A stretch of DNA of 64,000 nucleotides from Arcobacter venerupis (GTDB taxonomy: Bacteria > Campylobacterota > Campylobacteria > Campylobacterales > Arcobacteraceae). The stretch is taken from NCBI RefSeq assembly GCF_013201665.1, contig NZ_CP053840.1, positions 2,914,001 to 2,978,000 of the forward strand, written 5' to 3'. The notes below the pieces were generated by a model that saw nothing but the letters and a program-made list of their open reading frames with translations, made no database searches and was not told where the DNA came from. This document shows positions 1 to 64,000 of the stretch, one piece after another; the first letter of the stretch is position 1, and each line of letters begins with the position of its first letter. The translations under genes and the position numbers were made by a program.

Positions 1-399
1 GTTTACTTCATGGTCATTATGAATCCATGATTCAACTCTTTTTGACATACTATCCATCCATTTACCAGTATTAATAGATAAATCTTTGATTAGTTCAAAT
101 GCAGGCATAGGCATTAATTGTAATTTACCACTTGGGTAATTAGCAATTAAAGTTCTACAAGCAAGAGTTGGTTTACCATTTACAACCATTCCACAACTTC
201 CACAAATTCCAGCACGACAAACAAAGTCAAAAGATAAATCAGCATCAATTTCTTCTCTGATTTTTGTAAGTGCAATAAATAGTGTCATACCTGGAGTTTC
301 TTCTAAATGATAATCAACAAAGTGAGGTTTAGAAACCTTACTTCTTGGATTGAATTTTAAAACTGATATTGTAATATCTCTACCTTTTTCAATACTCAT
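1..399 (-). CDS. frdB: Fumarate reductase iron-sulfur subunit (N-terminal part, cut by window start)
   Basis: This is the iron-sulfur subunit that passes electrons between the FrdC hemes and the FrdA flavin. The first 133 residues are visible, starting [18 protein letters not shown]; the rest lies outside the window. The plant-type [2Fe-2S] ferredoxin motif [19 protein letters not shown], closed by a further AC, is intact. The start ATG at 397-399 shares one base with the frdA stop (TAATG), so the two genes are translationally coupled. It is the third gene of a frdCAB operon in the Wolinella order. An sdhB label is the alternative, but the FrdA and FrdC partners favour the fumarate reductase type. 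Confidence 0.93.
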
Positions 400-2384
400 T
401 ATAAATCTCCTACTCTTTCGTTTTTCTCTCTATAGTTCATTGGTAAATCAAATGGCATTAAAGCATGTTGGATTTCATGTCTATCTTTACCCTCTGCACT
501 CATTCTTTCACTAATTTCATCAACTTGTGCTTGTCTTATTTCAGATAATTCATTTTCTATAATCATCCCTTTTGCACCATATCCTCTAAATGCAGGAGGC
601 ATTTCCATAGTCATAATGTCAATTCCTTCATAATATATAGTTGGTTCTAAATCATCTGGATTTGCCCAAGAAGTAATAGTTCTATTTAACCAATTTGCAT
701 CATCTCTTTTTAAGAAGTCTTCTCTATAGTGAGCACCTCTTGATTCTGTTCTATCCCTTGCACCTTTTGCCACACAAAGAGCAATTTTAAGCATTTTTGG
801 AACTCTGTATGCTTCTTCAAGCTCTGGATTCCCAGCTCTTTCTTTTGATTTAACGCTGATATGTTTTGTTTTTCTAAGTAGTTCTTTTAACTCTTCAACA
901 GCTTCAACTAAATTTTTTCCATTTCTAAAAATACCAACTTTTTCATCCATTAGCATTTGCATTCTATTTTTGATTCTAAAAATATCTTCATTACCTTTGT
1001 ATGCTAAAATTTCATCTAAATATTTATCTTGAGCTTCTAAAAATTTTCTTACTGTTGCTGTTGAAATATCAACTTCATTAGCTAAACAATAATCAGCAAA
1101 ATAATTTCCAATAATCATACCAGCAACAACTGTTTCAGAAACACTGTTTCCTCCAAGTCTATTAAATCCATGCATATCCCAACAAGAAGCTTCACCACAA
1201 GCAAATAAACCATTTAAAGTTTGTGATTCACCAGTTGGTTTTGTTCTAATTCCACCCATTGAGTAGTGTTGCATTGGAAGAACTGGTGCCCATCCTTTTT
1301 TACCCTCATCTGCTGGATCAATTCCATTAAAAATTTGGCAAATTTCTTGAACGTCTCTTAGATTTTTCTCAATATGCTCACGACCAAGAATAGAAATATC
1401 AAGCCAAATATGATCACCATATGGAGAAGGAACACCTTTACCATTTCTGATATGTTCAATCATTCTTCTTGAAACAACGTCTCTTGAAGCTAGTTCTTTT
1501 TTCTCAGGCTCATAATCTGGCATAAATCTATGACCATCAACGTCTCTTAAGATTCCACCATCTCCTCTACAACCCTCAGTTAATAAAATACCTGATGGTA
1601 CGATTGGTGTTGGGTGAAATTGTACTGCTTCCATATTTCCAAGTATTGCTACACCTGTTTCTAAAGCAATTGCAGCTCCTACTCCATCACAAATTACAGC
1701 ATTTGTAGTTTGTTTAAATACTCTACCATATCCACCAGTTGCGATACATGTACCTTTTGCAACATAAGCTTCTAATTCACCTGTAATTAAATCTCTTACA
1801 ATTGCTCCATAACATCTGTTGTTTTCATGGATAAGATTAATAGCTTCTTTTCTATCTCTAATGTCAACATTATGTTTTAAAGCTTCATTTGCAACACCAA
1901 ATAACATAGTATGTCCAGTTGCATCTGCTGTATAACAAGTTCTCCATTTTTTAGTTCCACCAAAGTCTCTTGATGTAATTAATCCATGTCTATCAGCATC
2001 TTCAGTAATTGTTGTTTTTTTAGCATTAATAACTGCTTCATGGGCACCTTGTCTAACTCTTGACCAAGGCACACCCCAACCAGCAAGTTCTCTAATTGCT
2101 TTTGGTGCAGTGTGAACAAACATTCGGGCAACTACTTGATCACATCCCCAGTCTGAACCTTTTACAGTATCAGAAAAGTGTAAATCTTCATTATCTCCAT
2201 CAGACATTTTTGAGTTACCTACAGATGCTTGCATACCACCTTGTGCAGCAGCACTATGTGATCTTTTTACAGGAACTAAAGATAAAACAATTGTACTTAA
2301 ACCTTTTTTTTGTGCAGCAACAGCAGCTCTTAAACCTGCAAGTCCTCCACCAATAACTAATGCATCACAGTAATTAATTTTCAT
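399..2384 (-). CDS. frdA: Fumarate reductase flavoprotein subunit
   Basis: This is the catalytic subunit that interconverts fumarate and succinate at a covalently bound FAD. The N-terminal dinucleotide-binding motif [10 protein letters not shown] (residues 12-21) and the FAD-linking histidine H43 in [10 protein letters not shown] are present. The active-site stretches around [26 protein letters not shown] and [10 protein letters not shown] are also present. Length (661 aa) and sequence follow the Wolinella succinogenes FrdA pattern closely, including the C-terminal NERVGDL-like tail. The stop overlaps the frdB start, and the start abuts the frdC stop. The protein sits on the cytoplasmic face, anchored by FrdC. 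The enzyme class allows both directions; succinate oxidation in vivo cannot be excluded. Confidence 0.95.
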
Positions 2385-3166
2385 TACGCAACTCCTTTCA
2401 CACTAATTTTGTATTCCATACATGCTGTTGGAACATATTTTTCACCAACTTTATCAGCATGTTCCATACCTATTTTCATATAAGCTAATAATGTTGTAAA
2501 GCCTAAAATTAGGAAGAACCATGTTAATGCTTTTTTAATTTTTTTAAGTTTTACTCTTGTAGCTTTAGGATTTTCACCATCAAACCAACCCCATTTAACA
2601 CACAATCTATAAAGACCAATTGTTCCATGAAATTCAACAGCTAATAATAAAAGAATATATAAAGGCCACATATATTCAGACCAAACTCTATCAGCACTTG
2701 CATATGGTCCAATAGCTTCTGAGTGAGTCATAATAATATATAAGTGAACTGAACCCAAGAAAAACATTGCAAAACCTGTAAAGGCTTGAATAAACCACAG
2801 TTTTGTATCCTCATGATTCATATGCTCAGCATGAGCTTTCATAACTTGATATTGTTTAAAATTACCTGGAAGTTTTCTCATTCCAAGTGCTGCATGAACA
2901 ATAAATATAATAAAAATAACCATTGCAATTAACGAAACAATAATTGGTTTACCACCATCAAATAAGAAATCTGCTTCAAAAAACTTTGTTACCCTATACA
3001 TAAAATCTTTACTAATCAAAATAGTTGATACAAAAAGCATATGTCCCCACATAAATAAACCTAAGATAAGTCCTGTAGCACTTTGTACATAATCCATCTT
3101 AGCTGGAACTCTACTTTTCTTTCTATCAACAGTTTCACCTAAATAACCTTCTATTAGGTTGTTCAT
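2384..3166 (-). CDS. frdC: Fumarate reductase diheme cytochrome b subunit
   Basis: This is the membrane anchor that carries two b hemes and the menaquinol site. Five hydrophobic segments are visible. Candidate heme-ligand histidines lie in [22 protein letters not shown] and EFHGTIG. The Glu two residues before the last His (EFH) matches the E-pathway glutamate described for the Wolinella enzyme. I chose the ATG at 3164-3166 (260 aa) because AAAGGATTACAG precedes it with good spacing; an in-frame TTG five codons upstream lacks this support. The next gene frdA starts right at its stop. A single cytochrome b subunit with two hemes marks the type-B family. Confidence 0.93.
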
Positions 3167-3309
3167 CTGTAATCCTTTCAAAATTAAATCTTTAAAAACT
3201 AAACGAAATCGTCACCTGTGTATAAAATTACAATAATTAATACATATAATCATTACAATTCTGAACCGTTTTTATTAAGGGCCATTCTCCTTTTCAAAAA
3301 TTAAAATAT
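3167..3309. other. Intergenic region between hydC and frdC
   Basis: This 143-base AT-rich stretch must carry the frdCAB promoter if frd is transcribed apart from hydABC. I see possible -10 hexamers (for example TATACA on the minus strand near 3220) but no convincing -35. No hairpin with a T-run follows hydC, so read-through from hydABC into frdCAB is possible. Confidence 0.4.
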
Positions 3310-3978
3310 TCATTTATTATCCTCTTCCCATTTATAACCAGAGATAATAGAATCCATATCTCCTTTTTTTCCATAAACTGAATTAAATATTACTAGATAG
3401 ATATGAATAGGTAAAAATATTAAAAATATCCACATACAAATATGATGTATTTCCCTCACCATTGCTAATCCACCTACCATTACTTCTAATGGTTTTAAAG
3501 TTCCATATAAAAGTCCACCTAATCCCTCATGATATACATTCACATGTAATATCAAACCTGTAATACAAATTACTAATAGCGCTACAAATATTCCTGTGTA
3601 GGCCATAAATTGCAAAGGATTATATGTTCCTTTTAAATGAGCATGTGAACCTACTAACAAATAATATTTTATTTGTTTAAACCACATTTTAGGAGATATA
3701 AAATCCCAAAAAGATGCCCTTTCACCTTTACTTTGTTTATCAAAAACAAATAGATAAAATTTTCCAATAGTCGTAGCTATTAATAAAAATCCAAAAATAA
3801 TATGCCAACTTCTCATTAAAGCATATAGATAATTATTTGGTTCATCCATATTCAAAGCAGGTGCAATAAAAGGAACTGCAATATAAAATCCTGTAAATGT
3901 AAGAATTATAATTGCAAGGACTCTAAGCCAATGGGTAAGTCTTAAGCTCAAAGAAAATTCATAATGTTTTTTAATCAT
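3310..3978 (-). CDS. hydC: NiFe-hydrogenase cytochrome b subunit (HydC/HyaC type)
   Basis: This is the membrane cytochrome b that passes electrons from the periplasmic hydrogenase to menaquinone. It has four hydrophobic segments. Histidine heme-ligand candidates lie in LRLTHWLRV near the N-terminus, RSWHIIFG, ILHVNVYH, and REIHHICMWIFLIFLPIHIY. The longer reading frame starts inside hydB, but AAGGAGATAATT directly before ATG 3976-3978 decides for the shorter 222-residue form, leaving a 10-base gap to hydB. It is the third gene of hydABC. In Wolinella and Campylobacter a maturation protease gene (hydD) usually follows; here frdC follows instead. Confidence 0.92.
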   Translation of the reverse strand: MIKKHYEFSLSLRLTHWLRVLAIIILTFTGFYIAVPFIAPALNMDEPNNYLYALMRSWHIIFGFLLIATTIGKFYLFVFDKQSKGERASFWDFISPKMWFKQIKYYLLVGSHAHLKGTYNPLQFMAYTGIFVALLVICITGLILHVNVYHEGLGGLLYGTLKPLEVMVGGLAMVREIHHICMWIFLIFLPIHIYLVIFNSVYGKKGDMDSIISGYKWEEDNK

Positions 3979-3988
3979 AATTATCTCC

Positions 3989-5719
3989 TTAACAAGATGT
4001 TCCATAATTAGGGTCAATTCTATAAACACCTAAATCATTACCTTTTTTATCCATAACATGAACAGCACAAGCAATACATGGGTCAAAACTATGAATAATT
4101 CTAATGATTTCTAAAGGTTGAGAGATATCTGCAACTTTTAATCCTACTAAACTAGCTTCATAAGGGCCTAATTGTCCTTTTGAATCCATTGGCCCTGCAT
4201 TCCAAGTTGATGGAACTACGGCTTGATAATTTTCAACTACACCATTTTTGATTCTAATCCAGTGACTTAACATTCCCCTTGGAACATCACCTATGAATCT
4301 ACCTTTATATTCTTTATCTTTATCAATTTTATAAGAAGTATAAGTTTCTTGATCAACTTTTAAATTTTCAATTAAAGTAGTAAAAGCTTCTAAACCATGT
4401 TTACTAATTGCTCTTGCTTGAATCATTCTAGCAGCTGTTCTTCCAAGAGCTGTAAATAGTGCAGCTTTTGGAAGATTTGTTTTAGCTAGGAAATCATCTA
4501 CAAGTGGAACAATTTTTTTATTTCCTTTTGCATAAGAGATTAAAATACATGCAAGTGGACCTACTTCCATAGCTTTTCCATCATATCTTGGAGATTTAAT
4601 CCAAGAGTATTTTGCTTTTTCATCTACAATTTTTGAATCAACTTCTTTTCCATTCATTCCAATTGTTTTAGCATCAATTAAACCTGTATATTCAGGATTT
4701 GTTTTTCCATCATAAGGGTGTAAAGGTTCATTATCTTTATACCAAGAGTGTGTTGCTTCTTCTGTAATTAAATCTTCATTTATATCAAATACTTTTGACA
4801 AATCTGCATTATAAATAATTCCACTATCAAATAGAAAATCATTTCTATTTAATTGCATTTCTCTATGAGACATAAAATTCATTACACCTGCTGGTTGAGT
4901 AACTGAAGCTTCATCTTTATAAACAAGTGCTGCCATAATTACATCTGCTTGATAAGCATTTTCAATAAACTCAACACCTTTTTTATATAAAGTAAAATAT
5001 TCACCCATTCTTGAGGGATCTAATAAATCCATTACACAAGTAACTCCACCAACTGTTAAGCTTTGTGGGTGAGGTTGTTTTCCTCCAAAGATTGCCATTA
5101 ATTTTGCTAAGTCTCTTTGTACTTCTAAAGCTTTTAAATAGTGACTTAAAAGTATTAAGTTTTGTTCAGGAGAAAATCTATATGATTTATGTCCCCAATA
5201 AGCATTTGCAAAAGGGCCTAATTGTCCCCTTTGTACAAACTCTTTAACTCTTAGTTTTACTTTTTTTAAATCATTCTCACCTGTTGCAATTGGAAGTTCA
5301 CTATATTTAAATGCTTCTTTTGAAGCTTTTGCTTCATCTGCATCTAAAGCAGAAACCACATCAACCCAATCAAGTCCATGAAGATGATAAAAATGTACAA
5401 CATGGTCATGCATAAACAAAGCTTGATTCATCAAAGATCTTGTTAATTTTGCATTTAAAGGAGGAACAATTCCCAGTGCATCTTCAACAGCTTCAATTCC
5501 TGCTCGATAATGAGAGAATGTACAAACTCCACAAATTCTTTGCATTAAAAAACCAGCATCTCTTGGGTCTCTATTTTTTACAATAGTTTCTAAACCTCTC
5601 CACAAAGTTGCACTTGAATAAGCTTTTTGGATTACGTTATGTTCATCAACTTCAACTTCTATTCTTAAATGTCCCTCAATCCTTGTAATTGGGTCTATCA
5701 CTACTCTTTGATTTGACAT
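3989..5719 (-). CDS. hydB: NiFe-hydrogenase large subunit
   Basis: This is the catalytic subunit that holds the NiFe centre of a group-1 membrane-bound uptake hydrogenase. The N-terminal metal motif RICGVC (C63, C66) and the C-terminal motif DPCIACAVH (C548, C551, H554) are both intact. After H554 a 22-residue tail remains, which in this family is removed by a dedicated endopeptidase after metal insertion. The length of 576 residues is normal. It lies 3 bases after hydA, so both are cotranslated; the folded pair is exported together on the HydA Tat signal. The protease and hyp maturation genes are not in this window and must be elsewhere. Confidence 0.95.
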   Translation of the reverse strand: MSNQRVVIDPITRIEGHLRIEVEVDEHNVIQKAYSSATLWRGLETIVKNRDPRDAGFLMQRICGVCTFSHYRAGIEAVEDALGIVPPLNAKLTRSLMNQALFMHDHVVHFYHLHGLDWVDVVSALDADEAKASKEAFKYSELPIATGENDLKKVKLRVKEFVQRGQLGPFANAYWGHKSYRFSPEQNLILLSHYLKALEVQRDLAKLMAIFGGKQPHPQSLTVGGVTCVMDLLDPSRMGEYFTLYKKGVEFIENAYQADVIMAALVYKDEASVTQPAGVMNFMSHREMQLNRNDFLFDSGIIYNADLSKVFDINEDLITEEATHSWYKDNEPLHPYDGKTNPEYTGLIDAKTIGMNGKEVDSKIVDEKAKYSWIKSPRYDGKAMEVGPLACILISYAKGNKKIVPLVDDFLAKTNLPKAALFTALGRTAARMIQARAISKHGLEAFTTLIENLKVDQETYTSYKIDKDKEYKGRFIGDVPRGMLSHWIRIKNGVVENYQAVVPSTWNAGPMDSKGQLGPYEASLVGLKVADISQPLEIIRIIHSFDPCIACAVHVMDKKGNDLGVYRIDPNYGTSC

Positions 5720-5722
5720 AAT

Positions 5723-6880
5723 TTACTCCTGCCCATCTTTTGGATTTTTATATTTTGAAATAGCAGCATGAACTGCAATTCCAATACCTGTTACTGTTAA
5801 TAATCCAACACCAATTTTATCAGCTGTTGCATCTGCACCTAGGCCTTTAAATACTGTGTCATACAATCTATTTGCAACTGGTTCTTCAAATGGTCCCATA
5901 GTATCCCAAAAACCAGGTTCACTACATCCAATACAACCATGTCCAGCTTGAATTGGCCAAGAAGTATGAGAGTTAAATTTATTTTTTGAGCAGTTATTAA
6001 AAGTATAAGGACCTTTACATCCTACTTTATATAAACAGTAACCATTTTTAGCACCCTCATCACCAAACTCTTCAACAAATTCTCCTGCATCAAAGTGACC
6101 TCTTCTTTCACAGGCATCATGAATTCTTGTTCCATAAGCCCATTTTGGTCTATTATAAGCATCAAGAGCAGGCAATGTTCCATATAAAATATAATGAAGC
6201 AAAGTTCCTACAATATTTTTTTCACTTGGAGGACAGCCAGGAACATTTATAACTGTTTTATTTGTAACTTTTGAAAGTGCTACTGCACCTGTTGGGTTAG
6301 GAATAGCAGCTTGAACTCCACCATAAGAGGAACAAGTTCCAATTGCGAAAATTGCAGCTGCATGTTCTGCTGCTTCTTTTGCATTTTCTTCTCCTGTTTT
6401 TCCTTGGCCACCAACTGTTAAAAAGTGAGCGTTTTCTCCATATGGAATTCCACCTTCAACCATTAAGATATATTGACCTTTATGTTTTTGTATTGCATGT
6501 TCAAGATTATATTCTGCTTGCCAACCAGCAGCTGCCATCAAAGTCTCATGATATTCCAAAGATATATAATCAAAAATCAAAGAATCAATAGTTGGAGAAT
6601 CTGTTCTTAATAAAGATTCACTACAACCTGTACACTCTGCCATATGAAGCCAAATAATTGGTAATCTATCTGCTAGTTCTGCAGCTTTTGCAACAAGTGG
6701 AGTAAATGACATTGGTAACATTAGCATTGCTGTTATACTTCCTGCCCATTTCATAAAATCTCTTCTTGTTACGCCTTTTTTCTCTAATTCTGAAGATATA
6801 GTTTTCTCACTTTCCAATTTTGGTAGTTTCTCTATTTCTTTTAATCTATAAGTTATTTTTTCAAATAATTCTGTGTTCAA
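5723..6880 (-). CDS. hydA: NiFe-hydrogenase small subunit with Tat signal
   Basis: This is the iron-sulfur subunit that relays electrons from the NiFe site to HydC. A Tat signal is visible (TRRDFMKWAG, Arg39-Arg40, then a hydrophobic stretch), and a C-terminal membrane anchor starts near KIGVGLLTVTGIGIAVHAA. The proximal-cluster motifs read CTGCSES and GTCSSYGG. They lack the two extra cysteines of oxygen-tolerant group-1d enzymes, so a standard oxygen-sensitive enzyme is expected. The start is TTG, supported by AAGGA six bases upstream; no better ATG lies nearby. It is the first gene of hydABC. A near-perfect palindrome lies about 20 bases upstream. Confidence 0.94.
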   Translation of the reverse strand: MNTELFEKITYRLKEIEKLPKLESEKTISSELEKKGVTRRDFMKWAGSITAMLMLPMSFTPLVAKAAELADRLPIIWLHMAECTGCSESLLRTDSPTIDSLIFDYISLEYHETLMAAAGWQAEYNLEHAIQKHKGQYILMVEGGIPYGENAHFLTVGGQGKTGEENAKEAAEHAAAIFAIGTCSSYGGVQAAIPNPTGAVALSKVTNKTVINVPGCPPSEKNIVGTLLHYILYGTLPALDAYNRPKWAYGTRIHDACERRGHFDAGEFVEEFGDEGAKNGYCLYKVGCKGPYTFNNCSKNKFNSHTSWPIQAGHGCIGCSEPGFWDTMGPFEEPVANRLYDTVFKGLGADATADKIGVGLLTVTGIGIAVHAAISKYKNPKDGQE

Positions 6881-6897
6881 AATAAATCCTTACTTTT

Positions 6898-6913
6898 ATG
6901 AATGTTCATTCAT
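6898..6913 (-). promoter_or_regulatory. Palindrome upstream of hydA, possible operator
   Basis: The 16 bases consist of arms ATGAATG and CATTCAT around a 2-base centre. They lie 18-33 bases before the hydA TTG and next to AT-rich bases that could serve as a -10 region. The arm pattern resembles operators of TetR-type regulators, but the regulator is not in the window. Function is inferred from symmetry and position only. Confidence 0.4.
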
Positions 6914-7236
6914 ATTAATGACTGAAGGAATTGTAACACTTAATAAAGGACATAAAAAAGACTTTTTCAAATAAATTTTCAGATAAATGAAAAAAAATAT
7001 TAGAAATATATAACTTAAATAAGATTAATAAAAAAATTATTTTAATTACTTGTACACTTAAAAACTTGCATAAATAGAAATTAATACTCTATATTGTTTT
7101 ATAAATCAGAAGTTTGCAAAAAAATAAAATATACATTCTAATAAAAAATTATTATTTTTAATTTATCAATTAAATAATTTTTTATTATAATTTCAGTATA
7201 CTAAGAACCTCAACTATATAGGAGTTATAATCACGA
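6914..7236. other. Divergent intergenic region hydA / GGDEF-EAL gene
   Basis: This very AT-rich region holds the promoters of both divergent genes. For the plus-strand gene a TATAAT at 7186-7191 lies 45 bases before the ATG, with GGAG at 7221-7224. No reading frame, RNA gene or repeat was recognised in it. Confidence 0.45.
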
Positions 7237-8673
7237 ATGAACAAAATTGTAAAAAATAATCTTGATGAAATAATTCTTATTTTATTTATTCTTATAATTT
7301 CACCAATCTTAATTAATTTAAATATGTTTGAGGTTATTTATGAAATTACTCGTTCAAATGAAGAATATGAATTAGATGAATTATTTATTGTTTTTATATC
7401 AATATTATTAGGATTATCATTATATTCATTTAAAAAATTCAAAGATTTAGAAAAAACAAGAAAAGAAATAATTACTATTAATGAGACAGACTCCCTTACT
7501 AAATTAAAAAATAGAAATGCCTTTTTAACACATGATGAATATGAATATAGATATGTTGTTTTATTAAATATAATAGACTTTTCTGTTTTTAATAAATATT
7601 TAGGCTTTAAAAAAGCAGATAAACTTTTGATTCAAGTATCAAATCAACTTCAAGATATTATAAAAGAAAATACAAATCAAGCTCTTTTTAGAATATATGG
7701 AGATGAATTTGCGTTTTATTGTAATGATAATAATATAAATGAATTACTAAAAAAAATTAAACTAAAATTTGAAGAAAAGAATTTTACTTTAGATAAATAT
7801 AAATTTACAATTCATTTAAATATTTCATACTCAGATACTGCACCTAAATATCTAACTGCATTATCAGCATTACGTTTTACTAGAAACTCTATTCATAAAA
7901 GTATTTATAAATATACTGAAAATAATGATTTAAAATCTAATTCTCTTAAGATGCTTCAAATTTTAGAAAAAGGTTTTAAAGAAAGAAAAGTTATTCCAGT
8001 TTATCAAGCTATTTATGATAATAAATCAAAATCTATTTATAAATATGAATCATTAGTTAGAATAAAACAAAAAAAGAATTTGATAAGTCCTTGGGAATTT
8101 ATTGATGTAGCAAAAAAATTTAAAATCTATCACAAAATTACAAAAAATATAATTCAACAAACATTTGAAGATTTTGAAAATATAACAGATGAATTTTCAA
8201 TCAACTTATCTTATATTGACATCATCAATATAAATACAAATAAATACATATTTAAAATGCTTAGTTTATATCCTGATGTAGCAAAACGATTAACTATTGA
8301 GTTTTTAGAAACAGAGAATATTGAAAACTATGAGTTTTTATTAGAATTTACAAAAAAAGTAAGAGAATTTGGCACAAAAATTGCTCTTGATGATTTTGGA
8401 ACTGGTTATTCAAACTGGAATAATATATTAAAACTCAAACCAGATTATATAAAAATAGATGGTAGTTTAATTCAAAATTTGATTAATAATCAAGCAAATA
8501 TTAATCTAATTAAACTAATAGTTGAGTTTGCTAAAATAAACAATATCAAAACTATTGCAGAGTTTGTTGATAATGAAAAGTTAGCTGAGTTAATAACTAA
8601 TTTAGGTATAGATTATTCACAAGGTTATTTATATGCTGAACCAAAAGAGAAAAATCTAATTTGGAATAATTAA
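7237..8673 (+). CDS. Membrane GGDEF-EAL protein, probable c-di-GMP phosphodiesterase
   Basis: Two N-terminal membrane segments (about residues 10-30 and 48-65) precede a GGDEF and an EAL domain. The GGDEF motif reads YGDEF (154-158), and the metal-binding DxD of active cyclases is replaced by the N-I-I of NIIDF, so cyclase activity is doubtful. The EAL domain keeps the residues expected of an active phosphodiesterase: YESLVR, INLSY, EFLETE, DDFGTGYS, KIDGSL, AEF and QGYLYAEP. Expected action is hydrolysis of cyclic di-GMP at the inner membrane. The spacing from GGAG to ATG is long (12 bases). It converges with the gene at 8683-9771. Confidence 0.85.
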   Translation: MNKIVKNNLDEIILILFILIISPILINLNMFEVIYEITRSNEEYELDELFIVFISILLGLSLYSFKKFKDLEKTRKEIITINETDSLTKLKNRNAFLTHDEYEYRYVVLLNIIDFSVFNKYLGFKKADKLLIQVSNQLQDIIKENTNQALFRIYGDEFAFYCNDNNINELLKKIKLKFEEKNFTLDKYKFTIHLNISYSDTAPKYLTALSALRFTRNSIHKSIYKYTENNDLKSNSLKMLQILEKGFKERKVIPVYQAIYDNKSKSIYKYESLVRIKQKKNLISPWEFIDVAKKFKIYHKITKNIIQQTFEDFENITDEFSINLSYIDIININTNKYIFKMLSLYPDVAKRLTIEFLETENIENYEFLLEFTKKVREFGTKIALDDFGTGYSNWNNILKLKPDYIKIDGSLIQNLINNQANINLIKLIVEFAKINNIKTIAEFVDNEKLAELITNLGIDYSQGYLYAEPKEKNLIWNN

Positions 8674-8682
8674 CATTTAAAT

Positions 8683-9771
8683 CTAAAATTTCATCGAAAT
8701 ATTCATTAAATAATTTCGAGCATCACCTTTTGTATCAGAATAAATATAATAATCTTTATTAAGAACATTTTTGATATTTAATTCAATTTTTACATCTTCA
8801 TTATCTAGTTGAGTAAAAAATGTTGCACCAACACTTTCAATAGTATAACTATTTACTTTATCGCTATTTAAACTATCACTATATCTATCTCCAACATGGG
8901 TAACTTTACTTGAGAATTTCACATCCTCAAATAGATATTCAACTTTCAGATTTAACTCTTCATTAGGAACGTAAGTTGGTGTTTTACCTACTAGATTTGA
9001 TAAGTTACTATCAGAAATCACAACATCAGTAACTTTTGCACTTGTTGTAATTTTTAAATCATCTAAGAGTTCTTTTGACAAAGATAATTCAATTCCTCGA
9101 TATAATTCTTGAGTGCTTTGTAAATAATCATCTGTATCACTAGTTCTATATGTATCATTATTATCTTTTATTATTTGAAAGAAAGAGCTGTTAATTACTA
9201 CAAAATCAAATTTTGTATTTACATTAAAACTCAATTTATTGTTATTACTATTGTTATAACTTTTATATGTAAATTTATCATAATCAAGACTATTATTAAT
9301 ATTTTCAAAACTTAAATTTGAAGTAATTATAGAATTTGGTTTATAATATAGTTTCACAATTGATTCTTGTTTTATGCTCTTTTTTTTATAAGCTAAATTA
9401 CCCGTAGTATCAAGAATATTTCGTAAAGAATCTTTATAATTTATATCAATATCCAACCAAATATCATCATTTAAATATACATTACTTGAAAAAATAAATT
9501 TATAAAAATCTTCATTATAAAGTGTTGTATCATAATTATCAGTATAATCTAAATCTTCATAACCGTATTTACCTAATTTTGAATTTATTTCATAATTGAA
9601 TATTTCTTGTTTCTTTTCTATTTTAAATTCTGCATTTTTATCATCTAAATTAATCCATTTAAAGTCATCATTTTTGATTAATAAATTTGGATTATTTATC
9701 TCTTTTGCATTAAGAAAGTTAAAAATAAGGCTTGGTATTAAAAAAGTAGGTATTAAATTAAGTCTAAACAT
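8683..9771 (-). CDS. TonB-receptor-like outer-membrane barrel without plug domain
   Basis: The N-terminus has a signal-peptide-like stretch (MFRLNLIPTFLIPSLIFNFL) ending near NAK. The rest is rich in Asn, Asp and aromatic residues with alternating beta-strand character. The last 150 residues read like the end of a TonB-dependent receptor: YRGIELSLS, YVPNEELNLKVEYLF and the terminal NVLNKDYYIYSD ... RNYLMNISMKF, with a final Phe as expected for BAM recognition. At 362 residues it is about half the usual length. No TonB box or plug domain is visible; only 100-130 residues precede the barrel-like part. It may be a receptor remnant with a restored start, or a small porin-like derivative. Ligand is unknown. 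Confidence 0.6.
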   Translation of the reverse strand: MFRLNLIPTFLIPSLIFNFLNAKEINNPNLLIKNDDFKWINLDDKNAEFKIEKKQEIFNYEINSKLGKYGYEDLDYTDNYDTTLYNEDFYKFIFSSNVYLNDDIWLDIDINYKDSLRNILDTTGNLAYKKKSIKQESIVKLYYKPNSIITSNLSFENINNSLDYDKFTYKSYNNSNNNKLSFNVNTKFDFVVINSSFFQIIKDNNDTYRTSDTDDYLQSTQELYRGIELSLSKELLDDLKITTSAKVTDVVISDSNLSNLVGKTPTYVPNEELNLKVEYLFEDVKFSSKVTHVGDRYSDSLNSDKVNSYTIESVGATFFTQLDNEDVKIELNIKNVLNKDYYIYSDTKGDARNYLMNISMKF

Positions 9772-9817
9772 TTTTCCATAATACTTAATAAAAGTTAATA
9801 GAAAATTATAAGAAGCT

Positions 9818-9847
9818 TTTTAAAAGAGGAATTTTCCTCTTTTAAAA
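9818..9847. terminator. Hairpin terminator after dsbD (likely bidirectional)
   Basis: A perfect 14-base-pair stem (9818-9831 with 9834-9847) has a 2-base loop. The GAGGAA/TTCCTC core is flanked by TTTT on both strands, and GTTTTTATTT follows on the plus strand. It overlaps the dsbD stop and separates dsbD from the barrel gene downstream on the same strand. Confidence 0.75.
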
Positions 9848-11584
9848 GTTTTTATTTAGTATTTCTAAGAAATCTTTTGGATTTTTATATCCAACAATTT
9901 TTGAAGAGTTAACTTCTTTTTTATCTTTATCCCAAAAGATAATTCCAGGAGGTCCAACAATTGAAAACTTTTTTTGTAATGCTTTATCTTCATCATTATT
10001 AGCTGTAACATCAGCTTGTAAAAGTGTAAAGTTTTGAAGCTTTTTAATAACCTCGTCATCTTTAAATGTTATCTCTTCAAACTCTTTACAAGCTACACAC
10101 CAAGAAGCCCAAAAGTCTAAAAGTACTGGTTTGTCTGAATCTTTTATGGCTTGATTTAACTCTTCAATATTTTTTATTTTTTTAAATACAAGTTTTTCAC
10201 TTGAAGATTGTATCACTGTTGAAGAAGTAAATTTAGCTAAAGGATTTAAAGGATTTGTAGCACCACTTACAGCTCCTACAAATAAAAGAACTCCTAAGAG
10301 AAAAATCACTAGAGTAATTAATTGAGCAATAATATGTTGATAAACTTTTAAATAAATTGCACTTCCAAGAAGCAATAATGCCCATAAATACATAATAACA
10401 GTTGCATCTAAAACTCTATCAAGAAGCCAAATAGCAACACCTAACATTACTATTCCAAAAATTCTTGTGATTCCTTCCATCCAACCACCAGGTTTTGGCA
10501 TAAATCTTCCAGCACCAAGTCCGATAAGTAGTAAAGGAACTCCCATCCCTAAACTCATTACAAATAAGGCCATTCCACCTAAAAGTGCATCACCTGTTTG
10601 TCCAATATAAACTAAAGCACCAGCAAGTGGAGGAGCAACACAAGGGCCAACAATTAAAGCTGATAAAAATCCCATAATTGCAATTCCAACTAAACCTTGT
10701 TTCTCTTTTCCATCTGTTGTTTTATTTACTTTGTTTTGTATAGATGCAGGAAGTTTAATTTCAAAATATCCAAACATAGAAAAAGCAAGAGCCACAAATA
10801 CTAAAGCAAATACTACTAATACATAAGGATTTTGAAGAGCTACTTGTAAATTTGCTCCAAAAACTCCAGCTATTACACCTGCAATTGTGTAAGCAGCACT
10901 CATTGAAAGCACATAAACTAAAGATAGGAAAAATCCACGACTAGCAGTCATGCTCTCTTTTTGAGAAGCTCCCACAATAATTGATGATAAAATAGGAATC
11001 ATTGGAAAAACACAAGGCGTTAGAGAAAGTAACAATCCAAAACCAAAGAATGTTGCTAAGATTAACAATAAACTTCCATCTTTTAAACTATTTGCTATTG
11101 AATCAGTTTCATTTAAAGTAACAGCAGGAGTTATATCTTTTTTAGCTTCAACTTTTTGACTCGTTGAATCTAAAGTAAGTAAAAACTTTTCACTAATTGG
11201 TGCATAACAAAGTCCAGCTTTTGAGCAACCTTGATATTTAACTTCAATTTCATACTCTGATGCTTGAACTTTTGATTTTAATAACTCATAAGGAATAGTT
11301 AAATTTAAATCATCAAAATGAACAATAAACTCTTCATAAGGTACAGGTTTTGGAATATTTATCTCTTTTGTAATTTCAATTTGTTGGGGTTTTGTAATAA
11401 ATATTTTAAGTTTGTCATCATATAAATAAATATCTTTCCCTAAATTCAATTTAAAATTTAAATCTTTCTCATTTTTTGTAAAGTTTGTTTTAAAAGCCTC
11501 ATTTACTTCTAAAAAAGATTGATTTAAAACAGAAGAAAAAAGATAAGCAAAAGAGCTTATCAGTAGTACTAATATTCTTTTCAT
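9842..11584 (-). CDS. dsbD: Thiol:disulfide interchange protein DsbD
   Basis: This inner-membrane protein moves reducing power from the cytoplasm to the periplasm. It has a signal peptide and a periplasmic N-terminal domain with the cysteine pair in CSKAGLCYAP. An eight-helix membrane domain follows, with its cysteines in LTPCVFPM and VGPCVAPP. The C-terminal thioredoxin domain carries WASWCVACKEFE. The 580-residue length matches full DsbD, not the short CcdA form. It follows a periplasmic thioredoxin gene by 3 bases, which may be its partner. Likely clients are cytochrome c maturation and periplasmic disulfide repair; this is inferred from the family. Confidence 0.95.
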   Translation of the reverse strand: MKRILVLLISSFAYLFSSVLNQSFLEVNEAFKTNFTKNEKDLNFKLNLGKDIYLYDDKLKIFITKPQQIEITKEINIPKPVPYEEFIVHFDDLNLTIPYELLKSKVQASEYEIEVKYQGCSKAGLCYAPISEKFLLTLDSTSQKVEAKKDITPAVTLNETDSIANSLKDGSLLLILATFFGFGLLLSLTPCVFPMIPILSSIIVGASQKESMTASRGFFLSLVYVLSMSAAYTIAGVIAGVFGANLQVALQNPYVLVVFALVFVALAFSMFGYFEIKLPASIQNKVNKTTDGKEKQGLVGIAIMGFLSALIVGPCVAPPLAGALVYIGQTGDALLGGMALFVMSLGMGVPLLLIGLGAGRFMPKPGGWMEGITRIFGIVMLGVAIWLLDRVLDATVIMYLWALLLLGSAIYLKVYQHIIAQLITLVIFLLGVLLFVGAVSGATNPLNPLAKFTSSTVIQSSSEKLVFKKIKNIEELNQAIKDSDKPVLLDFWASWCVACKEFEEITFKDDEVIKKLQNFTLLQADVTANNDEDKALQKKFSIVGPPGIIFWDKDKKEVNSSKIVGYKNPKDFLEILNKNF

Positions 11585-11587
11585 AAT

Positions 11588-11956
11588 TTATCTTATTTTA
11601 AAATTTTCTTTTGATGCTTCAAGTAACTCTTCTGAACTTAATACACCAATATAATTTTTTACAATTTTTCCATTTTTAAAATATATTAAAGTAGGAAGTT
11701 GAGTAACTCCATATTTTTTTGCAAGAGTTAATTCATCATCAATATTTACTTTATAAATTTGAACATTATCTGGTTTTGTAACATCAAAATCTTCTATATT
11801 ATTTGCAAGAATTTTACAAGGTGGACACCAAGGAGCATAAAAATCTACTATTACATTTTTATCTTTTATTTTATCTTCAAAATTATTTATGTTTAATTCT
11901 TCATAGGCAAATAGACTAATTACCCCTAATAAAATTATTAAAACTATCTTTTTCAT
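11588..11956 (-). CDS. Periplasmic thioredoxin-family protein
   Basis: This is a single thioredoxin fold of 122 residues with a signal peptide (MKKIVLIILLGVISLFAYEE). The active site is FYAPWCPPCKIL; CPPC is a reducing-type variant. The conserved cis-Pro region QLPTLIYFKNGK is present. It is the first gene of a two-gene unit with dsbD (3-base gap), so it is probably kept reduced by DsbD. No catalase, peptidase or heme-handling domain is attached. A CcmG-like role in cytochrome c assembly is possible but not shown. Confidence 0.85.
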   Translation of the reverse strand: MKKIVLIILLGVISLFAYEELNINNFEDKIKDKNVIVDFYAPWCPPCKILANNIEDFDVTKPDNVQIYKVNIDDELTLAKKYGVTQLPTLIYFKNGKIVKNYIGVLSSEELLEASKENFKIR

Positions 11957-12090
11957 TAACGTACCTTTTTATTTTTTCTTATTATATTTAATATTTGTAA
12001 AGAGTTTGTTTATAACTTTAATTTATTTATTGATATAAGATTTTATTATATATTTTATGTTAAAATTTATTCTATAATTAAAGGATTTTT

Positions 12091-12447
12091 ATGGATAAAC
12101 TAGTAGATTTACAACCAAAAACTGTTGAAAAAATGATTGAAGATAATATAGTAATGATTGATGTTAGAAGAGTTGATGAATGGAAAAGAACAGGGATAAT
12201 AAAAAATTCTCATCTAATTACATTTTTTGATGATTTTGGAGATTATGATATAGAAAGTTGGATGAAAGAGTTTGAAAAACTCGTTACTTCAAAAGATCAA
12301 ACTTTTGTTTTGATTTGTGCCCATGCAAATAGAACTAGAAATATTGGGAACTTTTTAATTGAACAAGGTTATAAAAATACTGCACATTTATTTGGTGGTA
12401 TGGCTTTATGGGCGCAAGAATTAAGAGAAACTATTCCTTATAAATAA
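12091..12447 (+). CDS. Single-domain rhodanese-like protein
   Basis: This is a 118-residue rhodanese domain (sulfurtransferase fold). It contains VMIDVRRVDEWKRTG, the CH2A-type start of the fold, and the active-site loop LICAHANRTRN with the catalytic cysteine. The tail FGGMALWAQE matches the usual LxGGxxxW end. No signal peptide is visible, so it is cytoplasmic. The ATG follows AAAGGATTTTT. It stands alone between a divergent thioredoxin/dsbD unit and a convergent gene. Substrate is unknown. Confidence 0.87.
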   Translation: MDKLVDLQPKTVEKMIEDNIVMIDVRRVDEWKRTGIIKNSHLITFFDDFGDYDIESWMKEFEKLVTSKDQTFVLICAHANRTRNIGNFLIEQGYKNTAHLFGGMALWAQELRETIPYK

Positions 12448-12468
12448 GAAGTTTTATTTACTTCTTAT
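12444..12468. terminator. Hairpin between convergent genes
   Basis: An 8-base-pair stem (12444-12451 with 12461-12468) has a 9-base loop and lies across both stop codons of the convergent genes. It is AT-rich, so moderate in strength. Confidence 0.5.
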
Positions 12469-13511
12469 TCTATAATCTCTTCATTATGTAACTCATAGAA
12501 TTCACTTTGTTCAATTACATTTTCATTAAAATATTCTAATTTTGTTTCTGCACTTTCAAGATTTTTTAATTTTGCTATATGAAAAACAGCATCACCTTCT
12601 TGAACAAGTGGTATTTCTGATTTTCCAATAATAACTCCATCAAATAAAGCTTTTATTTCAAAACTATCATCACCCATTGGTTCATCAATATAAGCGATAA
12701 TTTCATCTTTCTTAACAGTATCACCTAAAGCTTTTATAGTTCGTAACATTCCACTCTCACTTGAACGAATCCAAGTACTAAATCGCGTAACTATTGGTGA
12801 TTTAAAATTCTTTTTTCTAACAACACTTGGAAGCATTTCCATTTCTCGAAGAACATTTATTATACCTTTTACTCCAATTCTAATAGAAAATTCATGAAAT
12901 CGTAAAGCTTCACCTGCTTCATAAAGTAAAATTGGAATACCACTTTCTTGAGCAACAGAGCGTAATGAACCATCTCGTAATTCTGAATGTAATACAACTG
13001 GTGCTTGAAAAGATTTTGCTAAATTAAAGGTATATTCATCATCAATATTTGTTCGCACTTGTGGAAGATTTGATTTATGAATTGAAGCTGTATGTAAATC
13101 TATTCCTAAATTACACTTACATACTATTTCATCAAAAAAAATCTGCGCGACTCTACTTGCCAGTGAGCCTTTTATGCTTCCTGGAAAACTTCTATTTAAA
13201 TCTCTTCTATCAGGTAAATATCTTGAAAGATTCATTATTCCATATACATTTACAATGGGAACTAGAATTAATGTACCTTTTAATTTATTAAGAATATTTA
13301 ATTTTCTTAATCTTCTTATAATTTCAATTCCATTTAATTCATCCCCATGAATTGCAGCACTAACAAAAACAACTGGCCCATCTTTTTTCCCTCTTATTAT
13401 CTTAATAGGAAGATTCGTTGGAGTATTATAAAGTTTTGGTAACTCTAAATTTATAGTTGTTTTTGTTCCTTTTAAAATCTCAGTATTTGCAATTATTAAT
13501 TTTAAGGGCAT
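12465..13511 (-). CDS. AspA/AstE-family zinc hydrolase of the rimK cassette
   Basis: This is an M14-type zinc carboxypeptidase/deacylase of the succinylglutamate desuccinylase/aspartoacylase family. Zinc ligands are visible in AAIHGDELNGIE (His and Glu) and GIDLHTAS (His), and a catalytic Glu candidate lies in LLYEAGEAL. The C-terminal 90 residues form a barrel-sandwich-like domain (LGDTVKKDEIIAYIDEP ... VQEGDAVFHIA), common in this family. It follows rimK by 6 bases, so it is cotranslated. In this context it probably hydrolyses a glutamyl or acyl-amino-acid bond made or exposed by the RimK system rather than serving arginine catabolism. That role is inferred. Confidence 0.78.
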   Translation of the reverse strand: MPLKLIIANTEILKGTKTTINLELPKLYNTPTNLPIKIIRGKKDGPVVFVSAAIHGDELNGIEIIRRLRKLNILNKLKGTLILVPIVNVYGIMNLSRYLPDRRDLNRSFPGSIKGSLASRVAQIFFDEIVCKCNLGIDLHTASIHKSNLPQVRTNIDDEYTFNLAKSFQAPVVLHSELRDGSLRSVAQESGIPILLYEAGEALRFHEFSIRIGVKGIINVLREMEMLPSVVRKKNFKSPIVTRFSTWIRSSESGMLRTIKALGDTVKKDEIIAYIDEPMGDDSFEIKALFDGVIIGKSEIPLVQEGDAVFHIAKLKNLESAETKLEYFNENVIEQSEFYELHNEEIIE

Positions 13512-13517
13512 CCTTTA

Positions 13518-14450
13518 TTATGCTCCTATGTTATCTTTTTTAATTTTTCTTTTTTGTGGATTAATTGGGCATGTAGGTTTTACACTTTGCTCTATATAAT
13601 TCATAATTTTTTCTGCAATATTAATATTTGTAGATTTTTCTATTCCTTCTAAACCAGGCGATGAGTTCACTTCCATAACAAGAGGACCTCTTTTTGAGGG
13701 AATCATATCAACACCACAAACTCCTAATCCCATAGCTTTTGCAGCAGCTAATGCTGTAGCTTTTTCTTTTCGATTAAGTTTATATGCAACTGCACTTCCA
13801 CCTTGATGTAAATTTGATCTAAAATCTCCCTCAGCACCTTGTCTTTTCATTGCACCTACAATTTCATTATTAACAACAAAAGCTCTAATATCAGCACCGC
13901 CAGCTTCTTCTATATACTCTTGAACAAGTAAATTAACATCCATTCCATAAAAGGCATCAAGTACAGATTTAGCTGCTTTTTCACTATCAACTAAAACAAC
14001 TCCAACGCCTTGTGTTCCTTCAAGAATTTTTAAAACCAAAGGAGCTCCACCACTTAAAGCGATAACATCTTTTGCATTTGATTTATTTGAAGCAAAAACT
14101 GTTCTTGGCATATCAACACCATTTCTTGATAAAACCTGTAAACTTCTTAGCTTATCTCTACTTCTTGTAAGTGCTAAATTTCCAGTTGTGCTAAATACTT
14201 CCAACATCTCAAAGTGTCGTACCATTGCAGCACCATAAAATGTTCTACTAGCTCCTATTCTTGGAATTATTGCATCAGGAGTTGGTAATACTTTCCCTTC
14301 ATAATTTATAACTAATTCATTTTTCATAATCTCTATTGTACATTTTAAATAATCAATTACTCTTACTTCCCAGCCTTTATTTTTTCCTTCTTCAACTAAT
14401 CTTTTAGTTGAATATAAATCTTTATTTCTTGATAATATATAAATTCTCAT
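13518..14450 (-). CDS. rimK: RimK-type alpha-L-glutamate ligase (ATP-grasp)
   Basis: This ATP-grasp ligase adds glutamate to a protein C-terminus, by analogy with RimK acting on ribosomal protein S6. The N-terminal part MRIYILSRNKDLYST resembles RimK. The ATP-grasp core shows LKILEGTQGVGVVLVDS, LVQEYIEEAGGADIRAFVV and the metal-binding end MEVNSSPGLEGIE. Length (310 aa) is normal. It lies between rimB (11-base gap) and an AspA/AstE-type hydrolase. The target in this organism has not been shown. The genuine C-terminus is Lys-rich (QKRKIKKDN). Confidence 0.9.
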   Translation of the reverse strand: MRIYILSRNKDLYSTKRLVEEGKNKGWEVRVIDYLKCTIEIMKNELVINYEGKVLPTPDAIIPRIGASRTFYGAAMVRHFEMLEVFSTTGNLALTRSRDKLRSLQVLSRNGVDMPRTVFASNKSNAKDVIALSGGAPLVLKILEGTQGVGVVLVDSEKAAKSVLDAFYGMDVNLLVQEYIEEAGGADIRAFVVNNEIVGAMKRQGAEGDFRSNLHQGGSAVAYKLNRKEKATALAAAKAMGLGVCGVDMIPSKRGPLVMEVNSSPGLEGIEKSTNINIAEKIMNYIEQSVKPTCPINPQKRKIKKDNIGA

Positions 14451-14461
14451 TTTAACCTCTT

Positions 14462-14884
14462 CTATTTGGCTTTTGTAAGATATTCTTGTGAAACATCAAC
14501 TAAAAAACGATCTGTTAAAAATTTTCTTCCTATTAACATTGGATATTTCATATCTGATCGATTAGTTAGGGAAACTATAGTTTTGTATTTTTTACCAAAA
14601 AATAAAATATCCACTTTTATTGAAGCCCTTAATTGAACTGTTCCATTAGAACTTTTTACTCTTTTAAGTTTATAAAGGGGGATTTTCATTTTTTTACCGT
14701 GGTAAGCTGGATGAATTTCATCTAATAATGTGAAGTGTACAAAATTCTCATCATCTATAAAAATATCATCGCAATGTAGAGAATTAGAATCAGCACCTGT
14801 ATCAACTTTTGCATCTAATTCGAACAATTCTAAATCTAGAATAGATATTATTTCTCTTCTTCCTATAACTCTTTTTTGTGACAT
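14462..14884 (-). CDS. rimB: RimB-type retropepsin-like protease
   Basis: This 140-residue protein belongs to the family often named ATP-dependent zinc protease, whose fold is that of a retroviral-type aspartic protease. The motif KVDTGADSNSLH (catalytic Asp-Thr-Gly-Ala) lies near residues 26-37. The second conserved region YPMLIGRKFLTDRFLVDVS closes the fold. In Pseudomonas the rimA-rimB-rimK genes act together on S6 glutamylation, with RimB limiting the tail. Here rimB is the first gene of the cassette and has its own start 15 bases into the 5' flank of a short gap after the gene at 14941-15165. Confidence 0.85.
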   Translation of the reverse strand: MSQKRVIGRREIISILDLELFELDAKVDTGADSNSLHCDDIFIDDENFVHFTLLDEIHPAYHGKKMKIPLYKLKRVKSSNGTVQLRASIKVDILFFGKKYKTIVSLTNRSDMKYPMLIGRKFLTDRFLVDVSQEYLTKAK

Positions 14885-14940
14885 AATAAACCTCTTAAAA
14901 AGGGTATTATATCACAAAATATACTATAAGATTTTGAAAT

Positions 14941-15165
14941 CTATTTTTTGCTATCTAATGCTTTTTGTAATATTGCAATTACATCTTCTAAATTCTCATA
15001 AGGAATATGAGATTTCCATTGAACATCTTGTCCATTTAAAGATATACCGATACTAACAATATCAGAAGTATCTTTTCCGTAAGGCTCAGTTACATTTGAA
15101 ATAGAAATTTTTCCTTTTTTAGTACCAGCAAGAGCTAATGTTCCTAATTCTGTAATAGTTGACAT
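14941..15165 (-). CDS. Small conserved-looking protein, function unknown
   Basis: I do not recognise this 74-residue protein. It starts MSTITELGTLALAGTKKGKI and contains a predicted beta-rich part followed by a C-terminal helix (YENLEDVIAILQKALDSKK). It has no signal peptide, membrane segment or cysteine. The ATG at 15163-15165 is preferred over a TTG two codons earlier because AAGGATTGATT precedes it. The basic beta-strand plus helix layout is reminiscent of small nucleic-acid-binding proteins, but that is only a guess. It lies upstream of rimB on the same strand with a 56-base gap. Confidence 0.6.
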   Translation of the reverse strand: MSTITELGTLALAGTKKGKISISNVTEPYGKDTSDIVSIGISLNGQDVQWKSHIPYENLEDVIAILQKALDSKK

Positions 15166-15217
15166 AATCAATCCTTTTTATTTTATTTTACAACAATAAA
15201 CTTTTGTTTAATTAAAA

Positions 15218-17263
15218 TCAGAAAATATTAGTTTTAGGCTCAGCTAAATAAAATCCCTGAAATTCATTAATTCCTAATTCTAAAAGTAAATCAAATACTT
15301 CAGATGAATGCACAAATTCTGCAATAGTTGTTATATTTAAAGCTTTTGAGAAATCAACAACTGATTTTACCATTTCATAAGAGTTTTTATCTGTATTAAT
15401 GTTTTTAATTAAAGAACCATCTATTTTTATATAATTTGGTCTAATTTTTAAAATATGAGCAAAATTTGAATATCCCGTACCAAAATCGTCAATTGCTATT
15501 TTTATACCTTGATTTCTGTATTTGTTAATAAAATCTTCAAGTAAAGTATAGTCTGAAATATAATCGCTTTCTAATATTTCAAATACTAATCTTTGTTTAT
15601 GAATATTTTCAAGTTTATCTAAGCTTTTATCTAGAGAAACAATAAATTCACTATCTAAAATATCTTTAAAACTTAAGTTAATAGAAATTTGTTTATCAGT
15701 TTTTATTAAATCATTTAAGGCTTTTGAAATTACTTGATTTGACAGTTGCAAATACTGTTTTGTTTTAACTGAAATATCCAAAAATAAATATGGACTTATA
15801 TATGTAATTTCACCTTTTTCATTAACATCTTCTATTCTCATTAGAGTTTCATATTTAACAATATTTTTATTTCTATCAAAAATTGCTTGATAAAATGGCG
15901 TGACTTTACTTTCTTCAATAGCTTTTTTTAATTTCTCTCGCCAATAAATAGATTTTTTTATAATCTCTTTTGTATCAATTTCATTATTATAAACAAAAAA
16001 AGGCATATTATTTTTTTTAGCTTTTTTCAAAGCAATTCCAGCAGTTTTAATTGGTTCTTCTTGAGCTATTGATATACCTAAAGTTATGTTTATAAAAATA
16101 TCAATATCTAGTTGTTCCACATAAATAGGTCTGTTTTTAAAAAGTGTTTCTAATTCTGTAATAAACTCATTATACTTAGCAAAACCCATCATTTTTTTAT
16201 CTGCTAAACAATATACATTTCCATATATTCTATAAACTGAAACACTATATTTTGATGAAAATTCATTTAATATTTTTGCAACTTCAATTAAAACTAAATT
16301 TCCAGTTGAAAAACCATAAAGTTCATTAATATCATCAAAAGCATCAATATCAATTAATGCAATAGATACAAATTCATTATCTTTAATATCATCTTCTAAG
16401 GCATATCTATTTTTTAAACTTGTTAAATCATCATAATATAATCTATTTTGAATCTCTTTTGTTTTTACTTGAACTTGTTCTTCAAAATTCACTCTATTTG
16501 TCTCTACTTGATCAAGTAAAGTATTAAATTGAGTTGCTAAAAAACCTATTTCATCTTTTGTTTTAACTCCATTTTCAAAAGTATTAGAATCTATATTTGC
16601 TTTTTTTACTTCTGAAAACATTTTGTTAATTGGTGTGATAACTTTAATTGTAATAAATATTCCAATTATTGCTAACATACCAAATAAAAGCATTGAAATA
16701 TTTAAAATCAATGAATTAATACCTTGAACATATGAAGAAAAATCTTCTTTATAAACAGATGAAACAACATAACTATCTAGATTTTTGTTATATTCAATCC
16801 AAGACATTTTTGTATATTTATAATTTAAAGGGTCATAAATTTTGTTCCAATTATATTCAAGTACTTCTCTTTTGTTATAACTATTTTTAATTTCATCAAA
16901 CAATTTTTTACCACTTTGAGGTAAAATTGTTGTTAATAAATCTTGATTTTGGAAAGCTCCACTTGGATCAAAAATTATTTTCCCTGAATTATCAACCAAA
17001 TAAATATAACCTGTTTTACCTAATGTAAAACTAGTCAATAAAAGATCAATCTCTTTTTTTAATTCTACTTTATTTTCAATGGTTTTTGATTTATTATTTA
17101 TGATAGAAACAATTTTATCAAATTGTATTTTTGAATTTTCTATTTCAGTTTGAGTTAGATAATTATTTACTTTTGGTGATAAATAAAATACAACAAAAAA
17201 TAAATAAAATAATAAACTTATAATAAATAACCAACCGATTTTTAGAAATATTTTATTATTCAT
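15218..17263 (-). CDS. Cache-HAMP-GGDEF-EAL protein, probable c-di-GMP phosphodiesterase
   Basis: One membrane segment near residues 8-28 and another near 180-205 enclose a periplasmic Cache-type sensor (YIYLVDNSGKIIFDPSG is typical). A HAMP-like linker, GGDEF and EAL domains follow. The GGDEF signature is lost (YGNVY), although the IDIDAFDDIN metal region remains, so no cyclase activity is expected. The EAL domain is complete: YETLMR, INLSF, FEILESD, DDFGTGYSN, KIDGSL, AEF, FQGFYLAEP. It should hydrolyse cyclic di-GMP in response to a small external ligand. It ends 47 bases from the upstream end of the small gene at 14941. Confidence 0.87.
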   Translation of the reverse strand: MNNKIFLKIGWLFIISLLFYLFFVVFYLSPKVNNYLTQTEIENSKIQFDKIVSIINNKSKTIENKVELKKEIDLLLTSFTLGKTGYIYLVDNSGKIIFDPSGAFQNQDLLTTILPQSGKKLFDEIKNSYNKREVLEYNWNKIYDPLNYKYTKMSWIEYNKNLDSYVVSSVYKEDFSSYVQGINSLILNISMLLFGMLAIIGIFITIKVITPINKMFSEVKKANIDSNTFENGVKTKDEIGFLATQFNTLLDQVETNRVNFEEQVQVKTKEIQNRLYYDDLTSLKNRYALEDDIKDNEFVSIALIDIDAFDDINELYGFSTGNLVLIEVAKILNEFSSKYSVSVYRIYGNVYCLADKKMMGFAKYNEFITELETLFKNRPIYVEQLDIDIFINITLGISIAQEEPIKTAGIALKKAKKNNMPFFVYNNEIDTKEIIKKSIYWREKLKKAIEESKVTPFYQAIFDRNKNIVKYETLMRIEDVNEKGEITYISPYLFLDISVKTKQYLQLSNQVISKALNDLIKTDKQISINLSFKDILDSEFIVSLDKSLDKLENIHKQRLVFEILESDYISDYTLLEDFINKYRNQGIKIAIDDFGTGYSNFAHILKIRPNYIKIDGSLIKNINTDKNSYEMVKSVVDFSKALNITTIAEFVHSSEVFDLLLELGINEFQGFYLAEPKTNIF

Positions 17264-17281
17264 AATTATCCAACTTTTAAA

Positions 17282-18088
17282 TTATAATATTTTTGCTATT
17301 TTTTGTCCAAATCGTACATCTTTATCAAGTAAATTCTCAAGTTCAACCATTTGATCTTCCCAAAGCATAACAACAGTTGAACCCATTTTGAAATATCCTA
17401 AACATTCACCTTTAGTAATTTCAATATTTTCATATGTATATACTTTCATCTCTTTAGCATCAATATTTGTTTCAACCCTATTCTCAAACTCAAATACCAT
17501 TTGTCCTACATTTAAGGCTCCAACAAAAACCATATAAAATATTTTACCATTAGTTTCACACTCTAAAATCACTCTTTCATTTTGAACAAAAAGTTCTAAT
17601 TCTTTATTTAGATACTTTAAATTTACAGGATAAAGTTTTCCAGGAACATGAATTAGTTTTAATAAATTAAAATCGCAAGGTGCATGGTATCTATGATAAT
17701 CTTTTGGTGACAAGTAAAAATTCATAAAAGAACCATTCTTTACTTTTTCAAAGTTTGAAGTACAATAATATGTTAATAACTCTTCAACACTATATTCCAT
17801 CCCTTTTATTTGTAAAGCAATATCTTCTTTTATTTGTCCACATTGAGTAATTAAACTATCAGTTGGAGAAATAATCACATCTTTACTTCTATCTATTTCT
17901 CTTTTTATAATCAATTCTCTTGTAAATAAATCATTTAATGATTTATAATATCTCGCATTTTTAAATTCACTCATATTTAAACCCATTAGTTTTACATAAG
18001 AAGCATTTATGAATTTTTGAATAAATGATGGAAACTCTTTTTTAGCGAATTTTCCGAAATTTAGAGAAATTAGATTTGTTATATGCAT
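17282..18088 (-). CDS. psd: Phosphatidylserine decarboxylase proenzyme
   Basis: This enzyme makes phosphatidylethanolamine from phosphatidylserine at the inner membrane. The self-cleavage site is visible as KMGSTVVML: cleavage between G236 and S237 would yield the beta chain and a 32-residue alpha chain bearing the pyruvoyl group. Upstream conserved parts include FYLSPKDYHRYHAPCD and FVGALNVGQM. Length (268 aa) fits the short Psd form. It follows no clear operon partner; the EAL gene starts 19 bases after its stop on the same strand. Confidence 0.93.
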   Translation of the reverse strand: MHITNLISLNFGKFAKKEFPSFIQKFINASYVKLMGLNMSEFKNARYYKSLNDLFTRELIIKREIDRSKDVIISPTDSLITQCGQIKEDIALQIKGMEYSVEELLTYYCTSNFEKVKNGSFMNFYLSPKDYHRYHAPCDFNLLKLIHVPGKLYPVNLKYLNKELELFVQNERVILECETNGKIFYMVFVGALNVGQMVFEFENRVETNIDAKEMKVYTYENIEITKGECLGYFKMGSTVVMLWEDQMVELENLLDKDVRFGQKIAKIL

Positions 18089-18209
18089 TATTTTCCTTTT
18101 TTAAATCAATTAAGTAGTTATTTTAGCTGTTTTTTCTTCTTAAATTGCTTTAATAAAAATTTAGCTAATCTTGCACTATTAATTTATCAAATTTTTTAAG
18201 GATTTTTTT

Positions 18210-18449
18210 ATGTATAAAATAGTTGTAGCAAATCAATGTGGGTGTTTTAAAAATAGTAATTTACAAAATAATTTAACTTTTGAATCAAAAGATGAAGCTT
18301 TAAGTAAAGCAATAGAGATGAAAAATTTCATGAATAAAGATTTCTGTAAAAAACATGAATTTGAACTTCAAGAAATGTTCAATAATTTTGTAATTTCATT
18401 CTATACAGGAGCACGTGATAACTGTTGTGGAAATGGTTGTTGTATGTAA
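18210..18449 (+). CDS. Small cysteine-rich cytoplasmic protein
   Basis: This protein has 79 residues and eight cysteines. Two lie near the N-terminus (QCGCFKNS), one is in FCKKHEF, and a cluster forms the very end (DNCCGNGCCM). The middle reads like an alpha/beta domain (SKDEALSKAIEMKNFMNK). No signal peptide is seen, so it acts in the cytoplasm, where the cysteine cluster suggests metal or Fe-S binding. I recall similar small proteins in other Campylobacterota but know no function. The start follows AAGGATTTTTTT. It is monocistronic, with a terminator directly downstream. Confidence 0.75.
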   Translation: MYKIVVANQCGCFKNSNLQNNLTFESKDEALSKAIEMKNFMNKDFCKKHEFELQEMFNNFVISFYTGARDNCCGNGCCM

Positions 18450-18458
18450 ATAAAAGAT

Positions 18459-18484
18459 GAAACCTATTTTATTAAATAGGTTTC
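18459..18484. terminator. Terminator between convergent genes
   Basis: An 11-base-pair stem (18459-18469 with 18474-18484) has a 4-base loop. On the minus strand ATCTTTTATTT follows. It covers the stop of the FIST receptor gene and lies 10 bases past the small cysteine-rich gene. Confidence 0.75.
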
Positions 18485-20439
18485 TCTAATTTACCAAGCT
18501 CTTTTTGAATATCCTCTATTAAATTTATACTATTAATCAATTTATCAAAATTACTCTTTTTACCCGCAATAAAACTATTACTTTGTTTAGAACTTGAATG
18601 TATTTTCAAAAATGATTCATTTATTTCATTCATATTTAGTGAAACTTTTGATAATTTATCACTTGAGCTATTTATAACTTCTGAAACACTTTCGATACCT
18701 TTTATCGCCACATTAACAGAAGCATTTGTTTCAGATAAACTTATTTGTGTTTTTTTAGCAAGTTTTTTTACTTCATCAGCAACAACTGCAAAGCCATTTC
18801 CATATTCACCAGCATGAGCGGCTTCAATTGCAGCATTTAATGCTAAAAGATTTGTTTGAATTGCAATTGCTGAAATTGAAGATAATACTTTTTTAATATC
18901 AGCTGCATTTGAAGTTAAAACATTCATATCAGCTACAAGATTATTATTTTGTTCAACATTATGAGTAATATCTTTTGTAAACATTACAAAATTTTCTAAT
19001 ACTTTATCAATAACTTTGTTATCTTCAGTTGTATTTTCATACACAAAATTTAGAATTTTCACCATATCTTGAATTAAAGGGAAAGTCTCTTTTAAATTTT
19101 CTAATAATTCTGTTCTAACCTTTGATAAAAGTTGATATTGATGGATTTCTCTTTGTTTATAATATGAATGATAAGAAGCATATTTATCCACAAAATTATC
19201 TGCAAAATCATCATAAAAATCACTGTTTTCTTCTACTTGATAGAAAAATAGTGCAGTTAATGTCTGATTGATATTTAAGCCTAATAATTCTCCAAAAGTT
19301 GAACTTCCTGCTAAAGGAATGTCATTAAAAGTTTTTAATGAGTTAAGATTTTTTGAATTAAATAATCTTCTTAATATACAATCATTAAATATTGCACCAA
19401 TTGGTTTTTCTTTTTTTGTTGAAGAATATATAGCAAAATCTCTGTCTGTTTGGCTCACAAACTCTTTATTTTTTACTAAATATAAAATATCTCCAAAAGA
19501 TATATCACAAAAAAATGAAATATTCTTATTTGCAATATCTAAATTTGAAACAGATCTTATATATAATTCATCATCTAATTTAATAGCAAAACTATATTCA
19601 GCTAATAGTGCTGGTAAATTTTCTAAATCACATCTAAATGTTTTACACAAAGCATCCACAAAATTTATAATTTTATTATCGCTTGGGTTCAAAACACTTT
19701 GAACACTTCTATTTAACATATTTGATTGAGCAACTAAAAATGAGACATCTGTTTCATCACAACTTTGTGATTTAAAAACTCCATATTTAATATTTTCTTT
19801 TAATTTTACTAAAGTAATTACCGCTTTATGTCGAACGGGCTCACTATTATTAAATATGTATGTTTCTTTAAAATCTAGTTTTCCACCAGCAGAACCACCA
19901 ATTAATAAACATGGAAGTTTTCCGCTTTTGTACACTGCTTCTGTAAAAAAGCTTTCACTATTTGATAAACCATCTACAAAAGTTAAGGCAAAAGTATGGT
20001 CATGATTTATTTTAAAGGGAATATGTAATTTTGAAATTTCATCACTGATTTTTTTGATTCTTTCTTTATGAGTAATATTTTGGTTTGTGATATTTTCACT
20101 AAATAAAGGAACTGTTAATATTTCAACTTTATCAATAATCTCATCACTAAAACTTTGTAATACAATATTTTTCCAAGTTGTACTTGCATCATTGTATAAG
20201 TAATCTCTTTTCTTATCAAGGTTAAAAGTGCATAATTCACCAGCGGTAGTTGTTAGAACTAATTTTGTTGAAGAGGGAAGTAATGATTTTATTTTCTTTG
20301 AAATAGACTCAAAATTTATATGAGGGGAGATAAATCCCAAAACTAACTTTGGAGCATTATCTTTAAAATACAAGTTATTAATTACATCTGCATTAATATC
20401 GTTCTCTTCTAAGTTTACTACTTTAATAAAATCATTCAT
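18472..20439 (-). CDS. Soluble FIST-domain chemoreceptor (MCP-type)
   Basis: The N-terminal two thirds (about residues 30-400) look like FIST_N plus FIST_C sensory domains ([47 protein letters not shown]). The C-terminus is a methyl-accepting signalling domain whose hairpin tip reads [19 protein letters not shown], then [15 protein letters not shown]. No membrane segment or HAMP domain is present, so this is a cytoplasmic receptor. FIST domains are proposed to bind small molecules such as amino acids. It probably signals to CheA/CheW, which are not encoded here. The signalling domain is short and carries one hairpin. Confidence 0.87.
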
Positions 20440-20501
20440 CTTTTATACCTAATTTTTTTATTAAGTATAGCGAAACTTTATAGCGATAATAAAGCAATAT
20501 T

Positions 20502-20801
20502 TTAAAAAGAGCATCCTGAATTTGATACTTGGTGAACTTCTTTTAATCCACAACTTTTGCAAGTGAACTCTACTTCTGATACACCTGAACAACCATGATT
20601 TTTCAAAACTCTACTTGATATAACTTCACTTGTAAAAGTTGTATTAGTATTTTTATCAAAAAATGTTTTTGTTTTTTGTTTACAAGCTGGGCATTCGCCA
20701 CTACTTAATAAATCTAGTCTGTTTTTATTAGTTTTAAAATATAGAAGTACTGAAAATATAGAGATTAAAAAAAGGATTAGAATTAAAATAAGAGTTTGCA
20801 T
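20502..20801 (-). CDS. Membrane-anchored small protein with zinc-ribbon-like cysteines
   Basis: It has 99 residues. An N-terminal membrane helix (about residues 2-22) is followed by a domain with CPACKQKT, a lone Cys in HGCSG and CKSCGLKE, which look like a zinc ribbon. It ends NSGCSF with another cysteine. I do not recognise the family. It begins 12 bases after the dnaK stop on the same strand and may be read from the dnaK transcript. That would suggest a membrane quality-control link, but there is no direct evidence. Confidence 0.65.
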   Translation of the reverse strand: MQTLILILILFLISIFSVLLYFKTNKNRLDLLSSGECPACKQKTKTFFDKNTNTTFTSEVISSRVLKNHGCSGVSEVEFTCKSCGLKEVHQVSNSGCSF

Positions 20802-20812
20802 GAAGCAGAGAT

Positions 20813-22696
20813 TTACTCTACTTCAGCGTCGATAACGTCATCATCATCTTTTTTTGCTTTTTGGTTTGGTTGAGCACCAGCTTCCCCACCCTCTTTTTTG
20901 TACATAGCTTCTGCTAATTTGTGAGATTTTTCAGTTAAAGTTTTTAATTTAGCTTCAATATCTTCTTTTGTAGCATTGTCATTTTTTAATGTTTCTTCTA
21001 AGTCAGCAGCTGCATCAATAATAGCTTTTTTCTCTTCTTCGCTAACTGCACTTTCGTTTTCTTCTAAAGTTTTTTTAGTTGAGTGTAATAAAGCATCTGC
21101 TTGATTTCTAACTTCAATTACAGCTTTTTTCTTAGCATCAGTCTCTTTATTAGCTTCTGCTTCTTGAACCATTTTCTCAATTTCAGCATCACTTAATCCT
21201 GAACTTCCAGAAATAGTAATTTTATTTTCTTTACCAGTTCCTTTATCTTTAGCACTTACATTTAAAACACCATTTGCATCAATATCAAATGTTACTTCAA
21301 TTTGAGGAACACCTCTTGGAGCTGCTGGAATATCTGAAAGTTCAAACATACCTAAAGATTTATTGTCTCTTGCGAATTCTCTTTCACCTTGTGAAACATG
21401 AATAGAAACAGCTGGTTGATTATCATCAGCAGTTGAAAATACTTGAGATTTTTTAACTGGAATTGTAGTTCCTTTGTCAATTAATTTAGTCATAACTCCA
21501 CCTAAAGTTTCAATTCCAAGTGATAAAGGAGTAACGTCTAATAATAAGACATCTTTAACATCACCTTTTAAAACTCCAGCTTGAACAGCGGCACCAGCTG
21601 CTACAACTTCATCAGGATTTACACCTTTATTTAAATCTTTTCCAAAGAAATCTCTAACAACTTTATTTGCTTTTGGTAATCTTGTAGATCCACCAACCAT
21701 AATAATTTCTTGAATCTCTTCTTTTTTCAATCCAGCATCTTTTAGTGCAGTTTTGATGTGCTCTAAAGTTTCGTTAATTAAATCTTCAGTCATAGACTCA
21801 AATTTTGCTCTTGTTAATGATTTAACTAAGTGAACAGGACCTGCTGAACCCATAGAGATAAATGGTAAGTTGATTTCTGTTGATTCAGCTGATGATAACT
21901 CTTTTTTAGCATTTTCAGCAGCATCTTTTAATCTTTGTAATGCCATTTTGTCATTTTTAACATCAAACCCATTTTCGTCTTTGAACTCTTTTGCTAACCA
22001 ATCAATAATTCTATTATCGAAGTCATCTCCACCTAGGAATGCATTTCCATCAGTTGAAAGTACTTCAAAAGTTCCATCACCAATTTCTAAAACAGTAACG
22101 TCGAATGTTCCTCCACCTAAATCGTAAACAAGAACTTTTTCTTCACCTTTTTTATCTAAACCATAAGCTAATGAAGCAGCTGTTGGCTCATTGATGATTC
22201 TTAGTACATTAAGACCAGCAATTGTTCCAGCTTCTTGAGTTGCTTTTCTTTGTGCATCATTGAAGTATGCAGGAACTGTAATAACAGCATCAGTAACCGC
22301 AGCTCCTAAATACTCTTCAGCATCTGCTTTTAATTTTGATAAAATTTTTGCAGAAATTTCTTGTGGAGTATAAACTTTTCCACCAATTTCAACAGCTGCA
22401 GCACCATTTCTATCAACAATTTTATATCCAACTTTTGATTGAGCAGCTTTTGCATTTGGCTCATCCATCATTAGACCCATAATTCTTTTGATTGAATAAA
22501 TAGTTTTTTCTGGATTTGTAATCGCTTGTCTTTTTGCTGGGTCTCCAACTAAAACTTCACCTTTATCTGTGAATGCAACAATTGAAGGAGTTGTATTTTT
22601 TCCTTCTTTATTAGGGATAATTTTAGCTTCCCCACCTTCATAAACTGCTATACAAGAGTTTGTTGTTCCCAAATCTATTCCAATTACTTTACTCAT
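20813..22696 (-). CDS. dnaK: Chaperone DnaK (Hsp70)
   Basis: This is the main cytoplasmic Hsp70. The N-terminal signature [18 protein letters not shown], the phosphate-binding loop [19 protein letters not shown] and the third Hsp70 signature [17 protein letters not shown] are intact. The linker [16 protein letters not shown] and substrate-binding domain follow, then a helical lid and a typical acidic tail ([13 protein letters not shown]). Length (627 aa) is normal. It is the third gene of hrcA-grpE-dnaK; the 86-base gap after grpE shows no terminator. Heat control is expected through HrcA at the CIRCE element before hrcA. Confidence 0.98.
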
Positions 22697-22782
22697 TTTA
22701 TATCCTTATCAAGTTTTAATTTTTTATTTTAATTTATATCTTTTCAAATCTATCTAGTTTATTGACATCACGGTCAAATTGT

Positions 22783-23340
22783 CTATTTTTTACAGATTGA
22801 AACCATAGCTGGTCTTAACAATCTATCTTTTAATAAATAACCCTTTTGAAGTTCTTGAACAATCGCACCATCTTCATGTTCTGCACTATCAACTTGCATT
22901 ACAGCATTGTGTACATTTGGATCAAACTCACCATCTGTTTCAATTTTTGTAATATTGTGTTTTTCAAAAGTTGTATTGAAATTCTTAATAGTTAAAGAGA
23001 TTCCTTCTTTTACTTTTTCAAGTAATTCATGTGCATCTAACGGTGTATTTGTAGATGATAATGCTAACTCTAAAGTATCAATTGGAGCTAATAAATCTTT
23101 TGCAAATTTTTCACTTGCATAATCAATAGCTTGATATTTCTCTTTTTCTAATCTTTTTTTGATATTTTCAAAATCAGCATGTACTCTTAAATATTTATCT
23201 TCACTATCTTTCAATTGTTGCTCTAATTTTGCTACTTTTTCTTCTAAAGTTTCTTCTTTTATCTCTTCAACAACTTCACCTTGAACTTCTTGCTCAGCTA
23301 TCTCTTCTTGTATTAATTCTTCTTTTGTTTCTTCGCTCAT
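22783..23340 (-). CDS. grpE: Nucleotide exchange factor GrpE
   Basis: GrpE releases ADP from DnaK. The N-terminal 30 residues are strongly acidic, followed by a long coiled coil (LEEKVAKLEQQLKDSEDKYL) and the beta domain with the GrpE signature ending in VQELQKGYLLKDRLLRPAMV. Length (185 aa) is normal. It is the middle gene of the heat-shock operon, starting 9 bases after hrcA ends. Confidence 0.97.
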   Translation of the reverse strand: MSEETKEELIQEEIAEQEVQGEVVEEIKEETLEEKVAKLEQQLKDSEDKYLRVHADFENIKKRLEKEKYQAIDYASEKFAKDLLAPIDTLELALSSTNTPLDAHELLEKVKEGISLTIKNFNTTFEKHNITKIETDGEFDPNVHNAVMQVDSAEHEDGAIVQELQKGYLLKDRLLRPAMVSICKK

Positions 23341-23348
23341 TTTATCTC

Positions 23349-24140
23349 CTAAAAAGTTGTAATTTTTTCATAAAAATATTCATAATCTTTTGGTAATTCA
23401 CCAATAACCAACATTTTTACATCTTCGTTATTGATTTTGCAGTAATTACAAATTCCAATATAATTTGATGGTAAAAACTTATCAAAATATAAACCCTCTT
23501 TTAACTCATCTAAAATTTGACCTTTTAAAAAACTGTTTATAGTATATTCATCAAAATCATAATTCAAAGCTAGATTTAGAAACTCTTTGTAATTAAAAAT
23601 CTGAAAATCTGAATTTTGTAGAGTTTGGTTTATAGATTCATAAACCTCGTAAGCTCCCACATCTTTCGAAACTTTCGTAATATCTTTTAAATCTAAACCT
23701 ATCATATCATTTAAAAATCTATAAAGTGCATCTGAATATTTTACACTTATGGCAAATGAAGAAAATTCTAAAATCATATATCTATTTTCAACATTTAAAA
23801 TATTTTTTAATACATCAGATTTCTCTTTTTTTATAAAAACAGACAGCCCTATTGTTGAGGCAAAATATTCTAATGCTCGTAAATTTATACCTTTTAGTTT
23901 AAAATTAAGTTTTGTCTGCCAATACTGTTTTAAAGCTTCTGTAGTTGGAGTTCTTCCACTACTTATATGCTCTTGTGCAAGATAACCCTCATCACCTAAC
24001 TTTTTAAAGTATCCTCTAATTGTCGCTGGTGAATAAGTAATATCGTACATAGATTTTAATTGAGTTGAACCAATTGGTTCTAAATGCTCAATATAAGCTT
24101 TAATAATAGATTGTAATAAAAACTCTTTTTTATCTATCAT
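23349..24140 (-). CDS. hrcA: Heat-inducible repressor HrcA
   Basis: HrcA represses class-I heat-shock operons by binding CIRCE. The winged-helix N-terminus is visible (LLQSIIKAYIEHLEPIGS, then YSPATIRGYFKKLGDEGYL, and HISSGRTPT, the typical SGRxPT turn). The protein is short (263 aa) compared with the roughly 340 of Bacillus HrcA, as is usual in Campylobacterota. It lacks a strong ribosome-binding site. It is first in its own operon, so it autoregulates through the CIRCE-like element upstream. Confidence 0.93.
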   Translation of the reverse strand: MIDKKEFLLQSIIKAYIEHLEPIGSTQLKSMYDITYSPATIRGYFKKLGDEGYLAQEHISSGRTPTTEALKQYWQTKLNFKLKGINLRALEYFASTIGLSVFIKKEKSDVLKNILNVENRYMILEFSSFAISVKYSDALYRFLNDMIGLDLKDITKVSKDVGAYEVYESINQTLQNSDFQIFNYKEFLNLALNYDFDEYTINSFLKGQILDELKEGLYFDKFLPSNYIGICNYCKINNEDVKMLVIGELPKDYEYFYEKITTF

Positions 24141-24162
24141 TGTTTACGACCACTTTCATAAT

Positions 24163-24189
24163 TTAGCACTCAGTATCTTAAACTGCTAA
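24163..24189 (-). promoter_or_regulatory. CIRCE-like HrcA operator
   Basis: On the minus strand the element reads TTAGCAGTT, nine bases, then GAGTGCTAA. The right arm is a perfect match to the CIRCE consensus; the left arm matches six of nine. It lies between the hrcA promoter -10 box and the hrcA ATG. Confidence 0.82.
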
Positions 24190-24192
24190 AGA

Positions 24193-24222
24193 ATTATAAC
24201 CTATTGAGTCTTTATTTGTCAA
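24193..24222 (-). promoter_or_regulatory. Sigma70 promoter of hrcA-grpE-dnaK
   Basis: Minus-strand TTGACA (24217-24222) and TATAAT (24193-24198) are both perfect hexamers, separated by 18 bases. Transcription would start within the CIRCE-like element, so HrcA binding would block initiation. Confidence 0.85.
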
Positions 24223-24452
24223 GTATTTTATTTTAATTTTTTAAAATTTAAAACTTATATAATAAATATTTTATAGTATAAAAAGTTTAAGTAAATATGA
24301 ATTTATACTATGTTAAATTTTATTATTGTAATTTATTAACAATTTTTATGTAATTAATCATTTTTTGAACTAGCAAAAATTATATTTTGTTGATATAATA
24401 ACTTTGATAGTTTAAATCGAAGATTTTTACATAATAAAACTAAGGAGAAAAA
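24223..24452. promoter_or_regulatory. AT-rich divergent spacer with TAXI-TRAP promoter
   Basis: Beyond the hrcA promoter this is low-complexity AT. A TATAAT at 24394-24399 on the plus strand lies about 54 bases before the binding-protein ATG, and AAGGAGAAAAA directly precedes the ATG. No good -35 hexamer is seen. No gene was found in the spacer. Confidence 0.55.
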
Positions 24453-25424
24453 ATGAAGAAATCTAGTGAAATACCTATGGGTAAAAAAATCACAACTGTT
24501 GCACTAATAGGGATGTTAGCTGTTCCAGCTTTCGCTGCTGAATTCATTACAATAGGAACTGGTGGAGTTACAGGAACTTACTATCCAACTGGTGGAGCTA
24601 TTTGTAGATTAGTTAATCAATATAAAAAAGAGACAAAAATCAGATGTTCTGTTGAATCAACTGGCGGATCTGTTTATAATGTAAATACCATCAAAAATGG
24701 TGAACTAGATTTTGGTATCGTTCAATCTGATATTGTATATCAAGCTAGCAAAGGAGAAGGTGCATTTAAAGATGCTGCAATTCCTAAACTAAAATCTGTT
24801 ATGGCTATTTATCCAGAACTATTAACTTTAGTTACTAGAAAAGATGCAAATATCAATAATTTGATAGATGTAAAAGGAAAAAGAATCAACCTTGGAAATC
24901 CAGGAAGTGGAAATGAAGCAACTGCTTTAACTTTATTTGATGAAAGTGGAATCAAAAAAGAAGATTTAAAATTTGCAGGTGCATTAAAAGCTTCTGAAAT
25001 GCCAGATGCGTTAAGAGATAATAAAATTGATGGTTACTTCTATATGGTAGGACATCCAACAGCAAATATTCAAGATGCTGCAAATTCTGTTGATGTAAAA
25101 ATTACACCAATTGAAGGTACTAATGTTGATACTTTAATTAAAAAATATCCATATTTTGCAAAAGCAAATGTTCCTGGCGGGATTTATAAAGGAAATGATG
25201 CAGATATTCCTACTTTTGGAGTAAAAGCTGTTCTTGTAACAAGTGATGATGTAAGTGAAGATGCAGTTTATACAGTAGTTAAAGCTATTTTAGAAAATTT
25301 TGATGAATTCAAAAAATTACATCCAGCATACAGCCAAATTACAAAAAAATCTCTACTTGATGGATTATCTGCTCCTTTACATGAAGGTGCAAAAAAATAT
25401 TTCCAAGAAGCTGGATTATTATAA
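24453..25424 (+). CDS. TRAP transporter solute-binding protein, TAXI family
   Basis: This periplasmic receptor belongs to a tripartite ATP-independent transporter. The signal peptide ends near AVPAFAAEF. The mature protein begins FITIGTGGVTGTYYPTGGAI, the hallmark of the TAXI family. Further family motifs are STGGSVYNV, GELDFGIVQSD, VKGKRINLGNPGSGNEAT and DGYFYMVGHP. Length (323 aa) is normal. It is expressed before the permease gene, from which it is separated by two hairpins that could set the receptor in excess. Substrate is unknown; TAXI systems often carry glutamate, 2-oxoglutarate or related acids. Confidence 0.93.
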   Translation: MKKSSEIPMGKKITTVALIGMLAVPAFAAEFITIGTGGVTGTYYPTGGAICRLVNQYKKETKIRCSVESTGGSVYNVNTIKNGELDFGIVQSDIVYQASKGEGAFKDAAIPKLKSVMAIYPELLTLVTRKDANINNLIDVKGKRINLGNPGSGNEATALTLFDESGIKKEDLKFAGALKASEMPDALRDNKIDGYFYMVGHPTANIQDAANSVDVKITPIEGTNVDTLIKKYPYFAKANVPGGIYKGNDADIPTFGVKAVLVTSDDVSEDAVYTVVKAILENFDEFKKLHPAYSQITKKSLLDGLSAPLHEGAKKYFQEAGLL

Positions 25425-25433
25425 AAATACTTC

Positions 25434-25460
25434 TATCTAAGGATTTTTAATCCTTAGATA
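25434..25460 (+). terminator. Intercistronic hairpin 1 (TAXI gene to TRAP permease)
   Basis: An 11-base-pair stem (25434-25444 with 25450-25460) begins 10 bases past the stop of the binding-protein gene. The following bases are ACTCTTATTTT, so it may terminate part of the transcripts or protect the upstream mRNA end. Confidence 0.6.
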
Positions 25461-25470
25461 ACTCTTATTT

Positions 25471-25507
25471 TCATACTTCATTTAAAATCCATTTAAATGA
25501 AGTATGA
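25471..25507 (+). repeat. Intercistronic hairpin 2: perfect 16-base-pair inverted repeat
   Basis: The arms 25471-25486 and 25492-25507 are perfectly complementary around a 5-base loop. No T-run follows. It lies between hairpin 1 and the ribosome-binding site of the permease gene, and it rules out the longer permease frame that would start inside it. Confidence 0.8.
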
Positions 25508-25541
25508 GAACAAAATTTCACCTATTATTAAAGGATTTACT

Positions 25542-27650
25542 ATGGCAATTTATGAAGAGAAACCTCATAAAATTTCCCAACTCGAAGTCGAACAAATGCA
25601 TGAAACTGAAGCTGCAATAAATGAGCTTGAGGGACAAAGAGTATTTGGTTCACAACACTATGAATTTTGGTTAATATCAATAATTGCTCTTGCTTGGTCA
25701 TTATTTCAATTATACATTGTAATTGAACCTACAAATTCAACTATTTCTAGATCTATTCACTTATCATTTGGTATTGTTCTAGCATTTTTAATCTATCCAA
25801 TGATGAGAAAACCTTACTTCTTACAAAAGATTAGATGGTTTGGATATACCTTTGCAGCTATTGGATTAGCGACAGCTTCTTATGTTGCTGTGTTTTATAA
25901 TGAGATTTCATTAAGACCTGGAGATTATACGACTACTGATATTGTAATTGCTGTTATTGGAGTTATTATTTTACTGGAAGCTGGAAGAAGAGTTTTAGGA
26001 TTTGTATTAAGTTTTATTGCTATTATATTCTTAGCTTATGACTTTTTAGGTCCTTATATGCCTGAATTAATTATTCATAAAGGCGCTAGTTTAAATAAAC
26101 TTGCAGGTCACATGTTTTTAACAACTGAAGGAATTTTTGGTGTTCCTCTTGGAGTTTCAGCTGGATTTGTATTTTTATTCGTACTTTTTGGTTCTTTATT
26201 AGATAAAGCAGGTGCTGGTGAATATTTTATAAACTTAGCATTTTCACTACTTGGAAAATATAGAGGTGGTTCTGCAAAAGCTTCTGTAATTGCATCTGGA
26301 TTTGCAGGTATCATTAGTGGTTCATCTATTGCAAATACAGTTACAACTGGAACATTTACCATTCCACTTATGAAAAGAACTGGATTTAGAGCGGAACAAG
26401 CAGCAGCTGTTGAAGTTTCAGCTTCTTCAAATGGTCAATTAATGCCTCCTGTTATGGGAGCGGCTGCATTTATTATTGCAGAGTTTTTAGGAATGGCCTA
26501 CACAGATGTAGTTGTTACTGCATTTATTCCAGCATTCGTTTCATATTTTGGACTATTTTATATTGTTCATTTAGAATCACTTAAATTAGGTCTTGTCGGA
26601 ATGAATAAAGAAGATATTCCTCCTAAATTAAAAACATTTATGCAAGGTGCTCACTATTTAATTCCAATCTTCTTCTTATTATATACACTTATGGTATTAA
26701 GAGAAAGTGCTGCAAGTGCTGCATTTAATGCAATTATGCTTTTAATGTTATTAATGGTTGTTCAACATCCTTTTAGAGCTTTTTTAGCAAAAGAAAAAAT
26801 TACAAAAGATATTTTACTTAGTGGATTTGTTGATATTTTAGCAGGTATGATAAGTGGTGCTAAAAATATGGTTCCAATTGCAATAGCAACTGCAATTGCT
26901 GGAATTATTGTAGGTTCTATTACATTAACAGGTCTTGGTCAAGTTTTATTAGAAGTTGTAGAAACATTATCAAATGGAAATATCTTTGCAATATTAATTC
27001 TTGCAGCAATTATTTCATTAATTTTAGGGATGGGATTACCAACAACTGCAAACTATATTGTAATGGCATCTTTAACTGCACCTGTTATTTTAACACTTGC
27101 AGCTGATAATGGATATTTAATCCCTGCAATTGCAGCACACTTATTTGTATTCTACTTTGGTATTTTAGCTGATGTAACTCCACCTGTTGGACTAGCAGCC
27201 TATGCAGCTGCGGGAATTGCAAAAGCAGATCCTATTAAAGTTGGGATTCAAGGATTCAAATATGATATTAGAACAGCAATTTTACCATTTATGTTCTTCT
27301 TCAACTCAGAGTTATTATTAATTTCAGGAGTAGATCCATTAAATCCTGCTAACCCTGCTGGTTGGATTTGGATTACAAATCCAATTGACATTGCTGTAAT
27401 ATTTATAACTGCATTTATTGGAATGATGGCATTTTCTTGCTTTACACAAGGATATTTTATTACAAAAACACCTGTTATAGAAAGATTGATTTTTCTAGCT
27501 GTTGTTCCATTTATGTTCTTACCAAAAGTAATGCAAGCATATTTACATTTACCAAGTCACTATATTTCATATGGAATTGGTATTTCTGTTATTGTAGCAA
27601 TTTATATTATTCAAAAAGCAAGAGAAAAAACTCAAGCAGTAGTTGTATAA
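25542..27650 (+). CDS. TRAP transporter fused 4TM/12TM permease
   Basis: The small (DctQ-like, 4-helix) and large (DctM-like, 12-helix) permease subunits are fused in one chain, as is usual for TAXI systems. It has many hydrophobic helices. Conserved parts include SGFAGIISGSSIANTVTTG, SSNGQLMPPVMGAAAFI, LGMGLPTTANYIVMASL and ADVTPPVGLAAYAAAGIA. I chose ATG 25542 (702 aa) because AAAGGATTTACT precedes it; the ATG 45 bases upstream falls in a strong hairpin and has no ribosome-binding site. It uses an ion gradient for uptake together with the protein encoded upstream. Confidence 0.93.
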   Translation: MAIYEEKPHKISQLEVEQMHETEAAINELEGQRVFGSQHYEFWLISIIALAWSLFQLYIVIEPTNSTISRSIHLSFGIVLAFLIYPMMRKPYFLQKIRWFGYTFAAIGLATASYVAVFYNEISLRPGDYTTTDIVIAVIGVIILLEAGRRVLGFVLSFIAIIFLAYDFLGPYMPELIIHKGASLNKLAGHMFLTTEGIFGVPLGVSAGFVFLFVLFGSLLDKAGAGEYFINLAFSLLGKYRGGSAKASVIASGFAGIISGSSIANTVTTGTFTIPLMKRTGFRAEQAAAVEVSASSNGQLMPPVMGAAAFIIAEFLGMAYTDVVVTAFIPAFVSYFGLFYIVHLESLKLGLVGMNKEDIPPKLKTFMQGAHYLIPIFFLLYTLMVLRESAASAAFNAIMLLMLLMVVQHPFRAFLAKEKITKDILLSGFVDILAGMISGAKNMVPIAIATAIAGIIVGSITLTGLGQVLLEVVETLSNGNIFAILILAAIISLILGMGLPTTANYIVMASLTAPVILTLAADNGYLIPAIAAHLFVFYFGILADVTPPVGLAAYAAAGIAKADPIKVGIQGFKYDIRTAILPFMFFFNSELLLISGVDPLNPANPAGWIWITNPIDIAVIFITAFIGMMAFSCFTQGYFITKTPVIERLIFLAVVPFMFLPKVMQAYLHLPSHYISYGIGISVIVAIYIIQKAREKTQAVVV

Positions 27651-27653
27651 GAG

Positions 27654-27677
27654 ATATAAGAGGGAAACCTCTTATAT
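27654..27677. terminator. Terminator between TRAP permease and response regulator
   Basis: A 10-base-pair stem (27654-27663 with 27668-27677) is closed by a GAAA tetraloop, with AT-rich sequence on both sides. It serves the two convergent genes; the last stem base is the first base of the regulator stop codon. Confidence 0.8.
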
Positions 27678-28396
27678 TATTTAATTAGAACTTTCTCGAT
27701 TATATATCCATAACCCTTATGTGATATAATAAAATCATCATCTTTAATTTTATCTTTTAATCTTTTCATAACTGTTCTAAACGATGAATCGTTTATATTA
27801 ATATTATCCCAAACCTCTTCTTTAAATTTATCAAGTGAAATTAAAGTTCCTATATTTTTAATAAGTACATCTAAAATCTCTGCTTCTTTTTTTGAAAGTT
27901 TTACAATCAAATTATTATGATATAACTTATTATTTGTTAAATCAAAAGTATAACTATTGTTTAATGTAATTAAGTTCTTTGTTTCAACTTTTGGTTGTTT
28001 ATCTAAAATAACTTCTTGTTTCGCTTTTTTTAACATTTCCATCATATTATCAATATTTAAAGGCTTAACAAAATATCCACAAACTCGTAAATTAATAAGT
28101 TTTAATAAATCTTCTTCATTTTTATGGGCACTTACAATTATAAATCTTTGATTTGGAACAAATTTTAAAACTTCATCAATCATTTGAATACCATTTACAT
28201 TTGGCATATTAAGATCTGTTAATACTAAATCAAAATTCTTATTTTTTCCATAATTCTCTTTTATAATTAAAAGAGCTTCTTCTCCATCACAAGCTACTAT
28301 TACTTCATCAAAAATTGTATTTAAATAAAAAGCTAAGGTTTTTCTCGCGAGTTCTTCATCTTCAACTAACAAAACTCTTGTTTTAAAATTCTTCAT
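27677..28396 (-). CDS. OmpR-type response regulator
   Basis: The N-terminal receiver domain has the acidic pair in LLVEDEELARK, the phospho-acceptor D61 in LVLTDLNMPN, and the conserved Lys in GYFVKPL. The C-terminal winged helix ends ISHKGYGYIIEKVLIK, typical of OmpR/PhoB regulators. Length (239 aa) is normal. It follows its likely histidine kinase partner by 46 bases on the same strand. It converges on the TRAP operon, and regulators placed this way often control the neighbouring transporter; that is inferred. Confidence 0.92.
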   Translation of the reverse strand: MKNFKTRVLLVEDEELARKTLAFYLNTIFDEVIVACDGEEALLIIKENYGKNKNFDLVLTDLNMPNVNGIQMIDEVLKFVPNQRFIIVSAHKNEEDLLKLINLRVCGYFVKPLNIDNMMEMLKKAKQEVILDKQPKVETKNLITLNNSYTFDLTNNKLYHNNLIVKLSKKEAEILDVLIKNIGTLISLDKFKEEVWDNININDSSFRTVMKRLKDKIKDDDFIISHKGYGYIIEKVLIK

Positions 28397-28442
28397 ATTT
28401 TCTCACCTACATCTAAATTATTAGATTATATCTAAAATTATT

Positions 28443-30968
28443 CTAAGCATCCAATTTTATTAAAAACTCTACTCCATCATTTTTATTTATTGCTTCAATT
28501 TTTCCATTCATGTTTTTTTCAATAATTACTTTTGTCATATATAAACCAATTCCTGTACCTTGATTTTCAAACTTTGTAGTAAAATAAGGTTCAAAAATTC
28601 TTTCTATTATTTGTTCATCTATATTTCCACAATTATTAAATATTGATATAAAAACTGTTTTATTTACTTTATAAATCTTGATTTCAATTACAGCTTTAAA
28701 TTTAATAATTTTATCTTTTAATAATTTTGCATCTATTGCATTATTTATTATGTTAACAATTACTTGCTCAAACTCATTTTCATAACTATCAATCTGTAAA
28801 TCTTGCGCTTCTATTTCAAGTTTTATAGAATTCTTTTCTAAAGAAGATTTAACTATTTTTGAACTTTGAATAATTGAATCTTTTATATTAAACAATTTTT
28901 TCTCTTTGGAAGGCTTATAAAAATTTCTAAAATCATCAATTGTTTGAGACATAAAATCAATTTGTAATTTTGCATTTTTAATAGTTTCATTAAACTCTCT
29001 TTGAGAAATTATTCCGTAACAATCTCTAATATAATAAATCAATAAACTAATATTATTTAAAGGTTGTCTCCATTGATGTGCAATATTCCCTAACATCTCT
29101 CCCATTGATGCCATTTTATTTTGTTGAACTAATAATCTATCTTTTTGTAAATTTTTTTCAACTTCTTCTTCTATTTTTAATTTTAACTCTTCTTCATTCA
29201 TCTTAAGTTTTGTTATATCATTTAAATAACCATAAAAACCAATTACATTTGCATAATCATCTTTTATTAAAATTGCTCTATTATAAACCCATTTTATCTC
29301 TTTATTTTTATCTATAACCCTATAAACACAAATAAAAGAGTTTGCGTCATCAGAAATTGCCTCTTTAATTACATCTTTTAATTGTTCAATATCATCTTTA
29401 TGTACAAAGTCAAAAAAGTTGCTTTTATTTTCAAAATCATCAACTTCATAACCATAAGTGCTAATACTTTTAGACACAAATTTCACACTCAAATTTTCAT
29501 CATTTACCCATCTAAAAATTACTGTTCTTCCGAATTCAGTTAATAATTGTACATCTTTTAACTCTTTTGTTAATTTAACTCTTTCATCAATATTCATTGA
29601 CATCATCAACATTCTATTTGAATTAAACTCTTTCCCTCGAACTAATATCCATTTATAGTTATTCCATTTATCTTTTAATCTATATTCACAAATAAAATGT
29701 TCACTCTTTTTATTAATATGATTTTCATACTCTTGTATAACTTTTAATTTGTCATCTTTATGAACTAACTCTATCCATTCATCAAAGTTTTGAATATCTT
29801 TTCTTTCATAACCAAACATTTCAAGCCATTTGTTTGAAAAAAAGATTTTTTTTGTTTTTAAATCCATATCCCATAAACCATCATTTGAAGCAATAATCGC
29901 TAATTCGTATCTCTCTTTCCATTTTTTAAATAAAAGATTTCTTCTTTGTAATCTTTTATCATATCTATTAAAAATTGTATTAATAAATCTTCCAAAGAAA
30001 TTTGCAGATGTTATTAGCAACAAAGCTATAAATACAACTAATAGATAAAAAGCTACTAATTTAGTTTGATATTCATCATTAATTTTTTTTCTTTCTTTAT
30101 TTGATGAATTAGTTTTTATAAAAATTTTAAACTGATATTTAGAGAAAGTATAAACTAAATCATTCTTACTCTCTTTTTCAAAGTCAAGAATATTTTTTAC
30201 ATCATTCAACTTTCCATCCATTTTATAATTAAAAACTTTTCCCTCATTTACATCATAAAAATAAAAATATGAATTATCCAATGTTTTACTTTTAGCAACA
30301 ATTGAATCAAAAATTGCTTTTTTCGTTAAAACTTTCATATCATCTATTTTAGAATATGCCCCAATAAATAAATTTAAGAAATCAATATTTTTGATATAAC
30401 TTAGCTGAATATTACTTCTTTGATTGTCAATATTGTACATAAGATTATTATCGCCAATGTATTCAATATTTCTTAACATATGGTTTTTAAATTTATCTGT
30501 TTTACTTTCTGAGTTTGTAAGTTCAATTAATTTATCAAGTATTTCTCCACCATATAAAACCTCATAATTAATATTATCAAATATCAGAAAATTTATATTT
30601 TGTTTTGATTCTATTTCGTGCAAAAAAGGTTTTAATAGATTAATATTGAACTCTTTTTTATATATTTCTTTAGCTTTTATATAACCAATTATTTCATAAA
30701 TATAATTTCCTAAATCATTTTCAATATCATCAAAACCTGTACTTGTATTATATTTTATACTTGAAATATATGTTTTTAGAATATTGTTTTTATAGAAATT
30801 TTCATTTTGAACCAAAATATCAATTTTACTTCTTTTTTCATATTCTAAAAAGAAAAAAATGACTAGAAAAGAGATAATTGATAATAAAAAGATAAATATT
30901 AAAGGCGTAAATACTATTTGATTTTTAATATCTAAAAGTGTGTAGAATTTCTTCTTTTTAAAAAACAT
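28443..30968 (-). CDS. Sensor histidine kinase with PAS domains
   Basis: It has 841 residues. A membrane segment near 17-37 and a second near 305-325 enclose a periplasmic sensor of about 265 residues. Two PAS/PAC units follow (SNDGLWDMDLKTKKIFFSNK; RWVNDENLSVKFVSKSIS), then a coiled coil. The kinase core has the phospho-acceptor H631 in GNIAHQWRQPLNNIS, the N box in IVNIINNAIDA and the G box in GTGIGLYMTKVIIEK. The AHQWRQPL type is common in Campylobacterota. The cognate regulator lies directly downstream. The signal is unknown; a TRAP substrate or related carboxylate is plausible from context. Confidence 0.92.
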   Translation of the reverse strand: MFFKKKKFYTLLDIKNQIVFTPLIFIFLLSIISFLVIFFFLEYEKRSKIDILVQNENFYKNNILKTYISSIKYNTSTGFDDIENDLGNYIYEIIGYIKAKEIYKKEFNINLLKPFLHEIESKQNINFLIFDNINYEVLYGGEILDKLIELTNSESKTDKFKNHMLRNIEYIGDNNLMYNIDNQRSNIQLSYIKNIDFLNLFIGAYSKIDDMKVLTKKAIFDSIVAKSKTLDNSYFYFYDVNEGKVFNYKMDGKLNDVKNILDFEKESKNDLVYTFSKYQFKIFIKTNSSNKERKKINDEYQTKLVAFYLLVVFIALLLITSANFFGRFINTIFNRYDKRLQRRNLLFKKWKERYELAIIASNDGLWDMDLKTKKIFFSNKWLEMFGYERKDIQNFDEWIELVHKDDKLKVIQEYENHINKKSEHFICEYRLKDKWNNYKWILVRGKEFNSNRMLMMSMNIDERVKLTKELKDVQLLTEFGRTVIFRWVNDENLSVKFVSKSISTYGYEVDDFENKSNFFDFVHKDDIEQLKDVIKEAISDDANSFICVYRVIDKNKEIKWVYNRAILIKDDYANVIGFYGYLNDITKLKMNEEELKLKIEEEVEKNLQKDRLLVQQNKMASMGEMLGNIAHQWRQPLNNISLLIYYIRDCYGIISQREFNETIKNAKLQIDFMSQTIDDFRNFYKPSKEKKLFNIKDSIIQSSKIVKSSLEKNSIKLEIEAQDLQIDSYENEFEQVIVNIINNAIDAKLLKDKIIKFKAVIEIKIYKVNKTVFISIFNNCGNIDEQIIERIFEPYFTTKFENQGTGIGLYMTKVIIEKNMNGKIEAINKNDGVEFLIKLDA

Positions 30969-30977
30969 TTTAAGCCT

Positions 30978-31700
30978 TTAATATTTTATTTTTGCAAGAT
31001 ATAATCCATTTGCCTTTGCTGGTGTTTTAAAAATATTTTTTTCTAATCTTAGCTGTTTTTTCAAATCTTCGATTGTTAATTTCTTATCATTAATTGCCAA
31101 TAAAAAACCAACCATTAATCTAATTTGAGAACGTAAATATGAATTTGCAGTAAATTTGAATACATAAATATCTTTGTATTTATAGAAAATTGTATTATAA
31201 ATTTCTCTTACAGTTATATCTTTATCACTTCCTGTTTTATGGAAATATTTAAAATCAAAAACTCCGATAAACTCTTTTATTGCTTTTTTCAATAACTCTT
31301 CATCAACAAAAGGAACATAAGTTATAAACTTGTCATTAAAAGGAGTTGTAGCTTTTGTAGTAATTATATATCTATAATCTCTTTTTTTAGCATGAAACCT
31401 TGAGTGAAAATCATCTTTTACTTTTGAGACTTTTAATATTTTAATAGAAGTTGGAAGATTTCTATTTAAAACTTCTTTTAATTTAGAAAAATCACTCCAA
31501 AAATCAGGAACAATACAATTAAAAACTTGTCCTGTTGCATGGACTTCTTTATCGGTTCTTCCACTTAAAACTATATTTGTTTCTATATTTATTTTTTTAA
31601 ATGCCTTAAGAAGTTTATCTTCAATAGTCAAACCATTTGGTTGTTTTTGACTTCCTTGATAACAACTGCCATCATAAGAGATTACAAATTTTAAATTCAT
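30978..31700 (-). CDS. truA: tRNA pseudouridine synthase A
   Basis: TruA makes pseudouridine at positions 38-40 of the tRNA anticodon stem. The catalytic aspartate is D50 in LSGRTDKEVHATGQVF. Other family features are FVISYDGSCYQGSQKQ, FHSRFHAKKRDYRY and YLRSQIRLMVGFLL. I prefer the ATG at 31698-31700 (240 aa); a TTG at 31712 overlaps the stop of the upstream gene and would add four residues. It is the last gene of an overlapping minus-strand run. Confidence 0.94.
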   Translation of the reverse strand: MNLKFVISYDGSCYQGSQKQPNGLTIEDKLLKAFKKINIETNIVLSGRTDKEVHATGQVFNCIVPDFWSDFSKLKEVLNRNLPTSIKILKVSKVKDDFHSRFHAKKRDYRYIITTKATTPFNDKFITYVPFVDEELLKKAIKEFIGVFDFKYFHKTGSDKDITVREIYNTIFYKYKDIYVFKFTANSYLRSQIRLMVGFLLAINDKKLTIEDLKKQLRLEKNIFKTPAKANGLYLAKIKY

Positions 31701-31708
31701 AAATTTTA

Positions 31709-32725
31709 TCAATACTCTTTTTTTATAGTTTGTGAATATAAAAGATATGTTCCACTAATCCAAACAACAGGAATAATATATATTGCATGTAACAAAATTT
31801 TATCTCCAATTGATTTAATTAAAACATAATATAAAACTACAGAAATTAAAGAATAAAACACTGCTCTATTTTTTTCATATCTAGGATTAAAATATCCAAA
31901 TGTAATCACTAGAAAGAGAGATAAAAAAGGAAAAAATGAAGTTAGTATAAAAAATGTTAAATCATCAATATTATCATTACGTTTAATATTATCTTTCCAA
32001 TATGAGTAAGTATCAGTAAAAATTCCTAATTTACTATCAGCAATAGAATCATTTATATACATAGATTTAAAGTCTATTTGATTAAATTCTTTTGAATCTA
32101 TAATAAAAGCTTTCCCATCATTTAATTTAAAACTTAAAGAACCTTTATCATTATCTAAAACTGCTGTCTGGCTAATTATAAATTGATCATTCTTTTTATC
32201 AGTTTTAAAAAGTTTCACATCATCATAAACTTTTTCATCTTTTGCATTTATATAAATTAGCCAATCCCCGAATTTCTGCCCAAATTCACTAGCTTTTATA
32301 TTAAAATTTGCCTCTTTTTTCTTTTTTTCTAAAAATTGTTTTGTTAAAAATTTTGTTTTTGGAATTAATCCAACAGAAATAACAAGTAACATAGCTGTTA
32401 AAAGAAGTGTAATTGGCGCAAATATTTTTAAAATATTTATAGGATTTAAACCAAAAGAAGTAATTACTGTTAATTCATATTCTCCTGCTAATTTTGCTAA
32501 AGTAATAACTAATGATAAAAAAAATGAAATAGGCATAGTATAAAATACAATTTGAGGTATTACATAAGAAAAAAGGGTGAACAACTCCAAAAAATCAAGA
32601 GTAATAACAGAAGTTAAAGATGCGATTTTTACTAAAAATACTACTGAAGTTATAAAAAATAGTCCTAAAAATATAGGAAAAAATGTGATTGCTAATTGGG
32701 AAAATAAGTATTGTTTTAATTTCAA
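31709..32725 (-). CDS. LptF/LptG-family permease (lipopolysaccharide export)
   Basis: This is a YjgP/YjgQ-type inner-membrane protein with three N-terminal and three C-terminal helices around a periplasmic domain (about residues 125-260). The start KLKQYLFSQLAITFFPIFLG and the stretch VVFLVKIASL are typical of the family. It would form the membrane part of the Lpt ABC exporter with LptB. Which of LptF or LptG it is cannot be decided here; no second copy lies in the window. The start is TTG, overlapping the stop of the peptidase gene (ATTGA), with AAAGG seven bases upstream. Confidence 0.82.
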   Translation of the reverse strand: MKLKQYLFSQLAITFFPIFLGLFFITSVVFLVKIASLTSVITLDFLELFTLFSYVIPQIVFYTMPISFFLSLVITLAKLAGEYELTVITSFGLNPINILKIFAPITLLLTAMLLVISVGLIPKTKFLTKQFLEKKKKEANFNIKASEFGQKFGDWLIYINAKDEKVYDDVKLFKTDKKNDQFIISQTAVLDNDKGSLSFKLNDGKAFIIDSKEFNQIDFKSMYINDSIADSKLGIFTDTYSYWKDNIKRNDNIDDLTFFILTSFFPFLSLFLVITFGYFNPRYEKNRAVFYSLISVVLYYVLIKSIGDKILLHAIYIIPVVWISGTYLLYSQTIKKEY

Positions 32726-33489
32726 TAAAAGGCCTTTATAATTGTTTCTAAGTCAAAAAAATATTCGCTATAAAAACCTAAAACTAAATAGGGAATAAAT
32801 GGAGTTTGAATATCTTTTTTTACAAAATTTGAATAGATTGCAGGAATTATAGCAAAAAAAGCAGCTAAAAATATAGCAATTAATCCACCACTTACTCCAA
32901 GTATAATTCCCATCATTGCAATTATTGGAATATCACCCTCACCTAAGGCTTCTTGAGTTTTTAAATTTTCATCTTTTAAAATTCTTGATTTTATATTTTG
33001 TATATAAAATGTAATTAAAAAATTTAGTAAAACAAATGCACCTGCAAATAAAAAAGCATTCTTAAAAGCTTCAATTATAAAAAAGTTTGTGGCAAAGAAG
33101 GAGAGGATAAAAACTATTAAAAGTAGATAATCAGGAACAGCCTTGTACTTTAAATCAATAAAAGATAGAGTTATTAAAACGTAAGATAATAAACACATAA
33201 AAATAAATTCTTCACTAATCCCCAATTTTAGAAATAAAGCAAAAGTTACAATTCCACTAATTAATTCAACAAAAAAATACTGAAAAGATATTTTGGCTTT
33301 ACAATAAGAACATTTTGCTCTAAGAAATAAATAGGAAAAAAGAGGGATATTATGGTACCAATAAATTACATGATTACACTTTGGGCAATGACTTCGTGCA
33401 GTTATTAAAGACTCATTTAACGGTAATCTTAGAATTAATACATTTAAAAATGAGCCTATACAAGCTCCAAAAATAAAACTAAATAGCTC
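32722..33489 (-). CDS. Prepilin peptidase (A24 family)
   Basis: This inner-membrane aspartic protease cuts type-IV prepilin-like leaders and methylates the new N-terminus. The cytoplasmic zinc-binding loop has two cysteine pairs (CPKC, CSYC). The catalytic aspartates lie in SFIDLKYKAVPDY and ALGEGDIP. About seven to eight hydrophobic helices follow. The preferred start is the TTG at 33487-33489, giving MELFSFIFGACIGSFLN, the usual PilD beginning; a GTG ten codons earlier is the alternative. It overlaps uppS by 11 bases. No pilin gene is visible nearby. Confidence 0.88.
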   Translation of the reverse strand, partial: ELFSFIFGACIGSFLNVLILRLPLNESLITARSHCPKCNHVIYWYHNIPLFSYLFLRAKCSYCKAKISFQYFFVELISGIVTFALFLKLGISEEFIFMCLLSYVLITLSFIDLKYKAVPDYLLLIVFILSFFATNFFIIEAFKNAFLFAGAFVLLNFLITFYIQNIKSRILKDENLKTQEALGEGDIPIIAMMGIILGVSGGLIAIFLAAFFAIIPAIYSNFVKKDIQTPFIPYLVLGFYSEYFFDLETIIKAFY

Positions 33490-34165
33490 CAAAGCGTCTC
33501 TCTCTTTTTGAGAAATCACTTATAATATCATCTAATTCAGCTTTTGAAAAATCCGGCCAATAAGTTTGAGTAAAAAACATCTCAGCGTAGGCATTTTGCC
33601 ATAATAGATAATTTGAAAGTCTTACTTCTCCACTTGTACGAATTAATATATCTACATCCCCCATGCCTGCTGTATCAAGACAAGATTCTAAATTTTCTTC
33701 GGTTATTTCAAGATTTTTCTCATTTAATTTCTTAATAGCTCTAATTATTTCATTTTTTGAACCGTAGTTTAAAGCTAATACTTGAGTTAAACCTTTACAA
33801 TGAAAAGTTCTTTCTTCTGTAATTGTTATTATTTTTTGTAAAGATTTTGAAAATCTAGTTAAATCCCCAATTGCTTTAAATCTAATATCATTTTTTAAAT
33901 AGATTTCTAACTCATTTTTTAAATATCTCTCAAGAAGTTTCATCAAAAATTCAACTTCAATTTTTGGTCTTTCCCAATTTTCAGTTGAAAAAGCATATAA
34001 AGTTAAATATTTAATTCCTATTGATGAACAATATGAAGTAATTTCTCGCACCGTTTTTGCGCCCTCTTCATGTCCAGCTGTTCTTTTTAATCCTCTCTCC
34101 GTTGCCCATCTTCCATTCCCATCCATAATAATGGCAATATGTTCTGGCATCTTTAAATCACTCAT
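33479..34165 (-). CDS. uppS: Undecaprenyl diphosphate synthase
   Basis: This cis-prenyltransferase makes the C55 lipid carrier for peptidoglycan and surface glycans. The signature IAIIMDGNGRWATERG holds the catalytic Asp. Also visible are YLTLYAFSTENWERP, LALNYGSKNEI, and the C-terminal DILIRTSGEVRLSNYLLWQ and EMFFTQTYWPDF. Three in-frame ATGs compete (34180, 34165, 34150). I chose 34165 because it overlaps the coaBC stop as ATGAGTGA. Length is 228 aa. Its product carries the glycan intermediates made by genes such as those at 47-60 kb. Confidence 0.95.
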   Translation of the reverse strand: MSDLKMPEHIAIIMDGNGRWATERGLKRTAGHEEGAKTVREITSYCSSIGIKYLTLYAFSTENWERPKIEVEFLMKLLERYLKNELEIYLKNDIRFKAIGDLTRFSKSLQKIITITEERTFHCKGLTQVLALNYGSKNEIIRAIKKLNEKNLEITEENLESCLDTAGMGDVDILIRTSGEVRLSNYLLWQNAYAEMFFTQTYWPDFSKAELDDIISDFSKRERRFGAI

Positions 34166-35429
34166 AACTATTAAACTCATCTTTTAATTTTTCTAAAATA
34201 TCTAATGAAACATCCAATTTTGAACCTTTAAATTCAAAAGAGTTGTTTTTTAATATTAATTCTATATTATTATTTTCGCTTCCAAAACTATTTTCTTCAT
34301 TTAAAATATTCAAACAAACTCCATCAAGATTTTTATTTTCTAACATTCTTGTGGCACTATTTAAGGCTGTTGTTTCATCCATTTCAGCTTTAAAACCAAT
34401 AGTTATAATTCCATCTTTTTCTAAAGATTTTAAAATATCCATATTTTGTTTTAACTCTAAATTCCAGTGTGTTCCAATTAACTCTTTTTTTAATTTTCCA
34501 TCTTGTGGAAAAGCTGGAAGATAGTCACTAACAGCTGCCACCATAAACAAAAATGGTTTTTTCATAATTAAAGTTGGAGTTGAATTATCCATTAAAGTAG
34601 GTTTTGTAAGAACTCCTTTTTTAGCAACTCTAAGAGAATCAACTAAATATTCATACATCTCATTTGAACTTTCAACTTTTATGATGTGAATATCTTTTGG
34701 TAAGTTTTCATAACCTCTTGTGCTCACTAAACAAACATCTGCACCTTTGTAATATAAAGCACGTGCTAAAGATGAAGCCATTTTTCCAGATGAAAAATTT
34801 GAAATATATCTTACTTCATCAATTTTTTCTATTGTTCCACCACCACTTAATACAACTTTTCTATTTATCCAATAATCATTTTTAAGTAGTTCTTTACACG
34901 TAACATCAAAAATATCAGCTGGTTCTGCCATAGCTCCATCACCAACATCTTTACAAACTAACTCTTTTGTTTGTGATGAGATAATCTCATAATTACAAAG
35001 CTTTAGCATTTTAAGACTAGCTTGTGTAATTGGATTTTTTATCATATTTGTATTAGCTGCTGGTGCAATTATTTTCATTCTTGGATAGGCAAGTGCTGTT
35101 TGCAAAAGCAGATTATTTCCTAAACCATTTGCTAGGGCATTTATTGTGTTAACACTAGCTGGTGCAATTACAAAAATATCTGACCATTTTCCAATATCAA
35201 TATGATTATAATCTTGGCTTTTATCCCAATTTTCACTTGACTCATCTAAAACTTTGTTTTGTGAAATTGCTTCAAAAGTAATTGGGTTTATAAATTTTTT
35301 TGCACCTTCTGTCATAATAACTCTAACTTGCGCACCAGCTTTTATATAAAGTCTTATTAGTTCTAAAGCTTTATAAATTGCAATTGAGCCACAAACTCCA
35401 ACTAATATTTTTTTGTTTTTTAATAACAT
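34158..35429 (-). CDS. coaBC: Phosphopantothenoylcysteine decarboxylase/synthetase
   Basis: This bifunctional enzyme of coenzyme A synthesis joins cysteine to phosphopantothenate (CoaB) and decarboxylates the product (CoaC). The CoaC half (1-190) shows the flavoprotein start ILVGVCGSIAIYKALELIR and IIAPAANTNM. The CoaB half starts near VVLSGGGTIEKIDEVRYISN, with SSGKMASSLA and MVAAVSDYLPAF. Length (423 aa) is normal. It overlaps uppS by 8 bases and follows glmU by 10, forming one unit of envelope and cofactor genes. Confidence 0.95.
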   Translation of the reverse strand: MLLKNKKILVGVCGSIAIYKALELIRLYIKAGAQVRVIMTEGAKKFINPITFEAISQNKVLDESSENWDKSQDYNHIDIGKWSDIFVIAPASVNTINALANGLGNNLLLQTALAYPRMKIIAPAANTNMIKNPITQASLKMLKLCNYEIISSQTKELVCKDVGDGAMAEPADIFDVTCKELLKNDYWINRKVVLSGGGTIEKIDEVRYISNFSSGKMASSLARALYYKGADVCLVSTRGYENLPKDIHIIKVESSNEMYEYLVDSLRVAKKGVLTKPTLMDNSTPTLIMKKPFLFMVAAVSDYLPAFPQDGKLKKELIGTHWNLELKQNMDILKSLEKDGIITIGFKAEMDETTALNSATRMLENKNLDGVCLNILNEENSFGSENNNIELILKNNSFEFKGSKLDVSLDILEKLKDEFNSYE

Positions 35430-35439
35430 TTAAAATCTT

Positions 35440-36735
35440 TTATTTTTTACTTAAAAAATGTTTGTAAAAGTAACCAGCAATAGTTTTTGCTTTTGCTCTT
35501 GTTAAATACAACTCACCTTTTTTTACATTTCCAGTTACAGTTGAACCAGCTCCAATTAAGACATCATCTTCAATATTTACAGGGGCAACAAACTGTGTAT
35601 CACTTCCTACAAATACATTTTTACCAATAATTGTTTGATGTTTATTCACACCATCATAATTACAAGTAATTGTTCCACAACCAATATTTGTTCCCTCATC
35701 AATAGAACAATCTCCCAAATATGAAAGGTGTCCAGCTTTTACACCATTTAAAATAGCTTTTTTTGTCTCTACAAAGTTTCCAATATGAGTTTTATTTAAT
35801 TCACTTAAAGGTCTAATTCTAGCCATTGGTCCAACGTCACTATCTTTAACAATTGAGTCTTCAACAACTGAGTTTGTTTTGATATGAGAGTTTATAATTT
35901 TTGAATTTCCAAGAAGCGAAACACCATTTTCAATGATTGATTCACCCTCAATTTGCACACCCTCTTCTATATAAATAGTATCAGGTAATCGCATAATAAC
36001 GCCAGCTTTCATAAACTCTTTTTTGATTCTATTTTGGTGAATCACTTCAGCGTCAGCTAATTCAACTTTTGAGTTTACACCTTTAAAATTTTCTTCATTT
36101 ACTGCTAATGGTTTTAAAACTTTATTTTGATTTATAGCCATTTCAACTAAGTCAGTTATGTAATACTCTTTTTGTGCATTGTTATTATTTAATTTAGGAA
36201 GATTCTCAAGTAAAAATTTTGTTTCAAATTGATAAATTCCAGCATTTGCAGTTGTTACTGCTAATTCAGTAGTATTTGCATCTTTTTGTTCAACTATTTT
36301 TTTAACATTTCCATTTTCTATAATTACTCTTCCATATCCATCTGCACTATTAAGTTCTAAAACAGACATTACAATAGTTGCATTTACATCAAATTTTTCT
36401 AATTCACTTGATTGAATTAAAGGCATATCTCCATTTAAAACTAACACTTTTTCATATTTAGGTGTAATTCCCATAACTGCTCCACCAGTTCCTGGATAAT
36501 TTAAATGGTCTTGAATTACAAAATTTATATTTGAAAAATATTTTTCCATTTCAGCTTGAACTCTTTGTGCTTGGTGAAATAAAACTACTGTTATATCATC
36601 GCTTAATTTTAAAGCCTCTTTTATTGAATAATATAACATTGGTTTTCCAGAAATCTTATGTAATACCTTTGGAGTATCTGATTTCATTCGTGTACCTGCA
36701 CCTGCTGCTAAAACTATAATTGATTTATTAAACAT
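35440..36735 (-). CDS. glmU: Bifunctional GlmU (UDP-GlcNAc synthesis)
   Basis: GlmU acetylates glucosamine-1-phosphate and couples it to UTP, giving UDP-GlcNAc. The N-terminal uridyltransferase has LAAGAGTRMKSDTPKVLHK and VLVLNGDMPLI. The C-terminal left-handed beta helix holds many hexapeptide repeats (GEGESIIENGVSLLG-like) and the acetyltransferase part HLSYLGDCSIDEGTNIGCG. Length is 431 aa, slightly shorter than the E. coli enzyme. It lies between the ankyrin gene (11-base gap) and coaBC (10-base gap). Confidence 0.96.
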   Translation of the reverse strand: MFNKSIIVLAAGAGTRMKSDTPKVLHKISGKPMLYYSIKEALKLSDDITVVLFHQAQRVQAEMEKYFSNINFVIQDHLNYPGTGGAVMGITPKYEKVLVLNGDMPLIQSSELEKFDVNATIVMSVLELNSADGYGRVIIENGNVKKIVEQKDANTTELAVTTANAGIYQFETKFLLENLPKLNNNNAQKEYYITDLVEMAINQNKVLKPLAVNEENFKGVNSKVELADAEVIHQNRIKKEFMKAGVIMRLPDTIYIEEGVQIEGESIIENGVSLLGNSKIINSHIKTNSVVEDSIVKDSDVGPMARIRPLSELNKTHIGNFVETKKAILNGVKAGHLSYLGDCSIDEGTNIGCGTITCNYDGVNKHQTIIGKNVFVGSDTQFVAPVNIEDDVLIGAGSTVTGNVKKGELYLTRAKAKTIAGYFYKHFLSKK

Positions 36736-36746
36736 TCTTTTCCTTA

Positions 36747-38681
36747 TTATTGTAAAACTTCATTAATTTCATTTTTCAAATTTTCTACTAACTCTTTTAT
36801 TGCTAATTCCATTTTATCATCACCAACACTTGTTGTTAACAATTTATCTAATTTACTCTCTCTATCTTTAAAAAATTGTGCGACTTTTCTATTTTTTGGG
36901 TTTTTATTATACATTAAAACTCCTGATGCAATTAGTGCAATAATAAGTCTTAAGTGACCAAAAACAGCTGCATAATTTAATAAAGTAAACCCAGAATTAT
37001 CAGGTAAATTCATATCAGCACCAGCTGCGATTAACCATCTTGCAATTTTGTAATTTCCATGCCATTGGGTATGATGAAGTGCCGTTCTGCCATGAATATC
37101 TCTTATACTTAAATCTGCTTTTTTTGTTAATAATTTTTCAACAACAAGTAAATCATTAGCAATTACAGCCTTATGAATTACTGTTCTACCATCATTATCT
37201 TTAGCATCAATATTTACTCTATATTTTAAAAAGTAAATTAATCTTTCAATAAAAATATCTCTTTGTTTTTTATCTTTGATTTTTATTCCCTCTTCAACCA
37301 TAAACATCAAAGGAGTACAACCTCTTTTATCTTTTATATTAAGATTTATTCCATAATTTATAATTGTTTTTAGAGTCTCAAAATCATTATATAAAACCAT
37401 ATCAAATAAAATATTACTTCCATCTAATCTTTGAGTTTGAATATCTGGTCTAAAAGTCAATACTTTTTTTAATAAAACATCATATTTCTCATCATCTTTT
37501 ATAAGTGCAGATAAATAAGGAGTTGCTGTTTTAAAACCTTTTATTACAGCAATTATTTCAACAATATCATCAACTACACTTCTTTCATCAAAATCTCTTG
37601 CATCAATATTTGCTCCATGAGCCATTAAAAAGTCAATCATTCTAAAATTAGAGTAACCTTTTAATATCTCTTGATGTATTAAATTCTTTTCAAATTCATT
37701 ACAAATATTTACATCTGCACCACAATCTAATAAAAATTCTATATTTGAGAAGTTCTTTTTTTCAACTTCTCTTTGAAGTGTTGTTTTCCCTTCACTATCA
37801 ATTTTATCAATTTCAATACCTTGGTCTATAAATAACTGTGCAATTGGCATATACTCTTTTTCTGCAGTTACAAGTTTATATTTCCCTTCTAGCTCTTTTG
37901 GGGGATCTTTTTGTAAAGCTGAAATATATAATAACTCATCAATAATATTTTTATTAAAATTATCAACTACATTTAAATTTGTACCTTTTTTAATAAGAAG
38001 TTCTATTAAAGGTATATTTTTTGAGCCGTGAAGGATTGTGTTAAAAAGGACATTTTGCCCATCTTTATCTAAGAAATTTACATTAATTCCATGTAAAACT
38101 AATTCTGTTGCTAATGAAATATCATCTTTTAAAACAGCTTTAAAAAGAACTGTTTGATGATTTTCATCTAAAATATTTAAAGTGTTACAGTTATTTATAA
38201 CATCTTTTAAAATTAAAAGGCTTCCACCTTCAACTGCATCAAACAATACAGTTTTTCCATAATTATCTTTTTGATTAAAATCTGCATTATAATTCATAAA
38301 AATTTGAAAGATTTTATAGTTTCCCACAAAAGCAACATCTTGAAAAACTGTTCTACCTACGCTATTTTTATGATTTATTGAATATCCATTATCCAATAAA
38401 AAACGAATCATAACACCATCTGTTCGATTAATTGCATCATCTAAAACTGTTTTTCTAAAGTTATCTTCAATAGTTAAATCAGCCCCATTTTTTACTAAAA
38501 CTTTTATAGCTTCAAATTTCTTTTTAGCTACCAATGTAAAGAGTATTGTTTTACCTCTTTCATCTCTTTTATTTAGATTAATACCTTTATTTATGTATTT
38601 TTGAATTTTATTAATGTCAATAGTATCTGACAATAATTCTTTATAAAACAAATCTTCATTGATTTTAAAAAATCCAAACAC
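36747..38681 (-). CDS. Ankyrin-repeat protein
   Basis: The 644 residues are almost entirely ankyrin repeats; I count about 15-16 units of 30-36 residues. Examples are GRTALHHTQWHGNYKIARWL and GKTILFTLVAKKKFEAIKVL, each followed by a NGAD- or AGAD-type turn. One repeat near the middle is lengthened. No signal peptide or membrane segment is visible, so it is probably a cytoplasmic protein-binding scaffold. The start codon is GTG with AAGGA nine bases upstream. It lies between the helicase gene and glmU on the same strand. Partners are unknown. Confidence 0.88.
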   Translation of the reverse strand: MFGFFKINEDLFYKELLSDTIDINKIQKYINKGINLNKRDERGKTILFTLVAKKKFEAIKVLVKNGADLTIEDNFRKTVLDDAINRTDGVMIRFLLDNGYSINHKNSVGRTVFQDVAFVGNYKIFQIFMNYNADFNQKDNYGKTVLFDAVEGGSLLILKDVINNCNTLNILDENHQTVLFKAVLKDDISLATELVLHGINVNFLDKDGQNVLFNTILHGSKNIPLIELLIKKGTNLNVVDNFNKNIIDELLYISALQKDPPKELEGKYKLVTAEKEYMPIAQLFIDQGIEIDKIDSEGKTTLQREVEKKNFSNIEFLLDCGADVNICNEFEKNLIHQEILKGYSNFRMIDFLMAHGANIDARDFDERSVVDDIVEIIAVIKGFKTATPYLSALIKDDEKYDVLLKKVLTFRPDIQTQRLDGSNILFDMVLYNDFETLKTIINYGINLNIKDKRGCTPLMFMVEEGIKIKDKKQRDIFIERLIYFLKYRVNIDAKDNDGRTVIHKAVIANDLLVVEKLLTKKADLSIRDIHGRTALHHTQWHGNYKIARWLIAAGADMNLPDNSGFTLLNYAAVFGHLRLIIALIASGVLMYNKNPKNRKVAQFFKDRESKLDKLLTTSVGDDKMELAIKELVENLKNEINEVLQ

Positions 38682-38743
38682 GATATTAAATCCTTGTACA
38701 TATTTTAGGGCTTTGAAAGTCTATAATTTTAGCTAATTTTTTA

Positions 38744-40324
38744 TTAAATTGTTTTTCGCCTTCTTGGTCTATAATCTTTTTTGTGATTTGTTGATTCTTT
38801 TGAGTCATTTTCGCGTCTTGGAAATGGTTTTGAAAAAGGTTTTTTAGAACTATCTTCCTCTATTAAATTCCCTTTTAAAGATTTTTCAATAAATGAGTTA
38901 AATGAGTTTCTTAAAATATAAGCCTTATCATGGTCAGGGAAAAGTTCAGGGATTTTATATGAAAGCCATAAATACAAAGATATTTTTTTAACCTCATCCT
39001 CAACTAAAAGTAAATCCCTTTGAGTTATTGCTTTTTTTGGTAGTGTAATTGATGGTTTATAATGACAAACCTTTTTCTTAATAACACTTGCAATATAAGC
39101 TTCATAAGCTTGTAAAATAATAGTTGATTTTGTTGTTATTGGAGCTTGGGCTAAAAGATATTTATCTTCAAGTTTTAGATTAAATCTAGTATCAACAATT
39201 TTTGCAGCTTCAATCATAGATGAAATATTTGCAGCTATAAATGGGCCTGAGAAATACATATTATCAGCAAAAAACTTTAATACTTTTGTTAAAGAGTTGG
39301 TTTTTATGTGAGCGGCTAAGGCTTCCAGCTGATTATTGTTTATTTTTACTTTAAAAGGTGGTTTTATAGTTTTTATTGGACTGTCAAATTCAAGTCTAAC
39401 ATGATCAAGTACATCTCTTCTAGTTGCACCTAAATATCCAGCTTCAAAATGTCCATAACGCCCTGCTCGACCAGCTATTTGAACTATTTCATTAACTGTT
39501 ATTTTTCTTTTACTAACCCCATCAAATTTTGTATCGGTTGTAAATAAAATTGTTTTAATAGGAAGATTTAATCCCATTGCAATTGCATCAGTTGCAATTA
39601 AAATCTGACTTTTTTTCTCTCTAAATCTTTGAGCTTCATCACGTCTTACTTCTGGAGATAAATTTCCATAAATAACGGAAACCGTATATTTTTTTTGAAG
39701 TTTTTGTTTCAACTGTAAAACATCTCTTCTTGAAAAAGCAATTAATGCTGTTCCATCTTCTAATTTATCAAGAGATGTCCATTTTGGTAAAACTTTTAAT
39801 TCATTTTTTCTTTGATGTTTTACAATCTCTAAATCTTCATCAAGGTAAGCAGCTATTCTTTTAATTGCATCAAGAGCATTTACACTTCCTGTCATAATAA
39901 TTCTTTTAGCAGGACAACCAATAATAGCATTTACCCAAGCCCAACCTCGATCATTATCATCAAGCATTTGAACTTCATCAATTACTGCCACATCAACATC
40001 TAAATCAAAATCTATCATTTCAATAGTTGAACAAACGTGAGCCGCTTCTTCGTGCAGAATTTGTTCTTCACCAGTGATTAAACTAGCAATTATATTTGAA
40101 GCTTTTAAATCTTCATAACCTTCTAATGCCAAAAGCCGCAAAGGTGCTAAATAAAGTCCAGAATTTGCCTCTTTTAATTTTTGCATAGCATTATAGGTTT
40201 TACCTGAGTTTGTAGGTCCAACATAAAATTCTAATTTTCTGTTTAGACTTCGAGCCAATGGATATAAGGTTTTTAAATCACAGTTTAATAGTGATTGTAG
40301 TTGTTGTTGCCAATTTTCTTTCAT
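38744..40324 (-). CDS. SUV3-like ATP-dependent RNA helicase
   Basis: This superfamily-2 helicase resembles the SUV3 group of mitochondrial and bacterial RNA helicases. Walker A is GPTNSGKT (residues 36-43), motif II reads VIDEVQML, motif III is MTGS, and motif VI is QIAGRAGRYGH. GLYLAPLRLLALEGYEDL and ATDAIAMGLNL are typical of SUV3. The last 40 residues are basic (PRRRKTI). Start at ATG 40322-40324 (526 aa); a TTG 14 codons earlier has no ribosome-binding site. A TATAAT lies six bases before the ATG, so a leaderless mRNA is possible. Role is probably RNA turnover or ribosome-related, by family. Confidence 0.85.
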   Translation of the reverse strand: MKENWQQQLQSLLNCDLKTLYPLARSLNRKLEFYVGPTNSGKTYNAMQKLKEANSGLYLAPLRLLALEGYEDLKASNIIASLITGEEQILHEEAAHVCSTIEMIDFDLDVDVAVIDEVQMLDDNDRGWAWVNAIIGCPAKRIIMTGSVNALDAIKRIAAYLDEDLEIVKHQRKNELKVLPKWTSLDKLEDGTALIAFSRRDVLQLKQKLQKKYTVSVIYGNLSPEVRRDEAQRFREKKSQILIATDAIAMGLNLPIKTILFTTDTKFDGVSKRKITVNEIVQIAGRAGRYGHFEAGYLGATRRDVLDHVRLEFDSPIKTIKPPFKVKINNNQLEALAAHIKTNSLTKVLKFFADNMYFSGPFIAANISSMIEAAKIVDTRFNLKLEDKYLLAQAPITTKSTIILQAYEAYIASVIKKKVCHYKPSITLPKKAITQRDLLLVEDEVKKISLYLWLSYKIPELFPDHDKAYILRNSFNSFIEKSLKGNLIEEDSSKKPFSKPFPRRENDSKESTNHKKDYRPRRRKTI

Positions 40325-40330
40325 GGGCGT

Positions 40331-40336
40331 ATTATA
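40331..40336 (-). promoter_or_regulatory. -10 box of the SUV3-like helicase gene
   Basis: A perfect TATAAT on the minus strand ends six bases before the ATG at 40324. A start at the usual distance would fall on the ATG itself. No -35 hexamer is evident. Confidence 0.5.
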
Positions 40337-40394
40337 TACAATAGAATATAATATCAGATTAAACAATAATTTGGAACAAATTTAAAGGCTATTA

Positions 40395-41519
40395 ATGAAC
40401 TGCAAATATTTTGGAATGTGTGCGTCATGTACACTTTTTGATAAATCATATGATGAACAACTCACATTTAAATTAGAACGAGAAAAAGAGAGATTTTCAA
40501 ACTTTACAACTATGGATTTTGATCTTATTAAAAGTAGTGATAAAAACTTTAGAAATCGTGCAGAATTTAGAATTTGGTGGGAGAAAGATGAAAATGGAGA
40601 TGAAATTTTATCATATGCAATGAATGATTTTAAAAAAGATATTTTAAAAATAGATTCATGTCAAATTGTAAGTGCTCATATACAAGAGATTATGCCAAAA
40701 CTTTTAGATTTACTTATGGAAGATTTAATCCTTTCTTATAAGCTTTTTTCCGTTGAATTTTTAGGAAGTACCACAAACGATATGCTTGTAACTTTGATTT
40801 ATCATAAAAAATTAGATGAACAATGGAATGAATTAGCAAAACAAATTGAAGAGAAATTAAATATCAAAGTTATGGGAAGAAGTAGAAAACAAAAAATCGC
40901 TCTTAGTAGTGACTCTATAAATGAAACATTAACTATAAATAATCAAGAATTCAAATTTGCCTATCAAGAAGGTGGATTTACTCAACCAAATACAAATGTA
41001 AATATCCAAATGATTGAATGGGTTTTAAATAATATTGAAGACTCTTCAAAAGATTTATGTGAACTTTACTGTGGTGGTGGAAATTTTACAATTCCATTAT
41101 CAACTAAGTTCAATAAAGTTTTAGCAACTGAAATTTCAAAAACATCTATTAAATCAGCTTTAAACAATTGTGATTTAAACAATACAAATAAGATAACATT
41201 TTTAAGAATGAGTGCAGAAGAGTTTGTGCAAGGACTTCAAGAAGTACGAACATTCAATAGACTTAAAGACATAAATCTAAAAGATTATAACTTTGATGCC
41301 ATATTTATGGATCCACCAAGATCTGGACTTGATAATACAACAAGAAATTTGGCAAAAGATTTTGAAAATATTATATACATTTCATGTAATCCTGAAACAT
41401 TACATAGAGATTTAGAAGAGTTAACAAAAACCCATGAAATCGTACGATTTGCACTGTTTGATCAATTCGCATATACAAATCATATAGAAAGTGGAGTAAT
41501 TCTAAAAATGATTAGATAA
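40395..41519 (+). CDS. trmA: tRNA (uracil-5-)-methyltransferase TrmA
   Basis: TrmA makes ribothymidine 54 in tRNA with S-adenosylmethionine. The start MNCKYFGMCASCTLFDKSYDEQ matches the Campylobacterota form. The SAM motif DLCELYCGGGNFTIPLS, the DPPRSGLD motif and the nucleophile region YISCNPETLHRDL (catalytic Cys) are intact. Length (374 aa) is normal. AAAGG lies seven bases before the ATG. It is divergent from the helicase gene and ends in a small terminator. A TrmA-like 23S rRNA methylase is a less likely alternative. Confidence 0.93.
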   Translation: MNCKYFGMCASCTLFDKSYDEQLTFKLEREKERFSNFTTMDFDLIKSSDKNFRNRAEFRIWWEKDENGDEILSYAMNDFKKDILKIDSCQIVSAHIQEIMPKLLDLLMEDLILSYKLFSVEFLGSTTNDMLVTLIYHKKLDEQWNELAKQIEEKLNIKVMGRSRKQKIALSSDSINETLTINNQEFKFAYQEGGFTQPNTNVNIQMIEWVLNNIEDSSKDLCELYCGGGNFTIPLSTKFNKVLATEISKTSIKSALNNCDLNNTNKITFLRMSAEEFVQGLQEVRTFNRLKDINLKDYNFDAIFMDPPRSGLDNTTRNLAKDFENIIYISCNPETLHRDLEELTKTHEIVRFALFDQFAYTNHIESGVILKMIR

Positions 41520-41530
41520 TTTAATCTAAT
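41511..41530 (+). terminator. Terminator after trmA
   Basis: A 7-base-pair stem (41511-41517 with 41524-41530) with a 6-base loop is followed by TTTAAG. It overlaps the trmA stop codon. It is AT-rich, so moderate. Confidence 0.5.
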
Positions 41531-41558
41531 TTTAAGAAATGGTGTGCAATAATTTCAA

Positions 41559-41564
41559 TATAAA
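41559..41564 (+). promoter_or_regulatory. Probable flagellin promoter -10
   Basis: TATAAA followed by GATTAGGG places a start near 41570-41571. No sigma28-type (TAAA-N15-GCCGATAA) or sigma54-type (GG-N10-GC) signature is seen in the region, so a housekeeping-type promoter is the better reading. Confidence 0.45.
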
Positions 41565-41569
41565 GATTA

Positions 41570-41692
41570 GGGACCAATGGGTTCCGAAGAGAAGAAAAAC
41601 TTTTCCTCTCTATGCTTGGGACTTGAAAAAGAAACAAGAAGGTCACCGGCTGTGAGTCAAATCACAATGTGTCATATTAAAAAGGATTTATT
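41570..41692 (+). ncRNA. Structured leader of the flagellin mRNA (candidate cis-regulatory RNA)
   Basis: This 123-base leader is visibly richer in G and C than its surroundings and folds into successive hairpins. Stem 1 pairs 41570-41575 with 41580-41585 (loop AATG). Stem 2 pairs 41588-41598 with 41601-41611 with one mismatch. A third helix joins GG-GAC-TTG (41618-41625) to CAA, GTC and CC (41635-41647) with internal loops. Stem 4 pairs 41651-41655 with 41662-41666. The ribosome-binding site AAAAAGGATTT follows. I do not recognise a known riboswitch class. An open 39-codon frame also spans it. Function is inferred from structure and position. Confidence 0.5.
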
Positions 41693-42517
41693 ATGAGAAT
41701 CAATACAAACGTTTCATCTTTAACAGCTCAAGAAGCTGCACAAAATACAAGTAAAACTTTAACTTCTTCATTAGAAAAGTTATCAACAGGTTTAAGAATT
41801 AATAAAGCTTCTGATGATGCTTCTGGTTTAGCAATTGCTGATAAACTAAGAACTCAAGCAACTTCTATTAATCAAGGTATTGCAAATGGTAATTCAGCTG
41901 TAACTTTACTTCAAATTGCTGATAAATCTATGGCTGAGCAATCAAACATTCTTGATACTGTTAAAGCGAAACTAATTCAAGCAAATACAGCAACTACATC
42001 AACTGATGGTAGAAAAGCTATTGCATCTGATGTTGCTAAATTAATGACTCAGTTTGATAATATTGCTAAATCTACTAACTATAATGGTACAGATTTGATA
42101 TCTTCAAGTGCTAAAGCTTTAGATTTCCAAGTTGGAGAAGATGCAACAAAAGGTAAAATTACGTTATCTAAAGTAAATTCATCAGCATCAGCTTATGGTT
42201 TAAGTTCATTGACTAGTATAACATCTCTTGGAATGGCTTCAGCTGCAACTTTACAATCAACAGTAGATACTGCAATTAACACTCTAAATACAAATAGAGG
42301 GTCAATAGGGTCTACTCAAAATCAAGTTGAGTCTGCGGTAAGAAACTTAATGACAATGGCAACAAATGTTAAATCTGCTGAGTCAATCATCAGAGATGTT
42401 GATTATGCACAAGAATCAGCAAACTATAACAAACAGAACATTATTTCTCAAGCTGGTTCTTATGCAATCAGTCAAGCGAACTCTGTTCAACAAAATGTAT
42501 TAAAATTATTACAATAG
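41693..42517 (+). CDS. fla: Flagellin
   Basis: This filament subunit has 274 residues, much shorter than Campylobacter flagellins, as is usual for Arcobacter. The conserved N-terminal D0/D1 helices (RINTNVSSLTAQEAAQNTSK; LSTGLRINKASDDASGLAIA) and C-terminal helix (AESIIRDVDYAQESANYNKQ; SQANSVQQNVLKLLQ) enclose a tiny variable part. The D1 stretch SNILDTVKAKLIQA differs from the TLR5-recognised sequence of enteric flagellins, as in other Campylobacterota. Ser and Thr are abundant around residues 95-190, offering sites for the Maf glycosyltransferases encoded next door. A strong terminator follows. flaA versus flaB cannot be decided. Confidence 0.96.
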   Translation: MRINTNVSSLTAQEAAQNTSKTLTSSLEKLSTGLRINKASDDASGLAIADKLRTQATSINQGIANGNSAVTLLQIADKSMAEQSNILDTVKAKLIQANTATTSTDGRKAIASDVAKLMTQFDNIAKSTNYNGTDLISSSAKALDFQVGEDATKGKITLSKVNSSASAYGLSSLTSITSLGMASAATLQSTVDTAINTLNTNRGSIGSTQNQVESAVRNLMTMATNVKSAESIIRDVDYAQESANYNKQNIISQAGSYAISQANSVQQNVLKLLQ

Positions 42518-42537
42518 TAATTAATCTTAAACATACT

Positions 42538-42570
42538 AAAGGGCTTAGATTTTATCTAAGCCCTTTTTTT
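42538..42570 (+). terminator. Strong intrinsic terminator after flagellin
   Basis: A 13-base-pair stem (42538-42550 with 42554-42566) has a 3-base loop and runs into seven T (42564-42570). The stop codon of the convergent maf gene lies in the stem. Confidence 0.92.
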
Positions 42571-44600
42571 ATGTGAACTAAATAAGATTCATAAATATCT
42601 ATTATATTTTCAACTTGTTTATAAAATACATTTTCTATTTGACTTAGTTTACTTTCTATTTCACTATTCTCAAGATTTTTATCATTTAAACTATAATTAA
42701 TATATGGCACTACAAAATTAAAATAATTTGTTATTACAGATAAAAAGAATTTATCATTTTTTTTAAGCATAATATTTAAAAGTATCAAAAATTTATCATT
42801 AAATTTTAAGATATTATTTGAACTCTTCTGTTTCTTAAATTGTTCATTTAAAGTTTTTCTAATAAATTTCATATTATTAATTTTTATATCTAATTGTGCA
42901 AATTCATTTTTTAATAATCCAAATTCACTTATCTTTTCTAAATTACTAAATAAAAAATCTTTAATTTCTATATCTTTATAATTTTCTATATCATTTATAT
43001 TTTTTAGAATCGTACCTTTAATATATGCACCATCTTCACAAAGATTATATATATTTTGAAAAGGTTTTTTAAAAAGAGTAATTATTCTAACATATTGATT
43101 AATTGATAAAGCAAATATTCTATTGGTTACAACTTTATCTCTTTTATTTCCTTTTACTTGAATAAACTCTTCTCTTGAACTATTCCCTGTTTCTAAAACT
43201 TCATCAACTTTTGATTTATTATTTTCAAAGTCTTCTCTTTTATTTACATATCCCTCAAAGTGACTTGAACCTGTTTTCTCATCAAAAGCCAAGTCAGTTC
43301 CCAATAAATATATCTCTTTCACATTCATATCAAGTAAAAGAGATAAGGTAATTTCTCCAATACTTATTCCATTATAAGCATTTGAATTATTTTTAAAAGT
43401 ATCAACAACTTCATATAAAAATAGTTTTTCTTGATTAAATCTATCTAATATTTTTGTGGGAGTATTAATTGAAGCTAAAACCATAGTATTTTTTAGTAGT
43501 TCTACATCATTTAAATTGAAATGCGTTCTATTTAAAATACGAAAGTTAGGATCAACTGTTGTTACAATATCAGGAATTATGCCATTATCAAATAGTTTTT
43601 TATATGTTGCCCCTATTGCCACTAATATAAATTTATCTTGATTTTCTTTCAACCATTTTAGATTTTTACCTAAAGAAGGACCTGCACCAATAAGCAGAGT
43701 TGGTTTATCATTTGTTAAAGAAAAATTAGCAGATTTATTTTTTGTTGTTAATATCTTATATTTATTTATATGTTTTGAAACTGAATAAAAAGTATCAAAT
43801 AGAAGTTTTGTATAATCATAACTTGAACCATTTGATAGATATAATTCTGATAAAATTTTATGAAATACACTGTCCTCTACATTTATCATTTTGTAATATT
43901 TAATATTGTAATTTGAATAAATAAACATCGCTCTAAAAAACTGATTTAATTTACCAACTAAAATATCTTCTTCATCCATTACTGAAAATACAAGTTGAGA
44001 TTTATTATTTAAACTCTTATAATCTGCCACAAATAATGACAATCTAAATATTTCCAGATTTGGCTCATAAATAAAACAACATTTAAAAGCCATTTTTTCT
44101 TGAAAATTCTTTAAATGTGTTCCTAGAAGATTTCCAAAAAAAAGAAATTTATCAAAATCTTTATATACTTTATCATCTGAATAACAATGTCCTAAAATAG
44201 AAGCATATTCAGACATATTGTCATAGATAATTCTATCTAAAACATCAAACTTAGAATCACTTATTTCAATATCTTTTTCTCTTGGTAAATATAGATTATT
44301 TACAAGATTTCCAAAAATTGATTTTTTACTAAAATCACAATTATTTAAAAAGTTTTCATTAATTAATTTAGCATTTCTTCCATAAGTATAGGTATTTGTA
44401 GCAAGATTCAAAATATCAAAATCACCTGTCTCTTTTACAAATTCTAAAACAAAATTTTCTTTAAAATAATTCTCATCAATCATTCTAGAAAGTGTATTTA
44501 GTTTATTAAAAAGTTCCAAATCATGTTCTTTAAAAAATTCAAGATTAGCGAAATATTGGCTGACTAATGCATTTTGTAAATCTTGTTCTGCTTGTGTCAT
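42552..44600 (-). CDS. maf: Maf-family motility-associated glycosyltransferase (DUF115), copy 1
   Basis: Maf proteins attach nonulosonic acids such as pseudaminic acid to flagellin. The central DUF115 (MptE-like) domain is visible: TLLIGAGPSLGKNLKWLKEN, IPDIVTTVDPN, then IYLLGTDLAFDEKTGSSHFE. An N-terminal part (1-270) and a helical C-terminus complete the 682 residues. It converges on flagellin and diverges from a second copy across a 42-base spacer. Its sequence keeps the GAGPSL and TVDP motifs, so it is probably the active one. The sugar donor genes (pse or leg) are not in this window. Confidence 0.9.
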   Translation of the reverse strand: MTQAEQDLQNALVSQYFANLEFFKEHDLELFNKLNTLSRMIDENYFKENFVLEFVKETGDFDILNLATNTYTYGRNAKLINENFLNNCDFSKKSIFGNLVNNLYLPREKDIEISDSKFDVLDRIIYDNMSEYASILGHCYSDDKVYKDFDKFLFFGNLLGTHLKNFQEKMAFKCCFIYEPNLEIFRLSLFVADYKSLNNKSQLVFSVMDEEDILVGKLNQFFRAMFIYSNYNIKYYKMINVEDSVFHKILSELYLSNGSSYDYTKLLFDTFYSVSKHINKYKILTTKNKSANFSLTNDKPTLLIGAGPSLGKNLKWLKENQDKFILVAIGATYKKLFDNGIIPDIVTTVDPNFRILNRTHFNLNDVELLKNTMVLASINTPTKILDRFNQEKLFLYEVVDTFKNNSNAYNGISIGEITLSLLLDMNVKEIYLLGTDLAFDEKTGSSHFEGYVNKREDFENNKSKVDEVLETGNSSREEFIQVKGNKRDKVVTNRIFALSINQYVRIITLFKKPFQNIYNLCEDGAYIKGTILKNINDIENYKDIEIKDFLFSNLEKISEFGLLKNEFAQLDIKINNMKFIRKTLNEQFKKQKSSNNILKFNDKFLILLNIMLKKNDKFFLSVITNYFNFVVPYINYSLNDKNLENSEIESKLSQIENVFYKQVENIIDIYESYLVHIKKGLR

Positions 44601-44642
44601 AGTTATAACCTTTATTTAATTAGTTAGATATTATACTATTGA

Positions 44643-46517
44643 ATGAGTAAAACCAACGAACTAGAAGAGATTCAACAAACATTACAGCAAATTTTTTTAA
44701 ATAACTTAAATTTTTTAAAACAAAATAATAAAAATTTATATGAAAGATTAGTTGCTTTTGAAAAGTTAAATATTGAAAATTATTCAATTGAATTTATTGA
44801 TAATAGATTTGAATTAATTGATATAAAAAACAAAACTTCTTTTTATAATAAAGACCCATTTATAGATGCAAAAAATAGAGTAAATAATTTTGAATTTTCT
44901 AATGCTTTTAGTTTAATAAAACTTGAACCTTATGAAAAAAGAAATCACTATGAAAATGAGATAAATGCATATTTATACATAAATGATTTCATAAACAATT
45001 TTGCAAATACAAGTACAGAAATAAATAAATTTGTATTTATAGGAACTCTTTTAGGTGTTCATATAAATGACTTCCACAATAGTATTAATTCAAAATCATA
45101 TTTAATAATTGAATCAAATATTGAGATTTTTAGACTCTCAATGTTTATGACTGATTACACAACTCTTGCAAAATCATCAAAACTTTTTTTTGCCATTGCA
45201 GAAGATGAATTTAATTTTCAAAAAATAGTAAATGATTTTTTAGAATATAAAGAAGAGTTTAACAATCTGATTCATTATGAATTAGGTGATGAGAGTAACA
45301 GAGCAATAATTGATAGATTATCTTTACAATTTACCCAATCAAGTCAAATGAGATACCCATTTTCGGAATATCTAATAAGCTTAAAAAGAGGATTTAAATA
45401 TTTTCTAGAAAGTAAAAATAAAATTATAAATCTATCAAAAAATTATGATTTTCTTGAAAAGAAAAAAGTCCTATTTTTAGGAGCTGGTGTTTCACTTGCT
45501 AGAAATATAGAGTGGCTTTATACAAATCAAAATAAATTTGTAATTGTAGCTTCGTCTGCTGTTTTAAAACATTTGCAAATACTTGATATTGTTCCTGATA
45601 TTATTATTTTAATTGATGGTCAAAAAGATTGTATGTTGGATCAATTTAATATAAAAAAATCAATGTATGAAAATTCAACAATTTTATGCTCAATCAAAAT
45701 AGATGAAGATTTATATGAAATCATAAAAGATTCAAATGTCTTTTTTATGCAAAACTCCCTTGAATTATTTAGAGATTTTGGCTTTTTATCAGGCGTAACT
45801 GTGGGAGACATTGGAACTGATATATTGTTAAGATTAGGAGCAAAAGAGTTATATCTTTTAGGTGTAGATGCTTCACTTGATTCAAAAACAGGAAAAACAC
45901 ATATTGGAACGCATCGTTCTTCAAGAAAAATAAATTTAAATAATAATTCTAATAGTATTAATTTCCAAAATAATATCATTTATGTAAAAGGAAATTTACA
46001 AAAAACAGTCCCTACATTTATGGAATATACAGAGATGATTGAACATTTAAGCCATAAACTTCAGTTTTTAGACAAAAGCTATAACATATATAATCTCTCA
46101 GATGGTGCATATTTTAGAAATACAACTCCTTTAGAGATTAAAAATCTACCTCTGGAAAATAGTGCAGATATAGATAAAATTATGTTAAAAGATTTTTTAC
46201 TTAGTTCCTTAAAACAAATCAATAAACAACAGCTTAATGCTTTAGATATAAAAGAGATACAAAAAGAGCGAAAAATCTTAAAAAAATTGTCATCATTTAA
46301 CAAGATAGAAGATTTTCTAAAAAACTTTAAGAACTTAGAAAAAACCATCTCATATTCAATTGTTATAAATATTTTGGATAATTATTTTAAGCTAATATTG
46401 CCTTATTATACATTTCTTAAAAATAAGCCAGATGCGAATGAAATATTGAACGCTCAACTTAATAAAATTTTAAATGACTTTAATAGTATCTACGATAAAA
46501 TCAGTAATAAAATATAA
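44643..46517 (+). CDS. maf: Maf-family glycosyltransferase (DUF115), copy 2
   Basis: This is a second, diverged Maf paralogue of 624 residues. The core reads VLFLGAGVSLARNIEWLYTN, IVPDIIILIDG and LYLLGVDASLDSKTGKTHIG. Compared with copy 1, GAGPSL has become GAGVSL and TVDP has become LIDG, which may change substrate or weaken activity. No ribosome-binding site is visible; a TATACT at 44632-44637 lies five bases before the ATG, which suggests leaderless translation. It is the first gene of the long glycan run and is followed by a gap of 11 bases. Confidence 0.87.
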   Translation: MSKTNELEEIQQTLQQIFLNNLNFLKQNNKNLYERLVAFEKLNIENYSIEFIDNRFELIDIKNKTSFYNKDPFIDAKNRVNNFEFSNAFSLIKLEPYEKRNHYENEINAYLYINDFINNFANTSTEINKFVFIGTLLGVHINDFHNSINSKSYLIIESNIEIFRLSMFMTDYTTLAKSSKLFFAIAEDEFNFQKIVNDFLEYKEEFNNLIHYELGDESNRAIIDRLSLQFTQSSQMRYPFSEYLISLKRGFKYFLESKNKIINLSKNYDFLEKKKVLFLGAGVSLARNIEWLYTNQNKFVIVASSAVLKHLQILDIVPDIIILIDGQKDCMLDQFNIKKSMYENSTILCSIKIDEDLYEIIKDSNVFFMQNSLELFRDFGFLSGVTVGDIGTDILLRLGAKELYLLGVDASLDSKTGKTHIGTHRSSRKINLNNNSNSINFQNNIIYVKGNLQKTVPTFMEYTEMIEHLSHKLQFLDKSYNIYNLSDGAYFRNTTPLEIKNLPLENSADIDKIMLKDFLLSSLKQINKQQLNALDIKEIQKERKILKKLSSFNKIEDFLKNFKNLEKTISYSIVINILDNYFKLILPYYTFLKNKPDANEILNAQLNKILNDFNSIYDKISNKI

Positions 46518-46528
46518 AGTAGGTAGAA

Positions 46529-47554
46529 ATGATTGTCCCATCTAAAAACCAAAAAACTTACGGAGTCCTTCATACTGAAAACTATTTTTCTTTTTTAGGT
46601 TTTTGCAAAAAAGTAAATAGTGACGAAATCCAAAAAGTTGATGTTTATTTAGATGATAAAAGAATTGATACAATCATTGCAGATAAACACCTCCAAAAAA
46701 TTGAAGACATCTATGAATTAGATGGTTTTGGATTTAGTTATAACTTGCCTGAAGAATATATAGGTCAAAAAAGTTTAATTAGTTTTAAAAATCATGAAAC
46801 GCAAGAAAATTTGCAAAATTCTCCTTATTCATTAGTAGATACAACTCATCCTAAATTTAATGAAACAAGATTTATCTATAGTTTAAATGAACCTATAGGT
46901 GAAGAACTTAGAAATATGTATAAACCAAATTGTGTAGGATTTTTAGCTACTAAAGAGAATTTAGAAGATGAAGAGTTTGTAGAGTATATAAATCAAATTA
47001 TGAATGATTTTCCAGAGTATGATTTTAAAGCTTTCTATTTTGATAAAAATTCAATTAAAGAAATAAAAGAGAAGTTTAGAAATAATAATTTAAAATTAAT
47101 AGAACTAACCGATGTAAAAGATATTTTTGAGAATTTGGAAGTATATTTGAGTAATTACGAAAAGACATTTAAAGATAAATTTGAAATACCAATAATGAAT
47201 TTTTTAAGATATAAATCACATAATATTGCTTTATTAACGTTAAGTCTCAATAGAAATAAATTTTTTACTTTGAATGAGTTTGAAAATCAAAATAAAACAT
47301 ACTTCCAAAAATTACTACATAATCTTGAATATCTAGGGTTTGATAAAAATGATATAAATAAATATGGGAATAATTTTAATGCTATAAGTTTTAAATCAGA
47401 TAGCCAGAAGTATTCTGTAGATATAAATTTTAATTTAGAAGAATCAACAAGAAAAGCATATGTTTATTATCACCTAAAATTAGGTTACAAAAATCATAGC
47501 TATTTCAAAGAGATTATAAATCGAATAAAAAAATCTATAGAATTACAAAAATGA
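46529..47554 (+). CDS. Unknown protein of the flagellar glycan locus
   Basis: I do not recognise this 341-residue protein. It has no signal peptide, membrane segment or cysteine-rich site. The first 100 residues look like a beta domain (KVDVYLDDKRIDTIIADKHL), the middle part is mixed, and the C-terminus reads VYYHLKLGYKNHSYFKEIIN. It starts 11 bases after maf copy 2, and its stop overlaps the next gene by ATGA, so it belongs to the glycan operon. A role with Maf or the WecF-like transferase is inferred from position only. Confidence 0.6.
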   Translation: MIVPSKNQKTYGVLHTENYFSFLGFCKKVNSDEIQKVDVYLDDKRIDTIIADKHLQKIEDIYELDGFGFSYNLPEEYIGQKSLISFKNHETQENLQNSPYSLVDTTHPKFNETRFIYSLNEPIGEELRNMYKPNCVGFLATKENLEDEEFVEYINQIMNDFPEYDFKAFYFDKNSIKEIKEKFRNNNLKLIELTDVKDIFENLEVYLSNYEKTFKDKFEIPIMNFLRYKSHNIALLTLSLNRNKFFTLNEFENQNKTYFQKLLHNLEYLGFDKNDINKYGNNFNAISFKSDSQKYSVDINFNLEESTRKAYVYYHLKLGYKNHSYFKEIINRIKKSIELQK

Positions 47555-48573
47555 ATCAAAATAAAATACTTCACATAATGATTCTTGATAAATTTCTAGC
47601 TCCATTCATAGATTTTGTTGATGAGTATTTCGAAAGAGTTGAGCATCACTATGTTTTTATCACAAGCGAAAAATACGATTACGGACTAACCCCTGGACAT
47701 AAAGTAGAGTTTTTACATACAGATGATGATATATTTATAACTTTACTTAAATATATGAAAATGGCAAAAAAAATAATATTACATGGACTTTGGAGAGATA
47801 AGATTGATATATTACTATATTTCAACCAAGAACTTTTAAAAAAATGCTATTGGATTATGTGGGGAGGAGATTATTACTTTTCAGAAAAGCAGTCTCAAAT
47901 TAGACATAATATTATAAAAAATATGGGAAATTATATTTCAGCTACAAAACATGATATAGAGTATCTTAAAGAAAGGTATGAAATTAAATCAAATAATTTT
48001 TTTTTTAGTCAGTATTATCCAAATTGTATATCTGATTTTGAATATGTCACTAATGAACTAAATAATAAGAAATTAAAAATACTGATTGGAAATTCTGCTA
48101 CATATACTAATAGACATAAAGAAGTATTTGAAATTCTGAAACAATATAAAGATCAAAATATTGAAATAATTGTTCCTCTAAATTATGGAAATAAAGAATA
48201 CAAAGATGAAATAATAAAAGAAGCTACATCTATTTTTCAAAATAAATTTAATCCTATTGTAGATTTTATAGAATTTGATGCATATAAAAAGATTTTGTTA
48301 GATATTGATATAGCAATATTTAATAATAATAGACAGCAAGCTGGAGCAAATATTAAATTGCTTATTGGTTATGGTAAAAAGGTATATATTTCGAAAGAAA
48401 ATTCTTTTTATAAAGAACTAAAATACAACAATATAACTATATTCGATATAAAAAACTTTAATTTAAAAAAAATCAGTTTAGAAATTTCAAAAAAAAATAG
48501 AGAGCTAGCTTTAAAATATTATTCATTAGACTCTCTTATTGAATCGTGGAAAGGAATTTTTAATTCAAAATGA
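47551..48573 (+). CDS. WecF-like 4-acetamido-dideoxyhexose transferase (GT56)
   Basis: This enzyme resembles WecF, which transfers TDP-linked 4-acetamido-4,6-dideoxygalactose. The start ILHIMILDKFLAPFIDFV and the motif YWIMWGGDYYF (WGGD where WecF has WGAD) support the family, as does the C-terminal IAIFNNNRQQAGANIKLLIG. Length is 340 aa, close to WecF. The WecE-type aminotransferase encoded four genes downstream could supply its sugar. A run of ten T at 47997-48006 lies inside the gene. It overlaps both neighbours by four bases (ATGA). Confidence 0.78.
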   Translation: MNQNKILHIMILDKFLAPFIDFVDEYFERVEHHYVFITSEKYDYGLTPGHKVEFLHTDDDIFITLLKYMKMAKKIILHGLWRDKIDILLYFNQELLKKCYWIMWGGDYYFSEKQSQIRHNIIKNMGNYISATKHDIEYLKERYEIKSNNFFFSQYYPNCISDFEYVTNELNNKKLKILIGNSATYTNRHKEVFEILKQYKDQNIEIIVPLNYGNKEYKDEIIKEATSIFQNKFNPIVDFIEFDAYKKILLDIDIAIFNNNRQQAGANIKLLIGYGKKVYISKENSFYKELKYNNITIFDIKNFNLKKISLEISKKNRELALKYYSLDSLIESWKGIFNSK

Positions 48574-49265
48574 AAAAAATAGCAATTTTACAATCAAACT
48601 ACATCCCTTGGAAAGGATATTTTGACCTTATTAATATGGTTGATGAGTTTATACTTTATGATGATGTGCAGTATACAAAGAATGATTGGAGAAATAGAAA
48701 TAAAATTAAAACATCTCAAGGTATAAAATGGCTTACTATTCCTGTTTATCAGAAAAAATTAGAACAAAAGATAAAAGACACTAAAATAAATGATAAAAAG
48801 TGGAATATAAAACATTGGAAGAATATATCACAAAACTATGTAAAAGCTGAGTATTTTAAGGACTTTAAGGATATGTTTGAAGAGCTTTATTTAAATTGTG
48901 ATGAAGAGTATTTAAGCCAAATTAACTATAAATTTATAATGGCTATAAATCAAATTTTGGGGATTAAGACAAAAATCAGATTCTCTAGTGAATTTAATTT
49001 AAAAACACAACAAGGAAAAACTGAAAAACTATTAGATATTTGTAAATATTGTAATGCAAATATTTATATAAGCGGACCAGCTGCAAAAGGTTATTTTGAT
49101 GAAAATTTAGCAAACAAAAATAATATAAAAGTAGAATGGATGGATTATAGTGGATATAAAGAGTATAAACAGCTGTACCCTCCTTTTGAGCATGGAGTTA
49201 CTATTTTAGACTTAATATTCAATACGGGACCTAATGTAAAAAAATATTTAAAAAAAGGTGTTTAA
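48570..49265 (+). CDS. WbqC-family protein
   Basis: The start KKIAILQSNYIPWKGYFDLI and the stretch YDDVQYTKNDWRNRNKIKT are diagnostic of the WbqC family found in O-antigen and surface-glycan clusters. The ending TGPNVKKYLKKGV is also typical. Length is 231 aa. The biochemical role of this family is not established to my knowledge; an acyltransferase role is often guessed because members sit next to amino-sugar genes. It overlaps the previous gene by ATGA and shares one base with the next (TAATG). Confidence 0.85.
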   Translation: MKKIAILQSNYIPWKGYFDLINMVDEFILYDDVQYTKNDWRNRNKIKTSQGIKWLTIPVYQKKLEQKIKDTKINDKKWNIKHWKNISQNYVKAEYFKDFKDMFEELYLNCDEEYLSQINYKFIMAINQILGIKTKIRFSSEFNLKTQQGKTEKLLDICKYCNANIYISGPAAKGYFDENLANKNNIKVEWMDYSGYKEYKQLYPPFEHGVTILDLIFNTGPNVKKYLKKGV

Positions 49266-50116
49266 TGAAATCAGTTGACATAGAAATTTCTTCGGTATGT
49301 AATTTAAAATGTATTAATTGCGCTTATAATTCTGAAGATAATATAGATAAACAATTTATGAAAATAGAAGTTTTTACTAATATTTTAAAAAAAATTAAAA
49401 AAATGAATAATTTAGTTTATATACATTTAGTTGGATTAGGAGAAGCAACTTTACATCCAAAATTTATTGATTTTTTTGAATTAATAAAAGATTTAAAAAG
49501 CAAAGGTGTTAATATTGGAATTACTACAAATGGGACCAATATTTTAAAATACGTAGATGTGCTAAATAAGTTTGATACAATTACAATATCTTTTGATGCG
49601 GCTTCTGCAGAAGTATTTGATAAGTGTAGACCAGGTTATAATTTCTCTAAATTAGTAGAAAATGTGAAAAAGCTCACTAACAAAAAAAAACGTTTTTCAT
49701 TTATAATAAATAACTATAACTTTAAAGAAATAGAAGCATTTGTTGAATTGTCAAAGAAATTAGGAGCAACTGATGTTTATTATGAATTTGCTAATGAGCC
49801 ATGGATAAAAAAAAATAATAGACACTATGATAAAACCAATATTAAATTAATAATTGATAAATTAAAAAAATCAAATGATTTAAACATCGTTTTAAAAGAT
49901 TCTCCAGTTTCCGGAGTATGTAATTATTTTGATAATGTTCTTAAGTTTAATCAAGATGGTACTACTTCAATATGTCCTTTTATTAATAAAAAAATTTTAT
50001 TTGAAGATATTATTCTTTCTAGAAAAGCATTAACTGAAGATATAGAAAATTTAAAGTATAGTGAGTGTAAACAATGCAACCATTTCTCAATAATGAATAA
50101 TGGAACTAAATGCTAA
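49265..50116 (+). CDS. Radical SAM protein with SPASM-like cysteines, copy 1
   Basis: The [4Fe-4S]-SAM cluster motif is C12-x3-C16-x2-C19 (VCNLKCINC). Typical radical SAM features follow: LVGLGEATLHP, GITTNGTN and ITISFDAASAEVFDK. Further cysteines near the end (GVCNYF, SICPF, CKQCN) resemble a partial SPASM domain for extra clusters. Length is 283 aa. It forms a tandem pair with the next gene, whose start overlaps its end. Such enzymes in glycan operons may rearrange or dehydrogenate a sugar, but the reaction here is unknown. A run of nine A (49682-49690) and another (49805-49813) lie inside. Confidence 0.82.
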   Translation: MKSVDIEISSVCNLKCINCAYNSEDNIDKQFMKIEVFTNILKKIKKMNNLVYIHLVGLGEATLHPKFIDFFELIKDLKSKGVNIGITTNGTNILKYVDVLNKFDTITISFDAASAEVFDKCRPGYNFSKLVENVKKLTNKKKRFSFIINNYNFKEIEAFVELSKKLGATDVYYEFANEPWIKKNNRHYDKTNIKLIIDKLKKSNDLNIVLKDSPVSGVCNYFDNVLKFNQDGTTSICPFINKKILFEDIILSRKALTEDIENLKYSECKQCNHFSIMNNGTKC

Positions 50117-51084
50117 TGTATGGATTTCAAAAACATCTAAATAGTGAATTCCCTTCACAAATTATCGTAGATAGTACACAGTTTTGCAATCTTGCATGTA
50201 TACACTGCCCACATCCAAATTTTATAAAAACAGATGCTTATAGTGGTTCACATTTAAATGTAGAACTTCATAAAAAACTTATTGATGAAGTAGCAACAGA
50301 TGGATTGGGAATATGTCAATACATAAGATATACAGCAAATGGCGAAACACTTATACATCCAAAATTTGATGAGATGATAGAGTATGCTGGTAAATACAGT
50401 AAAACAAGAATAAATGTAACTACAAATGGTGTTTTACTTACAGAAAAAAAAGCTAAAACGCTCCTTGATGCTGGTGTAAATGTATTTGATATTAGCATAG
50501 ATGCTTTTAGTGATGAAACCTACTCAAAAATTAGAGTTAAAGGTGATTTAAATAAAGTTAGACCCAATGTTTTAAATCTAATAAAACTAATAAAAGAAGG
50601 TAATTATGATACAAAGCTTGTCATAAGTTTTGTAGAACAACCATTAAACATACATGAAACAAAACAATTTGAGAATTTTTGGAATGATTCTGGAGCTGAT
50701 TTTGTAATAATACGTAGACTTCATTCAGCTGGTGGGGCAAAAAATGGAATTAAGTCTAAAATGGAAGAAGATTTTAAATATATAAAGAGAAAACCTTGTT
50801 TATATCCTTGGGAGAGATTAACTATTACTCCAGAAGGTGATTTATCTTATTGCCCGACAGATTGGATGAATAAATCACACTTTGTACACTTTTCCAAAAC
50901 TACGATAAAAGAAGCTTGGCAAAGTCAATTTATGTATAATTTGAGACAAGCTCATCTATCAAATAATTATAAAGGATTTGATTTTTGTAAACAATGCCCT
51001 GATTGGATTCATACTAGATGGCCAGAAGAAGGAAGAGGCTATTCTGATATGATGCAAGAACTTATTCCTAGTGATTTGCTTTAA
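50110..51084 (+). CDS. Radical SAM/SPASM protein, copy 2
   Basis: The SAM-cluster motif is C26-x3-C30-x2-C33 (FCNLACIHC), then YTANGETLIHP, NVTTNGVLL and FDISIDAFSDETYSKIR. The C-terminal SPASM-type part holds PCLYPW, LSYCPTDW and FCKQCPDW. Length is 324 aa. The start is either ATG 50110 or ATG 50116; the second overlaps the upstream stop as TAATG. It follows copy 1 directly and precedes the WecE-type gene by 12 bases. The target substrate is unknown; sequences of this type recur in surface-sugar loci. Confidence 0.82.
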   Translation: MLMYGFQKHLNSEFPSQIIVDSTQFCNLACIHCPHPNFIKTDAYSGSHLNVELHKKLIDEVATDGLGICQYIRYTANGETLIHPKFDEMIEYAGKYSKTRINVTTNGVLLTEKKAKTLLDAGVNVFDISIDAFSDETYSKIRVKGDLNKVRPNVLNLIKLIKEGNYDTKLVISFVEQPLNIHETKQFENFWNDSGADFVIIRRLHSAGGAKNGIKSKMEEDFKYIKRKPCLYPWERLTITPEGDLSYCPTDWMNKSHFVHFSKTTIKEAWQSQFMYNLRQAHLSNNYKGFDFCKQCPDWIHTRWPEEGRGYSDMMQELIPSDLL

Positions 51085-51096
51085 AAGGATATTAAA

Positions 51097-52230
51097 ATGA
51101 TTAGATTTTCAAAAGCATGTATAGCTGGTAATGAGTTGAAATATATTCAAGAATCAATGCAAACTTTTAGTATAAGTGGAGATAATCTGTTTACTAAAAA
51201 ATGCCATAAATGGTTTGAAGAAAGATTAAACTGTAAAAAAGTTTTACTAACTACCTCTTGCACACATGCACTTGAGATGGCAGCTATTTTGCTTGATATA
51301 AAAAAAGACGATGAAATAATTATGCCTTCATATACTTTTGTAAGCACCGCAAATGCTTTTGTATTAAGAGGTGCTAAAATAGTTTTTGTAGATATAAGAC
51401 CAGATACTATGAATATAGATGAAACAAAAATAGAAAAAGCTATTACTCCTAAAACAAAAGTTATAGTTCCCGTACACTATGCAGGAGTTGCTTGTGAGAT
51501 GGATAGAATAATGGACATAGCAAAAAAGTATAACCTTTTTGTAGTAGAAGATGCAGCTCAAAGTATGATGAGTAGATATAAAAATAAAGCTTTAGGAACT
51601 ATTGGGCATCTTGGAGCATTTAGTTTTCATGAAACAAAAAACTATACAAGTGCTGGAGAAGGTGGACTTCTTTTAGTAAATGATGAAAAGTTTAAAGAAA
51701 GAGCAGACATAATAAGAGAAAAAGGTACTAACAGAAGTCTATTTTTTCGTGGAATGGTAGATAAATATTCTTGGGTAGATATTGGAAGTAGTTATCTTAT
51801 GAATGATATAAGTGCTGCATATCTTTGGGGAAATCTAGAATTTGCTGATGAGATAAATCAAAATAGATTAAATAGTTGGCAAAAATATTATGATGGATTA
51901 AAAAATCTTGAAGATAAAGGATTAATTCAACTTCCAATTATTCCAAAGGAATGTATACAAAATGCTCATATGTTTTATCTAAAAGTAAAAGATTTAAATG
52001 AGAGAACAAAATTAATAGAATATTTAAAACAAAATGATATTTATGCAGTATTTCACTATATTCCACTTCATAATTCTGAAGCTGGATTAAGATTTAGTAG
52101 ATTTTCTGGAAAAGATATTTTTACAACTAATGAGAGTGAAAAATTGATTAGGTTACCTATGTATTATGGATTGGAAGCTTCTATTATTACAAAAATTATC
52201 AAAACTGTAAAATCATTTTTTGGAATTTAA
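51097..52230 (+). CDS. wecE: WecE-type dTDP-4-keto-6-deoxyglucose aminotransferase
   Basis: This is a PLP enzyme of the DegT/DnrJ/EryC1 family. It follows E. coli WecE (RffA) almost throughout: MPSYTFVSTANAFVLRGAKI, RPDTMNIDETKIEKAI, VPVHYAGVACEMD and REKGTNRSLFFRG. The PLP lysine is in FHETKNYTSAGEGG. It should make dTDP-4-amino-4,6-dideoxygalactose. Length (377 aa) equals the E. coli enzyme. dTDP-sugar precursors (RmlA, RmlB) are not encoded in this window. The WecF-like transferase upstream is its natural partner. AAAGGATATTAAA precedes the ATG. Confidence 0.9.
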   Translation: MIRFSKACIAGNELKYIQESMQTFSISGDNLFTKKCHKWFEERLNCKKVLLTTSCTHALEMAAILLDIKKDDEIIMPSYTFVSTANAFVLRGAKIVFVDIRPDTMNIDETKIEKAITPKTKVIVPVHYAGVACEMDRIMDIAKKYNLFVVEDAAQSMMSRYKNKALGTIGHLGAFSFHETKNYTSAGEGGLLLVNDEKFKERADIIREKGTNRSLFFRGMVDKYSWVDIGSSYLMNDISAAYLWGNLEFADEINQNRLNSWQKYYDGLKNLEDKGLIQLPIIPKECIQNAHMFYLKVKDLNERTKLIEYLKQNDIYAVFHYIPLHNSEAGLRFSRFSGKDIFTTNESEKLIRLPMYYGLEASIITKIIKTVKSFFGI

Positions 52231-52923
52231 ATGCAAAACCCAAGTAAATTTCACAACAATAGAAAAGCTTACAATTGGCTCATATATAATAATATAGATA
52301 AATGGTTGTTAGAATATTCAAAATATTATAAACGTACATTAGTGGATTTAGGATGCGGAACAGCACCATATAAAGATTTCTTTTTACAATATGCTGACAA
52401 ATATGTTGGTGTTGATTGGACAAATACTTTACATAATTCAAAAGCAGATGTAATATCAAATTTAAATGAAAGAATTGAACTACCTGATAATTACGCTGAT
52501 ACAATTGTTTCTTTATCAGTTATGGAACACCTTTGTGAACCACAAATATTTTTAAATGAAGGTTATCGAATATTGAGAAATAATGGTGTTATAATACTTC
52601 AAGTTCCGTGGATGTGGTGTATTCATGAAGCACCTTATGACTATTTTCGTTATACTCCATATGGACTTAAATATATGTTTGAGAAAGCTGGATACAAAGA
52701 TATTCATATTCAACCAATTACAGGATTTTTTACTATGTGGTTTTTGAAAATGAATTATTTTAGTTTAAAATGGATAAAAGGCTCAAAATTGCGTAAAACT
52801 TTTACAAAAGCTTTATTAATTCCATTTTGGTATGTTGCACAGAAAATTGCTCCTTGTCTTGATAATAAACATAGAGGTTGGTCACTTGAAAGTGCTGGCT
52901 TTTTTGTAATAGCTAAGAAATAA
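52231..52923 (+). CDS. SAM-dependent methyltransferase
   Basis: This is a class-I methyltransferase of 230 residues. Motif I is LVDLGCGTAPYKDFF, the acidic residue after strand 2 is in YVGVDWTN, and the later motif reads VSLSVMEHLCEPQIFLNE. It lacks a signal peptide. It begins directly after the aminotransferase stop. The likely role is O- or N-methylation of a sugar in the glycan; the exact substrate is unknown. The middle part (YDYFRYTPYGLKYMFEKAG) is typical of methylases in polysaccharide clusters. Confidence 0.85.
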   Translation: MQNPSKFHNNRKAYNWLIYNNIDKWLLEYSKYYKRTLVDLGCGTAPYKDFFLQYADKYVGVDWTNTLHNSKADVISNLNERIELPDNYADTIVSLSVMEHLCEPQIFLNEGYRILRNNGVIILQVPWMWCIHEAPYDYFRYTPYGLKYMFEKAGYKDIHIQPITGFFTMWFLKMNYFSLKWIKGSKLRKTFTKALLIPFWYVAQKIAPCLDNKHRGWSLESAGFFVIAKK

Positions 52924-52948
52924 ATTTTATTATAAGGAAACAGAAGAT

Positions 52949-53764
52949 ATGTTGCAAGAATCTGAAACAATATCCGTTATTATACCAACATATAATCGTG
53001 CTAAAACCATTGAATACTGTATAAAATCTATTCTAGAACAAACTCTTTTACCAAATGAAATAATAATTGTAGATGATACTTCAACTGACAATACAGAAAG
53101 TATAGTTGCATCATTAAATAATAATTTAATAAAGTTTATTAAACTTGATAAAAATAGTGGGGCTCAAGTTGCTAGAAATATAGGTATAACTAAAGCCAAA
53201 AGTAAATGGATAGCATTTTTAGACTCTGATGATATGTGGGAGAATAATAAACTTGAATTACAAATGGGAGAACTTAAAAAAGTAAATTTTGATGTATATA
53301 CTCTCGTTCATGGAGATTGTTATTGTTTTGATACACACCTAAATAAAAAATGGGTTTGGAATATGCCAATGACAGAATATAAATGTTATGACAAATTGCT
53401 ACTACGACCATCTACATTATTTCCTAGCTTATTAATTTCAAAGCAAGCGTTAGAAGAAATTGGATTTTTAGATGAAAATATTCAATCTTTTCAAGAGTGG
53501 GATACAAGTATAAGGTTAGCAAAGATCTGTAATTTTATTCATATAAAAGCACCATTATTCATATATATGCTACATGATGGTGAAACTATCTCTAAAAATA
53601 ATGTAAAGTATATTCAAGGATATTTATATATACTAAATAAGTTCAAAAATGATTTTTATAAATATCATGGAGAATTAAAATGGAAAGAACAAATAAATTC
53701 TTTAAAAGAAAAAGCTTTAAAAGAAAATATCTATAAAGAAGTAGAATATTTATTTGAAATATAA
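52949..53764 (+). CDS. GT2-family glycosyltransferase
   Basis: This is a GT-A-fold inverting glycosyltransferase of 271 residues. The nucleotide-binding start ISVIIPTYNRAKTIEYCI, the DDTSTD motif and the DXD-type metal site AFLDSDDMW are present. The catalytic-base region is near FQEWDTSIRLAKI. AAGGA lies ten bases before the ATG. No membrane segment is visible. It probably adds one sugar of the island's glycan. Donor and acceptor are unknown. Confidence 0.87.
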   Translation: MLQESETISVIIPTYNRAKTIEYCIKSILEQTLLPNEIIIVDDTSTDNTESIVASLNNNLIKFIKLDKNSGAQVARNIGITKAKSKWIAFLDSDDMWENNKLELQMGELKKVNFDVYTLVHGDCYCFDTHLNKKWVWNMPMTEYKCYDKLLLRPSTLFPSLLISKQALEEIGFLDENIQSFQEWDTSIRLAKICNFIHIKAPLFIYMLHDGETISKNNVKYIQGYLYILNKFKNDFYKYHGELKWKEQINSLKEKALKENIYKEVEYLFEI

Positions 53765-53784
53765 AAGATAAAGGTAATTCATAA

Positions 53785-54213
53785 ATGATTAAAACAATAA
53801 TTCATAATAATGTACAACTAGCAATCATAATTAAACATAATTATAAAAAAGATGGTATTGAGTTTTTCACGCCTAATGAATATTCACAACAATTAGCATA
53901 TATGTCTCATAAAAAAGGTAAAAAAATAGATGCACATATTCACAATAAAGTAACAAGAGATGTGCACCTAACTCAAGAAGTACTTGTTATAAGAAAAGGT
54001 AAACTAAGAGTTGATTTTTATAGTCAAGATAAAATATATTTAGAAAGTACTATTTTAGAAAAGGGTGATGTTATTTTACTTGCAAGTGGTGGACATGGAT
54101 TTGAAGCCTTAGAAGATTTAGAAATGATAGAAATTAAACAAGGCCCTTATTTAGGAGAAGAAGACAAGACTCGTTTTGAACATATTTCAAATAATAAATT
54201 GGAAATAAAATAA
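53785..54213 (+). CDS. Cupin-fold protein of a surface-sugar operon
   Basis: This 142-residue protein has a cupin-like pattern. Metal-ligand candidates lie in KKIDAHIHNKVTRDVHLTQE (His, His, Glu), followed by VLVIRKGKLRVDFY and the second box KGDVILLASGGHGFEALED. It does not look like FdtA ketoisomerases or RmlC epimerases, so a sugar-binding or isomerase role is only guessed. The last base of its stop is shared with the ATG of the perosamine-synthase-like gene (TAATG), so the two are coupled and may act on the same nucleotide sugar. Confidence 0.7.
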   Translation: MIKTIIHNNVQLAIIIKHNYKKDGIEFFTPNEYSQQLAYMSHKKGKKIDAHIHNKVTRDVHLTQEVLVIRKGKLRVDFYSQDKIYLESTILEKGDVILLASGGHGFEALEDLEMIEIKQGPYLGEEDKTRFEHISNNKLEIK

Positions 54214-55328
54214 TGATACCAGTAAATGAACCATTGTTGAATGGAAATGAGAAGAAGTATCTCAATGAATGTATAGATACAGGTTGGATAAGTAGCGAAG
54301 GTCCTTTTATAAACAAATTTGAAAATGCAATGGCAAATTATGTAGGACGAAAATATGCAGTAGCTGTTACAAACGGTACAGCAGCACTAGAAATGGCAAT
54401 AGAAGCTTTAGGAATAGGTAAAAATGATGAAGTGATAATGCCTAGTTTTACTATAATTTCTTGCGCGCAAGCAATTGTAAAAGCTGGAGCGAAACCTATA
54501 CTTGTAGATTCTGAATATGATACCTTTAATATGAAAACATCTGATATTGAAGCTAAAATAACTTCTCGAACAAAAGCAATAATGATTGTACATATTTATG
54601 GATTACCCGTTGATATAAATCCTATTTTAGAATTGGCAAAAAAACACAACTTAAAAATCATAGAAGATGCAGCAGAAATGCATGGACAAACATATAATGG
54701 AAAAATGTGTGGAAGTTTTGGAGATATAAGTATATTTAGTTTTTATCCAAATAAAATCATTACAACAGGAGAAGGGGGAATGGTATTAGTGAATGACGAA
54801 GTACTTTATGAAAAATGCAAAAGCCTTAGAAATCTTTGTTTTTCTTCTGATGGTGATAAACGATTTATTCATGAAAATCTAGGCTGGAATCTTCGTATGA
54901 CAAATATTCAAGCAGCTCTTGGAGTTGCTCAACTTGAGAGAATAGATGAGTTTATATCAAAAAAAAGATGGATAGGAGCTATGTATCAAGAGCTTCTCTC
55001 AGATATTAAAACAATAAATTTACCAATAAAACAAAAAGATTTTGCAGAAAATATCTATTGGGTATTTTCTATTACACTTAAAAATGAATACCAAAAATCA
55101 GCAAAAGAAGTTATGAAAGAATTAGGAGCAAAAGGAGTTGCAACTAGACCATTCTTTTACCCTATGCACTCTCAACCTGTATTTACTAAAATGGGATTAT
55201 TTCTAAATGAAGAATATTCAAATGCCTCAAAACTATATGAAAAAGGTTTTTATATTCCAAGTGGTATGGCTATTACTGAAGAACAAATAAAAGAAGTATC
55301 TAAAATTATGCATGAGATACTGACATGA
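54213..55328 (+). CDS. per: Perosamine-synthase-like aminotransferase (GDP-4-keto-6-deoxymannose type)
   Basis: This is a PLP enzyme of the DegT family, close in pattern to Vibrio RfbE/Per: MIPVNEPLLNGNEKKYLNEC, AVTNGTAALEMAIEALGIG, EDAAEMHGQTYNGKMCGSFG and the PLP lysine in FYPNKIITTGEGGMV. It would convert GDP-4-keto-6-deoxymannose to GDP-perosamine. The donor of that substrate, Gmd, is encoded 2 kb downstream in the same operon. Length (371 aa) is normal. An N-acyl derivative would need an acyltransferase, for which the WbqC-family protein is a speculative candidate. Confidence 0.84.
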   Translation: MIPVNEPLLNGNEKKYLNECIDTGWISSEGPFINKFENAMANYVGRKYAVAVTNGTAALEMAIEALGIGKNDEVIMPSFTIISCAQAIVKAGAKPILVDSEYDTFNMKTSDIEAKITSRTKAIMIVHIYGLPVDINPILELAKKHNLKIIEDAAEMHGQTYNGKMCGSFGDISIFSFYPNKIITTGEGGMVLVNDEVLYEKCKSLRNLCFSSDGDKRFIHENLGWNLRMTNIQAALGVAQLERIDEFISKKRWIGAMYQELLSDIKTINLPIKQKDFAENIYWVFSITLKNEYQKSAKEVMKELGAKGVATRPFFYPMHSQPVFTKMGLFLNEEYSNASKLYEKGFYIPSGMAITEEQIKEVSKIMHEILT

Positions 55329-56083
55329 ATCAATTTGGAGATTTATACTCGCAATATTATGATTTACTATATAGTGATAAAGATTATCTAAGCGAGGTTA
55401 AGTATATTGATAAATTGATTAAATCAAATACAAATAATGCTAAAACTTTACTGGATATGGGATGTGGAACAGGAAAACATGCTGAACTCTTTTGTAACAA
55501 AGGATATGTAGTTCATGGTATTGATTTAAGTTTAGATATGTTAAAAATTGCTGAAACTAGACGAAAAGGAAAAGAAAAAAATCTTAATTTTAGCCATAGT
55601 AATATTACGAATCTGAATCTAAATAAAAAATTTGATGTAATAGTTTCTCTTTTTCATGTGATGAGTTACCAAAATTCAAATGAAGAACTAATTAAAGCTT
55701 TTGAAGTAGCAAAAGAGCATCTTAATGATGGTGGTATTTTCATATTTGATTTTTGGTATGGACCAGCTGTTTTAACTGATTTACCAACAACAAGAATAAA
55801 GAAACTAGAAAATAAAAATATTAAAGTTACAAGATTGGCAGAACCGATTTTACATTCACAACAAAATATTGTAGATGTGAACTATATTGTATTTATAGAA
55901 GATAAAAATACAAATGAAATAATAGAAAAAACTGAACTACATAAAATGAGGTATTTTTTTGATACTGAATTAGAAATGATTTGTGATAAAGTTAATTTAA
56001 CTTTTGAAAAGAAATATACCTGGTTACTAGAAACTGAACCTAATTTTAATAGTTGGAATGCGGTATGGATATTGAGAAAATGA
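55325..56083 (+). CDS. SAM-dependent methyltransferase (class I)
   Basis: It has 252 residues. Motif I is LLDMGCGTGKHAELF, strand 2 ends HGIDLSLDML, and motif II is VIVSLFHVMSYQNSN. The C-terminus ends in a WLLETEP ... AVWILRK stretch. It overlaps the aminotransferase by four bases (ATGA) and the next glycosyltransferase likewise. The likely function is methylation of a sugar or amino-sugar of the glycan, possibly perosamine-related by position. The substrate is not evident. Confidence 0.85.
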   Translation: MNQFGDLYSQYYDLLYSDKDYLSEVKYIDKLIKSNTNNAKTLLDMGCGTGKHAELFCNKGYVVHGIDLSLDMLKIAETRRKGKEKNLNFSHSNITNLNLNKKFDVIVSLFHVMSYQNSNEELIKAFEVAKEHLNDGGIFIFDFWYGPAVLTDLPTTRIKKLENKNIKVTRLAEPILHSQQNIVDVNYIVFIEDKNTNEIIEKTELHKMRYFFDTELEMICDKVNLTFEKKYTWLLETEPNFNSWNAVWILRK

Positions 56084-57213
56084 AAAAATTAAATGTTGCA
56101 TTTTATATAAGTTCATCTAAAAAAGTTGGTGGTGGATTTCAATATGAATATAAAGCAATTTCATTATTACTAAATGCAAATTTTAACGATATAAATATTC
56201 TTATTATGACAGATATCCGAAATGTTGTAGCAGAATATACTGAAATGGGTATTGAAACTATATTTATAAAATATCGACAAGAAGATGATACTTTAATCTC
56301 TATGGAGGAATTTTTAACTCGTAGAAATATTGACTTAGTTTATTTCCTAACACCAAGTAGTAAAGCCAAAGAGTTGATAAATATTCCTTATGTTATGACT
56401 GTTTGGGATTTATGCCACAGAGACTTCAATGAATTTCCTGAAGTTAGGAATAATAATGAATTTGAAAAACGAGAAGAAAGATATACTACTTTATTAAAAA
56501 AAGCAATAAAAGTCACTACTGATTCAGAACTTGGTAAAAAAAATATTTGTTATAGATATGGAATAGATGAATCAAGAGTTAAAATATTAAAATTCTTACC
56601 ACAAACAATGAATAATGATAAATACATAAATATAAAAGAAAAATATAATATATCTAATAATTATATATATTATCCTGCTCAATTCTGGGCACATAAAAAT
56701 CATATTTATATTTTAAAAGCATTAAAGATATTAAAAGAACAATATAATTTAACAATTGATACTATATTTACAGGAAGTGATTATGGCAATCTAAATTATA
56801 TTTTAGAAAAAGCTCATGAATTTGATATTAAAAAACAGGTTCACTATTTAGGCTTTGTTGATGAAGAAGAAATTTCAAATTTATATAAACAATCTATTGC
56901 ACTTGTAATGCCTACATATTTTGGTCCAACAAATATCCCCCCTTTAGAAGCATTTTCTTTAAATGTTCCTGTTTGTTATTCTGATTTAGAAGGGCTACGA
57001 GAACAAGTAGGTGAAGCTGCATTTTTAATGAATCTGCAGGATCCAAATAGTCTTGTTAAACATCTTTTAACTATATTAGAAGATAACAGTATTGTTACTG
57101 ATAAGATATTACTGGGGCAAAATATCATTAATTCTTGGACAGAAAAAGATTTTTTAAATGGTATTTATAATATTTTAGATGAATACAAAATACTAAGAGA
57201 ATGTTGGAAATAA
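56080..57213 (+). CDS. GT4-family glycosyltransferase
   Basis: This is a GT-B-fold retaining glycosyltransferase of 377 residues. The start is LNVAFYISSSKKVGGGFQYE, and the C-terminal donor domain shows YYPAQFWAHKNHIYILKALK, HYLGFVDEEEISNLY and VMPTYFGPTNIPPLEAF, which includes the catalytic E of the E-x7-E pattern. ATG 56080 overlaps the upstream stop (ATGA) and is preferred over a TTG nine codons earlier. Mannosyl- or rhamnosyltransferases look alike; GDP-perosamine is a possible donor here. Confidence 0.87.
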   Translation: MKKLNVAFYISSSKKVGGGFQYEYKAISLLLNANFNDINILIMTDIRNVVAEYTEMGIETIFIKYRQEDDTLISMEEFLTRRNIDLVYFLTPSSKAKELINIPYVMTVWDLCHRDFNEFPEVRNNNEFEKREERYTTLLKKAIKVTTDSELGKKNICYRYGIDESRVKILKFLPQTMNNDKYINIKEKYNISNNYIYYPAQFWAHKNHIYILKALKILKEQYNLTIDTIFTGSDYGNLNYILEKAHEFDIKKQVHYLGFVDEEEISNLYKQSIALVMPTYFGPTNIPPLEAFSLNVPVCYSDLEGLREQVGEAAFLMNLQDPNSLVKHLLTILEDNSIVTDKILLGQNIINSWTEKDFLNGIYNILDEYKILRECWK

Positions 57214-57348
57214 AGATATATGAAAAATATCCTATAGGAATTTTTAAATAATTAACATAATTCTATATATAACAAGTTAGAGAATATACAGAAGTAGATG
57301 ATATTGTAAGAATTAATGATGATTTTAAAAAAGAAGAAGATAAATAAT
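57214..57348 (+). pseudogene. Possible decayed coding remnant before gmd
   Basis: Between the GT4 gene and gmd two short open stretches read like protein: a KIYEKYPIGIFK-type run near 57213-57252 and [17 protein letters not shown] within 57273-57347, the latter closed by TAA. They are in different frames and separated by stops. I cannot name the parent gene. The region could also be plain spacer. Confidence 0.3.
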
Positions 57349-58494
57349 ATGACAGAAAAAAAAGTAGCATTAATCACAGGAATTACAGGACAAGATGGAA
57401 GTTATTTAGCAGAGTTTTTACTAAAAAAAGGTTATATTGTACATGGAATAAAAAGAAGAACTTCTTTGTTCAATACAGATAGGATAGACCATCTTTACGA
57501 AGATCCTCATGTAGAAAATAGAAATCTAATTTTACATTTTGGGGATATGACAGATTCTATGAATTTAACTAGAGTTATCCAAGAAGTACAACCTGATGAA
57601 ATATATAATTTAGCAGCAATGAGTCATGTTGCTGTATCTTTTGAAACACCTGAATATGTTGCAAATGCAGATGGAACAGGGACACTTAGAATTCTTGAAG
57701 CAGTAAAACTTCTTGGACTTACAAAAAAAACAAAAATATATCAAGCCTCTACTTCTGAACTTTATGGAAAAGTACAAGAAACACCTCAAAGTGAAACTAC
57801 TCCATTTTATCCAAGAAGTCCTTATGCTGTTGCTAAAATGTACGCTTATTGGATAACTGTGAATTATAGAGAAGCTTATGGTATGTTTGCTTGTAATGGA
57901 ATTCTATTTAACCATGAATCACCAGTAAGAGGAGAAACATTTGTTACTAGAAAAATTACAAGAGCAGCTTCAAAAATAGCTTTAGGTTTACAAGATAAAT
58001 TATACCTTGGAAACTTAGATGCAAAAAGAGATTGGGGTCATGCAAAAGATTATGTAAGAATGATGTGGATGATTTTACAAGCTTCTGAGCCTGAAGATTG
58101 GGTTATTGCAACTGGACAAACAACAACTGTTAGAGATTTTGTGAAATTTGCTTTTGCATATGCTGGAATAAACTTAAGATTTGAAGATGTTGGTGTTGAT
58201 GAAATTGGTATTATAGATTCTTTAGATTTAGAAAAAGCAAAAGCTTCAAATGTAGATATTTCGCATCTAAATATTGGACAAAATGTAGTTTGTGTAGACC
58301 CAAGATATTTCAGACCAACTGAAGTTGATTTACTTTTAGGAAATCCTGCAAAAGCTGAACAAAAACTTGGATGGAATAGAGAATACAACTTACAAGATTT
58401 AGTAAATGATATGATGAAATCAGATTTAAAATTAATGACAAAGGATGTTTACCTAAAAGATGGTGGATATAAAACTATGAGTTATTTTGAGTAA
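57349..58494 (+). CDS. gmd: GDP-mannose 4,6-dehydratase
   Basis: This short-chain dehydrogenase-type enzyme turns GDP-mannose into GDP-4-keto-6-deoxymannose. The NAD(P)-binding motif [16 protein letters not shown], the catalytic STSELYG, and the [15 protein letters not shown] (YxxxK) motif are intact, as is [17 protein letters not shown]. Length is 381 aa from ATG 57349, which fits the conserved N-terminus; an ATG 33 bases earlier would add a non-conserved Lys-rich tail. Usually fcl follows gmd to give GDP-fucose, but here fcl is a remnant, so the product probably feeds the perosamine-synthase-like enzyme encoded at 54.2 kb. Confidence 0.95.
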
Positions 58495-58501
58495 AATTAA
58501 A

Positions 58502-58809
58502 ATGAATAAAACATAGGCCGAACTTGATTTAATAAATCAAAAAGAAGTTAAAGATTTTTTTGAAACTAAAAAAATAGAATATGTTATTTTGGCTGGTACA
58601 AAAGATATATTTATAAAGGAATTAGCAGAACTAATCAAAAATATTGTAGAGTTTAGAGGAGAATTAATTTTTAACATAGATAAGCCAGATGGCTCTTTAG
58701 AAAATCAACTAATGTATCTAATCTTCATAATTTAGGATAGAAATACAAAATTGAGATAGAAGATGGTATAAAAAATATATATGAGTGGTATAAAAATGAA
58801 TACAAATAA
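58502..58809 (+). pseudogene. fcl: Deleted and disrupted fcl (GDP-L-fucose synthase) remnant
   Basis: After ATG AAT AAA and an in-frame TAG, the frame reads AELDLINQKEVKDFFETKK, then IEYVILA, matching Fcl residues about 35-60. It then jumps to GTKDIFIKELAELIKNIV and FNIDKPDGS, matching the Fcl C-terminal part; about 190 internal residues are missing. A frameshift near 58715 follows. A second frame then gives SNLHNLG, a TAG where LGW is expected, and KYKIEIEDGIKNIYEWYKNE. At least two deletions, one frameshift and two nonsense codons make it non-functional. It retains the usual place directly after gmd, and the next gene starts within its 3' end. Confidence 0.88.
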
Positions 58810-59842
58810 AACAAAAGTAACCATTGTAACAGTAACTTATAATGCACAAGAATATCTTGAACAAACTATTAAGAGTATCATAGAACAAGATTATCCAAAT
58901 ATTGAATATATAATTATTGATGGTGCTAGTACTGATAAAACTGTTGATATTATAAAGAAATATGAAAAATACATCACTTATTGGATTAGTGAACCTGATA
59001 CTGGAATTTATGATGCCATGAATAAAGGCATTAATGTTGCAACAGGAGAATGGATTAATTTTATGAATGCAGGTGATAGTTTTTGTGAAAATAATACAAT
59101 TCTAAATGTGATAAAAAGCCTAAAGAATGATACAGATCTTATTTCTGGTGATATATATTATATTGAAAATGACGAAAAAACTTATCACAAACAACAATTA
59201 ATTAATTATCCAATGCAAAATATGTTTTGCTATCATCAGACGTTATTTACAAAAACATCTATCATGAAACAAATAAAGTTTTCAACTGAATTTAGAATTG
59301 CAGGGGATTATGATTTTGTCCTTAAATGTTATATAAAAAACTATAAATTTCAATACTTAAATTTTGCCATAGCTAATTTTATAAGTGGAGGATTAGCTGA
59401 AAGTCAAAATATTATTGCTAGAATTGAAGATATATTTATTCAATCAAAATATACACAAGATTCTAGTGATATATTTAATTCATACTCTTTTACACGATTA
59501 AATAGCTACAATAAAACAAATAATTCACTATTTACTAGACTATTAAATAATTTGTATTTACAATGTCAGGAATACGATTTAGATAAGAAAAAATTTGTAC
59601 TTTACGGATATGGTAATATAGGAGAAATTATTTACAATAAATATGAAAATAATATTACTCACATTATCGATCAAAATCATGAAAATATAATACATGATAA
59701 ATTATATGGAACTAATTTATTATCATCTTTAAATTTTGAATACATTCTAATTAGTGTCTTGGGTAAAGAAAAGGAGATTAAAAAATATTTAATAAAAACT
59801 TTCAATATCCCAGAAAGTAAGATTTTAACATTTAAGATTTAA
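58796..59842 (+). CDS. GT2 glycosyltransferase with C-terminal Rossmann-like domain
   Basis: The N-terminal 230 residues form a GT-A domain of the WcaA/colanic-acid type: VTIVTVTYNAQEYLEQTI, IIDGASTDKTVDII, WISEPDTGIYDAMNKGINVA and FMNAGDSF (metal-site region). The last 85 residues (FVLYGYGNIGEIIYNKYENN) look like a small Rossmann domain also seen fused to other glycan enzymes. ATG 58796 is preferred (348 aa); an ATG 15 bases upstream lies in the fcl remnant. GAGTGG seven bases before may serve as its ribosome-binding site. Its stop overlaps the stop of the convergent gene. Confidence 0.87.
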   Translation: MNTNKTKVTIVTVTYNAQEYLEQTIKSIIEQDYPNIEYIIIDGASTDKTVDIIKKYEKYITYWISEPDTGIYDAMNKGINVATGEWINFMNAGDSFCENNTILNVIKSLKNDTDLISGDIYYIENDEKTYHKQQLINYPMQNMFCYHQTLFTKTSIMKQIKFSTEFRIAGDYDFVLKCYIKNYKFQYLNFAIANFISGGLAESQNIIARIEDIFIQSKYTQDSSDIFNSYSFTRLNSYNKTNNSLFTRLLNNLYLQCQEYDLDKKKFVLYGYGNIGEIIYNKYENNITHIIDQNHENIIHDKLYGTNLLSSLNFEYILISVLGKEKEIKKYLIKTFNIPESKILTFKI

Positions 59843-60897
59843 ATTTCAAATCTTGATTTTTCAGGGAATATCTCTAGTAAAGCTTTATTTAAAATAGTTT
59901 TAGAAAAGTTAAAATCTTTATCACTCATAGTTTCTTTAGTATATCTTCCTTTTGATGTGGAATCATTAATACAGTATATTTTATATGTTCTATTTTTTAT
60001 ATCCTGTGCAATTTTTACTGCATCATTCGTGGTTCTTAATTCAATATATTTTCTATGGTTAATCATATTATTAATATTTCCTGGATAAAACTTTCCACTA
60101 ACTAATTGCCAATATCTAAAAAGATATTGATTGACATCACTATTATCTCTAAATTTTGATAAAGATGTTTGAATAAGTAATTCTTCTTCTTTAGTCCAAA
60201 GATCATAAAATGTTGACTTTAAAAATGGTTGAGGATAATGATTTATTAAAAATCCTGTAAATGTTTTCCAATATAATAAAAGTAAATTTGGGAAACAATA
60301 GATTCCATAATTTAAATTAAACCATTTAAAAAAATTCTTTAAAATTATTCCTCTTTTTGTCAATCTATCTCCAACATGTCTATTAAAATTTTTATTTATA
60401 ATATCTATATCATTCATTACAATATGTGAAATGATTCCATCATGCATTATATTTGATATAGCAAAATCTACAGGTAAATTATTCTTAAAAAATTCATCTA
60501 TACTTAGAGGTTTTAGGATAAAAAGGTCATCATTAAAGTAAACAAATTTTTCACTTAATCCTTCAATTTTATGTAAGTTTATTTCTATAGGATGAGAACT
60601 AAATGTTGGTAAATATCTTTTCTCTAAATAATCTTTGTGAGTAATAATAACTAATTTTTCATGGTGAATATTTAACCATTTAGGTAAATGCCCATATGTA
60701 ATAAGATATATTTTATTAACCCAAGGGGTACATTTCTCAAAACTTCTAAAAATAAATTGTAAATTATCCCAATCTCTAAATCTATCTTCTGAATTAAGTA
60801 ATTTATTTTTAGGCACATATTTATTAAACTCTATTTTCCATTCCAAATCATTTCCATCAACCCAAGGTATCACAAAATCGATAACATTATTTTTCAT
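59839..60897 (-). CDS. Stealth-family hexose-1-phosphate transferase
   Basis: Stealth proteins transfer sugar-1-phosphate units in phosphate-linked capsules. The conserved regions are visible: IDFVIPWVDGNDLEWK (CR1), RFRDWDNLQFIFRSFEKCTP and IYLITYGHLPKWL (CR2), FVYFNDDLFILKPLS and HVGDR (middle), and the C-terminal HYPQPFLKSTFYDLW. Length is 352 aa. It is the last gene of the minus-strand operon and overlaps the methyltransferase by 11 bases. Together with a LicC-like and LicD-like enzyme upstream, it indicates a phosphodiester-containing glycan. Substrate is unknown. Confidence 0.88.
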   Translation of the reverse strand: MKNNVIDFVIPWVDGNDLEWKIEFNKYVPKNKLLNSEDRFRDWDNLQFIFRSFEKCTPWVNKIYLITYGHLPKWLNIHHEKLVIITHKDYLEKRYLPTFSSHPIEINLHKIEGLSEKFVYFNDDLFILKPLSIDEFFKNNLPVDFAISNIMHDGIISHIVMNDIDIINKNFNRHVGDRLTKRGIILKNFFKWFNLNYGIYCFPNLLLLYWKTFTGFLINHYPQPFLKSTFYDLWTKEEELLIQTSLSKFRDNSDVNQYLFRYWQLVSGKFYPGNINNMINHRKYIELRTTNDAVKIAQDIKNRTYKIYCINDSTSKGRYTKETMSDKDFNFSKTILNKALLEIFPEKSRFEI

Positions 60898-61804
60898 CCA
60901 TTTTACCTTTATACAAACTCTTTTCTAAATATAAATAAAAATGGCTAGATTTCAATGATTTATCAACAAATTTTGGAACAATATCTTTAAGTAAAAAAGG
61001 ATTATTTTCAACATTTTTTCTTGCATCTTTAAAAATATTAAAATATTTATCCAAATAATATAAACTATAACCATAATTTCGATATAGATTTACAAATGTT
61101 TTTTCAAAAATACCACTTTTATAAAAATCTACATTTCTATAATATGCCACATAACCTTTTGATTTCCAATCATTATTTCCATGAATTAAAGTGCTCTCTC
61201 GAATAACCAAAAAACCATCTTTATTTAGCAATTTTAAAAGATTGTTATAAACATTTTCAACATCATTAGCAGGTGTGTACATAAAAATATCACCTACAAA
61301 AACAAAATCAAATTTACCTAAAGCATCTTTTTTCATAGTCATAAAATTTTCATATATATAATTTATGTTAGGATTTTGATTTTCTTGATTATTTTGAATA
61401 ATTCTCTCTTGCGATAAATCAATACCAACGGTATTATCAAATAATTTTGCAAACTCTTTAGTATATCTTCCATTCCCACAACCAATATCCAAAGCTCTTG
61501 ATTTATTTTTTATATTCTCTTTTATAATTGTTTCTAATTCTTTAACTTCATAACTAAATCTGACTTTTGAGATATATTCATCATTTGTTATATATCCACC
61601 ATCTTTATAGTTTTTATAAGCTTTTGACCAAAAATCACCAATTATATACTTTTGCGTTTCATCTGTATCATACTCATCACTATCAAAATATAAATGAATT
61701 TTATCTTGTAAAAATTTGTACTCTTCATCTAAAGCTTTTTTTTCTTCTTCTATAGCTACTAATCTTTTTTTTGCTTCTATTAATTCTAGGTTTAATTTAT
61801 CCAT
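60887..61804 (-). CDS. SAM-dependent methyltransferase with N-terminal coiled coil
   Basis: The first 45 residues form a coiled coil (LELIEAKKRLVAIEEEKKAL). The methyltransferase core follows: motif I ALDIGCGNGRYTKEFAKLF, then VGIDLSQERI and FDFVFVGDIFMY. Length is 305 aa. It follows the cytidylyltransferase gene without a gap and overlaps the Stealth gene. By position it may methylate the sugar, the phosphate, or an aminoethyl-type substituent. No direct evidence separates these. Confidence 0.83.
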   Translation of the reverse strand: MDKLNLELIEAKKRLVAIEEEKKALDEEYKFLQDKIHLYFDSDEYDTDETQKYIIGDFWSKAYKNYKDGGYITNDEYISKVRFSYEVKELETIIKENIKNKSRALDIGCGNGRYTKEFAKLFDNTVGIDLSQERIIQNNQENQNPNINYIYENFMTMKKDALGKFDFVFVGDIFMYTPANDVENVYNNLLKLLNKDGFLVIRESTLIHGNNDWKSKGYVAYYRNVDFYKSGIFEKTFVNLYRNYGYSLYYLDKYFNIFKDARKNVENNPFLLKDIVPKFVDKSLKSSHFYLYLEKSLYKGKMDEK

Positions 61805-62515
61805 CTATTTATCTCGCTCTAAATAAATTTTTATTCTTTCATAATCTTCAATATAATCAACCTCAGCCCAAAATAATCCATTAATATCTTTAATAAAAAC
61901 ATTTTTCTGATCTAAACTTCTATAAAATATATCTTCCCACCAATAATTATGTTTTTGTTCACTTATTAATTCATTAAGTCTTTTTTTCATAAATGAAATA
62001 TCATTTTTATTGATTTTTGCAATTCCAACATATTCGCCAGTTGTTTCTTCTACACTTAACTCTTTTCCAAATTTTACTAATTTATTATTTTTCCATTGAA
62101 ATTTATAATCTGCATCTTCAATTCTTGAGCTATCACTTAAAAATAAAGGTGAGGTTTCTTCTTTTAAAAGTAAATCTACCACTTTTTCTTCAATAAAAAC
62201 ATCTCCATTCATAATAATATAATCATCATTATCTTCTAAAAAATCTTGTGCAAACCATGTTGATGCAATTGAGTTTGTTACATCGTAAAAATTGTTTTTA
62301 TATGATTTATACTCCAATCCTTTTAAAGAATCTACTATAAAACTTTCACTATACCCTGTAACTATTGCAATATCAGTTATAGCTTTTTTGTTTAATAACT
62401 CAACCGTATATCTAATTAATTCAATATCACCTATTCTAACACAACATTTTGGTTGTCCATTTAGATGCCTACTAATTCTACTACCAATACCAGCTGCCAT
62501 TATTAAAACTTTCAT
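61805..62515 (-). CDS. LicC/PntC-like cytidylyltransferase
   Basis: This small nucleotidyltransferase (236 aa) has the G-x-G-S-R-type loop MAAGIGSRISRHLNGQPKCC, the lysine of QPK, the NGDVF metal region, and the tail LFWAEVDYIEDYERIKIYLE. It resembles LicC (phosphocholine) and PntC (2-aminoethylphosphonate) cytidylyltransferases. The gene directly upstream encodes a PhnW-like aminotransferase, and in Treponema PntC the two activities are fused. That favours CMP-aminoethylphosphonate, but phosphocholine or a similar head group is possible. Its ATG follows the upstream stop immediately (TAAATG). Confidence 0.8.
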   Translation of the reverse strand: MKVLIMAAGIGSRISRHLNGQPKCCVRIGDIELIRYTVELLNKKAITDIAIVTGYSESFIVDSLKGLEYKSYKNNFYDVTNSIASTWFAQDFLEDNDDYIIMNGDVFIEEKVVDLLLKEETSPLFLSDSSRIEDADYKFQWKNNKLVKFGKELSVEETTGEYVGIAKINKNDISFMKKRLNELISEQKHNYWWEDIFYRSLDQKNVFIKDINGLFWAEVDYIEDYERIKIYLERDK

Positions 62516-63577
62516 TTATATTTTCCCATAATATTGTTTTAGAGCATTTATTAATACATCAACATACTTTTTATTCATATTACCCATATGTGAAACTCTT
62601 ATTAATTTCTCTTTTAAATCTCCACCACTTGGTGTTAATATAATATTATATCTTTCTTCAAAATCTTTTATTATTTGACTTGCTAATTTTCCATCAGTTG
62701 GAGTTAAAGTGGTCATTGCATTTGGCATATTTTTTACATAAAATTCAAAAGGTAAATCTTTTATATTTTTTCTAAAATAGTTAGCTAGTTTTTTTGTTTT
62801 TTTATTAGTTTTAGAAATTGTTTGTTTTTTTAACTCTTGTAATCTTTTATTTAATTGAAGAATTATTGAAATAGCAGGAGTAAATGGTGTTTGTCCCCTT
62901 TGTACATCAAGAATATATGATTTAAAATTAAAATATATAGAATTAATCTCTTGTAATTTCGAAACTGCTTTTGGGCTTAAAACAACTATCCCAAGTCCAG
63001 GAGGAAGTGCCAACCCTTTATTTGAACTAATAATCAAAGCATCAATATTATGTTTTATCATATTAATTTCATCACTTACAAATGAACTTATAGCATCTAC
63101 AATATTTAGAAGTTTATTTTTTTTACAAAATTGTCCAACCTTATTTAAATTATAGAGTTTTCCAATAGTTGTTTCATGGGCATTTACAATAAAGGCATTT
63201 GCAGGAATAGAACTAAATTCTTCAAACTTTATATTATCATCTTTGTTAATCTTCACATCAAAATTTGGAATATTATGAGTATTACAAATATCAACAAATC
63301 TTTGTCCAAATCCACCACCATTTATTACAATTGCATTATCTTCTTTTGACAAAAGATTCATAATAACCGCTTCCATAGCTCCTGTTCCTGAACTTGTCAT
63401 AAAGATAACTTCACTGCCTTTTGGAGCACTAGTTAATGTTAATAAATCTTTTTTACATTCTAAAACTATTTTTGAAAAATATTCATTTCTAAAATAAGGC
63501 AATTGTAAAGAACCAATTTTTAAAATCTTTTTTGACATAGGTACAGGACCTGGTGTAAATATATATTGTTTATTCAT
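62516..63577 (-). CDS. PhnW-like class V aminotransferase
   Basis: This PLP enzyme of the alanine-glyoxylate/PhnW group has 353 residues. The start YIFTPGPVPMSKKILKIGSL, the MTSSGTGAMEAVIMN box, GGGFGQRFVDIC and the PLP lysine in IISSNKGLALPPGLG are visible, as is the C-terminal RVSHMGNM. The next gene is a LicC/PntC-like cytidylyltransferase. A 2-aminoethylphosphonate transaminase acting in the synthesis direction is the best guess; serine or alanine-glyoxylate transaminase is the alternative. It overlaps the upstream LicD-like gene by eight bases. Confidence 0.78.
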   Translation of the reverse strand: MNKQYIFTPGPVPMSKKILKIGSLQLPYFRNEYFSKIVLECKKDLLTLTSAPKGSEVIFMTSSGTGAMEAVIMNLLSKEDNAIVINGGGFGQRFVDICNTHNIPNFDVKINKDDNIKFEEFSSIPANAFIVNAHETTIGKLYNLNKVGQFCKKNKLLNIVDAISSFVSDEINMIKHNIDALIISSNKGLALPPGLGIVVLSPKAVSKLQEINSIYFNFKSYILDVQRGQTPFTPAISIILQLNKRLQELKKQTISKTNKKTKKLANYFRKNIKDLPFEFYVKNMPNAMTTLTPTDGKLASQIIKDFEERYNIILTPSGGDLKEKLIRVSHMGNMNKKYVDVLINALKQYYGKI

Positions 63578-64000
63578 CTGTTTTGTTCTTTTTTATAAAA
63601 TCAATTAATTGCTGTGTATCTAATAAATTCCCATAATCTTTATATGACCATTTTTTAGCTGGTATTTTCCAGCTTTCACCATATAATAATTTCACATATT
63701 CTTGAGCATTATTAGGAATAAGTAACTTCATATCTTTGTAATCAAAATAATTTTTACCATCAACAAACTCTTTATTAAAATACAAATAATAATCAGCTTC
63801 ATAATCCATTACGTAATATTTACCTATATCCACAGCTAAATTAATATCTAAAACTGTTGGTTCAGTTTGGCTTGGATTTGAATTTGATTTTATTATTATT
63901 TTATCAATTTCATCTTTTTTTGTAAGGATTCTATCTTCTTTATAAATTACTTTTATAAGTTGATTTTGTTTTAATAATTCATTTTCATTTATTAAATTCC
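63570..64000 (-). CDS. LicD-type phosphotransferase, C-terminal part (cut by window end)
   Basis: The open frame runs without a stop from the window end to TAA at 63570, so the gene starts beyond 64000; the internal GTG at 63833 is not taken as the start. The visible 142 residues include a Lys/Asn-rich stretch and the C-terminal pattern IPNNAQEYVKLLYGESWKIP, then a KKWSYKDYGNLLD-like end, typical of LicD/fukutin-type transferases. Those move a phospho head group from a CDP or CMP carrier to a glycan. It fits the cytidylyltransferase encoded two genes downstream. Confidence 0.7.
   Translation of the reverse strand, partial: NLINENELLKQNQLIKVIYKEDRILTKKDEIDKIIIKSNSNPSQTEPTVLDINLAVDIGKYYVMDYEADYYLYFNKEFVDGKNYFDYKDMKLLIPNNAQEYVKLLYGESWKIPAKKWSYKDYGNLLDTQQLIDFIKKNKTDE

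Follow-up and report, generated by a model that had tools for sequence, protein, structure and literature searches.

How is flagellin synthesis controlled in Arcobacter venerupis, and does the leader of its flagellin mRNA take part? We analysed a 64,000-nt stretch of contig NZ_CP053840.1 (positions 2,914,001 to 2,978,000 of the single-contig genome G000; hereafter the window), in which a flagellin gene lies between a tRNA (uracil-5-)-methyltransferase gene upstream and two Maf-type genes downstream (Table 1). An initial annotation, made from the sequence alone, had proposed that the 123 nt before the start codon (41570-41692) form a GC-richer, multi-hairpin leader and a candidate new regulatory RNA.

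Leader and promoter region of the flagellin gene

The annotated enrichment was borne out: the GC content of the leader is 0.39 compared with 0.267 for the window, which exceeds 97.9% of 123-nt windows (top 2.1%). With ORFs of at least 100 aa taken as genes, 41520-41692 has the highest GC content among the 18 intergenic stretches that are 60 nt or longer. The leader folds with an MFE of -30.6 kcal/mol (z -2.36), and one of 200 dinucleotide shuffles was as stable. Of the four stems annotated, P1, P2 and P4 stand as drawn and the third is a different one. The single-sequence MFE of the window draws another third stem than CUUG/CAAG (P3), which we prefer because the evidence from the family presented below favours it. 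The leader had also been described as ending before the ribosome-binding site, which is incorrect: the Shine-Dalgarno sequence falls within it, and a fifth predicted hairpin (P5), unlisted in that annotation, extends beyond the ribosome-binding site and includes the start codon.

Table 1 Features of the flagellin leader region, in window coordinates.
Feature	Coordinates	Strand	Basis
Upstream box TTTAATCTAATTTTAAGAAATG, 22 nt	41520..41541	+	Exact second copy before flgK; upstream regions of relatives
Extended -10-like TGC-AATAAT	41545..41553	+	Sequence reading and recurrence in relatives
P1 hairpin GGGACC-AAUG-GGUUCC	41570..41585 (41570-41575/41580-41585)	+	Compensatory changes in 4/6 pairs
P2 hairpin AGAGA...UCUCU	41588..41611 (41588-41592/41607-41611)	+	Compensatory changes in 5/5 pairs; loop length varies
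AUGCU running into P3	41612..41616	+	Invariant columns, 81 aligned leaders
P3 hairpin CUUG...CAAG	41615..41638 (41615-41618/41635-41638)	+	100% of cells paired; loop length varies
AGAA(N)GU 3' of P3	41637..41643	+	AGAA invariant, GU at least 90% (81 aligned leaders)
P4 hairpin UGUGA...UCACA	41651..41666 (41651-41655/41662-41666)	+	Covariation in type A leaders
P5 predicted hairpin, start codon closed, Shine-Dalgarno in loop	41672..41696	+	Folding prediction; start codon fixed
Shine-Dalgarno AAGGA	41682..41686	+	Position and conservation
Flagellin gene, 274 aa	41693..42517	+	Flagellin_N and Flagellin_C domains
Intrinsic terminator-like hairpin 3' of flagellin	42538..42566	+	13-bp stem, then T run; consensus match

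A search of the window's own genome for the upstream box, allowing up to 3 mismatches, returned five sites (one for the reversed pattern, used as a control). Two are exact, before flagellin and before flgK (G000:C1:347066-347087; gene named by eye), and sites with 2 mismatches at G000:C1:1254233 and 1983806 lie, by eye, before a CheB/CheR-like ORF (195 nt off) and an uncharacterised ORF. No GG-N10-GC, sigma28-like or GCCGATAA-like -10 match is present in 41461-41700, and none of 104 Arcobacteraceae genomes has a match to the FliA model (TIGR02479) above cut-off; weaker matches to that model occur in 103 of the 104, the best nearly all in frames of ~600 aa, which are probably RpoD. The annotated lack of a sigma28 or sigma54 signature thus holds in 41461-41700, but the accompanying assignment to a plain housekeeping promoter does not, given the 22-mer common to flgK. 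The placement of the box suggests a possible late-flagellar promoter element independent of FliA. From the extended -10-like element, the transcript is predicted to start near 41560.

A conserved core confined to the Arcobacteraceae

In many relatives a 181-nt query aligned along the greater part of its length with identities of 66-92%, and relatives of the flagellin come from records named Aliarcobacter, Arcobacter, Halarcobacter and Poseidonibacter, among others. We aligned 81 of 89 distinct leaders with MAFFT, blind to structure. RNAalifold draws exactly three hairpins on this alignment, P1-P3, with 15 pairs, 11 of them with double changes. These pairs form in 97.2% of cells, and pairing falls to 34-48% when the partners are shifted by 1-3 columns. 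The covariation score is 0.413 compared with 0.152 in shuffled alignments and was reached by none of 500 shuffles; both sides are changed in 154 cells compared with 34 in shuffles. At least as many doubly changed pairs (11) arose in 11 of 500 shuffles. The P1 loop in relatives is mostly RAUK, and in P3 two of the four pairs show compensatory changes and the remaining two are invariant.

Noise was high in an earlier covariation run that pooled both platform types (see below): true pairs were interspersed with non-structural ones from the 3' half, and 0 to 3.7 false pairs were estimated for the nine best of P1-P3. We therefore restricted the repeat analysis to the 5' half or to type A leaders, against a tree-based null of our own construction. 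The nine top column pairs of the 5' half all fall in P1-P3, three of them in P1, with an estimated 0 to 0.2 false pairs each. Pairs 8-19 and 24-50 of P1 and P2 did not stand out in this null (2.8 and 5.2 false pairs estimated), nor did any pseudoknot in the aligned leaders exceed it. P4 is less general: 68.4% of its cells pair over all 81 leaders, and in 49 type A leaders covariation is clear for one of its pairs (estimated 0.025 false pairs) and weak for two more. Lineages other than type A have a CCC/GGG hairpin in its place, and the type B sequence and register differ there. The compensating changes that the initial annotation had looked to relatives for are therefore found in P1, P2 and P3, and more weakly, in the majority type only, in P4.

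To map the distribution of the core we built a covariance model from 73 of the 81 leaders and took matches of at least 33.8 bits as strong. Strong matches occur in 76 of the 104 Arcobacteraceae genomes; each of these 76 also has a flagellin match, as do 92 of the 104 in total. Across 397 sampled Campylobacterota genomes the strong matches are restricted to the Arcobacteraceae; the best match outside the family (31.6 bits) lies inside an ORF. Twelve weak matches (<33.8 bits) were examined and set aside, ten lying within same-strand ORFs, one straddling an ORF start and one overlapping an antisense ORF. In 88 fetched, partly overlapping loci the model made 117 matches, of which 113 sit 43-62 nt 5' of a flagellin start. 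The remaining four comprise one at a contig end just past ATGAGAAT, one before an ORF that by eye looks like flagellin, and two on draft contigs without a clear flagellin start. Scores in these loci are high by construction, because many of the fetched sequences built the model; the placement is unaffected. One metagenome-assembled record that carries the leader, JAKZMJ010000030.1, is titled Sulfurospirillum, a title that is probably wrong, as a contig of equal length (G041:C30) is placed in the Arcobacteraceae.

Searches against Rfam gave no match in the window at the gathering threshold, two chance matches of 14 bits for the leader region alone under relaxed settings, and one chance match of 22.8 bits, away from the leader, in the loci of 12 relatives. 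A search of a plasmid collection returned no match. The leader is thus a conserved structured RNA of one bacterial family, unmatched by Rfam 15, and its covariation and consistent position before flagellin (113/117) are those expected of a cis-regulatory RNA. These findings support the new regulatory RNA first proposed.

Not every flagellin gene has the leader. The fetched loci contain 135 distinct flagellin starts; a simple pattern places the leader before 90 of them and leaves 45 without it. Inspected by eye, many of the latter belong to other paralogues, for instance a copy immediately following the methyltransferase gene, or copies with MKINTN starts. Because these 45 starts are leaderless and 16 of the 92 flagellin-bearing genomes lack a strong match, any gate formed by the leader is not a general one, even among bacteria that have lost CsrA.

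The upstream box precedes 70 of the 117 matches in its strict pattern and 14 more in a looser part, and 33 have neither; by eye many of these 33 are later copies of tandem arrays. One such array (L062; G091:C1:3386300-3399300) has 12 tandem flagellin genes and 11 leaders, with the promoter box present before some copies and absent before others. In another locus (L012:2540-2580) the leader of the second flagellin starts immediately 3' of the terminator-like hairpin behind the first gene, and by eye no promoter box separates the two. There would be no need to keep, at such positions in arrays, a device that matters solely at the 5' end or the promoter; readthrough or processing may nevertheless play a part.

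Predicted closure of translation initiation

Each of the 89 leaders was folded together with 40 nt of coding sequence. In 57 of them, the window's included, UCAUA(AU) pairs with (AU)UAUGA across the start codon (type A), and the mean unpaired probability of the AUG is 0.065; in the window it is 0.02, compared with 0.99 for the Shine-Dalgarno sequence. In 20 others UAAAUCUUUU pairs with AAAAGGAUUUA (type B), and it is the Shine-Dalgarno sequence that is closed, with a mean unpaired probability of 0.07. Twelve leaders match neither pattern (mean for the AUG, 0.27). Over 45-nt upstream contexts the AUG is unpaired with a mean probability of 0.07 in type A leaders (n=54), 0.31 with shuffled upstream sequence and 0.43 in leaderless flagellins (n=45). 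Accessibility of the AUG or the Shine-Dalgarno sequence below 0.2 is predicted for 96% of type A contexts (n=54) and 81% of other leader contexts (n=31), compared with 40% for shuffled upstream sequence, while the 45 leaderless flagellins (27%) resemble their shuffles (30%). The type A leaders are non-independent cases in these comparisons, because the P5 segments are conserved in sequence among related leaders.

One core combined with two unlike ways of closing initiation is the plan expected of a sensor with an interchangeable output. No alternative pairing able to open P5 was found in the leaders. Pairing of AUGC in the core with CAU of P5 was considered and dropped by eye, as it would comprise just 3-4 bp and CAU is absent from type B.

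These predictions are most consistent with a cis-acting gate on flagellin mRNA, a reading we regard as probable, in which a conserved core precedes a platform that differs between lineages, keeps translation initiation closed and is opened or locked by a bound factor. The core would consist of P1-P3 with the fixed AUGCU and AGAA-N-GU. In most lineages, the window's included, the platform hairpin would pair the start codon and leave the Shine-Dalgarno sequence in the loop, and in others it would bury the Shine-Dalgarno sequence. Such occlusion would be expected to reduce translation in cells, making low flagellin translation the default state, and binding of a factor at the core, the presumed sensor, would open the platform (or lock it), so that flagellin would be made only once the cell can use it. 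The factor sensed would more likely be a protein than a metabolite. Control of flagellin at the mRNA level, as had been suggested from the sequence, fits the predicted sequestration of the ribosome-binding site and start codon, and translational control in particular would fit because several leader copies in tandem arrays, as in L062, have no promoter box.

Other readings of the same structures have to be weighed. P1-P3 could be the aptamer of a metabolite riboswitch, for instance for c-di-GMP: a conserved core with interchangeable platforms is the usual riboswitch plan, and the two EAL proteins annotated in the window are indeed present as GGDEF-EAL proteins (7237-8673 and 15218-17263). We nevertheless consider a riboswitch unlikely. 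Rfam models go unmatched in the window and at the leader in the 12 relatives' loci, and known c-di-GMP riboswitch models give no match, in agreement with the initial annotation, which recognised none of their signatures; the stems are short, a pseudoknot signal is absent, and the strong matches lie, with few exceptions, before flagellin genes of one bacterial family. The hairpins might instead only stabilise or process the message, shielding an abundant mRNA or marking cleavage that frees the mRNAs of an array, with no sensing. One hairpin does begin near the predicted 5' end, and tandem flagellin genes are separated by leaders, several of which have no promoter box, yet a plain stabiliser has no need of the invariant unpaired AUGCU and AGAA or of start-codon and Shine-Dalgarno occlusion above the shuffled level, and we judge this reading quite improbable.

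Devices based on an upstream ORF or on temperature appear very improbable. The AUG in the P1 loop of the window begins a frame of 39 codons extending to the flagellin start, and some frame of at least 15 codons from ATG, GTG or TTG is present in 76 of the 89 leaders. However, a P1-loop AUG is present in 48 of the 89 leaders and its frame reaches the flagellin start in 4 of these 48, and leader lengths are distributed across all three frames. Type B hairpins resemble fourU thermometers, which counts in favour of an RNA thermometer, but the predicted occlusion of the AUG or Shine-Dalgarno sequence is nearly constant between 10 and 42 C for types A and B; for the 12 leaders outside these types the predicted AUG accessibility rises from 0.23 to 0.30 over that range.

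Flagellar regulators and a candidate partner

The flaA mRNA leader of Campylobacter jejuni is under CsrA-FliW translational control (PMC4894983), and the Arcobacteraceae leader is like it in several respects: both belong to flagellin mRNAs of the same bacterial order, both have leader hairpins, and in both the Shine-Dalgarno sequence lies in an apical loop that contains GGA. CsrA might bind the AAGGA loop of P5 and be released by FliW, and the GGA in an apical loop over the ribosome-binding site, as in SL2 of flaA (PMC4894983), and the presence of FliW in 66 of the 104 genomes speak for this. Against it, CsrA (PF02599) was detected in none of the 104 genomes, with a model that detects three of 14 controls (E. 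coli, B. subtilis and T. maritima); the window's own genome has no FliW match, nor do 21 of the 76 leader-bearing genomes; and FliW is not associated with the leader (55 with and 21 without FliW among leader-bearing genomes, 9 and 7 among the rest of the flagellin-bearing ones, p 0.24), so that FliW was also set aside as a partner. Where flaA has two GGA hairpins in 45 nt (PMC4894983), the Arcobacteraceae leader is usually ~110-150 nt long with a three-hairpin core and predicted start-codon or Shine-Dalgarno sequestration. The window leader does not expose GGA in two neighbouring loops, as only the P5 loop does so over the ribosome-binding site; a second GGA, within GGGAC of the P3 loop 3' of CUUG, falls in a segment absent from leaders with short P3 loops, and the type B leaders shown have GGA buried in a stem. 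Control by CsrA is accordingly a reading to which we give hardly any credence. FliW itself is retained in these 66 genomes, although its known partner CsrA is found in none.

Other regulators are also missing. Loss of CsrA, FlgM and FlgRS has been reported in an Arcobacter survey (PMC9321776), which also states that RpoN is lost in all Arcobacter. Against the latter statement, a sigma54 DNA-binding domain matches in 33 of the 104 genomes, the window's own among them (163 bits; G000:C1:43193-43651). Sigma54 is not required for the leader, because 51 of the 76 leader-bearing genomes have no such match. In Caulobacter, FlbT and FlaF control flagellin mRNA (PMC3930126); the FlbT family (PF07378) is found in none of the 104 genomes, with a model that detects Caulobacter, which sets the two systems apart. 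The leader-bearing bacteria are without the usual flagellar-assembly switches. The leader would resemble the flaA and Caulobacter leaders in function but, judged by CsrA, GGA and FlbT, is a member of neither group.

Six genomes of one genus have an ORF of ~65 aa between the upstream box and the leader, and matches to this orphan family occur in 81 of the 104 genomes, nearly always in a single place. The family has 24 invariant columns in 27 sequences, and its member in the window's genome has a pI of 9.9. Searches of Pfam and NCBIfam gave no match near cut-off and PHROG none below E 0.03, and among 394 genomes of the phylum strong matches (at least 107 bits) are found solely in the Arcobacteraceae, all others being below 20 bits. 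In the window's genome the gene (65 aa; G000:C1:2986262-2986459, L172:2262-2459) lies ~30.5 kb past the flagellin start, outside the window and upstream of an ORF that reads as recA by eye; this proximity to flagellin could reflect ancient synteny.

Protein and leader occur together in 73 of the 104 genomes, with the leader alone in 3 (drafts of 74-87% completeness), the protein alone in 8 and neither in 20. In flagellin-bearing high-quality genomes the same four counts are 69, 0, 5 and 5 (Fisher p 1.1e-5, uncorrected for shared ancestry), at genus level 14, 1, 1 and 4 (p 0.005), and within g7, a genus comprising both leader-bearing and leaderless genomes, 2, 0, 1 and 5 (p 0.11). AlphaFold2 predicts two helices (mean pLDDT 85.8 from three sequences). 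The fold is uninformative on RNA binding because PDB matches are weak, by sequence a single one with E 0.77 and by fold a best E of 1.1; from charge and context we would guess that the protein binds RNA, which makes it a candidate, unproven partner of the leader. It is possible, though we are doubtful, that Arcobacteraceae without FliA and CsrA have a private flagellin checkpoint, in which this basic, helical protein of ~65-70 aa would bind the core of the leader RNA and switch the platform.

The GC-IGR survey chose 38 intergenic regions of Arcobacter sp. L and left most of the novel ones unnamed as being Arcobacter-confined (PMC6429828). The leader could be among these; 'flagell', 'fliC' and 'flaA' do not occur in the main text of that paper. 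Among the literature matches listed, subscription papers and supplements aside, none describes an Arcobacter leader RNA before flagellin, and an earlier description is possible.

From its predicted platforms, the leader most likely gates flagellin translation. With a defined core, a platform and a candidate partner, it is a concrete target for the open question of how Arcobacter controls its flagella. If the gate proves true, it would be a further bacterial means of restraining flagellin mRNA, beside CsrA-FliW and FlbT-FlaF.
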